Below, in pieces: positions 1-64,000 of a DNA stretch of 64,000 bases (the first letter of the stretch is position 1; each line of letters begins with the position of its first letter). The notes below the pieces were generated by a model that saw only the letters and a program-made list of their open reading frames with translations, did no database searches and was not told where the DNA came from. The DNA comes from Pyruvatibacter sp. HU-CL02332 (lineage in GTDB: Bacteria > Pseudomonadota > Alphaproteobacteria > CGMCC-115125): positions 434,001 to 498,000 of the forward strand of contig NZ_BAABWK010000002.1 in NCBI RefSeq assembly GCF_040362765.1. Reading direction: 5' to 3'. The translations under genes were made by a program, and so were the position numbers.

Positions 1-1036
1 GACCGCTATTCACCCGGATGATCGGGAGATGTATGACGCAGCCGCACAGGCATCTGGTGCCGGGGACAAGCTCCTTCCCCCTGTGCATGGCGGCGCTGAA
101 AGACAGGACTCTGTTCGCTTTGGGCTAGAGGCACTCGAGGCGCTCTCGCCTTCCAAGGTCCTGATCCAGGACGGCGCTCGGCCGCTTGCAAGCGCCGGCC
201 TGATAACGCGGGTCATAGATGCACTTGACGATCATGCGGCCGCTTTGCCGTGTGTCGCCGTTACTGACACCCTCAAACGTGTAGCCGATGGGCTGGTGGG
301 TGAAACAGTCGATCGAACCGGCCTTGCCCGTGCGCAGACACCACAGGGCTTCCGATACAATGACATTCTGACAGCTCATCGTGCTGTCGCCGGAGATGCT
401 CTCACAGATGATGCTGCGGTTGCTGAACATGCAAAGATGGCAATAGGTCTGGTCGACGGCGCGGAGGATAACTTGAAAATCACCACACAGGACGATCTGG
501 TTCGCGCCGATGGACTGATGGCCGCGCGCCTTGGAGATGTCCGAACGGGATCAGGCTTTGACGTACACAAGTTTGACGCCCCCGGCACGGCAAGCGAAAT
601 CATGCTGTGCGGCATTCCGGTCCCCCACGATTGCGACACTGTTGGCCACTCTGACGCTGATGTCGGCCTTCACGCGCTTACAGATGCTATTTTGGGCTCC
701 ATTGGAGCCGGCGACATCGGCGAGCATTTTCCACCCAGCGATCCACAGTGGAAGGGCGCTGCGTCCTGGAAGTTTCTGGCTCATGCAGCATCTCTCGTCA
801 CAGACCGAGGCGGCGTGATTGCAAGTGCAGACATCACCATCATATGCGAGCGCCCCAAGGTTGGACCGCACCGTCCTGCAATGCGTAAACGGGTTGCTGA
901 AATTCTCTCCATTGCTGAAGACAGGGTATCCGTGAAAGCGACAACCACCGAAGCGCTCGGATTTACCGGCCGGCGCGAAGGCATAGCCGCACAATCCATC
1001 GCCACTGTGCGGTTGCCTCTCGCGGCAGAGCTATGA
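1..1036 (+). CDS. ispDF: IspD/IspF bifunctional enzyme, 5' end outside window
   Basis: Bifunctional enzyme of the non-mevalonate isoprenoid pathway: an N-terminal cytidylyltransferase (IspD) makes CDP-methylerythritol and a C-terminal cyclase (IspF) makes MEcPP. The frame is open from base 2, so the IspD nucleotide-binding N-terminus lies off the window. IspD motifs DGARPL and AQTPQGF are visible. IspF starts near DVRTGSGFDVHKF, whose Asp and His are metal ligands, followed by GHSDADVGLHALTDAILG and, near the end, TTTEALGFTGRREG. The D-F fusion is common in Alphaproteobacteria. The stop overlaps the pgpA start as ATGA, so the two are translationally coupled. Confidence 0.95.
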   Translation, partial: TAIHPDDREMYDAAAQASGAGDKLLPPVHGGAERQDSVRFGLEALEALSPSKVLIQDGARPLASAGLITRVIDALDDHAAALPCVAVTDTLKRVADGLVGETVDRTGLARAQTPQGFRYNDILTAHRAVAGDALTDDAAVAEHAKMAIGLVDGAEDNLKITTQDDLVRADGLMAARLGDVRTGSGFDVHKFDAPGTASEIMLCGIPVPHDCDTVGHSDADVGLHALTDAILGSIGAGDIGEHFPPSDPQWKGAASWKFLAHAASLVTDRGGVIASADITIICERPKVGPHRPAMRKRVAEILSIAEDRVSVKATTTEALGFTGRREGIAAQSIATVRLPLAAEL

Positions 1037-1533
1037 GCCGGTATCTGACACCCTTGCCGCAGGGCCTTAGATTTACCGACCCCGTCGTCGTGGTTGCTAC
1101 GTTCGGTGGATCCGGATTGCTGCGCCCAGCACCCGGCACCTGGGGCTCAATTGCGGCGGTGTTTGCCGCCCTCCCCTTTGCCATTCTCGGTGGCCCAGTG
1201 GTTCTGTCCATTGCTGCCATTGCTGCATTCCTGATCGGACTTTGGGCAACGGAAAAATACATTGCTGCTTCCCGCAATCATGACCCCAGCGAAGTGGTGA
1301 TTGATGAAGTCGCTGCCATGTGGCTCGTGATGGCCGCCCTGCCGCCAAACCCGATTTTCTACCTGCTTGGGTTTGCCTTTTTCAGATTGTTCGACATCTG
1401 GAAGCCCTGGCCGATCAGAGGTCTGGAAAAACGTGTGGCCGGTGAAATGGGTGTCATGGTTGATGACCTGGTTGCCGCAATCTATGCAATCATGGCCGCA
1501 TGGATCGCGGGCATTGCTTTCTTCACCGCCTGA
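1033..1533 (+). CDS. pgpA: Phosphatidylglycerophosphatase A
   Basis: Membrane phosphatase that dephosphorylates phosphatidylglycerol phosphate in phospholipid synthesis. The 166-residue protein has about four hydrophobic segments. It carries two family motifs: VVIDEVAAMW in the middle and FFRLFDIWKPWPI (FR-x-FD-x-x-KP pattern), which holds the catalytic acidic residues. The start overlaps the ispDF stop by 4 nt. The following pncC reading frame is in phase with this gene, separated only by this gene's TGA and five codons. Length and motifs are typical. Confidence 0.93.
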   Translation: MSRYLTPLPQGLRFTDPVVVVATFGGSGLLRPAPGTWGSIAAVFAALPFAILGGPVVLSIAAIAAFLIGLWATEKYIAASRNHDPSEVVIDEVAAMWLVMAALPPNPIFYLLGFAFFRLFDIWKPWPIRGLEKRVAGEMGVMVDDLVAAIYAIMAAWIAGIAFFTA

Positions 1534-1548
1534 GCTGAGAGGACAAAG

Positions 1549-2046
1549 ATCATTTTCCCCGGACCCATCAGCAAGCTGGCACAACTCGTTCTGTCTGATG
1601 CCCAGGCCAAAAACCTCAAAGTGGCAACGGCCGAATCCTGCACGGGCGGTCTGGTTGCCGCGTGCCTGACAGATATTGCCGGCTCATCGGCCGTCGTGGA
1701 TGCTGGATTCGTTACCTATTCCAACGAGGCTAAACGGGGATTGCTTGGCGTTCCCGGAGACATGATTGCCGACTTTGGTGCCGTCAGCGAGCCCGTTGCT
1801 CGGGCAATGGCCGAAGGTGCAATTTCCCATTCTCGGGCAGATGTATCGGTTTCAATTACCGGTGTAGCCGGCCCGGGCGGCGGCACTCCAATGAAGCCGG
1901 TGGGACTCGTCCACTTTGCCAGCGCCAGACGCGATGGACGCATCGTTCATGACAGCCATCGATTTGGTGATATTGGCCGCACTGAAGTCCGGATGAAGGC
2001 CATGGAAGTCGCGCTCACAATGCTTCTGGAGCGCATTGCCGAATAG
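1549..2046 (+). CDS. pncC: Nicotinamide-nucleotide amidohydrolase (CinA C-terminal family), apparent non-AUG start
   Basis: PncC-type enzyme that deamidates NMN to nicotinate mononucleotide. The core begins TAESCTGG, with the presumed nucleophile Ser, and continues [15 protein letters not shown] and [12 protein letters not shown]. The only canonical start (GTG, 1621) would sit two residues before the catalytic motif and remove the first helix. The frame is open back to the pgpA stop, and the upstream codons ([18 protein letters not shown]) look like the missing helix. A ribosome binding site AGAGGA at 1537-1542 precedes ATC at 1549 and ATT at 1552. I infer initiation there (165 aa, the normal family length). 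A base error turning ATG into ATC cannot be excluded. Confidence 0.85.
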
Positions 2047-2048
2047 GA

Positions 2049-2561
2049 CTAGCCGCCGGTCACTGGCTCTGCTTGAGGCGCAGGCACCTCCTTAACCGAA
2101 GCAGGTGCATAAATGTCATGGGATCGCGCCTCAAAGGCATCGCCCATTTTGACCACCGCATCTGCAAACCTGCTTTCAATGATCTTTTGCAACGTCTTGC
2201 TCTTGAAAGCAAAGTCAACGAAGAATCCGACCTTTGTTCCGTTTACCACCACATCATCTGTATAAGGACTAAATGTCCAACGGTTGATCAGGTGGGTAAA
2301 GGGCCCATCGAGGTACTCCACCTCGATCACACCTTCTTGATCATTCAACGTCACACGACTGGTAAAGCGTTCGCGAAACACCTTGTAGGCGACGATAAGA
2401 TCTGCCGTCATCCGGTCCACACCTTCAATCCGTTCGCGCGTGCGGATGCGGGCGCCAGCGCACCACGGCAAGAATTCCGGATAACGGGCTACGTCTGCGA
2501 CCAACGCAAACATCTGTTCGGGCGAAAACGGCACAATGCGCTGCTCGTCATGGACAGGCAT
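2049..2561 (-). CDS. ratA: RatA/Coq10-like START-domain protein
   Basis: A 170-residue protein of the Coq10/RatA family (polyketide cyclase/START-like fold). Members bind ubiquinone or hydrophobic ligands and help respiratory electron transfer; the E. coli relative RatA has been reported to block 70S assembly. Family hallmarks are the start HDEQRIVPFSPEQMFALVAD, the segment YPEFLPWCAGARI and the C-terminal helix (FKSKTLQKIIESRFADAVVK). The C-terminal tail is Pro/Ala rich. The start overlaps the lipA stop by one base (TGATG), and this lipA pairing is common in Alphaproteobacteria. A ubiquinone-chaperone role is more likely here than a toxin role; no antitoxin gene is adjacent. Confidence 0.88.
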   Translation of the reverse strand: MPVHDEQRIVPFSPEQMFALVADVARYPEFLPWCAGARIRTRERIEGVDRMTADLIVAYKVFRERFTSRVTLNDQEGVIEVEYLDGPFTHLINRWTFSPYTDDVVVNGTKVGFFVDFAFKSKTLQKIIESRFADAVVKMGDAFEARSHDIYAPASVKEVPAPQAEPVTGG

Positions 2562-3517
2562 CAGGTGCTCACCTGCCGTGCTCTCGCTTCTTTAAGAGCT
2601 GCGAAGTCTGTGTCCGCATGGTAGCTCGACCGGGTAAGCGGTGTTGCTGACACCAGCAGAAACCCTTTCGCGCGGGCAACCCGCTCGTAGGCAGCGAACT
2701 CATCCGGTGTCACAAAACGGGCGACCGGATGGTGTTTACGTGTCGGCTGCAAGTATTGTCCGATGGTCAGAAAATCAACGCCTGCGGACCGCAAGTCGTC
2801 CATCAACTGCAAGACCTCGTCGCGCTCCTCACCCAGGCCCACCATAATGCCGGACTTGGTGAAAACCGTCGGGTCCAGCTCTTTGGCCCGTTCCAGCAAA
2901 CGCATGGAATGGTAATACCGGGCACCGGGCCGCACCCTCAGGTAAAGCGATGGCACGGTTTCAAGGTTGTGATTGAACACATCCGGCCTTGCTTCAATCA
3001 CGGTCTCCAAGGCGCCATCCTTTCGTAGAAAGTCAGGCGTGAGAATTTCGATTGTTGTTTTTGGCGCCTGCTGGCGGATCGAACGAATGACTTTGGAAAA
3101 GTGATCTGCTCCGCCATCTGCAAGGTCATCGCGATCGACACTTGTTATCACAACATGAGCAAGGTCGAGTTTGGCGACAGCTGAACCAACATTCTTTGGT
3201 TCATCATCATCAAGGGCCCCTGGTAGCCCAGTCTTCACGTTGCAAAAGGCGCATGCCCGCGTGCATGTGTCACCCATGATCATCATGGTGGCGTGCCGTT
3301 GGTCCCAGCATTCTCCGATGTTGGGACAGGCAGCCTCTTCACACACGGTTGTGAGGCTGTGCTCTTTGACGATTTTTCGCGTGGCGGCATAACCCTTGGA
3401 GATTGGCGCCTTTACACGAATCCACTCCGGCTTGCGCAGAATAGGTGTGTCTGGCCGGTTTTCCTTTTCAGGATGCCGCGGGCGTTGGGCGGAAACTGTA
3501 TCGAGAACTGTAACCAT
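2561..3517 (-). CDS. lipA: Lipoyl synthase
   Basis: Radical SAM enzyme that inserts two sulfurs into protein-bound octanoyl groups to make lipoate, the cofactor of the nearby PDH E2 and E1 beta lipoyl domains. The auxiliary [4Fe-4S] cluster cysteines are in [13 protein letters not shown], and the radical SAM CxxxCxxC is CTRACAFC. The ATG at 3517 gives 318 residues and a start MVTVLDT; an in-frame TTG at 3538 would add seven residues and has no ribosome binding site. The family's C-terminal Ser is present in TRSSYHAD. The gene overlaps ratA by one base. Confidence 0.95.
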
Positions 3518-3644
3518 GGGCCGGAAGACCGATTCCAATAGGGTGACTGGTTGGCGTTAGCTTATCATATAGCGGGGCAAACGGGGATTTCACCTGCTGC
3601 ATGCCAGCGCGGCACATCCGGGCGGACGGCCCGAGAGGTGCCTT

Positions 3645-4115
3645 CTAATCGAACGCGAACTGGCCACCGATCACGCCGCGTGAGCCGTCTTCAAACTGAA
3701 TGGCGAGATGCAGCACTTCGAAATCGATATGCTCCAGATTGTCGCCCACATAGTTGCCCCGCAGGGTCAATGGCTCGCAGGTTGTCGCAGCGTGGCGGTA
3801 ACTCTCAACAGTCTTGGGCCCAAAATCCGGCCCATAGACGCCAGTCAGTGTCTGGTTCGTCAGCGCACGGCGCATCCGCTCCTCAATCTGGCTGCCAACG
3901 AGACGAAACTGGTAATCATCGCCCAGTGGCTTGGCCAGGAACAGGCACGGCAGCAGCTTGGGCAGTTGTAGCGGATCAAAATCAGACCGCATCAATGGCT
4001 GCCCCTCTGGCCGTTTTTCCTCCCAATAGGCCAGCAACGCCTGATTGTTCATATGAGATGGAGCGTCCACCCGGCCGGAGGAATATCCCAGCGTTTTAGG
4101 CTTTTTCTGTAACAT
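3645..4115 (-). CDS. PAS-like domain protein (PAS_5/DUF family), copy A
   Basis: A 156-residue soluble protein that I assign to the PAS_5-type family seen mostly in Alphaproteobacteria, usually as a stand-alone domain. The order is a helix NNQALLAYWEEKRP, a linker, then a PAS-like sheet with YQFRLVGSQIEERMRRAL and LTLRGNYVGDNLEHIDFEVL, ending GQFAFD. The protein at 6049-6531 shares this architecture and the motifs RL(V/I)GS-IEER, LRGN-G---EH-D-E and G-FAF, so the two are paralogues. The ligand and partners are unknown. No output domain is attached. No clear ribosome binding site lies upstream of 4115, and an internal ATG at 4052 is possible. Confidence 0.75.
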   Translation of the reverse strand: MLQKKPKTLGYSSGRVDAPSHMNNQALLAYWEEKRPEGQPLMRSDFDPLQLPKLLPCLFLAKPLGDDYQFRLVGSQIEERMRRALTNQTLTGVYGPDFGPKTVESYRHAATTCEPLTLRGNYVGDNLEHIDFEVLHLAIQFEDGSRGVIGGQFAFD

Positions 4116-4187
4116 GCAGAGATTATTGCATTATTCCGGTTATCAATTCGCAAATATACCGTGTGCGTCCTATTGGTTGAGTGAACC

Positions 4188-5135
4188 CTATTCAGCCGCT
4201 CTAAGCGCCCCTGCATAGGGTTCCGCATTCCAGTCGGGATATCTCTCCTTGGTGCGCTCAAGCGTCCGCTGCGTCCAATAGGCATGGCCAGGCAGCGGTA
4301 TACCAATCAAAGCAAGCTGCTCAGGCGTTGCGTGGGCAAAAATGGTCTCCCACGGTTTCATGAAGTGGTAGGGCCACGCCGACCAGCCGATCATTTCATT
4401 GCCGGCTCGTTTGAAGCTTGCGGTGAGCGTAAACCGCCGCGCACCGGGCAATGTCAGGTTGGTACCGCGATGAAACACGTCAATGCCATAAGCGAAGATT
4501 GACCCTGCCGGTGCCGCCCCAGACTTTTCCAATGGCTTCAACTTTGCCTGCTCGGCATCGCCCGGGAATTGCGGGCGGCGACCGTTCATGACTGTGTCGC
4601 CGTCTGGCTGAGTCACGTAATGAATTGCGCCGTGTTCATTGGTTACATCCGTGGCGTAGATCATGATGTTGATCGTCCGCTCCCGCACGTCGTCGGATGG
4701 CGCAATCAATGTGTGGTTTTTAAAGTCACAGTGAAATGTCTGGTCATAGTCAGCACCGCCGGTAAATTTGGCCCAGCTGTGGCTTTGATAGAGATGCACG
4801 TCCTCGGCCTGCAAGGCAGCGCGAGCAAGTTCAGCAAGGGCAGGATGCATGCCCAGTAGGTTCAACGCTGGCGAGCAGTCGAACGGCATGTCGTCGAAGT
4901 AGGCAAACTGCTCAACTTCAAACTGGCCGATTGAACCGCTCTTTTTATTGTCCCGAGCTGAACTCTGGGCGCCGGGTGCCTTATCGCCATACAGGACCTC
5001 AAAGTCCTTCAAGACCGGCGCCAACTCCTCCGGTGTAAAGAAGTTCTCGATCAGGACCGCTCCATCGCGATTCCAGTTCGCAATATCCTTTTCGGTGAAG
5101 CGGCAATCAGCTGATGTGATTGATCCTGGACTCAT
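4188..5135 (-). CDS. Phytanoyl-CoA dioxygenase (PhyH) family protein
   Basis: Predicted Fe(II)/2-oxoglutarate-dependent oxygenase; the substrate is unknown. The metal triad is visible as HCD in QTFHCDFKNHTL (H-x-D) and the distal His in DVFHRGTNL, with an Arg for 2-oxoglutarate in GARRFTLT. The start at 5135 is chosen because GGGAGGA lies seven bases upstream; the ATG seven codons earlier has no such site. Length 315 aa. It sits between a PAS-like gene and terC, all on minus. Relatives act on lipids, small metabolites or secondary metabolites, so the name is only a family label. Confidence 0.82.
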   Translation of the reverse strand: MSPGSITSADCRFTEKDIANWNRDGAVLIENFFTPEELAPVLKDFEVLYGDKAPGAQSSARDNKKSGSIGQFEVEQFAYFDDMPFDCSPALNLLGMHPALAELARAALQAEDVHLYQSHSWAKFTGGADYDQTFHCDFKNHTLIAPSDDVRERTINIMIYATDVTNEHGAIHYVTQPDGDTVMNGRRPQFPGDAEQAKLKPLEKSGAAPAGSIFAYGIDVFHRGTNLTLPGARRFTLTASFKRAGNEMIGWSAWPYHFMKPWETIFAHATPEQLALIGIPLPGHAYWTQRTLERTKERYPDWNAEPYAGALRAAE

Positions 5136-5225
5136 GAACACGTCCTCCCAACGCATATGGCGACCGAAGAAAGACTAGCGCGGCACGTGTAATTCTCAAC
5201 AACCGGAAATTGCACAGCGCTCCCT

Positions 5226-5957
5226 CTAAGCAGCCGCAGCTGCTCGCTTCTTCTTTCGCGCAACCCGCATCAGATTGAGGCTTTCAACGCCAACGGCGAA
5301 TGCGACAGCGAAATACAGGTATCCCTTGGGAATGTGGAACTGCAGACCATCTGCGACCAAAGCCATGCCGATGAGCAGCAAGAATGACAAAGCGAGCATC
5401 TTCACCGTTGGATGCCGGGAGACAAATGCACCAACCGCATCAGCCGCAAAGAGCATCACCGCGATGGCAATCATGACCGCAGCAACCATGATCTCGATGT
5501 CGTCGGCCATGCCAACAGCCGTGATCACACTGTCGAGTGAAAACACGATATCGAGAATGGCAATCTGAGTGATGACATAGGCAAAACTCGCGTGAGCAAC
5601 TTTGGCTTCAGCAGGACCGTCGCCTTCCACGGTGTGGTGGATTTCCATGGTCCCCTTGGCAATGAGGAAGCCCCCGCCGCCCAAAAGAATGAGATCGCGG
5701 ATCGATACGGATTGGTCCAGCACCGTGAACAACGGCTCAGTGAGCTGCATGACCCACACGATTGAAAACAGCAGTAATATTCGCGTCCCAAGCGCGGCAC
5801 CCAGTCCAACGCGGCGAGCCAGTTGGCGCTGCTCCGGTGGCAATCGATCTGCCAGAATGGAGATGAACACCAGATTGTCGATGCCCAATACTATTTCGAG
5901 TATGGCCAGTGTTGCGAGGCTGGCCCAGGCAGCAGGCGAGGCTAGAAGTTCAATCAT
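5226..5957 (-). CDS. TerC family integral membrane protein
   Basis: A 243-residue, roughly seven-helix membrane protein of the TerC/Alx/YoaE family. Members are implicated in manganese export or metal loading of exported proteins. The family signature acidic motifs are present: EIVLGIDNLVFISILADRLP near the N-terminus and IVFSLDSVITAVGM in the middle. The C-terminus is a short Lys/Arg/Ala-rich cytoplasmic tail. It does not sit in a tellurite-resistance operon, so tellurite resistance should not be inferred. No clear ribosome binding site is visible. Confidence 0.9.
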   Translation of the reverse strand: MIELLASPAAWASLATLAILEIVLGIDNLVFISILADRLPPEQRQLARRVGLGAALGTRILLLFSIVWVMQLTEPLFTVLDQSVSIRDLILLGGGGFLIAKGTMEIHHTVEGDGPAEAKVAHASFAYVITQIAILDIVFSLDSVITAVGMADDIEIMVAAVMIAIAVMLFAADAVGAFVSRHPTVKMLALSFLLLIGMALVADGLQFHIPKGYLYFAVAFAVGVESLNLMRVARKKKRAAAAA

Positions 5958-6048
5958 GGAGGTGACCGCCAGATCATGTTGCGAGGATGAATCGCACCAA
6001 CCCTAGCGGGACGCACTGACGTCCGCAAAGACCCCATTGGTCGTGTGT

Positions 6049-6531
6049 CTAATTGAAAGCAAACATGCCGCAAATCGCATCCACACGGGTGTCATCACGC
6101 GACATGACTGGGAGGAAGACCATTTCATAGTCGACATGCTCTATCCCCAACCCGAGCAGGTTACCCCGCAACATGACGGGGCGGTGATTTGCAAAAATTC
6201 GGCGGTAGATTGATCGCAGTTCTTCCGACATCGCCTGACCGAAGATTTCCGGAGATTTGCCGGTGAATGCAACCTTGGTGCGCTCTTCAATCTCGCTGCC
6301 GATAAGGCGATAACGTATCAAGCCTTCATCTTCGGGCACCTGTTCAACGATCAGTAATCCCGGCGCTATATCTTTGAGATCGATAAGGTCAAAGCTCCCA
6401 CGGTTCGGCAAACCACCATCGGGGCGATTGGCTTCATAACTGGCCAGCAATTGCTGGTTTTTGGGGTGCTCTACTGCTTGAACCTCGTGGACATCCCAAT
6501 TGATGTCAGCGATGGAAGTATCGGAACTCAT
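6049..6531 (-). CDS. PAS-like domain protein (PAS_5/DUF family), copy B
   Basis: A 160-residue protein paralogous to the one at 3645-4115. The order is a helix NQQLLASYEANRPDG, then DLKDIAPGLLIVE, YRLIGSEIEERTKVAF, VMLRGNLLGLGIEHVDYEMV and the end GMFAFN. It has an extra N-terminal 20 residues relative to copy A. It lies 91 bases upstream of terC on the same strand, and a GAATC site sits at 5989 between them. Function is unknown; a small-ligand or redox sensor role is a guess from the PAS-like fold. Confidence 0.75.
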   Translation of the reverse strand: MSSDTSIADINWDVHEVQAVEHPKNQQLLASYEANRPDGGLPNRGSFDLIDLKDIAPGLLIVEQVPEDEGLIRYRLIGSEIEERTKVAFTGKSPEIFGQAMSEELRSIYRRIFANHRPVMLRGNLLGLGIEHVDYEMVFLPVMSRDDTRVDAICGMFAFN

Positions 6532-6709
6532 TTACACTAGTGCCTTGATTTCAAATCTATTTAACCCACCAGCCAACAGGGTTAATGGGTGCGCGCTCTA
6601 TCTGCCCTGCCACTTACCGAATTGTAAGTGCGCCAAAATGACGCCCTGTCAACAAGGGCAAAAAACTACAGTGAAAAGCTGGATAAATAAGCTCTGCGAG
6701 TTTGGCGGA

Positions 6710-8104
6710 TCAGATGTGCAGAACACGCCCGAACGCATCCAAGACACTCTCGTGCATGGCTTCAGAGAGAGTTGGATGCGGGAAAACCGTCTGCATCAAT
6801 TCGGCTTCGGTGGTTTCAAGCTGGCGCGCCACCGTGTAGCCCTGAATAAGTTCGGTTACTTCCGGGCCAATCATGTGGGCACCCAGTAGTTCACCGGTCT
6901 TCTTATCGAAAACGGTTTTGATGAACCCGTCCGGCTCCCCTAGGGCGATGGCCTTGCCATTACCCTGAAACGGGAATGTACCGACACGCACCTCATGCCC
7001 CGCTTCCTTGGCCTTGGCCTCGGTCAAGCCGACAGAAGCGACCTGTGGGCGGCAATAGGTACAGCCTGGAATGTTTGAGGTATCGAGCGGATGTACCCCT
7101 TTGAGATCCGCAATTTTTTCCACGCAGGAAATACCTTCATGGCTTGCCTTGTGCGCCAGCCAGGGTGGCCCGGTGAGATCACCGATCGCATAAATACCAT
7201 CTACGCCTGTGCGGCCATAACCATCCACGACAACGTGGCCGCGGTCCACTTTTACGCCCAGATCTTCGAGCCCAAGGTCTTCGACATTTCCCGTAATGCC
7301 CACCGCCAGAATGACTTTGTCGAAGGTTTCCTTGGATGACTTTCCTTTGACCTCAATTGTCGCGGTAGCCGCCCCGCCCTTCACATCTAGCGCTGCCACC
7401 TTGGCGCTGGTGACAAGCTTCATGCCCTGCTTCTTGAATGCCTTGAGCGCAAACGACGAAACGTCTTCGTCCTCTACGGGCAGGATGCGGTCCATGACTT
7501 CGACCACCGTCACGTCTGCACCCATTGTGTTGTAGAAACTGGCAAACTCGATGCCGATAGCACCTGATCCGATGACCAGCAGTTTCTTCGGCATCTCCTT
7601 TGGCACCATCGCTTCGCGATAGGTCCAAACTGTCTCACCGTCGGGTTCAAGCCCTGGCAAAGTGCGGGCCCGGGCACCCGTGGCCAACACAATGTGCTTG
7701 GCTGTCACGTCCTGGGTCGTGCCTTCATTCTCGACGATGAGCTTGCCTTTTCCAGCAAGCTTTGCAGTTCCGACAATGACGTCGATCTTGTTTTTCTTCA
7801 TCAGGAACGAAATGCCCGATGAAAGCTGCCCCGCGACCTTGCGGGAGCGCTTGACGATTTTTGAGATGTCGAAAGATACATTGTCCGCAGACAGACCAAA
7901 ATCATCGAGATGCTGAAGATGGTCATAGATTTCAGACGTACGCAGCAGTGCCTTGGTCGGGATGCAGCCCCAGTTGAGGCAAATGCCACCCAGCTCGGAC
8001 CGTTCAACAACTGCCGTCTTCATTCCCAGCTGACTTGCTCGAATGGCCGCAACATAGCCACCCGGCCCTGTCCCAACCACGACGAGATCGTATGCACTTG
8101 CCAT
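6710..8104 (-). CDS. lpd: Dihydrolipoyl dehydrogenase (E3)
   Basis: Flavoprotein that reoxidises dihydrolipoyl groups of the pyruvate dehydrogenase complex with NAD+. FAD-binding GTGPGGYVAA is at residues 10-19, the redox-active disulfide is in CLNWGCIPTK, the NAD site is GSGAIGIEFASFY, and the C-terminal active-site base is in HPTLSEAMHESV. Length is 464 aa. A ribosome binding site AAAGGA lies eight bases before the start. It is the last gene of the lpd-pdhC-pdhB-pdhA series, 12 bases after pdhC, so it is probably the complex-specific E3. Confidence 0.96.
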   Translation of the reverse strand: MASAYDLVVVGTGPGGYVAAIRASQLGMKTAVVERSELGGICLNWGCIPTKALLRTSEIYDHLQHLDDFGLSADNVSFDISKIVKRSRKVAGQLSSGISFLMKKNKIDVIVGTAKLAGKGKLIVENEGTTQDVTAKHIVLATGARARTLPGLEPDGETVWTYREAMVPKEMPKKLLVIGSGAIGIEFASFYNTMGADVTVVEVMDRILPVEDEDVSSFALKAFKKQGMKLVTSAKVAALDVKGGAATATIEVKGKSSKETFDKVILAVGITGNVEDLGLEDLGVKVDRGHVVVDGYGRTGVDGIYAIGDLTGPPWLAHKASHEGISCVEKIADLKGVHPLDTSNIPGCTYCRPQVASVGLTEAKAKEAGHEVRVGTFPFQGNGKAIALGEPDGFIKTVFDKKTGELLGAHMIGPEVTELIQGYTVARQLETTEAELMQTVFPHPTLSEAMHESVLDAFGRVLHI

Positions 8105-8116
8105 GGACCAGTTCCT

Positions 8117-9415
8117 TTAAAGCAGCATGGTGAGCGGATCTTCGATCAGGACCTTAAAGGCCTGCAGAAGCGTCGCTCCCAGCGCGCCGTCGATGGCGCG
8201 GTGATCACATGACAGCGTCACTGTCATCATGGTGGCAGAACCCAGCACACCCTCGCGCACGACCGGGCGTTCTTCGCCGGCGCCCACAGCCATGATGGCA
8301 GACTGGGGAGGATTGATAACGGCGGTAAAATTCTTGATACCAAACATGCCGAGATTGGAAACCGAGAACGACCCGCCTTCATAATCAGACGGCTTGAGCT
8401 TCTTATCTTTGGCGCGGGCTGCAAGGTCTTTCACCTCGGCAGAGATCTGTCCCAGCCCCTTGGTGTCCGCTGCCTTGACGATAGGCGTAATCAGCCCGCC
8501 ATCCAGGGCAACTGCGACGCCGATATCCGCGTGCTTGTGCTTCAACAGAGCATCGCCTGCATAGGAGACATTGCAGTCAGGCACCTTCATCAGCGACAGC
8601 GCGGATGCGCGGATAATGAAGTCGTTGACAGACACCTTGATGCCGTCCTTTTCGCCACGCGCATTCAATTCCTTACGAACGCGCAGCAACTCATCAAGCT
8701 CGCAGTCAATCGTGAGATAGTAATGAGGGATTTCCTGCTTTGACTGGGTCAGACGCTTCGCAATGGATTTGCGCATGCTGTCCAGTGGAACTTCCTCGTA
8801 TGTGCCTTCCTCATAGTAGAGCCGTGGGTCCGGCAGCGATCCCACAAGTCCACCGCCCGGTGCGGAAGGTGGCTTCTTCGGTTCTGCGGACTTAGCGCCC
8901 GGTTTGGCACTCTCCACGTCTGCTTTGACGATACGACCGTGCGGACCCGAGCCTGCAATGCCGGAAAGGTTGATACCCTTGTCGGCAGCAATACGGCGGG
9001 CCAATGGACTGGCGAACACGCGGTCACTCTTTGCAGCGGCAGGCGCTGCTACCTGCATTTGAGCCGGTGCTGCTGCAGGCGCATCCGGTTTTGGCTCTGC
9101 GGCAGGCGCAGCTTCCATCTTGGGCGCAACTCCACCGCCTACCTTGAAGCCCTCAAGGGCGGACGCGTCTTCACCGTCCTCAAGAATGACGGCGACGGGC
9201 GTATTAATGGCAACACCTTCGGTGCCTTCATCGACCAGTATTTTGCCGACGGTACCTTCGTCAACAGCTTCCACTTCCATGGTTGCCTTGTCGGTTTCTA
9301 TCTCCGCGATGACATCGCCGGACGAAACCGTGTCACCTTCTTTCACAAGCCATTTGGCAAGCGTCCCCTCTTCCATTGTGGGGGATAGCGCGGGCATGAG
9401 GACAGAAATGGGCAT
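8117..9415 (-). CDS. pdhC: Pyruvate dehydrogenase E2, dihydrolipoamide acetyltransferase
   Basis: Core of the pyruvate dehydrogenase complex; transfers acetyl from lipoyl to CoA. The order in 432 aa is one N-terminal lipoyl domain with the lipoylated Lys in [13 protein letters not shown], an Ala/Pro linker, an E1/E3-binding domain ([20 protein letters not shown]), a second linker and the catalytic domain with [13 protein letters not shown] carrying the active-site His. It has only one lipoyl domain because a second is carried on E1 beta. The gene is nine bases downstream of pdhB. Confidence 0.96.
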
Positions 9416-9424
9416 GGGAGCGCT

Positions 9425-10789
9425 CTACCTGTAAGTGACGGCTCTGACCGCCTCGACGACTTCAGCAGCACTTGGCAGTGCCAGTTTTTCAAGATTGGCA
9501 GCATAGGGCATGGGCACGTCCTTGCCTGCTACGCGCATCACTGGCGCATCAAGATGATCAAACGCATCTTGCATCAGCATTGCGGAAATCTCTGACCCGA
9601 TGCCGCAGATGCTCCAACCTTCTTCTACGGTTACGCAGCGATTGGTCTTTTTGACGCTGTCGATGATCGCCTGCTTGTCGAGCGGACGGATTGTACGAAG
9701 GTCGATGACTTCTGCATTGATACCGGCAGCCTCAAGCTCAGGCAGTGCATCCATCACATAAGTCAGGCTGTGGGAGTGCGAGACGATGGTAACGTCCGTA
9801 CCTTCCTTCAATACCTTTGCCTTGCCGATGGGCACGATCCAATCGTCGGTGTCCGGCACATCAAAGGTCTTGCCGTACATCACTTCGTTTTCAAGGAAGA
9901 TCACCGGGTTTGGATCTCGGATAGCTGCTTTTAGCAGTCCCTTGGCGTCCGCTGCAGAGTACGGAGCTACAACCACGAGGCCGGGAATATGGGCGTACCA
10001 GGCAGCATAGTCCTGGCTGTGTTGGGCACCGACACGGGCTGCAGCCCCGTTGGGCCCTCTAAACACGATCGGGCAGCCAATCTTGCCACCCGCCATGTAG
10101 CGGGTTTTGGCCGCAGAGTTGATAATCTGGTCAATGGCCTGCATGGCAAAGTTGAACGTCATAAATTCAACAATCGGCCGAAGGTCGGCGAAAGCGGCAC
10201 CAACACCAATACCGGCAAATCCATGCTCGGTAATAGGTGTGTCAATGACGCGCCGGGGGCCAAACTCGTCGAGCAAGCCCTGAGTAACCTTGTAGGCACC
10301 TTGGTATTCAGCGACTTCCTCACCCATGACGAAGACGCGATCATCCGCCCGCATCTCTTCAGCCATTGCATCACGCAATGCCTCACGAACCGTAATGGAC
10401 ACCATAGCAGTGCCCGAAGGGACATCCGGTTCTGCGACTTCTACTGGTGTAGGTGCTGGCCCGACAGCAGAACTTGGCTCGGAAGCCTCAGCCGCTGGCG
10501 CTGGTTTTGGCGCCACAGGTGCCGCATCCATTGCGTTGGCGTCTTCACCGTCTTCCAGCAGCACGGCAATCACGTCATTGACAGGCACAGCCTCTGTGCC
10601 TTCTGCCACCAGGAGCTTGCCGACTATGCCTTCGTCCACGGCTTCCACTTCCATGGTGGCCTTGTCGGTTTCAATCTCAGCAATGACATCGCCTGATGAG
10701 ACTGTATCGCCTTCCTTGACCAGCCATTTGGCAAGAGTGCCTTCTTCCATGGTGGGCGATAGCGCGGGCATGGTGATGTTAGTGGGCAT
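9425..10789 (-). CDS. pdhB: Pyruvate dehydrogenase E1 beta subunit with N-terminal lipoyl domain
   Basis: Beta subunit of the thiamine-diphosphate-dependent E1. Unlike most homologues (about 330 aa), this 454-residue protein starts with a complete lipoyl domain (lipoyl Lys in [15 protein letters not shown]) joined by an Ala/Pro/Glu linker to the transketolase-like core, which begins [13 protein letters not shown] and contains [16 protein letters not shown]. This fusion is typical of alphaproteobacterial pdhB. Lipoyl residues 7-54 are identical to those of PdhC. The ATG overlaps the pdhA stop as TAATG. Confidence 0.96.
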
Positions 10790-11898
10790 TAGCGTGCGCC
10801 TCCTTCAAGAGGGGCATAGATATCAGTCCACAGTTCCTTGGGATCAGGCTCAGGGCTTTCCTGCGCAAATTCGGCAGCCGCTGACACCTCATCCTTGATT
10901 TCCCGGTCAATCTTTTTGAGGTCGTCTTCGCTCGCCCATTTTCCATCCAGAATGCGGGCCCGCACCATGTCGATGGGGTCATGCTCTGCCCGCATCTTCT
11001 GCACTTCATCCTTTGAGCGGTATTTCGCCGGGTCAGACATGGAGTGGCCGCGATAGCGGTAGGTTTTCATCTCAAGGATGATCGGCCCATTGCCGTCACG
11101 GCACCATTGGGCGGCGCGGGACGCTGCCTCACGCACTTGCGCCACGTCCATGCCGTCCACTTCTTCGCCGGGAATGTTGAACGAGCGCCCTCGCTTGTAG
11201 AGATGGGTTTCAGCAGCGGCACGCTTCAAAGAGGTGCCCATGGCATAGCCATTGTTCTCGATCACATAGATGACCGGCAGCTTCCAGAGTTCCGCCATGT
11301 TGAAGGCTTCGTAGACCTGCCCCTGATTGGACGCGCCCTCACCAAAGAAGGTCGCCGATACATGTCCGTTATCCCGGTAGGCATTGGCAAAGGCCAGCCC
11401 TGTGCCGATGGGAACCTGCGCTCCGACAATCCCGTGACCGCCATAAAATGCTTTCTCAGTCGAGAACATATGCATTGAGCCCCCCTTACCCCGGGAATAC
11501 CCACCGGCGCGGCCCGTCAACTCGGCCATCACCCCTTTGGGATCCATCTTCTTGGCAAGCATGTGACCGTGGTCGCGGTAGGAGGTAATCACCTGATCAC
11601 CATCCTCGAGCGCCATCTCAACGCCGGTCACGACGGCTTCCTGCCCGATATACAGGTGACAGAAGCCACCAATGAGGCCCATGCCGTACATCTGTCCGGC
11701 GCGCTCCTCAAATCGGCGAATCATCAACATGTCCCGATAGGCCTGGAGCGTATCTTCCTTGGACATTTTGGGGTTTGCGCGTTTGATCTTGTCCCACGCC
11801 GCCTGGGAAACGTCCTGCCGCTCGGCTTCGGTCTGAGCGATGGATTTCGACGCGGTTTTCTTTGAGGCGGATTTTGACGCCGTGCTGCGCGCAGCCAT
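10789..11898 (-). CDS. pdhA: Pyruvate dehydrogenase E1 alpha subunit
   Basis: Alpha subunit of E1; decarboxylates pyruvate using thiamine diphosphate. It has 369 aa with a Lys/Ser/Ala-rich N-terminal extension of about 30 residues before the core ([19 protein letters not shown]). The phosphorylation-loop-like segment [11 protein letters not shown] is present. The Mg/ThDP motif reads GEGASNQGQ and ends IENNGYAMG; most homologues have GDG at the first position. Its TAA overlaps pdhB by one base. Transcription may begin upstream at ftsB or in the 189-bp gap at 11899-12087. Confidence 0.95.
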
Positions 11899-12087
11899 TT
11901 AGGACTCCCTCGTGCCGACAACCGGCAAATGACGTGATTTGGTCAAAGTCTACCGCGCCAAGGTTTAATGCGCGATGCACTCCCGCGCACAAAACCGTCG
12001 AATGCAGGTGGCCACGGGTTACAAAATTGTGAGAACCGGGTCGTTTTCGCAATCGGGCCGAAACAGCCTGATAACCGGCAAAACTGA

Positions 12088-12450
12088 CTACTCGTCAACA
12101 AAGACGGTCAACTCGTCAGGGTGTGCAAAACCGAGGGCAGCGCGCGCGCGCTCATCCAGCAAATCCGGGTCCAGGCTTTCGGGACGCAAAAGCGCCACAT
12201 CGCGTTCAAGATCACGTCTGATCTGCTGCGCCGAGAGAACCTTTTGGGACAACTCCTGGCGCACTTCGCGTATCTCAGCGAGCCGCAACAGGCCATTGTC
12301 GCCATGGATAGCGTGGTAGGCGAAGTAGCCCATGATGCACAGGCAAGCCACCGGTACGATGGCCCTACCCAAACGCGACCGCAAACCGTCTCGTTCAGCG
12401 GAGTAGCGCCCACCGTAATGCGTCGTGCGAATCGTCTCGTGCATCTTCAT
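12088..12450 (-). CDS. ftsB: FtsB/DivIC-type septum formation initiator
   Basis: Small bitopic divisome protein of the FtsB/DivIC family; connects FtsQ and FtsL to activate septal peptidoglycan synthesis. In 120 aa there is a short basic cytoplasmic N-terminus, one membrane segment (IVPVACLCIMGYFAYHAI), a coiled coil (LLRLAEIREVRQELSQKVL) and a C-terminal region ending RARAALGFAHPDELTVFVDE, matching the conserved ERARxxLGxxxPxE pattern. In Alphaproteobacteria this gene commonly precedes pdhA, as here. Upstream lies an unusual cluster of GANTC sites. An alternative ATG two codons in is equally possible. Confidence 0.82.
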   Translation of the reverse strand: MKMHETIRTTHYGGRYSAERDGLRSRLGRAIVPVACLCIMGYFAYHAIHGDNGLLRLAEIREVRQELSQKVLSAQQIRRDLERDVALLRPESLDPDLLDERARAALGFAHPDELTVFVDE

Positions 12451-12533
12451 ACATCCAAGGAATCACAAAAGTGATTCTTATTGCAACCCCATAAAAGTCA
12501 GTGACTTAGGGTGAGTCGCTGGAAATTTGAATC
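12429..12533. promoter_or_regulatory. Cluster of five GANTC (CcrM-type) sites upstream of ftsB
   Basis: GAATC at 12429-12433 (inside the ftsB start region), GAATC at 12460-12464, GATTC at 12473-12477, GAGTC at 12513-12517 and GAATC at 12529-12533. The second and third form a perfect inverted repeat (GAATCAC, four A, GTGATTC). GANTC is methylated by CcrM and read by GcrA in many Alphaproteobacteria, often at cell division promoters. Five in 105 bp far exceeds the one per 256 bp expected by chance. That it controls ftsB is inference. Confidence 0.55.
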
Positions 12534-12610
12534 CGGCTGTTCATGAGCAAGAGAGGCCGTGTGATAGTGGTCTGTGCAGAGCGCACACGCCACAAATGCG
12601 AGACACGGAC

Positions 12611-13096
12611 ATGCTGACTATACGCCCGGCCACCAATGCGGATTCTGATGTGATCTGGGGCATGTTGGAGCCGGTCATCCGAGCTGGCGAAACCTATGCC
12701 CTACCCCGAGATTTCAGCCGTGAGGATGCACTCGCGTACTGGCTGGCTTCTGACAAACACACTTTTGTTGCCCTTGAAGACGGTGCAGCGCTGGGCACCT
12801 ACTACATGAAGGCGAACCAGATGGGCGGCGGCTCCCACGTGGCCAACTGCGGCTATGTGACGTCAGTTGACGCGCGAGGGCGCGGCATCGCGGCCGCCAT
12901 GTGCGAACACTCTCAGGATGAGGCTCGTCGCCGCAACTTTACCGCGATGCAGTTCAATCTCGTGGTCGCAACCAACACGGGGGCTGTCGCTCTATGGCAG
13001 AGGTTGGGCTTTGAAATCATGGGAACACTCCCCGGCGCCTTTGCACATCCAACACTTGGCCATGTTGATGCCCACATCATGTTCAAAATTCTCTAG
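12611..13096 (+). CDS. GNAT family N-acetyltransferase
   Basis: A 161-residue acetyltransferase of the GNAT fold; the substrate is unknown. It begins LTIRPATNADSDVIWGMLEP (beta1-alpha1). The acetyl-CoA pyrophosphate loop is VDARGRGIAAAMCEHS, and NTGAVALWQRLGFEIMGTLP is the usual beta6-beta7 region with the LGF motif. The ATG at 12611 begins directly at the domain; an ATG at 12596 is five codons earlier. It is transcribed away from ftsB across the GANTC-rich intergenic region. A YhhY or Pat-like small-molecule acetylase is possible. Confidence 0.88.
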   Translation: MLTIRPATNADSDVIWGMLEPVIRAGETYALPRDFSREDALAYWLASDKHTFVALEDGAALGTYYMKANQMGGGSHVANCGYVTSVDARGRGIAAAMCEHSQDEARRRNFTAMQFNLVVATNTGAVALWQRLGFEIMGTLPGAFAHPTLGHVDAHIMFKIL

Positions 13097-13146
13097 ATCA
13101 AGCGGCCCCCGGTCCGCCCTTTCCTGATTTGTATTGAGTTTTGATC

Positions 13147-13995
13147 ATGTATTTGCGCCCCTCCCTTTTTGTTGCGTTGATGGTTGTTGTCATGCCCGTT
13201 GGTTCTGCTGTTGCCCAATCTGATGCCCAAGCCGCCTGCACGCTTGTTGCCCGGTCTGACACCGGTGAAATCCTGGTTGAAGAAGGTGACTGCGACAGGC
13301 GTGCGACGCCTGCATCAACTTTCAAGCTACCTTTGGCGGTCATCGGATTTGATACCCGCGTGCTCACATCCCCAGAGGCGCCGGCTGTTGACTTCGACCC
13401 GAACAAGCATGTCGCCTGGATTGAAAACTGGAAGGCCACCACAACGCCCCGCACATGGTTGCGGGATTCAGTTGTTTGGTACTCATGGGAAGTGACCCGC
13501 CCGTTGGGTCTTGACGGCATAGAGACGTATCTGGAGCGTTTCAACTACGGCAATCGGGACATGAGCGGCACTGCAGGGGAAAACAACGGGATTACCCATG
13601 CATGGCTGAGCTCGTCGCTGGCTATCTCCCCGCGGGAGCAGATCGCATTCCTCAGCAAACTCATGATGCGCTCGCTACCAGTCAAAGTCGCATCCCAGGA
13701 ACTCGCCATTGAAGCAACGGCGTCTTATGAGTTCGACGATGATCGCATTGCCAAAGGAAAGACTGGAAATGGGTTTGCCCGCGGCACGGATGGGGCCGTT
13801 ATGCGTGACCGGCAGGTTGGGTGGTTCATTGGCTGGACCAATGACTGGCCAAAGGGCGAAAACGTGGCTGAAGATACACCGTTGGTCTTCGCGAGGCTCA
13901 TCCTGGATGGGGGCCCGACCGAGGGCTACGCCAGTGTCCGTGCTCGGGACAGCCTGCTTGCTGATTTGCCGCGCTATCTCGACACAACCAACTAG
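13147..13995 (+). CDS. Class D (OXA-type) beta-lactamase
   Basis: Predicted periplasmic serine beta-lactamase of class D. A signal peptide covers residues 1-23 (cleavage after GSAVA). All class D landmarks are present in order: S57-T-F-K60 (nucleophile and carbamylatable Lys), S108-V-V110, Y134-G-N136, W153 in the WLSSSLAIS segment and K205-T-G207. Length 282 aa is typical. The ATG at 13147 is preferred over the TTG two codons earlier. There is no insertion sequence, integron or resistance gene nearby, so this looks like an intrinsic chromosomal enzyme. Its 3' end overlaps the convergent isomerase gene by 4 nt. Substrate range cannot be judged. Confidence 0.93.
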   Translation: MYLRPSLFVALMVVVMPVGSAVAQSDAQAACTLVARSDTGEILVEEGDCDRRATPASTFKLPLAVIGFDTRVLTSPEAPAVDFDPNKHVAWIENWKATTTPRTWLRDSVVWYSWEVTRPLGLDGIETYLERFNYGNRDMSGTAGENNGITHAWLSSSLAISPREQIAFLSKLMMRSLPVKVASQELAIEATASYEFDDDRIAKGKTGNGFARGTDGAVMRDRQVGWFIGWTNDWPKGENVAEDTPLVFARLILDGGPTEGYASVRARDSLLADLPRYLDTTN

Positions 13996-14615
13996 TCTTT
14001 GTTTGCAAGCCACTCCTCGAGCAGGACCAACCGGTCATTGCCGAACCACAGATGGCCATCGCAAACAAATGTTGGTGCACCGAACACCCCTGCAGCAATG
14101 CCGCTTTCAATGTGGCTTTGGTGCAGCGCTTCGGTTTGCGGCGATGTTAGCGCCTCTGAATAGGCTGCGGCGTCCAACCCCAGCGCAACAGCTATCTCAA
14201 CAAGCTCCATATCGGTCAATGACCGACGCTCACTCTGAAACATCGCCGCAAATATCGCCTTCGACATGGCTTCGGCCTTGCCAAGTGCGGCTCCCGCGAC
14301 GGCTGCCAGCGAGAACTGGTGGCGGTCTCCTTCCAGACGTCCATCAATCTCAACGTATGGAATGCCATAGTGCCGCGCCCACCGCGCAACATCGCGTAAA
14401 CGATATTCAACATCATAGGCACCTGACGGGGGTTCAGACGCGAAGGGATTCTGCCCCTGCTTGTTCATCAGGTCGGGCGTGAAAAGCGGCTTCCACACGA
14501 ATGTTGCACCGGTTCTCTCAGCGATGCCGTCAAGTTGCGTATGTGCCAGATAGGAGTAGCGGCTGGATAGCCCGAAATAGAAATCGACTGTCTTGCCATT
14601 GGATTTACCAGCCAT
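13992..14615 (-). CDS. 2-hydroxychromene-2-carboxylate isomerase-like DsbA/GST-kappa protein
   Basis: A 207-residue thioredoxin-fold protein of the HCCA isomerase/GST kappa group. It starts VDFYFGLSSRYSYLAH, where a Ser replaces the DsbA cysteine pair, as usual in this family, and ends with the domain close GAPTFVCDGHLWFGNDRL. Members isomerise hydroxychromene carboxylates with glutathione in aromatic degradation, but most genomic homologues have unknown substrates. The start at 14615 is supported by GAGAGG nine bases upstream; a GTG eight codons earlier lacks this. It is divergent from the hydrolase gene at 14733. Confidence 0.82.
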   Translation of the reverse strand: MAGKSNGKTVDFYFGLSSRYSYLAHTQLDGIAERTGATFVWKPLFTPDLMNKQGQNPFASEPPSGAYDVEYRLRDVARWARHYGIPYVEIDGRLEGDRHQFSLAAVAGAALGKAEAMSKAIFAAMFQSERRSLTDMELVEIAVALGLDAAAYSEALTSPQTEALHQSHIESGIAAGVFGAPTFVCDGHLWFGNDRLVLLEEWLANKD

Positions 14616-14732
14616 CTCACTCGCCCTCTCTTGCGGCACAAGGCCTGATCATCCCATTGTGTGACCAACAAAAACAGAAGAACACCGTCAGCAAGGCAAA
14701 GCAGCCGTGCGGACTAGTTGGGAGACAAAATC

Positions 14733-15656
14733 ATGGTTGAACTCACACGCGATCCACGCACGGATCGGGGCGAACGCATCACCTATACAAGCAGCGACGC
14801 TTTTGAATTCACGCAGATCCTGGATGGCTCCGCAAAACCCCAGGAAATCTTTGGCGACCTGGAATTGCCAAAAGGCGATGGCCCCTTTCCCTGTGTCGTG
14901 ATGTGTCATGGGTCTTACGGGTGGCGATCACACCATCTGGATTATGCCGACATGTTTCATGAAATGGGCATCGCCACTTTCCGCCCGCACTCGTTTGAAG
15001 CGCGCGGCACGCTGGAAGTCTCCACCACCCAGATCGACGTCACCATGGCCATGATGATTTGCGATGCGTATGCCGCGCTGGCATTGCTCGCAGATAATCC
15101 AAAGATTGATGCAAAACGGGTTGCCATTGCCGGCTGGAGCCTTGGCGGCGGCATGGCAACATATGCCGCCTGGCTGCCGATTGCCGAAAAACTCAGCGAG
15201 AACGGTCGACGCTTTGCAGCACATATGCCGGTCTATCCGGCAACACACATCAAGGTTGAGGACAATCGCTGGTCCAACGCACCCATGTGCACATTGATGG
15301 GCGAGGCAGAGGACTACACGCCTGCCGCTCCGGCTGTTGAACTGACCGATGATATCAACGCGCATGGGGGCAATGCCGAAATCATTCTGTACCCGGAGAG
15401 CTATCACTCGTTCGACAGCACAGACGAATTGACGTTCCTTCCTGACGTTATCGCGCTGCCACCCACCCGCAATATCACTGTCACAGCGGATGGCCGAATG
15501 ATGACCGACAAGGGTGTGGATGTTTCAAGCCGTGAAGCACGCATCGAAGGATTTGCCACCATGACAAAACGGGGCGCGCATATTGGCGGCAACCCGGCAA
15601 TGCGTGAAAAGGCATTTGCGGATGCGAAGGCCTTCATGACGCGCACGCTTCTCTAA
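14733..15656 (+). CDS. Dienelactone hydrolase-like alpha/beta hydrolase
   Basis: A 307-residue cytoplasmic alpha/beta hydrolase. The oxyanion region is CHGSYGWR, the nucleophile elbow is GWSLGGGM (G-x-S-x-G) and the catalytic His is in ESYHSFDS. A ribosome binding site GGGAG lies seven bases before ATG 14733, so the TTG at 14718 is rejected. The C-terminal 70 residues, after the His, form an extra segment not in minimal dienelactone hydrolases. It forms a two-gene unit with the Rossmann protein that begins 13 bases after its stop. The substrate is unknown. Confidence 0.82.
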   Translation: MVELTRDPRTDRGERITYTSSDAFEFTQILDGSAKPQEIFGDLELPKGDGPFPCVVMCHGSYGWRSHHLDYADMFHEMGIATFRPHSFEARGTLEVSTTQIDVTMAMMICDAYAALALLADNPKIDAKRVAIAGWSLGGGMATYAAWLPIAEKLSENGRRFAAHMPVYPATHIKVEDNRWSNAPMCTLMGEAEDYTPAAPAVELTDDINAHGGNAEIILYPESYHSFDSTDELTFLPDVIALPPTRNITVTADGRMMTDKGVDVSSREARIEGFATMTKRGAHIGGNPAMREKAFADAKAFMTRTLL

Positions 15657-15668
15657 GGAGACCAGCGT

Positions 15669-16217
15669 ATGTCGCTTCTGCTCATCGGCACCACGGGCAT
15701 GCTGAAATCTGCAGCGCAGCAGATCGCTAAGGACACGCAGGGAGATGTCGTTGTTTTATCGAGGCGAGCGAGCAGTTTCTCCTTTGACGATGCAGCGCTG
15801 CATAGTCGGACCCACACCTATGATATCGACTGGGCGGATGGTCCTGCATTTCTGTCGGCACTTGATGAGATAGCTGCATCACACGGCCCCTTTGCGGCAT
15901 CCCTGATCTGGATGCATGGGCGTGATGAACCATTACGGTCGCACATCTCACACCAGATAGCGGCAGATGGGACACTGATTGAGGTTCTGGGCTCGGCAGC
16001 CTCTCGTCCCAGCGCGTTAGGAGAGGTACGTGTCCGGCATATGCAGGGGCTGCCGCATGTCCGCTACCGGCAGGTGCTTCTTGGCTTCGTCCACGAAGAT
16101 GGCCAATCCCGCTGGTTGACCCATGAGGAAATTTGCGAAGGCGCGCTTCAAGCGTTTGCCTCGGACGACAGTGTTACGATCGCAGGCCAGGTCGAGCCCT
16201 GGAACCTGCGACCATAA
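15669..16217 (+). CDS. Rossmann-fold short-chain dehydrogenase-like protein
   Basis: A 182-residue protein with an N-terminal nucleotide-binding start SLLLIGTTGMLKSAAQQI, followed by VVVLSRRASS (beta2 with a basic pair, consistent with NADP) and ASLIWMHGRDEP. No YxxxK catalytic pair of classical SDRs is visible, so it may bind a nucleotide without being a standard dehydrogenase. Ribosome binding site AAGGAGA lies seven bases upstream. It is coupled to the upstream hydrolase gene and ends six bases before the convergent eno stop, leaving no room for a terminator. Function unknown. Confidence 0.72.
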   Translation: MSLLLIGTTGMLKSAAQQIAKDTQGDVVVLSRRASSFSFDDAALHSRTHTYDIDWADGPAFLSALDEIAASHGPFAASLIWMHGRDEPLRSHISHQIAADGTLIEVLGSAASRPSALGEVRVRHMQGLPHVRYRQVLLGFVHEDGQSRWLTHEEICEGALQAFASDDSVTIAGQVEPWNLRP

Positions 16218-16223
16218 ACATCA

Positions 16224-17519
<1,296 letters not shown>

Positions 17520-17641
17520 CTATTGGGTCTATCTAGAACGGGGTCTGGTGAGGCATAAGATGGCGACTACATAGCCGAAGCCTCGATGGCTTGGAAGATG
17601 CCGTCATAATTTGTCTGTCCCGCGCACCCGGAGAGCCTGAA

Positions 17642-18286
17642 ATGCCACCCTCTAAAGCCAAGATCCGACTGTGGGGACGCAATAACTCAATCAATGTTCA
17701 GAAGGTCATCTGGACGCTGGAAGAACTGAAGGTGCCCTATGAGCGTCTTGAGGCAGGCGGTACCCACGGCGTAACGGACACCCCCGAGTACGAAGCCCTC
17801 AATCCCAACCGGCTGGTGCCGGTCATCAAGGATGGTGACACGACCATCTGGGAATCAAATGCCATCATTCGATATCTTTTCGCGACATATGCGCCTGAAA
17901 GCGGCACCGGCCTTCACTATCCCAGCGATGCGCGGGTCCGGGCGATGGAAGAACAATGGATGGACTGGCAGGCGACTGACTTCTGGCCGGAAATGCGGCC
18001 GATCTTCCACGGACTGATCCGGAAATCTCCTGACGTCACGGAAGAGATGATTGCCAAATCCACAGACTTGGTGGAATTCAAACTACGGGTTTTGAATTCA
18101 CAGCTTGATATCTCCCCATTTGTAGCGGGAAAGCGCTTCTCAATGGCCGATATTCCGGTCGGGCTGACAGTGGCGCGCTGGTACAAATTGCCGGTGGATC
18201 ACAAGCGCCATGAGCATATTGAGAGCTGGTTTGGGGTGTTGCGCGCCCGCACAGCCTTCAAGTCCGTGGACCTTCCCCTCACCTGA
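17642..18286 (+). CDS. Glutathione S-transferase family protein
   Basis: A 214-residue cytosolic GST. The N-terminal thioredoxin-like domain starts IRLWGRNNSINVQKVIWTLE and has the glutathione gamma-glutamyl site NPNRLVPVIKDGD and WESNAIIRYL (the conserved E-S pair). The C-terminal helical domain includes FVAGKRFSMADIPVGLT with the N-capping Asp. The start at 17642 has GGAGAG six bases upstream. The substrate is unknown; it is one of two GSTs in this islet (the other is at 22876). Confidence 0.88.
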   Translation: MPPSKAKIRLWGRNNSINVQKVIWTLEELKVPYERLEAGGTHGVTDTPEYEALNPNRLVPVIKDGDTTIWESNAIIRYLFATYAPESGTGLHYPSDARVRAMEEQWMDWQATDFWPEMRPIFHGLIRKSPDVTEEMIAKSTDLVEFKLRVLNSQLDISPFVAGKRFSMADIPVGLTVARWYKLPVDHKRHEHIESWFGVLRARTAFKSVDLPLT

Positions 18287-18315
18287 CCGTTTCCCGCTTG
18301 GGTTGGCGACACTTT

Positions 18316-18333
18316 AGAGTCATTGCAGACTCT
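18316..18333. promoter_or_regulatory. Inverted pair of GANTC sites upstream of fba
   Basis: AGAGTC and GACTCT form a 6-bp inverted repeat with a 6-nt loop 66 bases upstream of the fba ATG. Each arm holds a GANTC site (18317-18321 and 18328-18332). The arrangement resembles the ftsB pair. Regulation by CcrM/GcrA is a guess. Confidence 0.35.
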
Positions 18334-18398
18334 CCCGGAAGCCAGTATCAAAGCGGCCAACACGCATTCAACACCCAGAACATAGGTAGATATTCCAG

Positions 18399-19457
18399 AT
18401 GTCTGTGAAGCCCGGCGTCGTCAGCGGCGAAGACTACAAAACGCTCCTCAAGGCCTGCAAAGACGGGAAATACGCACTCCCCGCCGTCAATGTAGTGAAT
18501 TCCAACACCGCAAACGCGGTGCTGGAAGCGGCAGCGAAGAACAAGTCAGACGTCATCATTCAGGCTTCAAATGGCGGCGCGCAGTTCTATGCGGGCAAGG
18601 GTTTTCCGGACGGGGATGAAGGCAAGGTGCTGGGTGCGGTCGCATTGGCCAAGCATGTTCATATGTTGGCCGAGCACTACGGCGTCTGCGTTGTGCTGCA
18701 CACGGACCACGCCAACAAAAAACTCATTCCCTGGGTAGAGAAGCTGCTGGACCACGGCGAAGCCTTCTACAAGGAAACCGGCAAGCCGCTTTACACGTCC
18801 CACATGCTCGACCTGTCTGAAGAGCCTATCGAAGAGAACATCTCCGAGAGTGCTCGCATCCTCAAGCGCATGGTGCCGCTGGATATGAGCATCGAGATCG
18901 AGCTTGGCGTGACCGGCGGCGAAGAAGACGGTGTTGGCTCTGATGAGATCGATAACGACAAGCTCTATACGCAGCCTGAAGACGTGCTTTACGCCCACAA
19001 CATCCTGTCGCCCATCGGCCATTACTCACTCGCTGCTTCTTTCGGCAATGTCCACGGTGTCTACAAGCCCGGCAATGTGCAGCTTCGTCCTGAGATCCTG
19101 AAGAATTCTCAGGCGCTGGTGAAGGAACGCTACCAGACTGGCGACAACCCGTTGGACCTGGTGTTCCACGGTGGTTCGGGTTCTGAAAAATCCAAGATTG
19201 CGGAAGCACTGGAATACGGCGTGTTCAAGATGAACATCGATACCGATACCCAGTTTGCCCAGTCCAAGGCGGTCGGCGCCTATGTAGAAGCCAACGCTCG
19301 GGCTTTCAAATACCAGATCGATCCGGACGACGGCACGCCATACAAGAAGAAGTACGATCCGCGCACATGGCTTCGGGAAGCTGAAGTCAGCATGGTCGAG
19401 CGTCTTGATGAAGCCTTTGCGGACCTCCAGTCGGCTGGCAAGTCTATCGCTTCCTGA
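18399..19457 (+). CDS. fba: Class II fructose-bisphosphate aldolase
   Basis: Zinc-dependent aldolase that interconverts fructose 1,6-bisphosphate with the triose phosphates. At 352 aa it is of the longer E. coli FbaA type. Zinc and catalytic motifs are HTDHANKKLIPW (metal His and catalytic Asp region), YTSHMLDLSEEP, and GNVHGVYKPGNV with another metal His. The phosphate-binding loop is FHGGSGS, followed by KMNIDTDTQ. It is flanked by accessory genes, but eno and, further on, tpiA place three glycolytic genes in the region. Confidence 0.96.
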   Translation: MSVKPGVVSGEDYKTLLKACKDGKYALPAVNVVNSNTANAVLEAAAKNKSDVIIQASNGGAQFYAGKGFPDGDEGKVLGAVALAKHVHMLAEHYGVCVVLHTDHANKKLIPWVEKLLDHGEAFYKETGKPLYTSHMLDLSEEPIEENISESARILKRMVPLDMSIEIELGVTGGEEDGVGSDEIDNDKLYTQPEDVLYAHNILSPIGHYSLAASFGNVHGVYKPGNVQLRPEILKNSQALVKERYQTGDNPLDLVFHGGSGSEKSKIAEALEYGVFKMNIDTDTQFAQSKAVGAYVEANARAFKYQIDPDDGTPYKKKYDPRTWLREAEVSMVERLDEAFADLQSAGKSIAS

Positions 19458-19487
19458 GCGAAGAGAACCCGCAACGGTTTATGGCGA

Positions 19488-20210
19488 TCAGCAGCAGTCG
19501 TCATCCATTGGCACTGCGCGCCCATACTCATCATGCAGCCGGACCCAGCTCATGGTGCCCTCTTCATTGCGCCCTTTGGGCACGAGATCGAGAAATGAGA
19601 ACGCCCCGATGAAAGCTTCGTCGCCTCGGGCATATGTTGAGTATGTATGGAACACTTCACCTGCGTCGTTTTTAGCAAAAACGCTGGTGCCGTGGACGTC
19701 CTCATCCAAATACCCGGTGGTCCCAAAGTTGTAGAGCGGCTTTCCCTCGGCGATCTGCTCAGGCGTGAACGAAACGCCAAAGTCATAATTGAAACTGGTT
19801 CCACCAGATGACACCCAGGGGAAGTCCCATTCCATACGGGTGCGGGCTGCTTCTATCTGTTCAATGGGTGCGCGTGAAATGGCAGCGAAACTCAGGTCAG
19901 CATTTTTGAAATGCAGGCTCGCGCCGGGTACATGATCTGCCATCAAAGAACAGCCAGGACAGATATGGTCCTTGCCAGGTGTAAGCATGAAGTGCTGCAC
20001 CAGTAGCTGGCTGCGTCCTTCAAACAGGTCTGCCAGCGTCACCGGGCCCGACATGGATTGAAACACGTACGGCGTCTCGACCTTCACCCATGGCAGCGCG
20101 CGCCGTTGGGCGGCAACCTCGTCGCGCAGGTGTGTCACTTCGCGTTCCTTAGCCAGCAGAGCCTTCCTAGCGTCGAGCCATTCGTCTCGAGATACGATGT
20201 TGGGCTGCAT
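19488..20210 (-). CDS. DUF899 family thioredoxin-like protein
   Basis: A 240-residue member of DUF899, a thioredoxin-fold family of unknown function often found near ArsR or AraC-type regulators. Characteristic features are VSRDEWLDARKALLAKEREV at the N-terminus, LPWVKVETPYVF, HFMLTPGKDHICPGCSLMAD with a C-x-x-C, and a C-terminal CC pair in the last residues. The start at 20210 is chosen because AGGAGG lies seven bases upstream, inside the end of the arsR-like gene; an ATG at 20216 would be too close to it. Co-transcribed with that regulator. Confidence 0.85.
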   Translation of the reverse strand: MQPNIVSRDEWLDARKALLAKEREVTHLRDEVAAQRRALPWVKVETPYVFQSMSGPVTLADLFEGRSQLLVQHFMLTPGKDHICPGCSLMADHVPGASLHFKNADLSFAAISRAPIEQIEAARTRMEWDFPWVSSGGTSFNYDFGVSFTPEQIAEGKPLYNFGTTGYLDEDVHGTSVFAKNDAGEVFHTYSTYARGDEAFIGAFSFLDLVPKGRNEEGTMSWVRLHDEYGRAVPMDDDCC

Positions 20211-20212
20211 GG

Positions 20213-20572
20213 TCATTCCTCCTTGTTGGCAGATGCTTGCAGACCATCCAGGTAGGATTCCAGACGGTCCAATCGACCTTCCCAAAGTGCCTTTTGTTCC
20301 ACGATCCAGTCCTGAGCGGTTGAAAGAGCCTGCGGCTCCATTTCGCACGTACGGACCCTGCCCTGTTTTTGGGTGCTCACCAGTCCTGAGCCTTCCAGCA
20401 CCTTGAGATGCTGCATGAAGGACGGCAGAGCCATTTCAAATGGCTGTGCCAACTCGCTGACGCTCGCAGGACCTGTGGTCAGGCGGGCCAATACAGCACG
20501 ACGCGTGGAATCAGACAGTGCGTGAAACACACCGTCCAGCGACAGATCGGAAGTATTTTGTTGGTTAGTCAT
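20213..20572 (-). CDS. ArsR-type winged-helix transcriptional regulator
   Basis: A 119-residue ArsR/SmtB-fold regulator. The core begins LDGVFHALSDSTRRAVLARL, followed by PASVSELAQPFEMALPSFMQ as the helix-turn-helix and the wing GLVSTQKQGRVRTCEM. No metal-binding ELCVCDL motif is present, so it belongs to the non-metal subgroup usually paired with stress or START-domain proteins. It ends 3 bases before the DUF899 start and carries that gene's ribosome binding site in its last codons. It probably autoregulates the pair from the 129-bp divergent region. Confidence 0.88.
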   Translation of the reverse strand: MTNQQNTSDLSLDGVFHALSDSTRRAVLARLTTGPASVSELAQPFEMALPSFMQHLKVLEGSGLVSTQKQGRVRTCEMEPQALSTAQDWIVEQKALWEGRLDRLESYLDGLQASANKEE

Positions 20573-20701
20573 TTGCCTAAGTTATGTTGGGCGCATGACC
20601 TGCGCAAGAATAATAAGCAAATCACCTAACTTTTTTTCTTGTTGACCCACTCTTGTCATCGCCCATATGCATCCACTGGATGTTTTTAATGGAGATGCAC
20701 G

Positions 20702-21142
20702 ATGAACATGTTTCAAGTCATAAAGGAACAATTCAATGTTCCGTTCGCGACACACACAGGCGTTGAGATAACGGACGTGGCCGATGGGCAAGGCACCGCC
20801 CGGATGCCGCAGACAGAAACCAGCATCAACCACATTGGCAGTCAGCACGCCGGCGCGCTGTTTACGCTTGGAGAAGCAGCTTCGGGTGCCGCCATGGCCG
20901 GTGCTTTTGCACCAGTAATCCTCGAGGTGCGCCCCATCGCGGGTAAGGCAGAGATTTCCTACACCAAAGTTGCCAAGGGAATGATCACGGCCCATTCTAG
21001 GACCCTGCTGCCGGGTACTGAGCTTCTCGAGAAACTAAATGCCGACGGCAAAGTGGCTTTTGATGTCGCTGTAGATCTCACAAATGCAGACGGTGACCAG
21101 GTGGCACAGATGACGGTCGCGTGGCACGTCAAAAAGACCTAA
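20702..21142 (+). CDS. Hotdog-fold DUF4442/thioesterase-like protein
   Basis: A 146-residue single hotdog domain of the DUF4442/PaaI-like type. The helix and turn NHIGSQHAGALFTLGEAASG correspond to the hot-dog active-site helix, followed by KAEISYTKVAKGMITAHSR. A ribosome binding site GGAG sits seven bases upstream. It probably hydrolyses or binds an acyl-CoA, but the substrate is unknown. The TetR gene follows after 10 bases, suggesting one transcript. Confidence 0.78.
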   Translation: MNMFQVIKEQFNVPFATHTGVEITDVADGQGTARMPQTETSINHIGSQHAGALFTLGEAASGAAMAGAFAPVILEVRPIAGKAEISYTKVAKGMITAHSRTLLPGTELLEKLNADGKVAFDVAVDLTNADGDQVAQMTVAWHVKKT

Positions 21143-21152
21143 ACATGCAGGC

Positions 21153-21755
21153 ATGGCCCCTACTTCCAAACGCGCCGGTTCTGCCTCCGGGACAGCAGCT
21201 GCAACCACAGCCGCGAAACGCAAAACCTATCGCCATGGCAATGTGGCGGCAGAGGCGCTTGCGGCTGCGGTAAAGCGGGTGGAGGCAGGCGGTTCTGCCA
21301 AGCTGAGCCTTCGACAGGTTGCCGGAGATCTGGGTATTGCCCACCGGTCTCTCTACAATCACTTTCAGGATCGTGACGCGTTGCTCGTTGCCGTCGGTGC
21401 GTATGGGTTCGGCGCACTCGCTGACGCGGTTGCAAGCGCGAAATCAGCCAAGGACTATGTCAAAGCGTATGCTGACTTCGCGGTTACGCGGCGACACCTC
21501 TATGAAGTGATGATGGCGCAGCGGAATGCATCGATGTTTGCGGACAAGGCTCTGGGCACACAAGTGCAGCGGCTTATCGGTCTCTCACTGGCAATGTTTG
21601 GCGATGAGCACGCCTCAAGCGACGACAATCGCCGCGCCGTGATGCGCATCTGGATGCTGCTGCATGGCGGGGTTTCCCTACATCTCAATGGCGCGCTTGA
21701 ACCGCGAAGCGATGAAGCTTTTGTTGCTGAACTGCTGAAGATTGCAGGCCTCTAG
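21153..21755 (+). CDS. TetR family transcriptional regulator
   Basis: A 200-residue regulator. A basic Ala/Thr-rich N-terminal tail of about 25 residues precedes the DNA-binding domain. The helix-turn-helix is LSLRQVAGDLGIAHRSLYNH with the TetR-typical YNHF(Q)DRDALL. The C-terminal ligand-binding domain carries a WHG-like segment (WMLLHGGVSLH), so it resembles TetR_C_33 (WHG) members. It follows the hotdog gene by 10 bases and likely regulates neighbouring genes; the ligand is unknown. Confidence 0.87.
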   Translation: MAPTSKRAGSASGTAAATTAAKRKTYRHGNVAAEALAAAVKRVEAGGSAKLSLRQVAGDLGIAHRSLYNHFQDRDALLVAVGAYGFGALADAVASAKSAKDYVKAYADFAVTRRHLYEVMMAQRNASMFADKALGTQVQRLIGLSLAMFGDEHASSDDNRRAVMRIWMLLHGGVSLHLNGALEPRSDEAFVAELLKIAGL

Positions 21756-21910
21756 CGCACAATCCGTCACGGCAAGCTTATCTAAAACGTCATACAGAGA
21801 AGTCGTGCCGCTTTGGCTCTGACCGTTTCACCCGCATTGGCACCAGCGCGGCACAAAACATCGCTGGATGATCCGGTTGTTGCCACGCCCAAGCAGAAGG
21901 ACACACTCCA

Positions 21911-22291
21911 ATGGCCCGTATTCTCCTATTTATTCTTGCCGGATACGCCATCATCATCTCTGGCTATATCTGGTTCCTGCCGCAGATGTTTTATGACAAC
22001 ACACCCGGCGTTGCGATGATGGGGCCATTCTCTTTGCATTTCATGCGCGATGTGTCTCTTGCCTATCTGGCAGGGGGGCTGATCCTCTTCTGGGGTGCCC
22101 TGCGTCATGACCAGAGACTGGCATTGGCCGGCGGTTTGTGGTTTGCGTTTCACGCGCTCTATCACTTCGGCATCTTCATCAACCGTGGCTTCCCGTTTGA
22201 CATCATCACGGCATCAGACTTTGCTGGCGTCATCGTTCCCGCCACTTTGGCGATTTGGGCTGCCCGACGGCTCACTCCTGCAACAAGCTAA
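21911..22291 (+). CDS. Small four-helix membrane protein
   Basis: A 126-residue protein with four predicted membrane segments: ILLFILAGYAIIISGYIWF, DVSLAYLAGGLILFWGAL, LALAGGLWFAFHALYHFGIF and VIVPATLAIWAARR. Conserved-looking His residues (FHALYHF) lie in the third helix. A ribosome binding site GAAGGA precedes the start. I do not recognise a named family with certainty; it resembles small DoxX-like or DUF4345-like membrane proteins. It is followed after 15 bases by the carbonic-anhydrase-like gene. Confidence 0.7.
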   Translation: MARILLFILAGYAIIISGYIWFLPQMFYDNTPGVAMMGPFSLHFMRDVSLAYLAGGLILFWGALRHDQRLALAGGLWFAFHALYHFGIFINRGFPFDIITASDFAGVIVPATLAIWAARRLTPATS

Positions 22292-22306
22292 ACAGAGATA
22301 GTCCGC

Positions 22307-22876
22307 ATGCCGCATATTGGTTCCAGTGTGACCCTTGATGATCCAGCATATATCCACGACACCGTCACCCTCTACGGCAAAGTCCAGATAGGTCCCGGCG
22401 CGAGCATCTGGCCGCAGGTTGTGATGCGGGCGGAAATGTTTGAAATTCGGATCGGCGCACGCACAAATATCCAGGACTTCGTCATGGTGCATGTGGGCAA
22501 TGGGACGCCGACCATTGTGGGTGAGGACTGCTCCATTACCCATCATGCGACGCTGCATGGTTGTGAGATCGGCGACAGATGTCTTATCGGCATCAATGCC
22601 ACGATCATGGACGGAGCAAAAATCGGCGCAAACTCCATCGTCGCCGGGCACACCATTGTGCGAGAGGGTCAGGAATTTCCCGACAACTCAATCATTGCCG
22701 GTGTCCCGGCAAAGCAGGTCGGTACGCGAGACAATGGCGAGGCCAACCTATTCAATGCACGTTTCTATCACCAGAATGCTCTGAATTACGCCAAAGGCAT
22801 CGACCGCATGAGCGACGATGATTTGAAACTCGTCGCAAGCACTGCCCCTATCGGCTCTGCTGTGGCGGCAGACTGA
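22307..22876 (+). CDS. Gamma-carbonic anhydrase-like hexapeptide-repeat protein
   Basis: A 189-residue left-handed beta-helix protein of the YrdA/PaaY/gamma-CA family. Hexapeptide turns run through residues 15-140. Metal-ligand candidates are the His in FVMVHVGNGTP and the pair in THHATLHGCEIGD, spaced as in zinc-binding members. The C-terminal helix covers the trimer side. It may be a carbonic anhydrase or thioesterase, or only structural. Its TGA overlaps the next gene's ATG (TGATG). Confidence 0.85.
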   Translation: MPHIGSSVTLDDPAYIHDTVTLYGKVQIGPGASIWPQVVMRAEMFEIRIGARTNIQDFVMVHVGNGTPTIVGEDCSITHHATLHGCEIGDRCLIGINATIMDGAKIGANSIVAGHTIVREGQEFPDNSIIAGVPAKQVGTRDNGEANLFNARFYHQNALNYAKGIDRMSDDDLKLVASTAPIGSAVAAD

Positions 22877-23517
22877 TGCTCAGGATCTACGTCGCTCAGA
22901 TTTCGACCTATGGCCGCATTGTCTCAACCGTAGCCGAGGCAGCCGGTATCAAACACGAGACTGTTCCTACTGACTCGAAAGCACCGGAGCACCGCGCGCG
23001 TCATCCGTTCATGAAAACACCCGCCGTGGAGATCACCGACAACGGCCAGACCATCGCCATGTATGAAAGCGCTGCGATCTGTCCTTACATTGACGATGTC
23101 TACAACAATGGCGACCTGCAACCATCAGACCCGCTGGAGAGGGCGCGTATGCGCCAGTGGATGGCGGTGACGGACCACTATGTCTTTCCTCTAACAGAAG
23201 AGCGTCTGGTGCTGCCGCGGATCGTTGTGCCAATGATGGGACGTGAGCCGCGAGAAGATCTCATCCGCGAAGCCCTTCCGGCCATTCAATACTACATTCA
23301 GGTCGTGGAAGACCGGCTACAGGAAACGCCATTCCTTGCCGGAGTCACCTTCTCGCTCGCAGACATTTTTATGTATTGCACCATGGTTGCCGTCTCCCTC
23401 ACGCCAGAAGGCAAGGCCATGCTGGGGCAAATGCCGGGGGTTCAGCAGTGGATGCAGGCATGCAGCACCCAACCGTGCCTGGAAGCGACGCGCTGGCCGA
23501 TGGAGTCCGAGATGTAA
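22876..23517 (+). CDS. Glutathione S-transferase family protein
   Basis: A 213-residue GST. The N-terminal domain begins LRIYVAQISTYGRIVSTVAE, with the glutathione site PFMKTPAVEITDNG and MYESAAICPYI; the C-terminal domain includes FLAGVTFSLADIFMYC with the conserved N-cap Asp. It is translationally coupled to the upstream gamma-CA-like gene (one-base overlap). It is distinct from the GST at 17642. The substrate is unknown. Confidence 0.86.
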   Translation: MLRIYVAQISTYGRIVSTVAEAAGIKHETVPTDSKAPEHRARHPFMKTPAVEITDNGQTIAMYESAAICPYIDDVYNNGDLQPSDPLERARMRQWMAVTDHYVFPLTEERLVLPRIVVPMMGREPREDLIREALPAIQYYIQVVEDRLQETPFLAGVTFSLADIFMYCTMVAVSLTPEGKAMLGQMPGVQQWMQACSTQPCLEATRWPMESEM

Positions 23518-23554
23518 GGCTAGATTCCTTGACCTCTGCTCGCCCCCAACAGCG

Positions 23555-23569
23555 TTAACCAAAAGTAAA
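23555..23569. promoter_or_regulatory. Near-consensus CtrA-type box upstream of the autotransporter gene
   Basis: TTAA, seven bases, then TAAA, one mismatch from the TTAA-N7-TTAA CtrA consensus, with the first half extended as TTAACCA. It lies 91 bases before the autotransporter-like start. A GATTC (GANTC) site is at 23523. Only a weak prediction. Confidence 0.25.
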
Positions 23570-23659
23570 TCTGATACGAGACGCCACCGTTCTGCTGCGT
23601 TCCAATGGGTACAGAGAGGGTCCCGCCGTGACTGGGACGGGGCCGGGGGGCTGTCCGGA

Positions 23660-25246
23660 ATGAATTTGATGACTTTGCTGCGCGTGTCTGCAGCTGCGGC
23701 GAGTGCCCTAGCTGGTGTTTTGGTGTTCGTGCCCGCTCCCCCTGCATACGCAAATACCACCTTCGCAAACTGCGCAGCACTCGATGGGCACGTCTTTTCC
23801 CGCGCACATAACTCGGCGGTCATTTCTGAAAGCAACACCATCACGACGTTGAACGATGGCGACGCGATCTCCATCGTCATCCGCTACAGTTCCGGCGCTG
23901 TTGGAACCGTTTCGGGAGCCATTGCGTTTGATGGAACAACCATTTTCGCCGAAACACTGACATTTGGCGGCGGAGGTCTGGCCTTTGGGAACTACACCCG
24001 GAATGTGGCCTATGATCCGCCCACTGACGGCACCAATGTGCCACTGGTGTTCACCACACTGCCCTTCAGTTCTCCGGAAGGTAGTGTGCGCTTCACCGTG
24101 TCCTGTGTACCGGGCGCGGCGTCTACCGCACCAGCAGCTGCAGCGGCAACCAAGACCTTTGCGATTGAGCGTGCGCGACGTCTTCTGGAGGATCGTCCAG
24201 ACAGACCCCGCTACATCCGCAAGCGCCTCAAAGCCCTTTGGGGAGACGATGCTGACGCGACTGATACCGCAGACGTGCTGACACGCGCGGCCAATCAACA
24301 CAGCCGTGCGCCTGCCGTCCCGCCGCGCATCAGTCCCTCTCATTCTTTCCAGGTGGCCTCCTCCAGTGACAGGCATCCAATTGGGGGAATGGCCGCGCGC
24401 GACGCGACGCTCAGGGCTTCATCATATGGGTCAGGTGATGTGACGGATGGATGCGGTGCAGATGATTCAGGAGCGTCGCGCCTCAGCTGCATCGATGTTT
24501 GGACGGAAGGGCACTACACCCGTTTCACGGACAGCGGCGACAGGGATGGACACTTCGCCATTATCTATGCCGGGGCAGACATTCACCTCACGCCATGGGT
24601 CATTGCTGGCTTGATGGGTCAGGTCGACTGGATGGATGACGACATCGGAAGCGCAAACACTCGCGTTGAGGGTATTGGCTGGATGGTCGGGCCCTACGCA
24701 TCCATGCGCCTGACGCCACAGCTGTTCTTTGATGTCCGCGCTGCTTGGGGGCTATCGGATACAGACGTCAATGCTGCCAGTATCACTGGCAACGTTTCCA
24801 CCGAGCGGTGGCTGGTCACCGGTCAGCTGTCCGGCAATTTCCATGCGGGTCCCTACCGCATCACGCCGGAAGTCTCGATTGAGTATATCCAGGAGGAACT
24901 CGATTCCTACACTGTCTCTTCCGGAGCGCAGATTGCCAGCCAAACGGTCAGCATCGGCCGTCTGAGGGCTGGTCCAGAGGTTGCCCGCATATTCGACATA
25001 GGCAGCGGCGCAACGCTGGAGCCACGTGTTGCTGTTGCGGCGGTCTGGGATTTCAACCCGGCAGATACTGTGACCCTTGGCAATGTGCGCTATGGCGAAG
25101 ACGATTTTCGGGCGGTCGTCGAAGCGGGGACAATTCTCCAGACTGAAAGCGGCATCAACTTCGCCATTTCAGGCAAATATGAAGGCTTAGGCATATCTGG
25201 TTTCGATGCCTATGGCGGCTATCTGTGGATCAACGTGCCCATCTAG
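23660..25246 (+). CDS. Autotransporter-domain outer membrane protein
   Basis: A 528-residue exported protein. Residues 1-31 form a signal peptide (hydrophobic AAAASALAGVLVF, cleavage after PAYA). The N-terminal exported part (about 32-160) is Gly/Thr-rich with a repeated beta pattern and three Cys. A charged, Arg-rich linker follows (RARRLLEDRPDRPRYIRKR). From about residue 275 there is a 250-residue beta-barrel domain with alternating aromatic strands, ending YGGYLWINVPI. The reading frame stays open upstream over the GST gene, but the signal peptide fixes the start at 23660. It resembles autotransporter beta-domains; the short passenger is unrecognised. Confidence 0.72.
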   Translation: MNLMTLLRVSAAAASALAGVLVFVPAPPAYANTTFANCAALDGHVFSRAHNSAVISESNTITTLNDGDAISIVIRYSSGAVGTVSGAIAFDGTTIFAETLTFGGGGLAFGNYTRNVAYDPPTDGTNVPLVFTTLPFSSPEGSVRFTVSCVPGAASTAPAAAAATKTFAIERARRLLEDRPDRPRYIRKRLKALWGDDADATDTADVLTRAANQHSRAPAVPPRISPSHSFQVASSSDRHPIGGMAARDATLRASSYGSGDVTDGCGADDSGASRLSCIDVWTEGHYTRFTDSGDRDGHFAIIYAGADIHLTPWVIAGLMGQVDWMDDDIGSANTRVEGIGWMVGPYASMRLTPQLFFDVRAAWGLSDTDVNAASITGNVSTERWLVTGQLSGNFHAGPYRITPEVSIEYIQEELDSYTVSSGAQIASQTVSIGRLRAGPEVARIFDIGSGATLEPRVAVAAVWDFNPADTVTLGNVRYGEDDFRAVVEAGTILQTESGINFAISGKYEGLGISGFDAYGGYLWINVPI

Positions 25247-25324
25247 CTGACTTGCGAGGTTGAGGCATATCGGCCTTGTTCTCCAGACCTTGACGCCCAC
25301 GCGCAGCCGCGCTTCAACCTGCGT

Positions 25325-26050
25325 ATGAGCAACATTTCGTCTTCGTTAGATCAAACCGGTGCACTTGTCCTTTTTTCTGGCGGGCAGGATTCAACCACCA
25401 CGCTGGCCTGGGCGCTTGATCGCTATGCCCGCGTTGAGACCATCGGCTTCGACTATGGCCAGCGCCATGCCATTGAACTTGAGCAGCGTCTGGTGGTTCT
25501 CAACAAGATGCGCGCGGCCTACCCGGACTGGGCCAAAAAGCTCGGCGATGACCATATGCTGGACCTTACTGATCTGGGCCGCATCTCTGAGACCTCGCTC
25601 ACCCGCGACGCCGAAATCGCGTTCACGGATGAAGGACTACCGTCAACCTTTGTACCCGGCCGCAATCTCCTGTTCTTCACCTATGCCGCTGCCATCGCTT
25701 TCAGACGTGGGCTGACAGTCCTGGTGGGTGGGATGTGTGAAACGGATTACTCCGGCTATCCGGACTGTCGCGATACGACGCTCAAGTCACTTCAAGCGTC
25801 GCTCAATCTGGGCATGGACCGTGCCTTCGTGATTGAGACGCCGCTCATGTGGATTGACAAGGCACAGACCTGGGCTATGGCGCATGCGCTTGGTGGCGAT
25901 GTTCTGACGCAGATTATCCGCGACGATACCCACACCTGCTATCTTGGCGACCGTGATACTTCCCACCCTTGGGGCAAAGGCTGTGGCACCTGCCCGGCTT
26001 GTGAGCTACGCGCATCAGGCTGGGACAGCTGGAAGGCAAATGTCGAGTGA
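25325..26050 (+). CDS. queC: 7-cyano-7-deazaguanine synthase
   Basis: ATP-dependent enzyme that converts 7-carboxy-7-deazaguanine to preQ0 in queuosine synthesis. At 241 aa it has the PP-loop [12 protein letters not shown] near residue 19, the motif [12 protein letters not shown], and four C-terminal zinc Cys in CYLGD then [11 protein letters not shown]. First gene of the queC-queE-queD-queF cluster; its TGA overlaps the queE GTG. I see no preQ1 riboswitch in the 78 bases upstream. Confidence 0.96.
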
Positions 26051-26697
26051 CCTACTCCGTCAAAGAGATGTTTGCGACCCTGCAGGGTGAAGGGGGACAG
26101 GCTGGCCGGGCAGCGGTGTTCCTGCGCTTTGCCGGCTGCAATTTGTGGACGGGTCGAGAAGAAGACCGCGCGGCTGCCGTATGCACCTTCTGCGACACGG
26201 AGTTTGTGGGTACGGACGGTGACGGGGGCGGCAAGTTTGCAACGCCTGAGCAACTTACTCAGGCGGTCGCCGACAAATGGCAGGGCGGCCTTGCCGGACG
26301 TTTGGTCGTATGCACGGGTGGTGAGCCATTGTTGCAGCTCGATGGTGCTCTGATTGACGAACTACACAATGCCGGATTTGAAATCGCCGTTGAAACGAAC
26401 GGCACACTGAAAGCACCTCGAGGCAAAACAGGTGGCATTGACTGGATTTGCGTCAGCCCGAAGGCTAACGCGCCTCTTGTTCTTACGTCCGGCCAAGAGC
26501 TGAAACTGGTCTACCCTCAATCTGAGCCGGAAGCTCAGCCAGAATGCTTCGAAACTCTTGATTTTCAGCATTTTTACCTGCAACCGATGGACAGCCCTGC
26601 CCGCGATAAAAACACGCAACTGGCGGTTTCCTATTGCCTTTCACACCCCAAATGGCGTTTGTCCCTGCAGTCACATAAATATATCGGCATTCCGTAA
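26047..26697 (+). CDS. queE: 7-carboxy-7-deazaguanine synthase (radical SAM)
   Basis: Radical SAM enzyme that rearranges 6-carboxytetrahydropterin to 7-carboxy-7-deazaguanine. At 216 aa, the cluster cysteines are in FAGCNLWTG and CTFCDTEF, an extended C-x14-C-x2-C spacing seen in proteobacterial Que[11 protein letters not shown] is the SAM-binding GGEP motif. It starts with GTG at 26047, overlapping queC by 4 nt; no alternative ATG exists near the N-terminus. It makes the substrate for QueC. Confidence 0.94.
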
Positions 26698-26714
26698 GGC
26701 CTGATTTCTCCGCC

Positions 26715-27095
26715 ATGCGCATTACAAAACAATTCACCTTCGACGCGGCACACTTTTTACCGCACGCTGAAGACGGCCATCCCAACCGACGGCTACATGG
26801 TCACTCGTTCCGCGTGATTGTTGCCCTGGACGGCATGCCCGCCGAAGATACCGGCCTGATCCGGGATTTTGGTGAAGTTGAAAACATCCTGAGCCAAGCA
26901 CAAGAAGAGCTGGATCATCGCTTCCTCAATGAGATCGAGGGGCTTGAGGCACCAACACTGGAGAACATCACACTGTGGCTCTGGACCCGATTGGCAGCAC
27001 CGCTACCTGAGCTTGCGCGCATCGAGATACATCGCGACAGTTGTGGTGAAGCCTGTATCTATGAAGGCTCACGACACGGGAAACAAAAATCATGA
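26715..27095 (+). CDS. queD: 6-carboxytetrahydropterin synthase, variant active site
   Basis: Converts dihydroneopterin triphosphate to 6-carboxytetrahydropterin, feeding QueE. At 126 aa, the zinc ligands H13, H28 and H30 (RLHGHSF) and the D67-H68 pair are present. The residue matching the E. coli catalytic Cys27 is N24 ([10 protein letters not shown]), and the conserved Glu near the C-terminus reads Asp ([13 protein letters not shown]). The operon context and folding residues argue that it is functional, so the variant may use altered catalysis or need another PTPS. It lies 17 bases after queE and overlaps queF (ATGA). Confidence 0.85.
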
Positions 27096-27550
27096 GCGAT
27101 GTACCCGGTGCCACACAGCTCGGCCAACAGACCGCCCTTCCTGCATCCCCGGAGGCTGCGGAACTTGAACGCGTGGCCAACCCCCATCCCGGAACTGATT
27201 ATGTGGCCCGGTTCACCGCACCTGAGTTCACTTCTCTTTGCCCCGTTACCGGCCAACCGGACTTTGCCCACATCGTCATCGACTACGTGCCCGACGAATG
27301 GCTGGTCGAGAGCAAGTCGCTGAAACTGTATCTAGGCAGCTTTAGAAATCATGGTGCATTTCATGAGGACTGCACCATTGCCATTGCCAAGCGTCTGGCG
27401 GACTTGCTTGAGCCGAAATGGCTGCGCATTGGTGGATACTGGTATCCGCGCGGTGGCATCCCAATTGACGTTTTCTGGCAAACAGGCGATGTGCCACAAG
27501 GCGTCTGGCTACCGGATCAAGGTGTGCCTGCTTATCGTGGTCGCGGTTAG
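27092..27550 (+). CDS. queF: NADPH-dependent preQ0 reductase
   Basis: Reduces the nitrile of preQ0 to the aminomethyl of preQ1, the base inserted into tRNA by Tgt. The 152-residue protein is the short unimodular YkvM type. The nucleophilic Cys is in [15 protein letters not shown], and the QueF motif [20 protein letters not shown] follows. An N-terminal 35-residue extension is Ala/Pro-rich. It overlaps queD by 4 nt and the convergent acyltransferase gene by 4 nt. It completes the preQ1 branch encoded here. Confidence 0.95.
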
Positions 27551-28575
27551 CGCTGACGCGCCAATCGTTTGGCCTTGAGCTTTTCCCCGATCGTCAGGCC
27601 ACTGTATGTCCCTTGAGGCATGGGGGCTGACCCAAGGGCATATGTACGTTGGCGCAGCTCTTCAGCAAATTCCTGACGATCAGTTAGATGTGCGAGTTCG
27701 GCATATCGGATCGGCCGACCGATACGAACGGGCACACGGCTGCCAATGCTCTCCCGAACTTCGCGAAATAGGAGAGACAGTCGCAGTGTGCGGCTGAAGT
27801 GGCTGGCAACTTGAAATAGTCTGCCATTCTGACCTTCAAAAAAGACTGGCACGACAGTGGCCTTCGACCTCTGCACGAGTTGAGCTGTAAAGGGCTGCCA
27901 AACAGGATCAACCGCACGGCCGAACGGTCGTGGTGACGTTGAGACGGTGCCGCCGGGAAACACGATAATCGTGCCTCCAGCTCTCAACAGATCACGTGAT
28001 ATTTTCCGGGTACGGATGTTTGTCGCAAGAGCTTCCGGCGTCTCATCAAAATCAACCGGCAGTAGATAGCCTTCAATTTCCGGCGCTTGATTCAAAACTG
28101 CGTTGGTCAAAATCTTGAATTCACCACGCACCATCGACGCAAGGTGGCTGACTACAAGCCCATCAATAACGCCGAAGGGATGATTGGCAACGATGACCAG
28201 AGGGCCCTGCTTGGGCACCTCGTGCAGCCGGGCCATATCGAAATCCACCCGTAGTTTCAGATAGCGAATAGCCGCCGCAAAAAAGGTCTCGCCCTCAACC
28301 GGGTTTGCGCGATTATCGAGATACATGCGTTTGAGGCGAGGTTGACCGGTAAGGCGTTCGATCAACCTGATGATGATCTGCTTAAGGCGCGGATCGTCTG
28401 GAGAGGCATAGGAAAAAGTTGGTTCCGGCATTGGTTGCCGCGCATCAAGCTCTTGACCAAATTGCGGGTTCACATTCATGAAGCCGACACCCCTAACCTG
28501 CACGAGCGATTGCCCGCCTAAGCTGCTCCCTTTGAACGCAGGATTAGTGATTTGCGGCGTCAGGGCAATACCCAC
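27547..28575 (-). CDS. Lysophospholipid acyltransferase family protein
   Basis: A 342-residue PlsC-fold acyltransferase of the hemolysin/COG3176-like subgroup. The catalytic motif is [14 protein letters not shown], where His and Asp are five residues apart as in this subgroup, and the second block is [17 protein letters not shown] in place of EGTRS. It probably acylates a lysolipid or ornithine-type lipid at the inner membrane. The annotated start is GTG at 28575 with no ribosome binding site; ATG at 28479 (32 codons in) is an alternative that keeps the domain. It converges on queF with a 4-nt overlap. Confidence 0.85.
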
Positions 28576-28822
28576 TTTGCGCCGCGAAATCGGTGTTATC
28601 TATGCTGCCATTTTGGTGTCGGTGGCTGGCATCCGCTCACGCCGTCTATCCGGGCATCTTGGCCCTCTTCCGCCGTCAGCATTTCATTCATGCCGGCCAA
28701 TGAGCGAAGCGCAGATGTCCTAGTCAGTGTGTGCCCTAAAACTCGAGCCGCGACAAAGGCTTCGCGCCTTTGGCAATGTGGCCTTGGCAGACAAGGTTGA
28801 CGAAGACGTCATTTCGGCAAAA
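28576..28822. other. Intergenic gap between the acyltransferase gene and kdsA
   Basis: A 247-bp stretch upstream of the acyltransferase and downstream of kdsA, both on minus. I see no convincing ORF, tRNA, terminator or known box. It should contain the acyltransferase promoter. Confidence 0.5.
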
Positions 28823-29659
28823 TCAGGCAGCCTTGGCCAGCGCGTCAAAGCCCTGCAACCGTTCAAGCAGTGCGGGCATGTCTTTCAGGTGCACCATGTT
28901 GGGGCCGTCAGAGGGCGCGGAATCAGGATCTTGATGTGTTTCCATAAAGACGCCTGCCACGCCAACTGCCACAGCAGCACGTGCCAGCACAGGCACGAAT
29001 TCGCGCTGGCCACCTGACGTTGTGCCCTGCCCACCGGGCTGTTGCACTGAGTGCGTCGCATCAAAAATCACTGGTGCGCGGGTTTTTGCAAGTTCGGGCA
29101 ATGAGCGCATATCAGACACCAAGGTGTTGTAACCAAAGCTGGCCCCGCGTTCGGTTACCATTACATTCGGATTTCCTGCACCTCGTACTTTTTCAATGAC
29201 GTTCTTCATGTCCCAGGGTGCAAGAAACTGCCCTTTCTTGACGTTCACGACCGCGCCTGTTTCAGCAGCAGCAATCAACATGTCGGTCTGGCGGCAGAGG
29301 AAAGCCGGGATCTGCAATACATCCACTACTTCAGCCACAGGCGCGCATTGCTCAGCTGTATGCACATCGGTCAGCACTGGAATGCCTAGCGTTTCCTTTA
29401 CCTCGGCAAAGATCGGCAAAGCCAGTTCAAGGCCCAAGCCACGAGGACTGTTGGCTGAGGTACGGTTGGCCTTATCGAAGGAAGACTTGTAGACCAGCCC
29501 CATTCCAAGCTTTGACGTAATTTCTTTCAGCGCAGTCGCCATTTCAAGCGCGTGGTCACGGCTCTCCATGGCGCAGGGCCCTGCGATGATCGACAAGGGC
29601 TTGTCGTTGCCGAATACAACCTGCTTGCTTTCACCTGCCGCAATTTCGACCACGTCCAT
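28823..29659 (-). CDS. kdsA: 3-deoxy-8-phosphooctulonate (KDO-8-P) synthase
   Basis: Condenses phosphoenolpyruvate and arabinose 5-phosphate to KDO 8-phosphate for the LPS inner core. At 278 aa it shows [40 protein letters not shown] and, near the end, [18 protein letters not shown], the family's active-site blocks. It follows pyrG on minus with a 119-bp gap. It links with the lpx genes later in the window in lipopolysaccharide synthesis. Confidence 0.96.
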
Positions 29660-29778
29660 ATGGAAATCTCACCTGTAAAATTGGAACTGCAGCCTACTGC
29701 TGCGTCTGGTGGCGCATATTGCACATTTCCCGGCTCAGGCGCCAACCGACACGCAAAAATCGTATTGATGCTGTGGGT

Positions 29779-31500
<1,722 letters not shown>

Positions 31501-31520
31501 CTAGTGCCAAAAATGAAGCG

Positions 31521-31901
31521 TTATTCAGGCCGTGGAACTGCTGGCTCTTCATCGGCGGGCCCAGCCGTCGGTGGTGCAACACCCAGATCCGGCTCAGCAA
31601 CACCATCGGCCTCGGTGTTCAGCGGAGCAACTGGTGTTATGCGATCGACAATCGAGCCCGCATTGCGGTCATTCGTGTGAATCACGGTCAGCCCGATTGA
31701 AGACAGGAAGAAGATGACAGCGAGAATGCCTGTGGCCCGCGTCAGCAGGTTGGCTGCGGTTCGGCTGGAAAACATCCCTCCACCGGCACCACCGCCGCCG
31801 CCACCAATACCCAATGCGCCGCCTTCAGAACGCTGAAGCAACACCACGCCCACCAGAGCAACGGCAACCAGGGTGTGTATGACAAGCAGGATATTTTCCA
31901 T
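31521..31901 (-). CDS. secG: Protein translocase subunit SecG
   Basis: Small subunit of the SecYEG channel. In 126 aa two membrane segments (LLVIHTLVAVALVGVVLLQ and ATGILAVIFFLSSIGLTVIH) flank a Gly-rich cytoplasmic loop with the typical ALGIGGGG and MFSSRTAANLLTRAT. A Pro/Ala/Glu-rich C-terminal tail is common in alphaproteobacterial SecG. ATG 31901 starts right before the first helix; a TTG four codons earlier is less likely. It sits between pyrG and tpiA in the usual order. Confidence 0.92.
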   Translation of the reverse strand: MENILLVIHTLVAVALVGVVLLQRSEGGALGIGGGGGGAGGGMFSSRTAANLLTRATGILAVIFFLSSIGLTVIHTNDRNAGSIVDRITPVAPLNTEADGVAEPDLGVAPPTAGPADEEPAVPRPE

Positions 31902-32023
31902 AGCGGCAGGCAATTCTCATAAATGTCAGAGGATTAGGGCACTCAAAGCACCCACGCGGCGGGTTTTACGCCAAGGCAGCGCGGAACGCCAGTGCCGCGT
32001 TTACCCACTTGTGAGCGGCTCAC

Positions 32024-32782
32024 TTAGCGATAGGCGTCAATAATTCCATCAAAGTCCGCTGCCTTGAGGCTGGCACCCCCTACAAGGGCCCCATCCACAT
32101 CAGGAACACCCATGAGTTCTGCCGCATTTGCGGGCTTTACGGAGCCGCCGTAGAGCAAACGGAAGCCATTTCCAACCTCATCTCCAAAACGGGCGACCAA
32201 TGTCTCACGCATGGTGGCGTGAACCTTTGCCACATCATCCGCAGTTGGCGTACGGCCGGTGCCAATAGCCCACACGGGCTCGTAAGCAACAACGGTGTTT
32301 GAAGAATCTGCTGTATCTGGCAGGGAACCAGCTAACTGCCCATTCACCACGTCCAGTGTGGCACCCCGGTCCCTCTCGGGCTCCGTTTCGCCAACGCAGA
32401 TGATAGCGGTAAGGCCAGCTTCATACGCGGCCAGCGCTTTCGCGTTCACGGCCTCATCAGTCTCATGGTGATCCTGACGCCGTTCCGAGTGGCCGACAAT
32501 CACAGCAGTAGCACCGGCATCTGCCAGCATCGATGCTGCCACATCGCCGGTATGGGCCCCTGGGGCGAGGGCCGAGCAGTCCTGACCAGCGATCTCAACC
32601 GGGGAATCTGCGCATGTGGAAGAAAAATCCGCCACCAGCGTGAAGGGTGGCGCAATCATCACTTCGCACCCGTTGGCGGGCCGCGCTGCCAAGGCGGCAA
32701 TGAGGGCTTCTAGTTCCGCCTTTGACCCTCGCAGGCCATTCATCTTCCAGTTTCCGGCAACAATAGGACGACGATTGGTCAT
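32024..32782 (-). CDS. tpiA: Triosephosphate isomerase
   Basis: Interconverts dihydroxyacetone phosphate and glyceraldehyde 3-phosphate. At 252 aa, the substrate Lys is in VAGNWKMNG, the electrophile His is in VGHSERRQ, the catalytic Glu is in [13 protein letters not shown] (loop 6 follows), and the phosphate loop is [15 protein letters not shown]. The start at 32782 begins [12 protein letters not shown]; an upstream in-frame ATG at 32854 adds residues not seen in the family. The stop is preceded by a short palindrome that is not a terminator. Confidence 0.97.
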
Positions 32783-33081
32783 GTGGCTGTTTTCCAGTTC
32801 TGCGGACAAATCTTGGTGGAGCGGATAGCAAACCCGTTTCGTGAGCACCAGCACAAAAACGATACATGGTGTGTGGTCAGCCTCCCCTTCCGGTCGTCAT
32901 TTCCGATATGCGCGCCTAACAGGGTTAATTTCTGTGTGATTTCCTTGCCGCCATGGCGCTGGGACACATAAAATGCGCTGCATCTGCGGCGTTTATGCTA
33001 TGGGCAACGATACGTGCCTGATTTGGTGCCGTAATCGGCCTCATCTGTTGTCCTCTAAGCAAAAAGTACTGACCTCACACC
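32783..33081. other. Divergent intergenic region tpiA/ppiD
   Basis: A 299-bp stretch between tpiA (minus) and ppiD (plus). It is AT-richer than its neighbours and presumably holds both promoters. I see no convincing ORF and no confident -35/-10 pair, SOS box or CtrA box. Confidence 0.5.
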
Positions 33082-34998
33082 ATGCTTGAAAAACTGCGCA
33101 AAAATGCTTCCGGGTTTGTCGCCCAGATATTCATTGGCCTCCTGGTGCTGAGCTTCGCGGTTTGGGGCATCAATGACATCTTTACGGGATCTGTTGATCG
33201 CACCGTGGCGACTGTTGGCGACGAAGAGATTGATGGCGGGCTGTTCTTGTTTGAATACCGGCGCGATCTCAACCAGCGTTCCCAGAGTTTTGGCCGTCAG
33301 TTGAGTCTGAATGAGGGCCAGGCGCTTGGGTTTGATCGTCGCGTTCTTGAACAGATGGTGGGTAGAACCGCTCTTGATGCGACAGCCCGCAATCTTGGCA
33401 TGGCTGCGGGCGATGATCTTGTCATCGAAGACATTCGCAATGACCCGGCCTTTCAGGGTCCAACCGGCCAGTTTGATGCGAATACCTTCCAGCAGACGCT
33501 TTTCAGCAATGGCATTTCCGAAGCATTCCTGATTGATGACCGCAAGCGTTTCATTGCGCGCCAGCAGCTCATCGAATCCATCAGCGCGGATGTTGAGGTA
33601 TCTACGGGATTTGCCCAGCGCATGTACGCTGTGCTGAACGAACGTCGCAAAGCCAAGTATATCGTCCTCACGCCCGATACAGTGGATGCGCCAGGACAGC
33701 CGTCCGATGAAGATTTGGCCAACTTCTACGAAGTGCGAGGTCAGGGCCTGTTCCGGGAGCCTGAGTATCGCACTTTTTCTTACGTGCTGATGACCCCTGA
33801 CACGGTGGCTCAGAGCATTGAGATTCCTGAAGAAGCGCTACGTGATGAATATTCACTTCGCAAAGCGGAGTTTGATCAGGTTGAGCGCCGGGCTATTGAG
33901 CAGATTTCCTACCCCACGCTTGAAGAAGCACAAGCCGCGCGCGCCAGCATAAATGAAGGCAAGACGTTTGCCGGCCTTGCCGCGGATGCAGAGCTAACGC
34001 CCACTGACTATCAGTTGGGCACGCTCACCCGCGCGGAGATTTTTGACACAACGATTGCAGACGCCGCGTTCTCCCTGGAAGAGGGCAAAGTCAGCGACCC
34101 GGTCGAAGGACCTCTCGGTTTCCTGCTCATCCGTGTGGGACAGATCATCCCTGCGGTGGAAAGCAACTTCGACGATGTACGCCAACAGCTGCGTGACGAC
34201 CTTGCAGCCGATCGCGCCTATGACGAACTGTTCGATCTTGCAAATCAGGTCGAGGACGCACGTGCAGGCGGCGACCCACTTGATACTGCTGTTGCAGTGC
34301 TTGGCATGACGGCGACCCAGGTCCCTGCAGTGACCCCGGCCGGTTTGGGGCGCAACGGTCAGCGTGTCTCAGAACTCCCGACTGACGAAGCTATTCTAAC
34401 TGCTGCCTACGAGGCAGTGGTTGGCGAGGAGTCGCCCATGGGTGAACTAGCTGATGGATCGTTCTTCTGGGTCGAAGTCTCAGAAATTGCTGAGGCTCGT
34501 ACACCGCCTCTTGAGGAAGTGCGTGATCAGGTTGTGGAGACATGGCGGGAAGAAGAACGTGAGGCGAGTCTTCTGCGGCTCGCAGCAGATCTGTCCGCAC
34601 GCATCAATGCCGGCGAGACGATTGCGCAGGTTGCGTCAGACTATGGCAAGGCTCCCATTGAGACACCGGAGCTACGTCGCGGCATGACGAACGAGACTTT
34701 CTCTCGCATCGCCATCAACAACCTTTTCAGCATTGGCGAGGGTGAAGCCACCTACGGGCCCGTAGGCTTTGGCAACAGCGTTTTGGTAATGCAGGCAACC
34801 GAGGTGACCTCAGGCAATGCCTTGGAAGCTGATGACGCCTTTGATGGATTTCGTGAGCGTCTGTCCGGTGGATTTGCTGACGATCTGATGGTGCAGTACA
34901 TCAATGCCATTCGCGCCGACCTGGGCGTTGAAATCAACCAGGCCGCCATTGATTACGTCATCGGCGGTGAAGGAATTAATCAGGGAGGCGGGTACTAG
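33082..34998 (+). CDS. ppiD: PpiD-type periplasmic peptidyl-prolyl isomerase/chaperone
   Basis: Inner-membrane-anchored folding factor for exported proteins. In 638 aa a short cytoplasmic start (LEKLRKNASGF) precedes one membrane segment (AQIFIGLLVLSFAVWGIN). A SurA_N-like chaperone region follows (EYRRDLNQRS to about residue 200), then a parvulin-like domain (about 240-370), and a long C-terminal region ending in a Gly-rich tail. In Alphaproteobacteria this gene normally stands directly before trpE, as here (34-bp gap). Confidence 0.9.
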   Translation: MLEKLRKNASGFVAQIFIGLLVLSFAVWGINDIFTGSVDRTVATVGDEEIDGGLFLFEYRRDLNQRSQSFGRQLSLNEGQALGFDRRVLEQMVGRTALDATARNLGMAAGDDLVIEDIRNDPAFQGPTGQFDANTFQQTLFSNGISEAFLIDDRKRFIARQQLIESISADVEVSTGFAQRMYAVLNERRKAKYIVLTPDTVDAPGQPSDEDLANFYEVRGQGLFREPEYRTFSYVLMTPDTVAQSIEIPEEALRDEYSLRKAEFDQVERRAIEQISYPTLEEAQAARASINEGKTFAGLAADAELTPTDYQLGTLTRAEIFDTTIADAAFSLEEGKVSDPVEGPLGFLLIRVGQIIPAVESNFDDVRQQLRDDLAADRAYDELFDLANQVEDARAGGDPLDTAVAVLGMTATQVPAVTPAGLGRNGQRVSELPTDEAILTAAYEAVVGEESPMGELADGSFFWVEVSEIAEARTPPLEEVRDQVVETWREEEREASLLRLAADLSARINAGETIAQVASDYGKAPIETPELRRGMTNETFSRIAINNLFSIGEGEATYGPVGFGNSVLVMQATEVTSGNALEADDAFDGFRERLSGGFADDLMVQYINAIRADLGVEINQAAIDYVIGGEGINQGGGY

Positions 34999-35032
34999 GC
35001 TCCAAGCGCCTAAAACCTCCTTCGCAATTGCC

Positions 35033-36550
35033 ATGATTGTCGAACCAGAATTTTCCGCCTTTGAGCAAGCCTACAAAGCGGGGACCGCACAAGTCGTGTG
35101 GACGAAGCTTGTGGCTGACCTTGAAACGCCGGTCTCCGCCATGCTCAAGCTTATGGACGGCCGCTTCAACTCATTCCTGTTGGAGAGCGTTGAAGATGGG
35201 GCTGTGCGCGGGCGTTACTCCATCATCGGCGTTGACCCGGATATTCTGTTTCGCGCCACAGGCAATGCCGCGGAAATCAATCGTAAGGCGCTGACGGACC
35301 GGACGGCCTACGAGCCGTGCGACGCCGGCACGCTTGATGCGCTACGGGACCTTTTGGCCGAGTCCGCAATAGACCTCCCGCACAGCCTACCGCCCATGTC
35401 GGCGGGCGTTTTCGGCTATCTGGGCTACGACATGGTCCGTCTGATGGAGCATCTGCCGGACCAGAATCCGGATGCGCTTGGCCTGCCGGACTCGATTATG
35501 GCGCGCCCCACAGTCATTGCCGTCTTTGACAGCGTGCGCGATGAAATCTCGCTAGTAACGCCGGTCCGCCCAACCGACGACATCTCCGCCAAGGTCGCCA
35601 TGACCCGCGCAGAAGAGCGGCTGTCAGCTATCGTTGATGCGTTGGACAAGCCGCTACCCCATGCGGCCAATGCATTCGTGGATGCGGCTGCGCTGCCAGA
35701 ACCCGCTTCAAATACTCAGCCTGCGGAGTATCACCAGATGGTGAACACCGCCAAGGAATACATCGCAGCGGGCGACATCTTCCAGGTGGTGCCGAGCCAG
35801 CGGTTCTCCGTACCGTTCGACCTGCCCCCCTTCGCGCTCTATCGCGCTCTGCGACGTACAAACCCGTCGCCCTATCTCTATTTCCTCGACTTTGAAGACT
35901 TTGCTGTCGCCGGGTCGTCACCGGAAATCATGGTCAAGGTGGCCGGTGACGAAGTCACCATCCGCCCAATCGCCGGAACGCGCCCTCGCGGCGCAACCCC
36001 TGAGGAAGATCTGGCGCTGGAGGAAGAGCTTCTGGCCGACCCCAAAGAGCGGGCCGAGCATTTGATGCTGCTTGACCTTGGCCGCAATGATGTGGGTCGC
36101 GTGGCAAAGATCGGCACGGTGGAGGTCACCGCCAGCTATACCATCGAGCGCTACAGCCAGGTGATGCACATTGTTTCCAACGTCATCGGCAAGCTTGATC
36201 CAAGCTATGACGCGATTTCCGCTCTCGTCGCTGGCTTCCCGGCAGGAACCGTCTCCGGTGCGCCCAAAGTGCGGGCGATGGAAATCATCGACGAGCTGGA
36301 AAAAGAAAAGCGCGGTCTTTATGCAGGCTGCGTTGGTTACTTCTCAGCCGGTGGCGACATGGACACGTGCATCGTGCTGCGCACCGGTGTCGTCAAGGAC
36401 AACACGCTCTATGTGCAGGCTGGCGGCGGTGTCGTTGCAGACAGCGACCCAGAAGCCGAGCGCATGGAAAGCGTGAACAAGGCCAAGGCACTTTTCAAAG
36501 CTGCGGAAGAAGCGATCCGCTACGCGAGCAGCGTCGGGCGTGGGCAGTAA
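35033..36550 (+). CDS. trpE: Anthranilate synthase component I
   Basis: Makes anthranilate from chorismate with TrpG. At 505 aa, the N-terminal part has LMDGRFNSFLLESVEDG (tryptophan feedback region), and the C-terminal chorismate-binding domain has GTRPRGATPEED, LLDLGRNDVGRVAK, FPAGTVSGAPKVRAMEIIDE and QAGGGVVADSDPE. ATG 35033 fits the family start; the frame is open further upstream inside ppiD. No trpL-type leader or attenuator is visible. It is separated from trpG by a two-gene islet, unlike the usual order. Confidence 0.96.
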   Translation: MIVEPEFSAFEQAYKAGTAQVVWTKLVADLETPVSAMLKLMDGRFNSFLLESVEDGAVRGRYSIIGVDPDILFRATGNAAEINRKALTDRTAYEPCDAGTLDALRDLLAESAIDLPHSLPPMSAGVFGYLGYDMVRLMEHLPDQNPDALGLPDSIMARPTVIAVFDSVRDEISLVTPVRPTDDISAKVAMTRAEERLSAIVDALDKPLPHAANAFVDAAALPEPASNTQPAEYHQMVNTAKEYIAAGDIFQVVPSQRFSVPFDLPPFALYRALRRTNPSPYLYFLDFEDFAVAGSSPEIMVKVAGDEVTIRPIAGTRPRGATPEEDLALEEELLADPKERAEHLMLLDLGRNDVGRVAKIGTVEVTASYTIERYSQVMHIVSNVIGKLDPSYDAISALVAGFPAGTVSGAPKVRAMEIIDELEKEKRGLYAGCVGYFSAGGDMDTCIVLRTGVVKDNTLYVQAGGGVVADSDPEAERMESVNKAKALFKAAEEAIRYASSVGRGQ

Positions 36551-36583
36551 CCAACGCTCGGCCTGGGTAGGGAAAATTGTATT

Positions 36584-37078
36584 GTGCTGATCCAAGTAGA
36601 AGTCAGCGGCGACTATGAGCCAGCTGGCATCAAACCGTCTGTTGCTCAAATCTATATGGACCAACAAGGCGTCAATGATTTATGCGAACAGTTGGATGCT
36701 TTGGAACTGCCTGGCGACCATACTCACAATTTCTCAGATGATTGGGGCGGCAGCGAGTTGTCGCTCGGGCCAAAGCACAACCCAAATGCACATTATGGCC
36801 ACCACCTCGAGCTAATTTTCTTTGGGGTTGGGCACATAAATGCTGAGGTCGAAGTACCTGGAGATGGCCGCCCGCCTGGCATAGTTGAAATTCATGTGAA
36901 CGCACGCGGAAGAGATGAACTTATCAGAGCGTTGCTCTCGCTTTTGCCTCACAAGAAGTGCGTAGCCTACGCAACAAAGTCCTTTGAAAAAATCGCAGAT
37001 GGAGTTTTGGACGGCAAACATCAAAGCCGGGATGGAATGACCCCCCTTACCTATTTGGAGTTTTGCCTGATCCCCTAG
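36584..37078 (+). CDS. Imm32-like protein with two tandem modules
   Basis: A 164-residue protein that begins with GTG. Residues about 45-60 (DHTHNFSDDWGGSELS) match the core of Imm32-type immunity proteins of polymorphic toxin systems, so I assign it there tentatively. Residues 3-81 and 85-164 look like two copies of one module: I-x-(V/A)EV-x-GD-x-x-P-x-GI, then an IY/IH strand, then a Leu-rich helix, each ending in an LE-x strand. The DWGG core is kept only in the first. By my counts GC is about 50%, below trpE. No toxin gene is adjacent, so it would be an orphan. It splits trpE from trpG. Confidence 0.55.
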   Translation: MLIQVEVSGDYEPAGIKPSVAQIYMDQQGVNDLCEQLDALELPGDHTHNFSDDWGGSELSLGPKHNPNAHYGHHLELIFFGVGHINAEVEVPGDGRPPGIVEIHVNARGRDELIRALLSLLPHKKCVAYATKSFEKIADGVLDGKHQSRDGMTPLTYLEFCLIP

Positions 37079-37081
37079 TCT

Positions 37082-38170
37082 CTACTGCGCCATCGCAAGC
37101 TGTGAGCGCCTGCCTTCCATTTCGATGGCCTCACGGATGGTCACGAGCCGCAGGCCCTTCGCTTCAAGCCCCTTCACCCAGACGTCGAGTATTTCAAGGG
37201 AGGTCGAATGCGGGTGCGCAATGGCGACAGCGATGCCACGCGTGCGGGCCTGGCGTTCCAGTTCATCAAGCTGCGCCAGTAAAAAGTCTTCTCCCTCGCC
37301 GTGATCCAGAAACACATCACGAGCAATGAAGGGCACATCGTATGTCGCGGCAGCTGCACGTGCCTTGCTGTTTCTCGTGGTGATTGAATCGACGAATACC
37401 AGGCCACGTTCCGCGGCGCCGCGCATGACTTCATCCATCACCCGCCGGTCAGCCGTTGCGCGGCTGCCCATGTGATTGTTGATACCAGCAAGCGGTGCGG
37501 CTTCTGCAAGGTCGGCAATCTGCTTGTCCAGTTTGGCACGCAACTGCCGATCGCTATCCTGTGTCATTAGGGCGTCTGGGCCTGGATTGGCCTGGCCCCG
37601 AGGCTCCATAGGCACGTGGAGAAAAATCTCATGCCCCTTTGCGGCCGCCGCCTGCGCCAATGGGCGTGAAACCGGCCCGTAGGGCAGGAAGCTGAGCGTG
37701 ACCTCGGTGGGGAGACGCAGCGCATGCGCTGAACGATCCGGTACAACCCCCAGATCGTCGATCATCAACGCAATGGCAGGGCGATTGTCGCGTGTCAGAC
37801 CCGGATCGATCGCAGCTGTTGTAAGCGGCACAAGGCCTGTCTTACCGGATGCCACTACCAGCGGCGGGATTTCGGCTGGAAGCATAATCTGAGAAAAGAC
37901 CATCCTTGGCGGCGCATCCTTCAACGCGCGCTTCCCGGCTGCAATCTGGACCGGAGCACCAGATACGCTGCCAACAGCGACCACGTAGTCGCCAGGTAAA
38001 TCTTGAGGCGTCATCCAGGACGTGACATCCACGCGCGGCGCATAAAACGACACCGCGAGCAGCGTCATGCCCAATAGCATTCCCGTTGCAAAGGCCATGG
38101 GCGCGCGCAGCTTTGCTGGTACGCTGAATGCGTGCCGGAAGCGGTCGCTAATTGGTTTTGCCTGCGCCAC
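37082..38170 (-). CDS. Divergent polysaccharide deacetylase family protein (YibQ-like)
   Basis: A 362-residue protein. An N-terminal membrane anchor (APMAFATGMLLGMTLLAVSF) is followed by a linker and a NodB-like domain of the divergent type (DUF610): IALMIDDLGVVPD, VTLSFLPYG, HEIFLHVPMEPRG, GINNHMGSRATADRRVM and AIAHPHSTSLEILD. Members are often near murein hydrolase activators and are thought to act in the periplasm on envelope glycans; the substrate is not established. It starts with GTG, supported by AGGAG five bases upstream. A perfect CtrA-type box lies 37 bases upstream. Confidence 0.88.
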   Translation of the reverse strand: MAQAKPISDRFRHAFSVPAKLRAPMAFATGMLLGMTLLAVSFYAPRVDVTSWMTPQDLPGDYVVAVGSVSGAPVQIAAGKRALKDAPPRMVFSQIMLPAEIPPLVVASGKTGLVPLTTAAIDPGLTRDNRPAIALMIDDLGVVPDRSAHALRLPTEVTLSFLPYGPVSRPLAQAAAAKGHEIFLHVPMEPRGQANPGPDALMTQDSDRQLRAKLDKQIADLAEAAPLAGINNHMGSRATADRRVMDEVMRGAAERGLVFVDSITTRNSKARAAAATYDVPFIARDVFLDHGEGEDFLLAQLDELERQARTRGIAVAIAHPHSTSLEILDVWVKGLEAKGLRLVTIREAIEMEGRRSQLAMAQ

Positions 38171-38206
38171 CTGCGCTCCTGCCCGATTTACGGCACATTA
38201 TGCGCC

Positions 38207-38221
38207 TTAACCACTTATTAA
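38207..38221. promoter_or_regulatory. Perfect TTAA-N7-TTAA box (CtrA-type)
   Basis: TTAA, CCACTTA, TTAA, an exact match to the CtrA recognition consensus, including the extended TTAACCA half. It lies in the 258-bp divergent region between the deacetylase gene (37 bases from its GTG) and trpG (207 bases from its ATG). At this base composition I estimate well under one chance match per window. Binding is inferred, and no ctrA gene is in view. Confidence 0.5.
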
Positions 38222-38428
38222 CACTATATGTTGTGGCGGTAAACGCGCTGATTGGCCAAAAACCGCAGAAAGCTGGGGATATGTATCTCCTCTCTAGTTT
38301 CCATGCGGAAAAGCGCGGCAGAGGTGCAGCGTCAGAGGACCGGTTTTCTTGCCTAATTGGCTGGATGGCCCCTATATGTCGCGCACATGTTTTTCGCGGG
38401 CTTTCACTCTTTTCAGGACACTTAGGTG

Positions 38429-39031
38429 ATGCTGCTACTCATCGATAACTACGACAGCTTTACCTATAACCTCGTGCACTTCCTTGGAGAGCTTGGTGCG
38501 GACGTCCAGGTAGTCCGCAATGACAAGATCACCGCCGACGAGGCGCTGGCCATGAAGCCGGAGGCGATCGTTCTGTCACCAGGCCCGTGCGACCCGGACA
38601 AGGCGGGCATCTGCCTGGAACTCACTGAAAAAGCCGCCGGCAAGGTGCCCCTGATGGGCGTGTGCCTTGGGCACCAGACTATCGGCCAGGTCTTTGGCGG
38701 TAAGGTCGTGCGTGCACCAACACTGATGCATGGCAAGATGAGCAAGGTGCATCACACCGGCAAAGGTCTGTTCAAGGGCCTGAATGATGATTTTGACGCA
38801 ACGCGCTATCACTCATTACTCGTAGATCGTGACACCCTGCCGGATGAGCTTGAAATCACTGCAGAAACCGATGACGGCATCATCATGGGTGTGCAGCACA
38901 AGACCCAACCAGTCCATGGTGTGCAGTTCCATCCAGAGAGCATCGCATCGGAACACGGGCACGCCCTTTTGAAAAATTTTCTCGATATTGCTGCGCATTT
39001 CAATGAGGCGCGGGAAACGGAACCAGCATGA
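38429..39031 (+). CDS. trpG: Anthranilate synthase component II (glutaminase)
   Basis: Class I glutamine amidotransferase that supplies ammonia to TrpE. At 200 aa it has [20 protein letters not shown] at the start, [11 protein letters not shown], the nucleophile in [16 protein letters not shown], and the His-Glu pair in [17 protein letters not shown] 38429 is preferred over the overlapping GTG at 38426. It overlaps trpD by 4 nt (ATGA). Confidence 0.96.
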
Positions 39032-40047
39032 GCGACTTCAAAACCATTCTGGCCCATGTGGGTGCGGGCAATGCGCTGGACGCCGCCCACGCTAAGTCGG
39101 CCTTCGAATTCATCATGTCCGGCGAAGCATCACCGGCGCAGATTGCTGCCTTCCTGATGGCGCTGCGCGTGCGTGGTGAAACAGTGGATGAGATCACCGG
39201 TGCGGCTGGCGTCATGCGTGAAATGGCGCTGCATGTGCCCGCGCCGGCAGATGCCATTGATACCTGCGGCACCGGCGGCGACGCTTCAGGCACCTACAAC
39301 ATTTCCACCGCTGTTGCCTTTGTGGCTGCAGGCGCAGGCGTCAAGGTGGCCAAGCACGGCAACAAGGCCCTGACGTCCAAGTCCGGCTCAGCGGATGTCT
39401 TGCGTGCACTTGGCGTCAAGCTGGAGCTTGGCCCGGATGCCATTGCGCGGTGCATTGAGACCGCTGGCCTAGGCTTTATGTTTGCTCCGCAGCATCACGC
39501 CGCGATGAAACATGTGGGCCCAGTCCGAACGGAACTGGGTACGAGAACTATTTTCAATCTGCTTGGCCCCCTCTCAAACCCAGCGGGCACCAAACGGCAA
39601 CTCGTCGGCGTGTTTGCGCGCGAATGGTGTGAACCTTTGGCACATGTGCTGCAGAACCTTGGAGCCACTCACGCGATCATCGCCCATGGATCTGACGGTC
39701 TGGATGAACTCACAACAACCGGTGTCAGCTATGTCAGCGAATTGTCTGACGGCGTGGTGCGCAATTATGAAGTGACGCCGGAAGATGTTGGCCTGACACG
39801 TGCTGACCCCAAGGCGCTTGTCGGCGGAGACGAGAGCGAGAATGCCGAAGCCCTGCGTGCTCTTCTGGACGGCCAGTCCGGTGCCTATCGTGACATTGTT
39901 GTTCTCAATGCTGCCGCAGCACTCAAGGTTGCAGGCAAAGCTGAGACACTTCAGGTGGGTGCCAAACAGGCCGAAGCAGCCATTGATGACGGCAAAGCAA
40001 AGGCTGCGCTTGATGCACTTATCGCATCGAGCAATCAGGCAGAGTGA
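39028..40047 (+). CDS. trpD: Anthranilate phosphoribosyltransferase
   Basis: Transfers phosphoribose from PRPP to anthranilate. At 339 aa it shows the PRPP loop [17 protein letters not shown], the anthranilate-binding region [33 protein letters not shown] and [15 protein letters not shown]. It lies in the trpGDC unit; the GTG of a possible early trpC start overlaps its stop. All expected motifs are intact. Confidence 0.96.
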
Positions 40048-40049
40048 AA

Positions 40050-40835
40050 ATGGACATCCTTTCCCAGATTGCGGCGTACAAGCGCGAGGAAATTGCTGCT
40101 GCCAAGCAAGCGATACCAATGGCTGAACTCGAGAAGCAGGCGGCAGACGCCCCAGCAGTGCGCCCGTTCGCCAAAGCGCTTGAGACCGCGCAGTCATCAG
40201 GCTACGGGCTGATTGCCGAAATCAAAAAAGCAAGCCCGTCAAAAGGCCTCATCCGTGCTGACTTTGATCCGCCCGCCCATGCCAAGGCATACGAAGACGG
40301 AGGCGCAACGTGCCTGTCCGTTCTCACGGATGCTCCGTCCTTTCAAGGCAAGCCGGACTATCTGGTTGCCGCGCGCAACGCCTGTTCCCTGCCGGTATTG
40401 CGTAAGGACTTTATGTTTGAGCCTTACCAGGTAGCTGAAGCCCGCGCGATGGGGGCTGACTGCATCCTCATCATCATGGCTTGCACGACGGATGCCGAGG
40501 CCGCAGACCTTGCCGCTGCAGCGCGCGACCATGGTATGGACGCCCTGGTTGAGGTGCATGACGCCGATGAACTTGCCCGCGGGCTCAAGCTCGACTGCCG
40601 GATGATTGGCATCAACAACCGCAATCTGCGGACGTTTGAGACGACGCTGGCGACAACAGAAGAACTGGCACCGAAAGTCACAGGTGACAGGTTTGTTGTG
40701 GGTGAAAGCGGCATTGCAAACCACAACGATGTCTTGCGTCTTGCCAAGGCCAATGTGCGCACCTATCTCGTCGGCGAAAGTCTGATGCGGCAGGCTGACG
40801 TGGCCGCCGCAACTCGTTCGCTTTTGAAAGGATAA
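40050..40835 (+). CDS. trpC: Indole-3-glycerol phosphate synthase
   Basis: Closes the indole ring in tryptophan synthesis. At 261 aa it starts [19 protein letters not shown], with the catalytic Lys in [15 protein letters not shown], then [24 protein letters not shown] and the phosphate site [14 protein letters not shown] 40050 is two codons after a GTG that overlaps the trpD stop; either could be used. An acetyltransferase gene begins six bases after the stop. Confidence 0.96.
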
Positions 40836-40840
40836 GATCC

Positions 40841-41371
40841 ATAGCTCACAAGCCCCTCCCAGAAGGTTACGCCATTCGTCAGGCCCATATAGCCGAAGCG
40901 CCTCAACTGCCGGAGATTGAAGACCGTGCAGGAGTACTCTTTCTAGAGTCGAACCACCCTGAGGTGAATGGGCACGAGGCAGGCTCTCCCCAATTGTTCC
41001 GTGCACATATCAATCAGAATCTCTGTTTCTTGATGGTCGATGCCGCCGATACACCCATTGGGTTTGCAACATGCGGTGTTCTGGACAGGGCGTTGCACTT
41101 GTATGAGTTGGCAATGGTACCTGAACACGGCGGCAGGGGATTGGGCAAAGCACTGATTGAGACAGTCTGCGCTGAAGCTAAGTCGCGCGGACTTGATGCT
41201 GTCACTCTTTCGACTTTCACAGACGTTGCATGGAATGGACCATTCTACGAGCGGGTTGGCTTCCGCACTCTTGATGATGACGAGCTATCGCCTGGCCTGC
41301 ATCTGGTAAAGAACCATGAGGCCGACATAGGCCTCACTCATCGCTGCATCATGCGTCGGGAAATCAAATGA
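40841..41371 (+). CDS. GNAT family N-acetyltransferase, apparent AUA start
   Basis: GNAT acetyltransferase; the substrate is unknown. The acetyl-CoA loop is [17 protein letters not shown], followed by [14 protein letters not shown]. The first canonical start is GTG at 40964, inside the domain. The frame is open back into trpC, and the residues before that GTG ([20 protein letters not shown]) are clearly beta1-alpha1 of the fold. The best start is ATA at 40841, with AAAGGA at 40827-40832, giving 176 aa. A mutated ATG, a rare AUA start or a base error would all fit. It lies between trpC and moaC and overlaps moaC by 4 nt. Confidence 0.8.
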
Positions 41372-41856
41372 CCAAGGATGCCCTTACCCATCTGGATGAC
41401 CAGGGCAACGCAGCCATGGTGGATGTATCCGGCAAGGCCGTCACAGCACGTGAAGCTGTAGCCGGCAGCCGTATCACTATGTCAGCAGAAGCATTTGAAG
41501 CTTTGACAAGCGGTACGTCTCCAAAGGGTGACGTTATGGCGGCCGCCCGCATTGCCGGCATTATGGCCGCAAAAAAGACCAGTGACCTTATTCCGCTGTG
41601 TCACCCGCTGCCTCTGTCAAAAGTCGCTGTCACGCTGGAAACACGGCCGGATGAGCTAGCCGTTGATGTGACAGCAACAGCCCGCACAAGCGGACAAACC
41701 GGCGTCGAAATGGAAGCGCTCACGGCGGCAACGGTGGCAAGTCTGACGCTCTATGACATGCTCAAGGCCGTGGATAAGGCCATGACCATTGGCAATGTCC
41801 GGCTGCTAAAAAAGTCTGGCGGAAAGTCCGGAACCTTTGAGCGTGTTGAGGACTGA
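41368..41856 (+). CDS. moaC: Cyclic pyranopterin monophosphate synthase
   Basis: Second step of molybdenum cofactor synthesis: closes the cyclic phosphate of cPMP. At 162 aa it has the starting motif [14 protein letters not shown], the active-site block [18 protein letters not shown] and [20 protein letters not shown]. In many Alphaproteobacteria moeA follows directly; here the next gene is lexA after 237 bp, so moeA must be elsewhere if present. Confidence 0.96.
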
Positions 41857-41905
41857 CGCGACCTAAGCCCCACCATCTGCCCTTTTTGCGCTTGACGGAA
41901 ATTGA

Positions 41906-41920
41906 GAACCAAAATAGAAC
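41906..41920. promoter_or_regulatory. SOS box (LexA site)
   Basis: GAAC, seven bases, GAAC: the reverse complement of the alphaproteobacterial SOS consensus GTTC-N7-GTTC. It sits 50 bases after moaC and 173 bases before the lexA ATG. A further GAAC at 41925 follows. LexA autoregulation is the usual arrangement. Confidence 0.72.
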
Positions 41921-42093
41921 ATTTGAACCGTTTCGGTTTTGTTCTGATTTGATTTGATTCTGGAACGAAACCGCAACTTGGATGCGCTGGCATGCGGGCC
42001 GGCGCGCTGTATACAGATTGTGTGGCTGAACCTTCTCTTTTCGGAAGGTGCATGCTCCGCAATCACGCAAGAATTGCGGGAAGGGGTTCAGTC

Positions 42094-42807
42094 ATGCTGA
42101 CGCGCAAACAGCACGAGCTTTTGACATTCATACATGAGCGGATTCGCGAGACAGGTGTTTCGCCTTCTTTTGATGAAATGAAGGAAGCGCTGGATCTGAG
42201 GTCCAAATCCGGTATCCATCGCCTTATTACCGCGCTGGAGGAACGAGGTTTCATCCGGCGGATGCCGCACCGAGCCCGCGCCCTGGAGGTTGTAAAACTT
42301 CCTGAGTCAGCTGCTCCGCAATCAACACCTGCCAAGCGCGGATTCTCGCCGAGCGTCATCCAAGGCAGCCTGTCTGAGCCAGCACCGCTTCCAGACAATC
42401 ACCATTCAGTGCCAGAAGGTGGGGATGCGCTCACCCTTCCGCTTGTTGGACGAATTGCGGCTGGTACACCTATTGAGGCGCTTCAGGACGACTCCAACCA
42501 TGTGGGTGTTCCTGCAAGCTTGCTGGGCTCCGGCGAGCATTACGCTCTGGAGGTCAAGGGTGACTCGATGATCGATGCGGGTATTTTTGATGGCGACATT
42601 GTTGTCATTCAACGCGCAGACACCGCCAGCTCGGGTGAAATTGTGGTGGCGCTGGTTGATCAGCACGAAGCAACGCTCAAACGCCTGCGCCGCAAGGGCG
42701 ATACCATTGCCCTTGAAGCCGCTAACCCGGCCTATGAGACACGGATTTTTCCGTCAGACCGAGTAAAGGTTCAGGGCAAACTCGTTGGCCTGATGCGCAG
42801 GTACTAA
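42094..42807 (+). CDS. lexA: LexA repressor
   Basis: SOS response repressor. At 237 aa the N-terminal winged helix starts [19 protein letters not shown] with recognition helix region [21 protein letters not shown] hinge of about 50 residues is followed by the S24 self-cleavage domain: cleavage bond Ala-Gly in [12 protein letters not shown], Ser in [15 protein letters not shown] and Lys in [10 protein letters not shown]. The start at 42094 begins the conserved sequence. An SOS box lies upstream. Confidence 0.96.
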
Positions 42808-42821
42808 TCCCCTGCTCACTT

Positions 42822-43016
42822 CTAGATGTGTTTCAGCGCGGTCTCGATTCCTTGCAGACGGCGCTCAAGCTTGTCGATTGATTTTGCGCGGGCTGACAGA
42901 TCGCTCAGATGTGCTTCAATCCGCAGCAGAACCTCAGTCATATCCTTCACCGGATCACCACTTGAAGGCCGAATTGGCTGGGGTGTCCTGCGTTTGAATG
43001 GATTAAGTGATGGCAT
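42822..43016 (-). CDS. Small coiled-coil hypothetical protein (64 aa)
   Basis: A 64-residue protein. The basic, Pro-rich N-terminus (MPSLNPFKRRTPQPIRPS) is followed by a heptad-patterned helix (MTEVLLRIEAHLSDLSARAK, IDKLERRLQGIETALKH). A strong ribosome binding site GGAGGG lies five bases before the ATG, which argues that it is real. It sits between the lexA and comEC 3' ends on minus. I know no named family. A competing plus-strand frame exists but has no comparable translation signal. Confidence 0.62.
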   Translation of the reverse strand: MPSLNPFKRRTPQPIRPSSGDPVKDMTEVLLRIEAHLSDLSARAKSIDKLERRLQGIETALKHI

Positions 43017-43097
43017 TGATCCCTCCGAACATCCTTGTGTTCCTGCCTACTCACACAATCCAAGTCTATTCAGGCGGATTTGTGTCAGCCTAAATCC

Positions 43098-45203
43098 TCA
43101 AGGCCTGCAACGGGTCCAGGGACGGATGCCAGACACATCACACGCAGTTACGATGCGAACCCCCATCGGCATGTGCGCATCAGCGTAAAGCGCATGTGAA
43201 CCGCGCCTCTGCAATGCACTCCTGTCGATTATGACCGGCACACGACAAGCCACAGGTGCATATGTGTCGGTCACAATGACCTTTGCCTCGCCACAGTCTT
43301 CGATCAGGCCACGCCAGGTTCGGGGCACAGAAATCAATCCAATGTCGGAATGTCGGGCAATACACCCGTCCGCATCACAGACGAATAGGCTCGCGGCCGC
43401 CAGTTTTTGAGATCGCAGATCAGCATCGCGCCTCAGCCAGGTCTCAGCGGAAAATCCAGCACGTCGGGATGCGCTCAGGGCTAGCTGCTTGTTCATATCT
43501 CGGACCGCGACAAGTTCCGCGTCTCGATCTACCAGAACGTCCGGGTACGGATTTGTCATCGCCAACGCAATTCCCAAAATTGGCCCAAGCATCCCAACCC
43601 ACCGCAGTGACGTTGCCCACAGGGCCATCCACAATCCGCCGGCTATCAGCAGGGCCAAGGACGCATCCGGCATTGCGGGAACCGCCGTAATCGCGCCAGG
43701 CCAACTGGCAACTGTGTCGGCAACCATAGTGATAAGCGAGATGCCCTGCCCGGCCGCCCAAAGAGGAATGGCCTCCAGGCCGAATGGCATTGCAACAAAG
43801 GCCAAAAGTGCCGCTGGCATAACGACAAAACCAACGATAGGCATCGCTGCGAGGTTGGCCACAAGACCAAAATCAACAACCCTATTGAAGTGGAATGCGG
43901 CAAACGGTGCGGTGGCCAATGACGCAACAATCGACGTCAATGCAATACCGCCCAGATACAGCACACCCTTCGCTACCACACCGCGTTCCGCCATCGTGCT
44001 GCTCCACCGACTGAGCCAGGGGCGTGACGCCTCGTAGAAGGCGACCAGAGCAATGGCCGCTGAAAATGACATCTGGAAGCTGGCCTCCATGACTGCTTCC
44101 GGTGTCAGTACCATTACGATCATTGCGGCCAGGGCGACGTTGCGCATGGTGATAGCTGGGCGGTCCAACATCACCGCAACAAAGATCAACGTGAACATGA
44201 CGAAGGCACGTTGTGTTGCGACGGACCCGCCGGAGACAAGCAGATACCCAAAACCACCAATGAGCGCCGCTGCAGCCGCCCATTTTTTGATGGGCATCCT
44301 CAATGCCAAGGGCGGCAAGAGGGCCAACAGCCCGCGAACGCCCCAAAAGATGGCCCCCGCAAACAGCGCCATATGCAGTCCAGAAATGGCAAGAAGATGC
44401 GCCAGACCTGTATCCCGCAGGTCCTGCAGCACATTTTCGGGAATACCTCCCCTGTCGCCTGTCATCAATGCTGCAGCTATGGCGCCCTGGGGGGGCGGAA
44501 GCGCGGCGACAATCCGGTCTGTCAGAGCATCACGCAGCCTGCTGACGCAGAACCGCAGGCAAGTGGTCCATGTGTTCGGCGCAGGTGCGACGCGGGCGAG
44601 CGGAGATATGGCGTAACCCACGGCTCCAAGCTGGCGAAAATAGGCCTGCCGCCCAAAGTCAAAAGCACTCGGTGCTGCTGGACCCGGCGGCGGCATTAGT
44701 CCAGCACGCACTGACACCACATCACCAGGCTGGACCCTGTCCATCTGTGTCCTAACATTGATGCGGATTCGAGCTGGCATGCCCTCCTTCAACTGGCGGC
44801 CGAGGTGCGTTGGCGCAATGACCACCCGAGTTCCACCTTCCGCCCGGTTGGTCTTTTCCAACAAGATGCCCTCAATGGATATTGCCCTGATCGCCCTATC
44901 CAACACCGGTGCATCAACTCGCGCAGCGCGCCAGTCCGCAGTCACAAATCCAGCCATTAGTGCTGCAACCGCACACAGAACCATCCTTGGCGCCAATGAC
45001 TGGCGAACGAGTGGCAGTGCGCCCAACGCAGTTCCCAAAAAGAGGGGTGCGACCCAGGCAACAGGCTCGGATGACCGGGCAAAATAGAGGACCACCCCAG
45101 CACCGAAAAACACGGGGACCCAGAGCGTCAGACGGTCCTGCTCCTGCGCAGCCATCTTCACAATTTGCCGCCAGCGAACACGAACGACTGACCGCAGATG
45201 CAC
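43098..45203 (-). CDS. comEC: ComEC/Rec2 family competence protein
   Basis: Polytopic inner-membrane protein thought to form the DNA-uptake channel in natural transformation. In 701 aa an N-terminal DUF4131-type region (two hydrophobic segments, then a beta-rich soluble part with VRAGLMPPPGPAAPSAFDFG) leads to the Competence domain with LLAISGLHMALFAGAIFWG and about ten membrane segments. The C-terminal part (from about 540) lacks the zinc ligands of the beta-lactamase-like nuclease found in Bacillus ComEC, as is usual in Alphaproteobacteria. No other competence genes are nearby. Confidence 0.93.
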   Translation of the reverse strand: MHLRSVVRVRWRQIVKMAAQEQDRLTLWVPVFFGAGVVLYFARSSEPVAWVAPLFLGTALGALPLVRQSLAPRMVLCAVAALMAGFVTADWRAARVDAPVLDRAIRAISIEGILLEKTNRAEGGTRVVIAPTHLGRQLKEGMPARIRINVRTQMDRVQPGDVVSVRAGLMPPPGPAAPSAFDFGRQAYFRQLGAVGYAISPLARVAPAPNTWTTCLRFCVSRLRDALTDRIVAALPPPQGAIAAALMTGDRGGIPENVLQDLRDTGLAHLLAISGLHMALFAGAIFWGVRGLLALLPPLALRMPIKKWAAAAALIGGFGYLLVSGGSVATQRAFVMFTLIFVAVMLDRPAITMRNVALAAMIVMVLTPEAVMEASFQMSFSAAIALVAFYEASRPWLSRWSSTMAERGVVAKGVLYLGGIALTSIVASLATAPFAAFHFNRVVDFGLVANLAAMPIVGFVVMPAALLAFVAMPFGLEAIPLWAAGQGISLITMVADTVASWPGAITAVPAMPDASLALLIAGGLWMALWATSLRWVGMLGPILGIALAMTNPYPDVLVDRDAELVAVRDMNKQLALSASRRAGFSAETWLRRDADLRSQKLAAASLFVCDADGCIARHSDIGLISVPRTWRGLIEDCGEAKVIVTDTYAPVACRVPVIIDRSALQRRGSHALYADAHMPMGVRIVTACDVSGIRPWTRCRP

Positions 45204-45548
45204 CGTCCGCGGAACCCAGCCCTCATATCTTCTTGTTTCTAAAGTGATTTTGTCCCCTCAGCGCGCCACGCCTGCTATCAAAAGGGGTATTTTGCACCAA
45301 AAAGTCGTGTTTGGTTGTTGTTCAATATTGGGTGCACTGCAACGTATCGCGCCGAGCGCCGATATGTTAAAAACCGCCTGGCTTTTGGGCCTTGGACGCA
45401 GCGTATCTGCGACGATCTCAAGAGTTTCACCCACGCCCCCAAGCGGATGCGGGACCTGCCATGACGTCGGCGGGTCATTTGTTGCAGGCCTTGAGGCCAA
45501 TAAGGCTACGCACGCACCCGGGTGGACAGGACAGACAAAGGACGATTG
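45204..45548. other. Divergent intergenic region comEC/gltX
   Basis: A 345-bp region between two divergent genes. Short frames on both strands do not look coding. It contains AT-rich stretches near 45284-45335 that could hold promoters for gltX. The final bases have AAAGGA six bases before the gltX ATG. No SOS, CtrA or GANTC site is seen. Confidence 0.5.
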
Positions 45549-46982
45549 ATGCCGGCTGGCGCCTCTACATCCCCAGGCAGCAAAACGGTTCGCACCCGAT
45601 TTGCCCCCTCACCCACCGGTTTTCTGCATATTGGTGGCGCACGCACTGCGTTGTTCAGCTGGCTGTTTGCCCGCCATCATGGCGGCCAATTTCTGTTGCG
45701 GATCGAAGATACAGACCGTGCCCGCTCAACGGATGAAGCTGTCGAAGCCATTTTTGAAGGTATGCGGTGGCTTGGTCTGGAATGGGACGAGGACGTCGTC
45801 TTCCAGTATGCCCAGCGCAATCGCCATGCGGAGGTTGCCCATCAACTTCTGGCAGATGGCAAAGCCTACAAATGCTACGCGTCGAAGGAAGAGCTGGCCG
45901 AAATGCGGGAGACCGCAAAGGCTGAAGGAAAGCCACAAGGCTACGATGGCCGCTGGCGAGACCGCGATCCCTCAGAGGCACCTGAGGGCGTTGATCCAGT
46001 CATTCGCATCAAGATGCCACGCGATGGTGAAACTGTTATCCGTGATCATGTCCAGGGCGATGTGACCATTCCAAACGCCGTGTTGGATGATTATATCCTG
46101 CTTCGCTCAGACGGATCTCCGACATACATGCTCTCAGTGGTCGTTGATGATCACGACATGAACATCACTCATGTGATCCGTGGAGATGACCACCTCACCA
46201 ATGCTGCGCGTCAGATCAACCTGATGACAGCGCTGGGCTGGGATGTTCCTGAGTACGCCCACGTGCCGATGATCCATGGCGCCGATGGCGCCAAACTTTC
46301 CAAACGGCACGGCGCAATGGGTGCCGAAGAATATCGAGATATGGGTTACCTGCCTGAAGCCATGCGAAACTACCTTGCGCGGCTTGGCTGGAGCCATGGC
46401 GACGATGAAGTGTTTTCAACAGACCAGGCCATTGAGTGGTTTGGCCTTGATGCAATCGGCAAATCGCCTGCCAAGTTTGACTTTGTGAAACTCGCAAACC
46501 TCAACGGCATTCATATGCGTGAAGCAAATGACACGCGTCTCGCAGACGAAACACTGCGCATGATGACGGAAGTCAAAGGCTGGCAGGTGACCGATGACAC
46601 GCGTGATGCATTGATCGCGGCAATGCCAGGCCTGAAAGAACGCGCAAAGACAATTGACGATCTTGCAGAAAGCGCACGTTTCCTTATCGAGACGCGGCCG
46701 CTTGCTATAACCGACAAGGCGGCGAAACTGCTGGACGATGCTGGCCGTGGCGTGCTTACGGGTATTGCGCCAAAGCTCGAAGCACTGCCTTCATGGACAC
46801 TGGATGGCCTGGAAGCAGCGGTTCGTGATTTTGCCGACGAAAAAGAACTCAAGCTTGGAAAAGTTGCGCAGCCTTTGCGCGCTGCTTTGACTGGGACAAC
46901 GACATCGCCTGGCATATTTGATGTGCTGGCCGTACTGGGCAAAGACGAATGTCTTGCCCGCATTAAGGATCAGGCTGCCTAA
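45549..46982 (+). CDS. gltX: Glutamyl-tRNA synthetase
   Basis: Charges tRNA-Glu (possibly also tRNA-Gln in organisms using GatCAB). At 477 aa the class I HIGH motif is in [20 protein letters not shown], and the KMSKS-type motif is KLSKRHG. The ATG at 45549 has AAAGGA six bases upstream, so the GTG at 45522 is rejected. It lacks the four-Cys zinc cluster of E. coli GltX, as in many Alphaproteobacteria. It is followed by gltA after 146 bp. Confidence 0.96.
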
Positions 46983-47060
46983 GTGAGAAGAGGCGGCCAA
47001 CACAACGAAGACCGCGCAAAAGCAAAAAGACATATGCGCGGACTTTTGCACTAACCCGGG

Positions 47061-47100
47061 TGATTTTCCGGCGTGCCGGCACTACCGGCGCTGGAAATCA
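47061..47100 (+). other. Imperfect inverted repeat in the gltX-gltA leader
   Basis: TGATTTTCCGGCG pairs with CGCTGGAAATCA (one bulge, one G-T), enclosing a loop that itself holds the palindrome GTGCCGGCAC (47073-47082). It ends 28 bases before the gltA ATG, with no T-run. It may be an operator or an RNA structure in the gltA leader. Confidence 0.5.
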
Positions 47101-47128
47101 GCCGACATAACAACGGGGCTTTAGAGCT

Positions 47129-48442
47129 ATGAATGAGTACGGAATGAAGGGTGGTCCCAAAGCCACCGCCAAGATCGATGTGGAAGGCAACGGCTATGAC
47201 CTCCCGGTCTATGCCGGTTCCGAAGGACCAGATGTCGTGGACATCTCCAAGTTCTACGGACAGAGCGGCCGTTTCACCTATGACCCTGGCTTCACCTCAA
47301 CGGCGAGCTGCGAAAGCAAGATCACATTCATCGATGGGGAAAAGGGCATTCTGCTTCACCGCGGTTACCCGATTGGCCAACTCGCTGAAAAAGGTGACTT
47401 CATCGAAACATGCTACTTGCTTCTGGAAGGTGACCTCCCAACGGAAAGCCAGTATCAGGAATTCGAGAAGGCCATCACCTATCACACGATGGTTCATGAG
47501 CAGCTGAACTACCTCTATCGTGGTTTCCGCCGTGATGCTCACCCTATGGCCATCATGACCGGTGTTGTTGGCGCATTGTCCGCGTTCTATCACGACTCTA
47601 CGGACATCAACGATCCAGAACAGCGGATGATTGCCAGCCGTCGCCTGATCGCCAAGATGCCTACACTTGCGGCAATGGCGTTCAAGTACTCAATGGGTCA
47701 GCCATTCGTGTATCCAAGAAATGACCTCTCATATGCTGAAAACTTCCTGCATATGTGCTTCGCGGTTCCCGCTGAAGAATACAAAGTTGACCCGGTCCTG
47801 GCACGCGCCATGGATCGCATCTTTATTCTGCATGCTGACCATGAGCAGAACGCATCGACCTCAACCGTCCGCCTTGCGGGTTCATCCGGGGCCAACCCAT
47901 TTGCATGCATTGCAGCTGGTATTGCTTGCCTCTGGGGCCCGAGCCACGGCGGTGCCAATGAAGCAGCTCTAGAGATGCTCATGGAAATCGGCAGCGTTGA
48001 CCGTATTCCGGAATATGTTCAGAAGGCCAAGGACAAGAACGATCCGTTCCGTCTGATGGGCTTTGGTCACCGCGTGTACAAAAACTACGATCCACGTGCG
48101 ACCGTGATGCAGCAAACGTGTCATGAAGTTCTGCAGACACTGGGCATCAAGGACGATCCGCTCCTGAACGTTGCAATGGAGCTTGAGAAGATCGCACTTG
48201 AGGATGAGTACTTCGTGGAGAAGAAGCTCTATCCGAACATTGATTTCTACTCAGGTATCACACTGCGTGCACTGGGCTTCCCGACAGACATGTTTACTGT
48301 TCTCTTTGCTCTGGCCCGTACCGTTGGCTGGATCGCCCAGTGGAAGGAAATGATTGAGGACCCAAGCCAGCGCATTGGCCGTCCCCGTCAGCTCTACACC
48401 GGCTATCCGACCCGTGAGTACACCGATCGCGGCAGCCGTTAG
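47129..48442 (+). CDS. gltA: Citrate synthase (type II)
   Basis: Entry enzyme of the TCA cycle. At 437 aa it is the Gram-negative hexameric type. The catalytic His is in [13 protein letters not shown], the second His in [14 protein letters not shown], the upstream motif is [20 protein letters not shown], and the catalytic Asp lies in the DFYSG region. The N-terminal domain with [19 protein letters not shown]-like sequence is present. It is fed by acetyl-CoA from the PDH complex encoded earlier. A strong terminator follows. Confidence 0.97.
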
Positions 48443-48465
48443 GCTCTATTGCTTGTTACAATCTG

Positions 48466-48521
48466 ACGCCGGGTCGTTCACTGCCACTACATTGGCAGAT
48501 GAGCGGCCCGGCGTTCTTGTT
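48466..48521 (+). terminator. gltA intrinsic terminator overlapping the lpxB 3' end
   Basis: A 20-bp stem with one bulge and two G-T pairs: left arm from ACGCCGGG (48466) to CTGCC (48485), loop ACTACATT, right arm GGCAG to CCCGGCGT (48514), followed by TCTTGTT on plus. The right arm encodes the last codons and stop of lpxB on minus, so the terminator and the lpxB C-terminus share sequence. Confidence 0.7.
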
Positions 48522-49704
48522 CAGGAAGGCCAATCGAGAGCACGACTTCGGCGGCACGGTCCGCAGGCTTCAACCCACCATCATCGCCAAGACGCATGCG
48601 CATCTCGCTAAGGGCAGCGATCATATCTTCCCTTTCTGGTGTGTCCTTCATCAGTGGCGCGAGTGCACGGGCCAGTGTCTCAGGTTCGCATTCTTCCTGC
48701 AGATACTCCGGAATGACTTTCCGGCCCAGAACCAGATTGGCAAGCACGATGCTCTCGACTTTCGCTAATCGGCGGATAATGAAGGCAGCAATCCGCTCAA
48801 TCCTGTAGCCAATGACTGTCGGCACCCGTGCGAGGCCCAGCTCAAGGGAAACGGTGCCTGAGGCGGCCAAAGCAGCATCAGCAGCATCAAAGGCCGCAAA
48901 TTTTTCCCCCTGATCTTCAACCAGAATGAGCGGTAGGCTTTCGCCGGCCAGCTTTTCGCGCACCAGGGCAGAAACATTGGGAACCGTTGGCAGGACAACC
49001 ACCAAATCCGGCATCTCACGGCGTAGCCGTCGGGCCGTCTCAAGGAAGATGGCAATCAGCCCCTTCACTTCGTTTGGACGACTGCCAGGCAATAGAGCGA
49101 GGACTGGTGCATCTTTGGCAATATTGTGCCGCGTTCTAAAAGCTTCACCGCCACCTAGCTGCACACGCTCCAGCACCGGATGACCTACGAACGTGCATGG
49201 AAGCGTTGACTTCTCGGCGTAGAAAGCTGGCTCAAACGGCAATAGCGCCAGCACATGATTGAGGTATGTCGCCATTTTGGCTGCACGCCCCTGACGCCAC
49301 GCCCAAACCTGTGGAGACACGTAGTTGACGATGGGGATATGCGGGGCCTGCTTTGCAATGCTCTTGGCAACCCGATGGGTGAAGTCAGGTGAGTCTATGA
49401 TAACCACCACGTGAGGGTCAGCTGCGACAGCATTACGCGCTGTCTCTGCGACCCTCCGTAGGATGAGCGGAATGCGGGGAACAACCTCCCGCAGCCCCAT
49501 GACGGCTATCTCCGACATGTCTACAAGACTGTCGAGCCCTTCGGCAGTCATACGGTCGCCACCAATGCCAAGAAACTCGATCGGCACGGAGGACGAACTG
49601 CGAAGGCTGCTCATCAACTCTGCGCCGAGAATATCTCCCGATGGCTCGCCGGCGATGAGCATCACGCGCAATGGCTTTGACTGAACCTGAGGGAGGTGGC
49701 TCAT
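48487..49704 (-). CDS. lpxB: Lipid-A-disaccharide synthase
   Basis: Glycosyltransferase (GT19) that joins UDP-diacylglucosamine and lipid X into the lipid A disaccharide. At 405 aa it begins RVMLIAGEPSGDILGAELM, with VVIIDSPDFTHRVAK, NYVSPQVWAWRQGR and LLPGSRPNEVKGL. The last ten codons lie within the gltA terminator hairpin. It overlaps lpxI by 4 nt (ATGA), so LpxI product formation and use are coupled. Confidence 0.96.
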   Translation of the reverse strand: MSHLPQVQSKPLRVMLIAGEPSGDILGAELMSSLRSSSSVPIEFLGIGGDRMTAEGLDSLVDMSEIAVMGLREVVPRIPLILRRVAETARNAVAADPHVVVIIDSPDFTHRVAKSIAKQAPHIPIVNYVSPQVWAWRQGRAAKMATYLNHVLALLPFEPAFYAEKSTLPCTFVGHPVLERVQLGGGEAFRTRHNIAKDAPVLALLPGSRPNEVKGLIAIFLETARRLRREMPDLVVVLPTVPNVSALVREKLAGESLPLILVEDQGEKFAAFDAADAALAASGTVSLELGLARVPTVIGYRIERIAAFIIRRLAKVESIVLANLVLGRKVIPEYLQEECEPETLARALAPLMKDTPEREDMIAALSEMRMRLGDDGGLKPADRAAEVVLSIGLPEQERRAAHLPM

Positions 49705-50552
49705 TCAGGTTGGCCAACGGTTGTCTTTGAAAAGGCGTAGACAAACATTCCCATTTCATCTGCGAGCCTTGCGACTTCGCTGCGGTCAAAGACGATCGCG
49801 CCACCGGCTTCGATTGCAATTCCCGCAAGCCCTGATGCCGCTGCAAGTTCCACAGTTTTTGTTCCCATCATTGGTAAGTCGACACGGCGGTCCTGAGATG
49901 GTTTTGGCAGCTTAACAAGAACACCGCGGCGTTTTTCCGGCGTGCCGCGAACAGTGGTGGGCAGTTCCCCGGTCCTGCGGAGCATTTCGTCAGTGCCTTC
50001 GGCTGCTTCAACAGCCAGCACCAGCCCATCGCACGCGATGGCGCCCTGCCCCACATCAAGGTTATCCAATGCATGGACAACCTGCTTACCAAGCTCAATA
50101 TCCTTTAAAGCTGTTTCGCCTGGCGATATGGCCCCGATGGCACCCTCAGGCGCAACCAGGTCGCCAAGCACATCTTCTGCACCGACTACAGCAAAACCCT
50201 GCTCTTCCATCCAACGGACGAAGAATGACAGCAAAGCATCATCACCCTTGCGCGCTGCATTCAGCACCCGCGGCAGAAGTTTGGTGCCCGTCCAGTCGAG
50301 TTTCAGTTTGGAGAAGTCCGGTCTTTTGACCGGGCCGATAATGCACACATCTTCACACTCGGCCTTCTTCAGCAGATCCAAAGCATTGCCAATCGCGCCC
50401 AGGCGAGACCATCCATGGTCATAGGTCTCGATGTCCGGACGCGCTTCCCCCTCGATGCCAATGACATAGAGCGGCCGCCCCATTGCGGTGCAAGCCTCGG
50501 CCAGCTTCAAGGGAACCGGTCCAGAGCCGGCGATAATACCAAGTTTGCGCAT
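49701..50552 (-). CDS. lpxI: UDP-2,3-diacylglucosamine pyrophosphatase LpxI
   Basis: LpxI (formerly DUF1009) hydrolyses UDP-2,3-diacylglucosamine to lipid X and is the alphaproteobacterial replacement for LpxH. At 283 aa it starts KLGIIAGSGPVPLKLAEAC, with IIGPVKRPDFSKLKLDW, DDALLSFFVRWMEEQGF and PMMGTKTVELAAASGLAGIA in the C-terminal domain, which carries the catalytic Asp region. It is found between lpxA and lpxB as usual. Confidence 0.95.
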   Translation of the reverse strand: MRKLGIIAGSGPVPLKLAEACTAMGRPLYVIGIEGEARPDIETYDHGWSRLGAIGNALDLLKKAECEDVCIIGPVKRPDFSKLKLDWTGTKLLPRVLNAARKGDDALLSFFVRWMEEQGFAVVGAEDVLGDLVAPEGAIGAISPGETALKDIELGKQVVHALDNLDVGQGAIACDGLVLAVEAAEGTDEMLRRTGELPTTVRGTPEKRRGVLVKLPKPSQDRRVDLPMMGTKTVELAAASGLAGIAIEAGGAIVFDRSEVARLADEMGMFVYAFSKTTVGQPE

Positions 50553-50573
50553 CGTCAGATCCCGCCGCCTGAC

Positions 50574-51389
50574 CTACTCGTCGACGTTGGAGTGGCCATT
50601 GCCATCTGAACGTGGCGTCACAAGTTTGCGCTTAGTGTCAGCACGAATGAATTCCACGATGTCCATTACGGATTCATTATCCCCAAATTCATCGGCCACG
50701 TCGGCAACGCGCTCCTGCAATGTCCCCTCTTCAGCAAAGAGAAGTCGGTAGGCGCGCCGCAAAGTATGAATCTGGTCCCGCGAAAAACCGCGACGTTTCA
50801 GCCCAACAATGTTGAGACCCTTTAGAACAGCGCGGTTTCCGAGCACTGATCCGTATGGAATAACGTCCTTTTCAACGCCGGACATCCCGCCAACAATGGC
50901 ATGTTTGCCAATGCGTACAAACTGATGCGCTGCCGTCAGCCCAGACATGAAGGCAAAATCACCGACATTGCAGTGCCCGCCTATCGTGGCATTGTTGGCA
51001 AAAATAACATTGTCCCCGACTTGGCAGTCATGAGCCACGTGCGAGCCTGCCATGAACAGGCCGCCGTCACCAATTCGCGTAAATCCGCCGCCAAGCTGTG
51101 TGCCGGGATTGATCGTCACACCTTCACGTATGACGTTGTTCTTCCCGATAATCAGCTCAGTTTTTTCACCAAGGAACTTCTTGTCCTGCGGTGGATTTCC
51201 AATTGAGGCGAACGGAAAAATGTGCGTGCCGCCTCCAATGGTTGTCCAGCCGTCAACAACCACATGGCTATGCAGAACAGCGCCGTCACCAAGAACGGCA
51301 TTCTTGCCGACTACACTGTAGGGACCAATTTCGACATCACTGCCAAGTTGGGCACCGTCCGCCACAACAGCGGTCGGATGGATGGCCAT
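50574..51389 (-). CDS. lpxA: UDP-N-acetylglucosamine O-acyltransferase
   Basis: First step of lipid A synthesis; adds a 3-hydroxyacyl chain to UDP-GlcNAc. At 271 aa it has a left-handed beta helix of hexapeptide repeats (residues 3-185) with catalytic His in MAGSHVAHDCQVGDN, followed by the C-terminal helical bundle beginning LKRRGFSRDQIHTLRRAY. Its start overlaps the fabZ stop (TAATG on minus). It has a Ser/Asn/Glu-rich tail of about ten residues. Confidence 0.96.
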   Translation of the reverse strand: MAIHPTAVVADGAQLGSDVEIGPYSVVGKNAVLGDGAVLHSHVVVDGWTTIGGGTHIFPFASIGNPPQDKKFLGEKTELIIGKNNVIREGVTINPGTQLGGGFTRIGDGGLFMAGSHVAHDCQVGDNVIFANNATIGGHCNVGDFAFMSGLTAAHQFVRIGKHAIVGGMSGVEKDVIPYGSVLGNRAVLKGLNIVGLKRRGFSRDQIHTLRRAYRLLFAEEGTLQERVADVADEFGDNESVMDIVEFIRADTKRKLVTPRSDGNGHSNVDE

Positions 51390-51928
51390 TAGGCATCTCC
51401 CGTAGGTTTGGCTTGGGCTTTCGCGATCTTTGGCGGCTGCGTTCCCTGACTTGCATCACGGTCTGCAATCATTGCACTGAATTCAGCTTCAGCTACCAGA
51501 GTATCGCCAACCATGGCCTTGCCGGAATACTTCCAGACAGGGCCTCTAGAGCGGATCATGGATACGTGCAGTTCTAGAACATCACCCGGCACGACCGGCT
51601 TGCGGAAGCGTGCTCCATCGATGGTCATGAAGTAAACGGTCTTTGTGTCGGCAACAGCGCCCATGTTGTTCATGACAACGGCACCTGCGGTCTGAGCCAT
51701 TGCCTCAACGATCAGGACGCCCGGCATCACCGGCATATCAGGAAAGTGTCCTTGAAAATGCGGCTCGTTGATCGTGACGTTCTTGATACCTACAGCAGAT
51801 TTATCTCCATCGATATCTATGATCCGATCGATCAACAACATGGGGTAGCGATGCGGGAGCAATTGCATGACCCGCATGATATCCGCGACCTGCATGTCGC
51901 CTGTTGGTGTTGGTGTCTCTTCAGCCAT
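51389..51928 (-). CDS. fabZ: 3-hydroxyacyl-ACP dehydratase FabZ
   Basis: Dehydrates 3-hydroxyacyl-ACPs in fatty acid synthesis, competing with LpxA/LpxD for the same substrate. The hotdog domain has catalytic His in [17 protein letters not shown] and Glu in [10 protein letters not shown]. At 179 aa it is longer than the usual 150 because of an N-terminal Thr/Pro extension and a C-terminal Lys/Ala/Pro tail. The start has no shorter in-frame ATG before [13 protein letters not shown]. Confidence 0.95.
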
Positions 51929-51976
51929 TTCTTATCTCGCAGAATCGCTAATTGTCGTACCTGCCCGTTACCGGAC

Positions 51977-53014
51977 CTAAGTTGTTTTTTTCTTCTTCTT
52001 GCGTTTGGCAAGAATTGCCACCGCCGCTAGTTCACGCCGCCACTGTGACATGGGTCGAGCAGGTGCCCCACCGTATTGCTGGCCACCTTCAAGGTCACTT
52101 GGAACGCCGGTGCGCGCCGCCAACATGGCTCCATCGCCAATTTCTAGGTGCCCCGCAATTCCCACTTGCCCCCCGGCAACGACATAGTTGCCAAGCTTTG
52201 CAGATCCCGAAATGCCGACCTGAGAGACGATGATACAACCACGGCCGACAGAAACGTTGTGCGCAAGCTGAACCTGATTGTCGATCTTGCTGCCTTGGCC
52301 AATCACCGTATCAGGTCCAGCCCCACGATCTATTGTGGTATTCGCACCGATATCCACATCGTCCTGCAAAATAACACGCCCAAGCTGCGGTATCTTTTGG
52401 TGGCCATTGGGGCCCATGGCGAAACCGAATCCATCCTGACCAATTCGAGCACCAGGGTGAATGATCACCCGGTCGCCCACCAGTGCGTGGGTCAACGTTA
52501 CGTTGGGCGCTATCGCACAATCCTGACCGATCTGCACACCGCGCCCGATCACAGTGTTTGCCCCAATCGATGTTCCGTCACCAATCTCCACATTGGCACC
52601 AATCACAGCACCAGCGTCTATTTTGACTGTCGAACCGACTTTTGCGGACGGATCAATATGAGATGATGGGCTTATCTGTGTTTCGTCGCCGCGCGGCAGA
52701 TGCGGGTAAAACATCATGGCGGCCGACGCGTATGCTGGATAAGGAGCATCTATCACGAGCAAAGAAACACCTGCCGGTGCCAGCTCGACTGAAGCCGGCG
52801 CCAGAATTACGGCGCCAGCCTTGGTTGCTGATAACGCATCCTTGTAGCGCGGGTTATCAAAAAAGCTGATGTCAGAAGCTGTGGCTGAATCCAGCGGCGC
52901 CACATCAACGCATTCTTGATCAGAAGCACCGGACCCAATCGTCGCTCCGATTTCCTGAGCAATCTGTTCAAGAGTGAATGGACCGGACTTGGTGAAGAAG
53001 CGCGGATCAGCCAT
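51977..53014 (-). CDS. lpxD: UDP-3-O-(3-hydroxyacyl)glucosamine N-acyltransferase
   Basis: Third lipid A step; N-acylates UDP-3-O-acylglucosamine. At 345 aa an N-terminal uridine-binding domain ([20 protein letters not shown]) is followed by hexapeptide repeats with catalytic His in [14 protein letters not shown], and a C-terminal helix with poly-Lys tail ([10 protein letters not shown]). It is separated by 65 bases from ompH and 48 from fabZ. Confidence 0.96.
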
Positions 53015-53079
53015 GTGTTTAAACTGCCTTGTTACGAAACACTATGGTCGCACAGAGTATTCCCGACCTTCACATTGGA

Positions 53080-53649
53080 CTACCGGGGACGTTCAACCTT
53101 CAGCTTCGGCATCCTTTTGTCGAGACGGGCGATTACTTCTGCTGTGATGTCATAGTCGACACCACCCACATGAACCGCACCAACAGACATCACCATATTG
53201 GCGCCACGCTCGACCAGAATGCTCTGCATGATCTCATTCAGAACCGCATTCACCTGGCGACGCGCGTTGTTGGAAGCAGACTGGACTGCTGTACGCTCAA
53301 TCTGGAAGAGATTGCCGCTACCCTCTTTTTCGGCCTGCAGTATTTCCCATTCCTTTTGCAGAACGGCTGGGTCGCGATCGCGCGCGCTCGCCAAAAGAGC
53401 CTGTTCCCTATCTACATAACTTTCTGCTGTGGTTTTCTCACGGCTAGAAATTTCTGACAGCATAACCTGAAGCTGTGACCTGATGTCTTTGCCCACTTCG
53501 GATTGACTAAAAACCGTGTCCAAATCAAGGAACAACGCGCGTGCCGGAGGCACCTGAGCGGATGCAGGTACTATTGCAGATGCAAACAAGGCTGCAGCTA
53601 TCAGGAGCAGCGGAAAATTGCGGAACATGAAATTTGTTCTTCTTGTCAT
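53080..53649 (-). CDS. ompH: OmpH/Skp-like periplasmic chaperone
   Basis: Periplasmic holdase that carries unfolded outer membrane proteins to BamA. In 189 aa there is a signal peptide (FPLLLIAAALFASAIVPASAQ), a beta part beginning ARALFLDLDTVFSQSEVG, two long charged helices (the tentacle) rich in Gln/Glu/Arg, and a return strand with ANMVMSVGAVHVG. It starts two bases after the bamA stop, so translation is coupled. Confidence 0.88.
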   Translation of the reverse strand: MTRRTNFMFRNFPLLLIAAALFASAIVPASAQVPPARALFLDLDTVFSQSEVGKDIRSQLQVMLSEISSREKTTAESYVDREQALLASARDRDPAVLQKEWEILQAEKEGSGNLFQIERTAVQSASNNARRQVNAVLNEIMQSILVERGANMVMSVGAVHVGGVDYDITAEVIARLDKRMPKLKVERPR

Positions 53650-53651
53650 GA

Positions 53652-56045
53652 TTAGAAACTCGTGCCCGCACTGAACCGGAAGAACTGGGTCTTGTCGTAG
53701 TCTTCTTTGATGAAGGCTTCGGCAAGATCAACTCGAACCGGACCGAAAGGCGATTCCCAGAAAATACTAAATCCGCCGGACGCCCGCAGGGCAAAATCGT
53801 CCTGGATATTGCTCACGGTCAGGACGTTATTGACAACAAGCAAGCGGTCTTGCTCATCGCTAACGCCTACACTGCCGAACTCGGTGAAGAACGCGCCTTT
53901 AATCCCAAGTTCCTCAGGAAGGAAAAGAGGAACTGATATCTGCGCGGTGCCAATTGCATAAGCGTTGCCACCTAGCGCATCGTCTGTGGTCAGGTCACGG
54001 GGACCAACGCCCGATGGTTCAAACCCTCGGAAGCTTGACCCGCCTTTGAAGAAACGGTTGTTGAGCCGAACGTCCTGACCGTCATAGCCCAAGACATAGC
54101 CACCATCGAGTCGAAGAGACAGCACGAAGTCTTCATCGAAACCGTGGAAAAAGGCTGTCCCAGCTTCAGTTGCCAGGAATCGATTGTCGCCCAGCGGTGT
54201 GCCGGCAGTCTGGTCAAAGAAGAAGGTGTATCCTGATGTCGGAATCTCAGGATCATCTCTCTCATCAATCGAATAGGTGTATCCGACCAAATGAGAATCG
54301 GCGACGCCCTCCGCAGCCAACACAGAGAGGGAGGCACGACTAGAAACATTCTTGATTTCTTCACGGACATAGCTTGTTCGTAGTTGGAGCGATGAGAATT
54401 CACCCATAGGGAACCCAAATCGGACACCCGCACCGGTTCGCTGGAAGTCATAGCCGGACTCATCCTGAAAATCGCTCTCAGTACCAAACAAATCAATGCC
54501 CGCACTCAGATTGCGCCCCATGAAGTATGGCTCTGTGAAGCGCAAGTCGATCTGTTGACGGTCGCCAGATAGCGACAAGCGCAACCGCAAGAACTGGCCG
54601 CGACCCAACAGGTTACGTTCGACGATTGCAATGTCACCAACAATACCAGCGTCCGACGAGAAACCAGCGCCAATCGATAGTTCACCGGTTGATTGCTCTT
54701 CAACATCCACGCTGATCACAGTCTGGTCTTCTTGTGATCCAGGTTCTTCGCTTACTTCAACATTTGCAAAAAGACCAAGTGCACGAATGCGATCACGCGA
54801 GCGACTTAGCAGGACCCGGTTGAATGCGTCGCCTTCGGCCAGGCGCATCTCGCGGCGGATCACACGATCCAAGGTGCGTGTATTGCCATTGATGTTGATA
54901 CGCTCAACATATACCCGCGGACCTTCATCAACGCGGAAGGTGATGTTGATCTTGCGGTTCTCGCGGTCCCGACGCACACGCGGGCGCACATCTGAGAAGG
55001 CATAACCTTCGGTGCCTGCGGCAAATGTCAGAGCGTCCACTGCATCGTCAATACGAGACGCGTCGTATTCATCGCCATCTTCAATTTCGATCAGTGCACG
55101 AAGCTCTTCGGGATTGAGGCGTTCAAGCTCGGTCGCGACCTCAATGTCTCCAAATGTATAGAGTTCGCCTTCCTCGACCGTGAACGTGACGAAAAACTCA
55201 CTGCCGTCTGGAGCCATTTCAGCCACAGAAGACAGAACGCGGAAGTCAGCGTAGCCATTTGTTAGATAGAAGCGGCGCAGCAACTCCCGGTCAAAGGTAA
55301 GGCGATCGGGGTCATAGTTGTCGTTGGTCGAGAGGAACTTCCACCACGCAGATTCTGATGTTGCGATTTCACCACGAAGATCACTGTCTGAGTATGCTTT
55401 GTTACCAACAAACTTGATGCTGGCAACGCCTGTCTCAGGGCCCTCAGAAATCTCGTATGCAAGATCCACTCGATTTTGCGGCAGTTGAATGATCTTAGGC
55501 TCGATCGCAGCGGCAAAGTTACCCTTGCGCCTGTAAAGCTCAATAATTCGCTGCAGGTCGCTTTGAACACGCGAGCGGGTAAAAACAACACGAGGCTTAA
55601 GCTCGGTTTCTGATTCAAGATCTTCGTCGTCGATACGGTAGTTACCCTCGAAGGCAACGCGGTTGATGATCGGATTTTCCACTACCGTCACGATCAGACC
55701 CGCGCCACTCTCACGAATAGACACATCGGCAAAAAGCCCGGTGGCAAAAAGGGTCTTCAAGCTGTCATCAATTGCCCTTGCGTCAGCCATCTGGCCTTCA
55801 CGAATGGTCATATAGGACCGGACAGTCTCAGCCTCGACACGTTGGTTTCCCTCGACGTCGATACGCTCAACCACGAGTTGATTTCCCGTCGGGGCTGGAG
55901 CTGCAGTCGGAGCAACCTGTGGAGCAGCACCCGCGGGTGCTGTAGGTCCAACCTGAGCAGTTGCCGAGGTGCCAAAAGCAATCGCTGCCAGAATTGAAAT
56001 GGCAGAAACGCGGCGCAACATGCGGACCGGCATCGTCTTTGTCAT
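53652..56045 (-). CDS. bamA: Outer membrane protein assembly factor BamA
   Basis: Central component of the BAM complex, inserting beta-barrel proteins into the outer membrane. In 797 aa a signal peptide ends near TSATAQ, an Ala/Pro-rich spacer follows, then five POTRA domains (about 45-420; the first begins VERIDVEGNQRVEAETV) and a C-terminal barrel ending in FRFSAGTSF with terminal Phe. The start at 56045 has GAGGA upstream; a GTG 12 codons earlier is rejected. Typical neighbours are rseP upstream and ompH downstream. Confidence 0.96.
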   Translation of the reverse strand: MTKTMPVRMLRRVSAISILAAIAFGTSATAQVGPTAPAGAAPQVAPTAAPAPTGNQLVVERIDVEGNQRVEAETVRSYMTIREGQMADARAIDDSLKTLFATGLFADVSIRESGAGLIVTVVENPIINRVAFEGNYRIDDEDLESETELKPRVVFTRSRVQSDLQRIIELYRRKGNFAAAIEPKIIQLPQNRVDLAYEISEGPETGVASIKFVGNKAYSDSDLRGEIATSESAWWKFLSTNDNYDPDRLTFDRELLRRFYLTNGYADFRVLSSVAEMAPDGSEFFVTFTVEEGELYTFGDIEVATELERLNPEELRALIEIEDGDEYDASRIDDAVDALTFAAGTEGYAFSDVRPRVRRDRENRKINITFRVDEGPRVYVERININGNTRTLDRVIRREMRLAEGDAFNRVLLSRSRDRIRALGLFANVEVSEEPGSQEDQTVISVDVEEQSTGELSIGAGFSSDAGIVGDIAIVERNLLGRGQFLRLRLSLSGDRQQIDLRFTEPYFMGRNLSAGIDLFGTESDFQDESGYDFQRTGAGVRFGFPMGEFSSLQLRTSYVREEIKNVSSRASLSVLAAEGVADSHLVGYTYSIDERDDPEIPTSGYTFFFDQTAGTPLGDNRFLATEAGTAFFHGFDEDFVLSLRLDGGYVLGYDGQDVRLNNRFFKGGSSFRGFEPSGVGPRDLTTDDALGGNAYAIGTAQISVPLFLPEELGIKGAFFTEFGSVGVSDEQDRLLVVNNVLTVSNIQDDFALRASGGFSIFWESPFGPVRVDLAEAFIKEDYDKTQFFRFSAGTSF

Positions 56046-56127
56046 GTATCCTCGCCCGTTTTCAGGCCTATTGAAATTCACGTGTTCCGCCCCAAAAACT
56101 CAGGAAAACCATTAAAAACGGCCAAAA

Positions 56128-57276
56128 TCAGGAAAATACAGAGCCGATATAGTCGAATACCCGCAAGTGAACCAAATCATTCCATGTTGCAAAAAGCATC
56201 AAAGACATAACGGCTGCTAACCCAATACGAAAGCCGTATTCCTGCGCTTTTTCCCCCAATGGCTCCCCACGAACCGCTTCCGCCGCATAATACAGCAGAT
56301 GGCCCCCATCCAGCATGGGAACCGGGAACAAGTTTAACAGGCCAATCGACACCGACAAAATGGCTGCGAGGTTCAACAGAGCGATCAAACCAAGAGTCGC
56401 GACCTGCCCTGAGACCTGAGCGATCCTCAGAGGGCCGCCCAATTGGTCTGCGTCCTGGCGGCCGACAATGATATCGCCCAGATAGGTCATCGTGGTTGAG
56501 ATGATAAACCCTGTTTCCTCTACGCCTTTCCAGACTGCGGCTGCCGGGTTGTAGCGCACGGTCGTGATGTCGCCTTCCGCGTTTTTACGGGTCAGGCCGA
56601 TCAGTCCAATACTCTGCGTATTGCCGAAACGGTCGGTGATTTCACGCAACTGAGGAATGACTTCGAGATCCACCAACGATCCATCGCGTTCAACCGTGAA
56701 GGCCAAAACCCGTTCAGGGCTGGTCGACACGATACGCTGCATATCGTTGAAGCTCGCGATCTCGCTGCCGTCGATTGAGACCACAAGGTCACCAGGCATG
56801 AAGCCAGCTTCCGCGGCGGCGCCTCCAGGCTGCACCTCATCGACACGTGGCGCCGTAACGCTTTGTCCGATGACGGAGTACATGAAGGCAAAGATGACGA
56901 TGGCCAAAAGGAAGTTGGCCACGGGCCCGGCGGCTACAACAGCGGCACGCGCATGCAGTGGCTTGAACTGAAAGCAGTCTTTGCGAATCTCTTCAGGCAG
57001 CTGTGACAAGGCTTCTTTGTCAGGAGTGCTGGCCGCGTTCTCATCGCCGAGGAATTTCACGTAGCCGCCTAGCGGCAGCCATCCGATTTTCCAACGCGTA
57101 TTATTCTTGTCGGTCCAGCCGACGATCTCTCGCCCAAAACCAATTGAGAACTGCTCGACGATTACACCAAACCAGCGCGCGACCAAAAAATGACCCATCT
57201 CGTGAATGAACACCACAAGAGACAGGACGAAGATGAAGGGTATGACGTACCCGAATAGTCCGGAGATGAAATCCAT
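56128..57276 (-). CDS. rseP: Site-2 protease RseP
   Basis: Intramembrane zinc metalloprotease that cleaves membrane-anchored anti-sigma factors and remnant signal peptides. In 382 aa there is HEMGHFLVARWFG (HExxH) in the first membrane segment, the central PDZ domain (residues about 125-215, PGGAAAEAGFMPGDLVVSI) and the C-terminal LDG motif FPVPMLDGGHLLYY with the third zinc ligand. It has one PDZ, unlike the two of E. coli RseP. Confidence 0.95.
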   Translation of the reverse strand: MDFISGLFGYVIPFIFVLSLVVFIHEMGHFLVARWFGVIVEQFSIGFGREIVGWTDKNNTRWKIGWLPLGGYVKFLGDENAASTPDKEALSQLPEEIRKDCFQFKPLHARAAVVAAGPVANFLLAIVIFAFMYSVIGQSVTAPRVDEVQPGGAAAEAGFMPGDLVVSIDGSEIASFNDMQRIVSTSPERVLAFTVERDGSLVDLEVIPQLREITDRFGNTQSIGLIGLTRKNAEGDITTVRYNPAAAVWKGVEETGFIISTTMTYLGDIIVGRQDADQLGGPLRIAQVSGQVATLGLIALLNLAAILSVSIGLLNLFPVPMLDGGHLLYYAAEAVRGEPLGEKAQEYGFRIGLAAVMSLMLFATWNDLVHLRVFDYIGSVFS

Positions 57277-57347
57277 TTAGGTGGTGACCCTAACCTTCAC
57301 TGCTCGCATCTTGTGAGAGCACCCTTTGGGGGCACTCGCACGATTTG

Positions 57348-58565
57348 TTACGTTCGACGTGCTGCAACCAATTCACTGGCAATGACACGCCCGGCCTGGT
57401 CAAGCATCAGCACATCTTCAAGGTTCGCGGGTGCTGCATCCAACCCCTGCGATAATGCGCGTGACATGGTTTCTTCAACAATCGCTGCAATGTCGAGAAA
57501 ACCGACTTCTTCGCCCAGAAATGCTGCAACGCCCACCTCGTTGGCAGCGTTGAGGAGTGTAGGTGCCGCACCCCCGGTTTGCAAGGCAGCAAGCGCCAGC
57601 CTCAGCGCTGGAAAGCGTTCTAAATCAGGGGCTTCGAAGGTCAGCTGGGCAATTTCAGCAAGATCAAGCCGTGGTGAAGGCGTGGCCATTCGTTCCGGCC
57701 AAGCCATGGTGTGTGCAATCGGGATGCGCATGTCTGGGGAGCCGAGCTGTGCCAGCACGGATCCATCTGTATAGGCGACCATGGAATGAATGACAGATTG
57801 AGGGTGCACAATCACTTCCAGCTGGTTCGTTTCAACCCCAAACAGGTAAAAAGCCTCGATGACCTCCAGCCCTTTGTTCATCAAGGTTGCGGAGTCGACT
57901 GAAATCTTTGCGCCCATGGACCAGTTGGGGTGCGCCACGGCCTGCGCCGGCGTCGCAACTTCCATTCTGGATTTCTCCCAGGTACGAAACGGCCCGCCGG
58001 ACGCAGTCAGAATAATCTTCTCCACTGCATCGTGGTTGTCCGTTTCAAGCACCTGAAAGATCGCATTGTGCTCTGAGTCCACTGGCAGCAATGTCGCGCC
58101 AGCCTTCTTCACTGCCTCCAGGAAGACTGTGCCGGCGCTGACAAGACACTCCTTGTTGGCAAGAGCAACACATGCGCCCCGTTTTGCAGCGGTCAACGTT
58201 GGCTGAAGCCCGGCCGCACCGACAATTGCGCCCATAACAAATTCAGAATCACGATCTGCTGCCTCGTTCAGCGCATCAGCACCTGCTGCGGCTTCAACGC
58301 CAGAGCCTGAAAGCGCATCTTTGAGATCCTGATACTTGTCCGGGTTCGCGACAACAGCAAAGCGCGCACCGAAATCACGCGCCTGTTTCGCAAGCAGGTC
58401 CACATTCGAGTTTGCAGTCAGGGCATCAATTTGAAATCGCCCGGGATCACGCGCCACCAAATCAAGTGTGGACGTGCCCACCGAACCGGTGGACCCAAGA
58501 ACGCAGATGCTTTTGGGTGCCCGACTGCTGTTCTCAGCAGGGTTGGTGTCCACAGCAATGCTCAT
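57348..58565 (-). CDS. dxr: 1-deoxy-D-xylulose 5-phosphate reductoisomerase
   Basis: Second enzyme of the non-mevalonate pathway; acts upstream of IspDF at the other end of the window. At 405 aa it has the NADPH site SICVLGSTGSVGTSTLDLV, substrate loops LPVDSEHNAIFQVLE, TASGGPFR, MGAKISVDSATLMNKGLEVI and HPQSVIHSMVAYTDGSVLAQ. It overlaps cdsA by 4 nt (ATGA). All family motifs are intact. Confidence 0.96.
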   Translation of the reverse strand: MSIAVDTNPAENSSRAPKSICVLGSTGSVGTSTLDLVARDPGRFQIDALTANSNVDLLAKQARDFGARFAVVANPDKYQDLKDALSGSGVEAAAGADALNEAADRDSEFVMGAIVGAAGLQPTLTAAKRGACVALANKECLVSAGTVFLEAVKKAGATLLPVDSEHNAIFQVLETDNHDAVEKIILTASGGPFRTWEKSRMEVATPAQAVAHPNWSMGAKISVDSATLMNKGLEVIEAFYLFGVETNQLEVIVHPQSVIHSMVAYTDGSVLAQLGSPDMRIPIAHTMAWPERMATPSPRLDLAEIAQLTFEAPDLERFPALRLALAALQTGGAAPTLLNAANEVGVAAFLGEEVGFLDIAAIVEETMSRALSQGLDAAPANLEDVLMLDQAGRVIASELVAARRT

Positions 58566-59473
58566 ACGACGAATATCCCCAAACCAATGCCCTTTCCCTC
58601 TTCGGCAAGAATGCCGATCAAAGCAACAAAGGCTGTAGCTACTGCTGCAAAAATTAGCCCGTCCACCCGATCCAACACGCCCCCGTGACCGGGAATAAGG
58701 GCACCTGAGTCTTTCACATTTGCATATCGTTTCAAGGCGGATTCCGCGATATCACCAATCTGAGCAATCACTGCTGTGGCACCACTTATCAACGCAAGCA
58801 GAATGGGTACGTCCAACCCCAGAATTATCGAGGTTGCGGCGCCTGCGACCGAGGCTCCGGCAACTCCGCCCAAAAGGCCAGACCACGTCTTAGCCGGCGA
58901 AAAGCGTGGTGCCAGTTTGGGACCGCCAATCGTGCGCCCTGTCACAAACGCCATTATGTCAGTTGCCCAAACGACAGCGAGCAACCAATAAAGTGTCCAC
59001 ATGCCCCAGTCGCCACCGGAACGTAACCATACGATGGCAATGCATGGCAGTAAGATGTAGGGAAAGCCGATCATCGGCCAGCGTTTGCCCTCGTCCCGCC
59101 AAACAACCACACCCATGGCGACGGCGAATCCAGCTGCAGCCGCGAGTAAGGCAAACAGGGGCATGCCTGCTCCGGCAAGCCCGACCGCTATGATCGCTGT
59201 GACAGCATGTATGACATAGTCCGCGTTCAGATGACTGCCGCGGACAAGGCGCGCCCATTCATAGGTCATGAGCACTGCAGCCAGCATTATCAACGCAGTG
59301 AATGCGAGCCCGCCTAAGTAGACGAGGTAGATAGCGCCGGGTGCGAGCACGGCAGCAGACGCTATCCGCAGGAACAATTCCTTTGAGCGCGGCGGACGCG
59401 GTGGGACGTTGTCCCCATCACCGGAGGGAGACGTTCCATTGTCGCCTGGGGCGCCTACGGCTGAGGTGTCCAT
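58562..59473 (-). CDS. cdsA: Phosphatidate cytidylyltransferase
   Basis: Membrane enzyme making CDP-diacylglycerol, the precursor of all phospholipids, including that used by PgpA. In 303 aa a hydrophilic Gly/Asp/Pro N-terminal tail of about 28 residues precedes roughly eight membrane segments. The C-terminal signature is [12 protein letters not shown] then [15 protein letters not shown]. The start overlaps uppS by 19 nt. Confidence 0.95.
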
Positions 59474-60264
59474 GGCTCTCTCGCACCAAAGCGCCTTTCG
59501 CGCGAGGCATAGTCAGCAAGCGCCTCACCCAATACTTCATCGTTGAAGTCAGGCCAAAGCGTTTCCACAAAAACAAGTTCAGCGTAAGCCGCTTGCCAGA
59601 TCAGGAAATTGGAGAGGCGCTTATCGCCACTCGTCCGGATTATGAGATCAGGATCCGGCAGGTCATGAGTGTCCAAATGGTCTGCGACGGTGTCTGGCGT
59701 GATATCACAAGGTTTGAGGTCACCACGCGCCACAGCTTCAGCAATACGCAATGTTGCCCGTGTGATCTCACTTTGCCCGCCGTAGTTGAAGGCAATGGTC
59801 AATCGCAAGCCAGCGTTGCCTGCGGTCAGATCTTCGGCTTCTGCAATCATCCGCACAATGTCGTCTGCCAAGCCTTCGCGCGACCCAATAATCCGGATAC
59901 GGACATTGTTTTTGTGAAGTTCTGCAAGATCACGTCGGATATAGAGGCGCAGCAGACCCATCAGGTCCTCCACCTCTTCCGGCGGACGCCGCCAGTTCTC
60001 GGTAGAGAATCCAAAAAGTGTCAGATAGGGAATGCCGCGCTCACCCACTGCACGCACCATCCGCCGGACGGTTTCTACGCCCTGTCGGTGGCCTAGCTTT
60101 CGGGGCAGATGTCGCTTTGCTGCCCAGCGCCCATTGCCATCCATGATGATAGCCACGTGCCTTGGCAGCGCTGCATTCACAGCCTTTGGCGCAGACCATT
60201 CCTCAAGCACCTGCTGGTCAGCGGTACTTTGGTCAGATGGGACTGGGGCTTCTGCTCGATGCAT
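59455..60264 (-). CDS. uppS: Undecaprenyl diphosphate synthase
   Basis: Cis-prenyltransferase making the C55 carrier for peptidoglycan and O-antigen. In 269 aa catalytic Asp is in [19 protein letters not shown], with [14 protein letters not shown], the segment [13 protein letters not shown], and C-terminal [20 protein letters not shown] then FVETLWPDF. The N-terminal 30 residues are extra. The stop lies inside cdsA (19-nt overlap). Confidence 0.96.
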
Positions 60265-60337
60265 GGACCAAGAGTATCAGGTAAAGCGTTGAGTGCACGT
60301 TACCGGCAAATATGCCGAAAACAGCCAAAAACTCGCT

Positions 60338-60907
60338 TTATACCTGCATAATCTCCGCTTCTTTGGTGGCTAGGGCAGCATCCACGTCGGCAACAGCTTT
60401 GTCTGTCAGACCCTGCACCTTCTCGGACAGCTTCTTGTGATCGTCCTTGCCGATATCACCACCCTTTTCGGCTTTTTTAAGATGATCCATCGCATCTCGA
60501 CGCACATTGCGAACCGCGACGCGGGCAGCTTCAGCGTACTTGCCGGCAACCTTGGTCAATTCGACGCGACGTTCTTCGTTGAGTTCCGGGATACCAACAC
60601 GGATAAGCGTACCGTCTGCAACCGGGTTTACACCTAAGCCTGCGTCACGAATGGCCTTCTCGACTGGACCTACGAGTCCCTTGTCCCAGACTGACACCGT
60701 AATCAGCCGTGGCTCAGGAACCGACACATTGCCAACCTGATTAAGAGGTGTTTTGGCGCCATAGGCATCAACCATGACTGGGTCAAGCAGGGACGCTGAT
60801 GCACGGCCTGTGCGCAGTCCGCCAAACTCACTCATCAAATTGTCGAGTGCGCCATGCATGCGCAGTTCGATGTCATCCAGGTCTACACCTGATCCGTCTT
60901 CGGCCAT
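60338..60907 (-). CDS. frr: Ribosome recycling factor
   Basis: Splits post-termination ribosomes with EF-G. At 189 aa it has the usual three-helix and beta domain arrangement: N-terminal helix with [20 protein letters not shown], the small domain [20 protein letters not shown], and the C-terminal helices with [20 protein letters not shown]. The start at 60907 has AAGGAGA upstream, so an upstream in-frame codon at 60946 is rejected. Confidence 0.97.
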
Positions 60908-60964
60908 GTTGGCTCTCCTTAGGTCTGTCGTGCAGTCTCGGGGCAAAGGCGAATTGCTCGCGCG

Positions 60965-61690
60965 TCAGGCTGCTTCGTTCTCAACTATTGTTGCTCGGCC
61001 CTCACCCTTGAGAACCCGGCCAAACTCGCCAGTCTCATGGATATTGAAGACCACGATGGGAATTGAATTGTCGCGACACAGGCTGATTGCGGAGGCATCC
61101 ATGACCTTGAGATCATCAGCCAGCACCTGCATGTAGCCAAGTCGTTCGTAGCGTTTAGCATTGGGGTCAAGCTTGGGGTCTGCGGTGTAGACGCCATCAA
61201 CCTGGGTGCCCTTCATTAGAGCATCACACCCCATTTCTGATGCCCGCAATGCGGCAGCTGTGTCCGTCGTAAAAAACGGATTGCCAGTACCTGCTGCAAA
61301 AATGACAACCCGGCCCTTTTCCATATGACGTACCGCGCGTCGCCGGATATAGGGCTCGCAGACAGTCGTCATGGGAATAGCGGAGAGGACCCGTGTGGGG
61401 ACGCCTTGTTGCTCAAGGCCGTTTTGAACTGCCAGGGCATTCATGACAGTTGCCAGCATGCCCATGTAGTCAGCGCTGGCTCGGTCCATGCCTTCTGCGG
61501 CCCCCTTAAGGCCACGAAAGATATTGCCGCCACCAATCACAAGGCAAACTTCAACGCCAATCGCCAGTGCTTCCTTCACTTCACCAGCAATGCGCTGCAC
61601 AACATTGAGGTCAATGCCGTAGGCCTCCTCACCCATCAGCGCCTCACCGGACACTTTCAAGAGCACGCGTTTGTACTGAGGCTCGGACAT
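60965..61690 (-). CDS. pyrH: UMP kinase
   Basis: Hexameric bacterial kinase phosphorylating UMP to UDP, feeding PyrG in the same window. At 241 aa: [20 protein letters not shown] at the start, [13 protein letters not shown], the UMP region [20 protein letters not shown] and [34 protein letters not shown] at 61690 starts the conserved region; the upstream hydrophobic extension to 61756 is not part of the family. Confidence 0.96.
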
Positions 61691-61827
61691 GAACAAGGCT
61701 CCGACGGCGAATAACAGCAAAAGTGGGCAGTAGATGGTACTGCGCCGCCGACTCATTCGAGGCGGCGGCGCTGCATATTGGACGATGCGACGCTCAGTTT
61801 CCAGAGCATCCCATCTGAGTAGAAAGG

Positions 61828-62754
61828 CTAGGAATTGGCGGCAGCTGCAACTTCAGCAGCAAAATCCGTCTCTTCCTTCTCAATGCCTTCGCCAAGCTCA
61901 AAGCGCTTGAAGCCCTTGAGCGTAATCGGGGCGCCAACATCACCTTCAGCATTCTTGATCGCTTTTTCGACGGTATTGTCCGGGTCAATCACGAAGGCCT
62001 GCTTTGAGAGCACGACTTCTTCGTAGAATTTGCGGATACGGCCTTCGACCATCTTGCCGATGATCTCTTCAGGTTTGCCACTTTCGCGTGCTTCAGCGGA
62101 GAGCACTTCGCGCTCCTTTTCCACGACGGCCTGGTCAAGATCAGCCTCGGTCAGCGCAAGTGGATTTGTGGCGGCAACATGCATTGCAACCTGACGGCCC
62201 AACTCGTTGAGCTTTGCTGCGTCCCCGGTAGATTCAAGTGCTACCAGCACGCCGATTTTGCCAAGACCAGGGGCAACCTGGTTATGCACATAGGCTGCAA
62301 CCGCACCTGCACTCACCTCGAGGCTATCGCTGCGGCGCAGGGTCATGTTTTCACCGATGGTGCCGACCATGGCCGTCACGTGATCTGCGACCGACTTTCC
62401 GGCACCTGGGAACTCAGCACTCTTGAGCGCTTCAAAATCACCGCCGGTAGAAGCAGCCACGCCAGCAATGCCGGAGACCATTTCCTGGAAACCTTCGTTG
62501 CGAGCCACGAAATCGGTTTCTGAGTTTACTTCCAGAACAATGCCGCGTGTGCCTTCAACGGCAACAGCAACAAGGCCTTCAGCAGCAACGCGGCCGGACT
62601 TCTTGGCAGCTTTTGAAAGACCTTTGGTGCGCAGCCAATCAATGGCGGCTTCCATGTCGCCGTCGGTTTCCTTGAGGGCTGCCTTGCAGTCCATCATGCC
62701 CGCGCCGGTAGAGTCGCGGAGCTCTTTCACCATGCTGGCGGTAATATTGGCCAT
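61828..62754 (-). CDS. tsf: Elongation factor Ts
   Basis: Nucleotide exchange factor for EF-Tu. At 308 aa the N-terminal UBA-like domain ([20 protein letters not shown]) is followed by the EF-Tu contact [14 protein letters not shown] and the C-terminal subdomains including [14 protein letters not shown]. It is the second gene of rpsB-tsf-pyrH-frr; between it and rpsB lies a strong hairpin. No anomalies. Confidence 0.97.
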
Positions 62755-62848
62755 TGGGTGATCCTCTTTGGTGTTTGTCTAAATGGGGTTTGGGCACCTT
62801 GCGCCTGACAATTCCTCGCCATGGCCTTAGCGTCCGGATGCGTCGCCA

Positions 62849-62881
62849 GCGTGACACTCTGCGCATAGCAGAGTGTCACGC
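62849..62881 (-). other. Perfect 14-bp hairpin in the rpsB-tsf spacer
   Basis: GCGTGACACTCTGC and GCAGAGTGTCACGC are perfect complements around a 5-base loop, 10 bases downstream of the rpsB stop on minus. No T-run follows, so it is not a classic terminator. It may partly terminate, stabilise the rpsB message or be a protein site. The E. coli rpsB-tsf spacer also has an attenuator, but here this is inference. Confidence 0.65.
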
Positions 62882-62891
62882 GGCAAAAGCG

Positions 62892-63707
62892 TTAGGCAGT
62901 TTCAGCAGGTGCTGCTTCTTCTGCCGGGGCCTCAGCAACTGCTTCGGCCACTGGTTCTTCAGGAAGCACTTCCGCAATTGGTTCGTCAGCTTCGCCTGGG
63001 TCAAACGCGGCACCGCCCTGACTGCGCGAGATACCATCAAGCACAGCGCGGGATGCCAGGTCGCAATAGAGCGAAATAGCGCGAGAGGCATCGTCGTTGC
63101 CCGGGATCGGGTAGGTAATGCCGGAAGGATCTGAGTTGGAATCAAGAACGGCAATCACTGGGATGCCGAGCTTTGCTGCTTCCTGAATAGCAATCTGTTC
63201 CTTGTTGGTGTCCACAACAAAAATCAGGTCAGGCACGCCGCCCATGTCCCGGATACCGCCAATTGCCTGGTCAAGCTTGTCGCGGTTACGTGTGAGAACC
63301 AGACGCTCTTTCTTGGTGAGGCGCAGGCTTTCATCAGCGAGCTGCTCATCATATTCGCGCAGTTTCTTGATGGACGCGGATACGGTCTTCCAGTTGGTCA
63401 ACGTGCCGCCAAGCCAGCGGTAGTTGATGTAATACTGGGCGCAGCGACGTGCAGATTCCGCAATCGGGTTAGACGCCTGCCGCTTGGTGCCAACAAACAG
63501 TACACGGCCGCCACCGGCAGCAACGTCACTCAGCGCAACGAGGGCCTGGTGCAGCAACGGCACGGTCTGGGCAAGATCAATGATGTGGATGTTGTCGCGG
63601 ACGCCGAAGATGAACTGGCCCATTTTCGGGTTCCAGCGGTGGCTTTGGTGTCCAAAATGCACGCCTGCTTCCAGCAGTTGGCGCATAGAATATTCTGGCA
63701 GGGCCAT
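62892..63707 (-). CDS. rpsB: 30S ribosomal protein S2
   Basis: Small-subunit ribosomal protein. In 271 aa: [20 protein letters not shown] at the start, [40 protein letters not shown] and [20 protein letters not shown], then [20 protein letters not shown]-terminal Glu/Ala/Pro-rich tail of about 45 residues extends past the core, as in other alphaproteobacterial S2 proteins. It is the first gene of the long minus-strand unit. Confidence 0.97.
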
Positions 63708-64000
63708 GTGCCTTGCTCCTTTTGTTTTCCGGTTCAGCCTCTGCGAGGGAGGAAGAGCGGCTGGCTAAAAGCCCGGACCGCACCGGATGGACTGGCAGGA
63801 ATGTGTGCAAATGCGCCAAAAACTACGCATCTACGGGCCCTGACACCCCGTCCCTCGCATGTGGATTACGAGGCGGTATAAGGGGTTAGAGCCTGCGGCG
63901 CAAGGGCTGGTGCTTTTAGCTTCAGACCTCGGCTTTGGTGATGCTCGGGGTCATCTTGTAACGCGGAGCTAGCGCCAAACACTTTACGTGATAAACTGTT
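63708..64000. other. Region upstream of rpsB
   Basis: A 293-bp stretch with no convincing ORF, running to the window end. It must contain the promoter for the rpsB unit. A candidate is listed separately. No SOS, CtrA or GANTC site is seen. Confidence 0.45.
63875..63903 (-). promoter_or_regulatory. Candidate rpsB promoter
   Basis: On minus: TTGCGC (63898-63903) as a -35, a 17-base spacer, then TATACC (63875-63880) as a -10. The matches to consensus are only moderate, and the position is about 168 bases upstream of the rpsB ATG. A weak call. Confidence 0.3.

Follow-up and report, generated by a model that had tools for sequence, protein, structure and literature searches.

A putative horizontally acquired, two-module Imm32-like orphan immunity gene behind trpE of Pyruvatibacter sp. 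HU-CL02332

What is the role of a short, compositionally deviant gene placed directly behind trpE in Pyruvatibacter sp. HU-CL02332, and does it belong, as proposed in an earlier sequence-only reading, to the Imm32 immunity proteins? The window analysed here (the whole 64,000-nucleotide stretch, positions 434,001 to 498,000 of contig NZ_BAABWK010000002.1) does contain the proposed open reading frame (ORF), which starts with GTG and is preceded by a putative ribosome site (AGGGA, 36569-36573). Its GC content, estimated by that reading as near 50% against about 60% for a sampled trpE stretch, was measured as 50.2% vs 60.4% for trpE, which is lower than in any of 40 long window ORFs (53.2-60.6%). 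The codon score of its frame is the best among the six, with a weak codon signal (0.12 vs 0.29-0.38 in the neighbours), and inspection by eye revealed no signal peptide. The locus comprises the following features:

35036..36550, forward strand: trpE (name from the sequence-only reading; start by alignment with a same-genus homologue)
36584..37078, forward strand: two-module Imm32-like protein, 164 aa (ORF, HMM of relatives, composition)
36584..36829, forward strand: module 1, residues 1-82, Imm32-like, core HTHNFSDDWGGSELS (HMM of relatives, alignments; structure model)
36830..37075, forward strand: module 2, residues 83-164, probable diverged strand-strand-helix copy (half-half alignment, profile score, low-confidence model)
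37082..38170, reverse strand: Polysacc_deac_2 gene (divergent polysaccharide deacetylase), convergent 3' neighbour (Pfam, 225 bits)
36551..37081, no strand: 531-bp segment missing in sister species G003 (comparison of the gap from trpE stop to deacetylase stop)

The placement between trpE and trpG was correctly recognized from the sequence alone, with the amendment that the convergent deacetylase gene also sits there, ending 3 bp past the stop codon of the 164-aa ORF, and trpG begins beyond it, at 38426. The ORF begins 33 bp downstream of the trpE stop (36550) on the same strand, which makes trpE the likely source of its transcript; no promoter of its own was recognized. Around the gene there was no Rfam match, and flanking repeats looked for around the 531-bp insert were not found. 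In the same-genus genome G003 (TrpE 96% identical) the trpE stop is separated from the deacetylase stop by 3 bp, compared to 531 bp in the window. In another one, G001, the slot is filled by about 1.2 kb of GC-rich, repeat-rich, apparently non-coding DNA (L017:3052-4285) that contains recurring palindromes such as CCCTCCGGCTTGACCGGAGGG but lacks a comparable gene. A profile search detected no copy in three same-genus genomes, the one weak match (in G002) being an exonuclease. The simplest reading of this presence/absence comparison, which had been suggested as a check, is that of a species-specific insert of foreign composition, probably gained recently in this species.

The assignment to Imm32 (PF15566) could not be made directly. 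The Pfam hmmscan (E <= 10) gave no Imm32 match, whether run with the full-length protein or with one of its halves (the Pfam cut-off for this family is 27 bits, and the hmmscan filters discard weak matches), the own-genome search gave no Imm32 match to this protein, and nothing meaningful was obtained from Pfam, NCBIfam, PADLOC and PHROGs. The suggested HMM comparison did succeed by way of relatives. The Imm32-like core claimed for the first half is present at residues 46-60 (HTHNFSDDWGGSELS) and is likewise conserved among genuine Imm32 members, with H46, H48, W54 and L59 invariant in a 10-row alignment. Against an HMM built from 12 relatives, with the query left out, module 1 scored 40.3 bits, a value reached by none of 1000 shuffles. 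The closest relative, an 81-aa alphaproteobacterial protein (L040, genome G704), aligns with module 1 in its entirety (Smith-Waterman score 113; shuffles 24 ± 4) and passes the Imm32 cut-off itself (33.9 bits vs 27). The single good match in a phylum-wide search (E 4.7e-4) was a 96-aa protein of genome G110 with an Imm32 score of 34.5 bits, whose gene begins 26 bp behind an Rhs tail. The tip of this tail is weakly similar to Ntox37 (18.6 bits, below the cut-off of 27.8), and the arrangement is of a kind listed in PMC3482391, which pairs Imm32 with Ntox12, Ntox37 and Ntox7. Iterated alignment searches yielded further relatives, and several of these exceed the Imm32 cut-off.

Judged by these comparisons, module 1 is homologous to Imm32. 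The two have in common a strand-strand-helix start, the HxH....WGG..LS core and a closing strand, whereas the window protein differs from the family in falling below the Pfam model, in its core-less second module and in the absence of an adjoining toxin gene. Its linker from helix to core is also shorter than in the Rhs-linked Imm32. The L040 gene resembles the window gene in being an orphan between housekeeping genes, but it encodes one module only.

The origin of module 2 is less clear. The proposal that the second half repeats the module architecture without the core was borne out as to the core, as both the HxH and the W are missing (a search of the other frames for a frameshifted core found none). 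As to the architecture, it held mainly for the strand-strand-helix part, although faintly: the repeat of the whole architecture, down to the final "LE strand", is visible by eye but not significant alone. Self-alignment of the halves gave a Smith-Waterman score of 49 against 24 ± 4 for shuffles, reached by 4 of 5000 of them (and by 1 of 1000 when the whole protein was shuffled). When scored with the HMM of relatives, module 2 reached 9.7 bits over the strand-strand-helix part, which none of 1000 shuffles and none of 386 real 82-aa pieces of window proteins attained. Both of these tests argue against a module 2 unrelated to Imm32, with a chance or convergent strand-strand-helix pattern. The hhalign comparison (E 0.0012, probability 19%) and the failure of module 2, used as a query, to match any plasmid speak for such a pattern, which we consider unlikely and which would be compatible with any functional reading. 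Overall, module 2 is likely a diverged copy of module 1, even though a duplication is not proven.

The suggested structure prediction was of limited help. The AlphaFold2 model of the full-length protein is of low confidence (pLDDT 48), with the same order of elements in both halves. The model of module 1 (pLDDT 65) has a predicted strand-strand-helix-helix-strand order, and a Foldseek search of the PDB returned no match at E <= 0.001.

Relatives are rare, being present in 4 of 385 Alphaproteobacteria genomes (the window's own not counted); two more weak matches lie in frames of 207 and 243 aa, as the exonuclease matches do. A peptide-pattern search of 84,980 species genomes, which needs near-exact peptides, found no relative with the window protein alone and one with a 4-row profile; the viral contigs and phages searched contained none. 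The plasmid search with the window protein or the G110 Imm32 as a query was empty, and with single-module relatives it retrieved members from Sinorhizobium, Rhizobium and Pseudosulfitobacter. Separately, weak matches to residues 18-61 (window positions 36635-36766) are often drawn by the helix and SSDWGAAELS segment of alphaproteobacterial NrnC/RNase D (e.g. L049; E about 0.001-1). These frames of ~210-250 aa were NrnC/RNase D wherever they were read, and we rejected them as a chance local resemblance.

The contexts of the relatives are assorted. The L040 protein is encoded between der and a short-chain dehydrogenase gene (L050); other Imm32-like genes adjoin a DUF2971 protein (L055) or a resolvase (L056), or lie behind a trypsin-like protease (L052). 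On a Sinorhizobium plasmid the relative is next to IS21 and is recorded as "Imm32 family immunity protein", and the name "immunity protein 32" has been given to one S. meliloti prophage ORF (PMC12429752). On a Pseudosulfitobacter plasmid (L057:2763-4270) the gene for a 90-aa Imm32-like protein lies 35 bp behind that for a Fic-domain protein (48 bits), and the two may form a toxin-antidote pair. None of the alphaproteobacterial relatives examined adjoins a polymorphic toxin. Such rare, solitary occurrences in assorted places fit the pattern of mobile antidotes. A side observation concerns DUF6678 (PF20383, 64 and 52 bits), which may represent a partner or an additional immunity family. In two unrelated genomes a gene for it occurs ~0.65-0.7 kb from the Imm32-like gene:

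L034:1435-1674 and 2388-2699: DUF6678 / Imm32-like gene pair (PF20383 score)
L059:2878-3357 and 4001-4225: DUF6678 / Imm32-like gene pair (PF20383 score)

The interpretation that we favor, with a probability of roughly 0.6, is that the gene was acquired horizontally and encodes an Imm32-like orphan immunity protein. The orphan status suggested in the sequence-only reading is backed by the absence of an adjoining toxin, the neighbours being trpE and the deacetylase gene, and by the genome itself: the follow-up on toxin genes elsewhere, confined to Rhs core and Ntox37, detected neither. As the genome has neither of these two, protection would be directed against others rather than self. For other families, orphan immunity genes with an actual or potential protective role against incoming effectors are on record (PMC10470768, PMC10539506); no orphan Imm32 studied experimentally came up in our literature search. 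We envision that the protein would be made from the trpE-side transcript and would remain in the cytoplasm, where module 1 may bind and block a competitor-delivered toxin tip of the Ntox12, Ntox37 or Ntox7 kinds. Module 2 might, at a guess, serve as an extra scaffold, pair with module 1 in a dimer-like manner or offer a second surface for another toxin variant. The points against such an antidote are the lack of a direct Imm32 match and of a recognized promoter, the weak codon signal, the low-confidence models and the empty fold search.

Among the competing explanations, a repurposed Imm32-fold protein that has lost the antidote role for another job (e.g. as a binding or regulatory partner) appears unlikely. 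It would agree with the toxin-free surroundings of the alphaproteobacterial relatives, with the location of one of them directly behind a Fic protein and of another behind a trypsin-like protease, and with the loss of the core in module 2. On the other hand, module 1 retains its complete core, and a scattered, rare, mobile-looking distribution suits antidote genes more than housekeeping ones. A non-functional remnant, i.e. a fused and decaying tandem Imm32 pair left by a transfer, is rather improbable: 164 codons stay open through both modules behind a plausible ribosome site, every conserved core position is retained in module 1 and no frameshifted core was found in the other frames, even if the low GC, the weak codon signal, the core-less module 2, the failure to find a two-module homologue and the apparently non-coding, repeat-rich DNA in the sister slot of G001 all speak for it. 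Least probable, and hardly more than a speculation, is that the complete and core-less modules act together as an internal dimer, or as an antidote with two targets, and that expression alongside tryptophan biosynthesis makes protection follow amino-acid shortage.

Returning to the orphan immunity protein, the suggestion that its two-module form is a candidate new element appears too strong, because tandem immunity domains have been described and orphan single-module Imm32-like genes exist in other Alphaproteobacteria. PMC3482391 describes polyimmunity proteins with tandem immunity domains in one chain, such as tandem SUKH domains or Imm73 with 2-3 copies per polypeptide; the Imm32 family has been characterized as limited in distribution. 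With its putative second module, the window protein would resemble the polyimmunity proteins in having more than one immunity module per chain. It differs in that the passages concerned describe no tandem Imm32, and in that this second module is core-less, with similarity supported over the strand-strand-helix part only. The novelty is accordingly modest and consists in a probable two-module Imm32, no other example of which was found in our (not exhaustive) literature and sequence searches.

If this interpretation is true, tandem immunity proteins would extend to Imm32. In Alphaproteobacteria, Imm32-like orphans occur singly in gaps that separate housekeeping genes, and a default Pfam search misses the Imm32-like protein of the window; likely antidote genes of this kind may constitute an under-counted reservoir.
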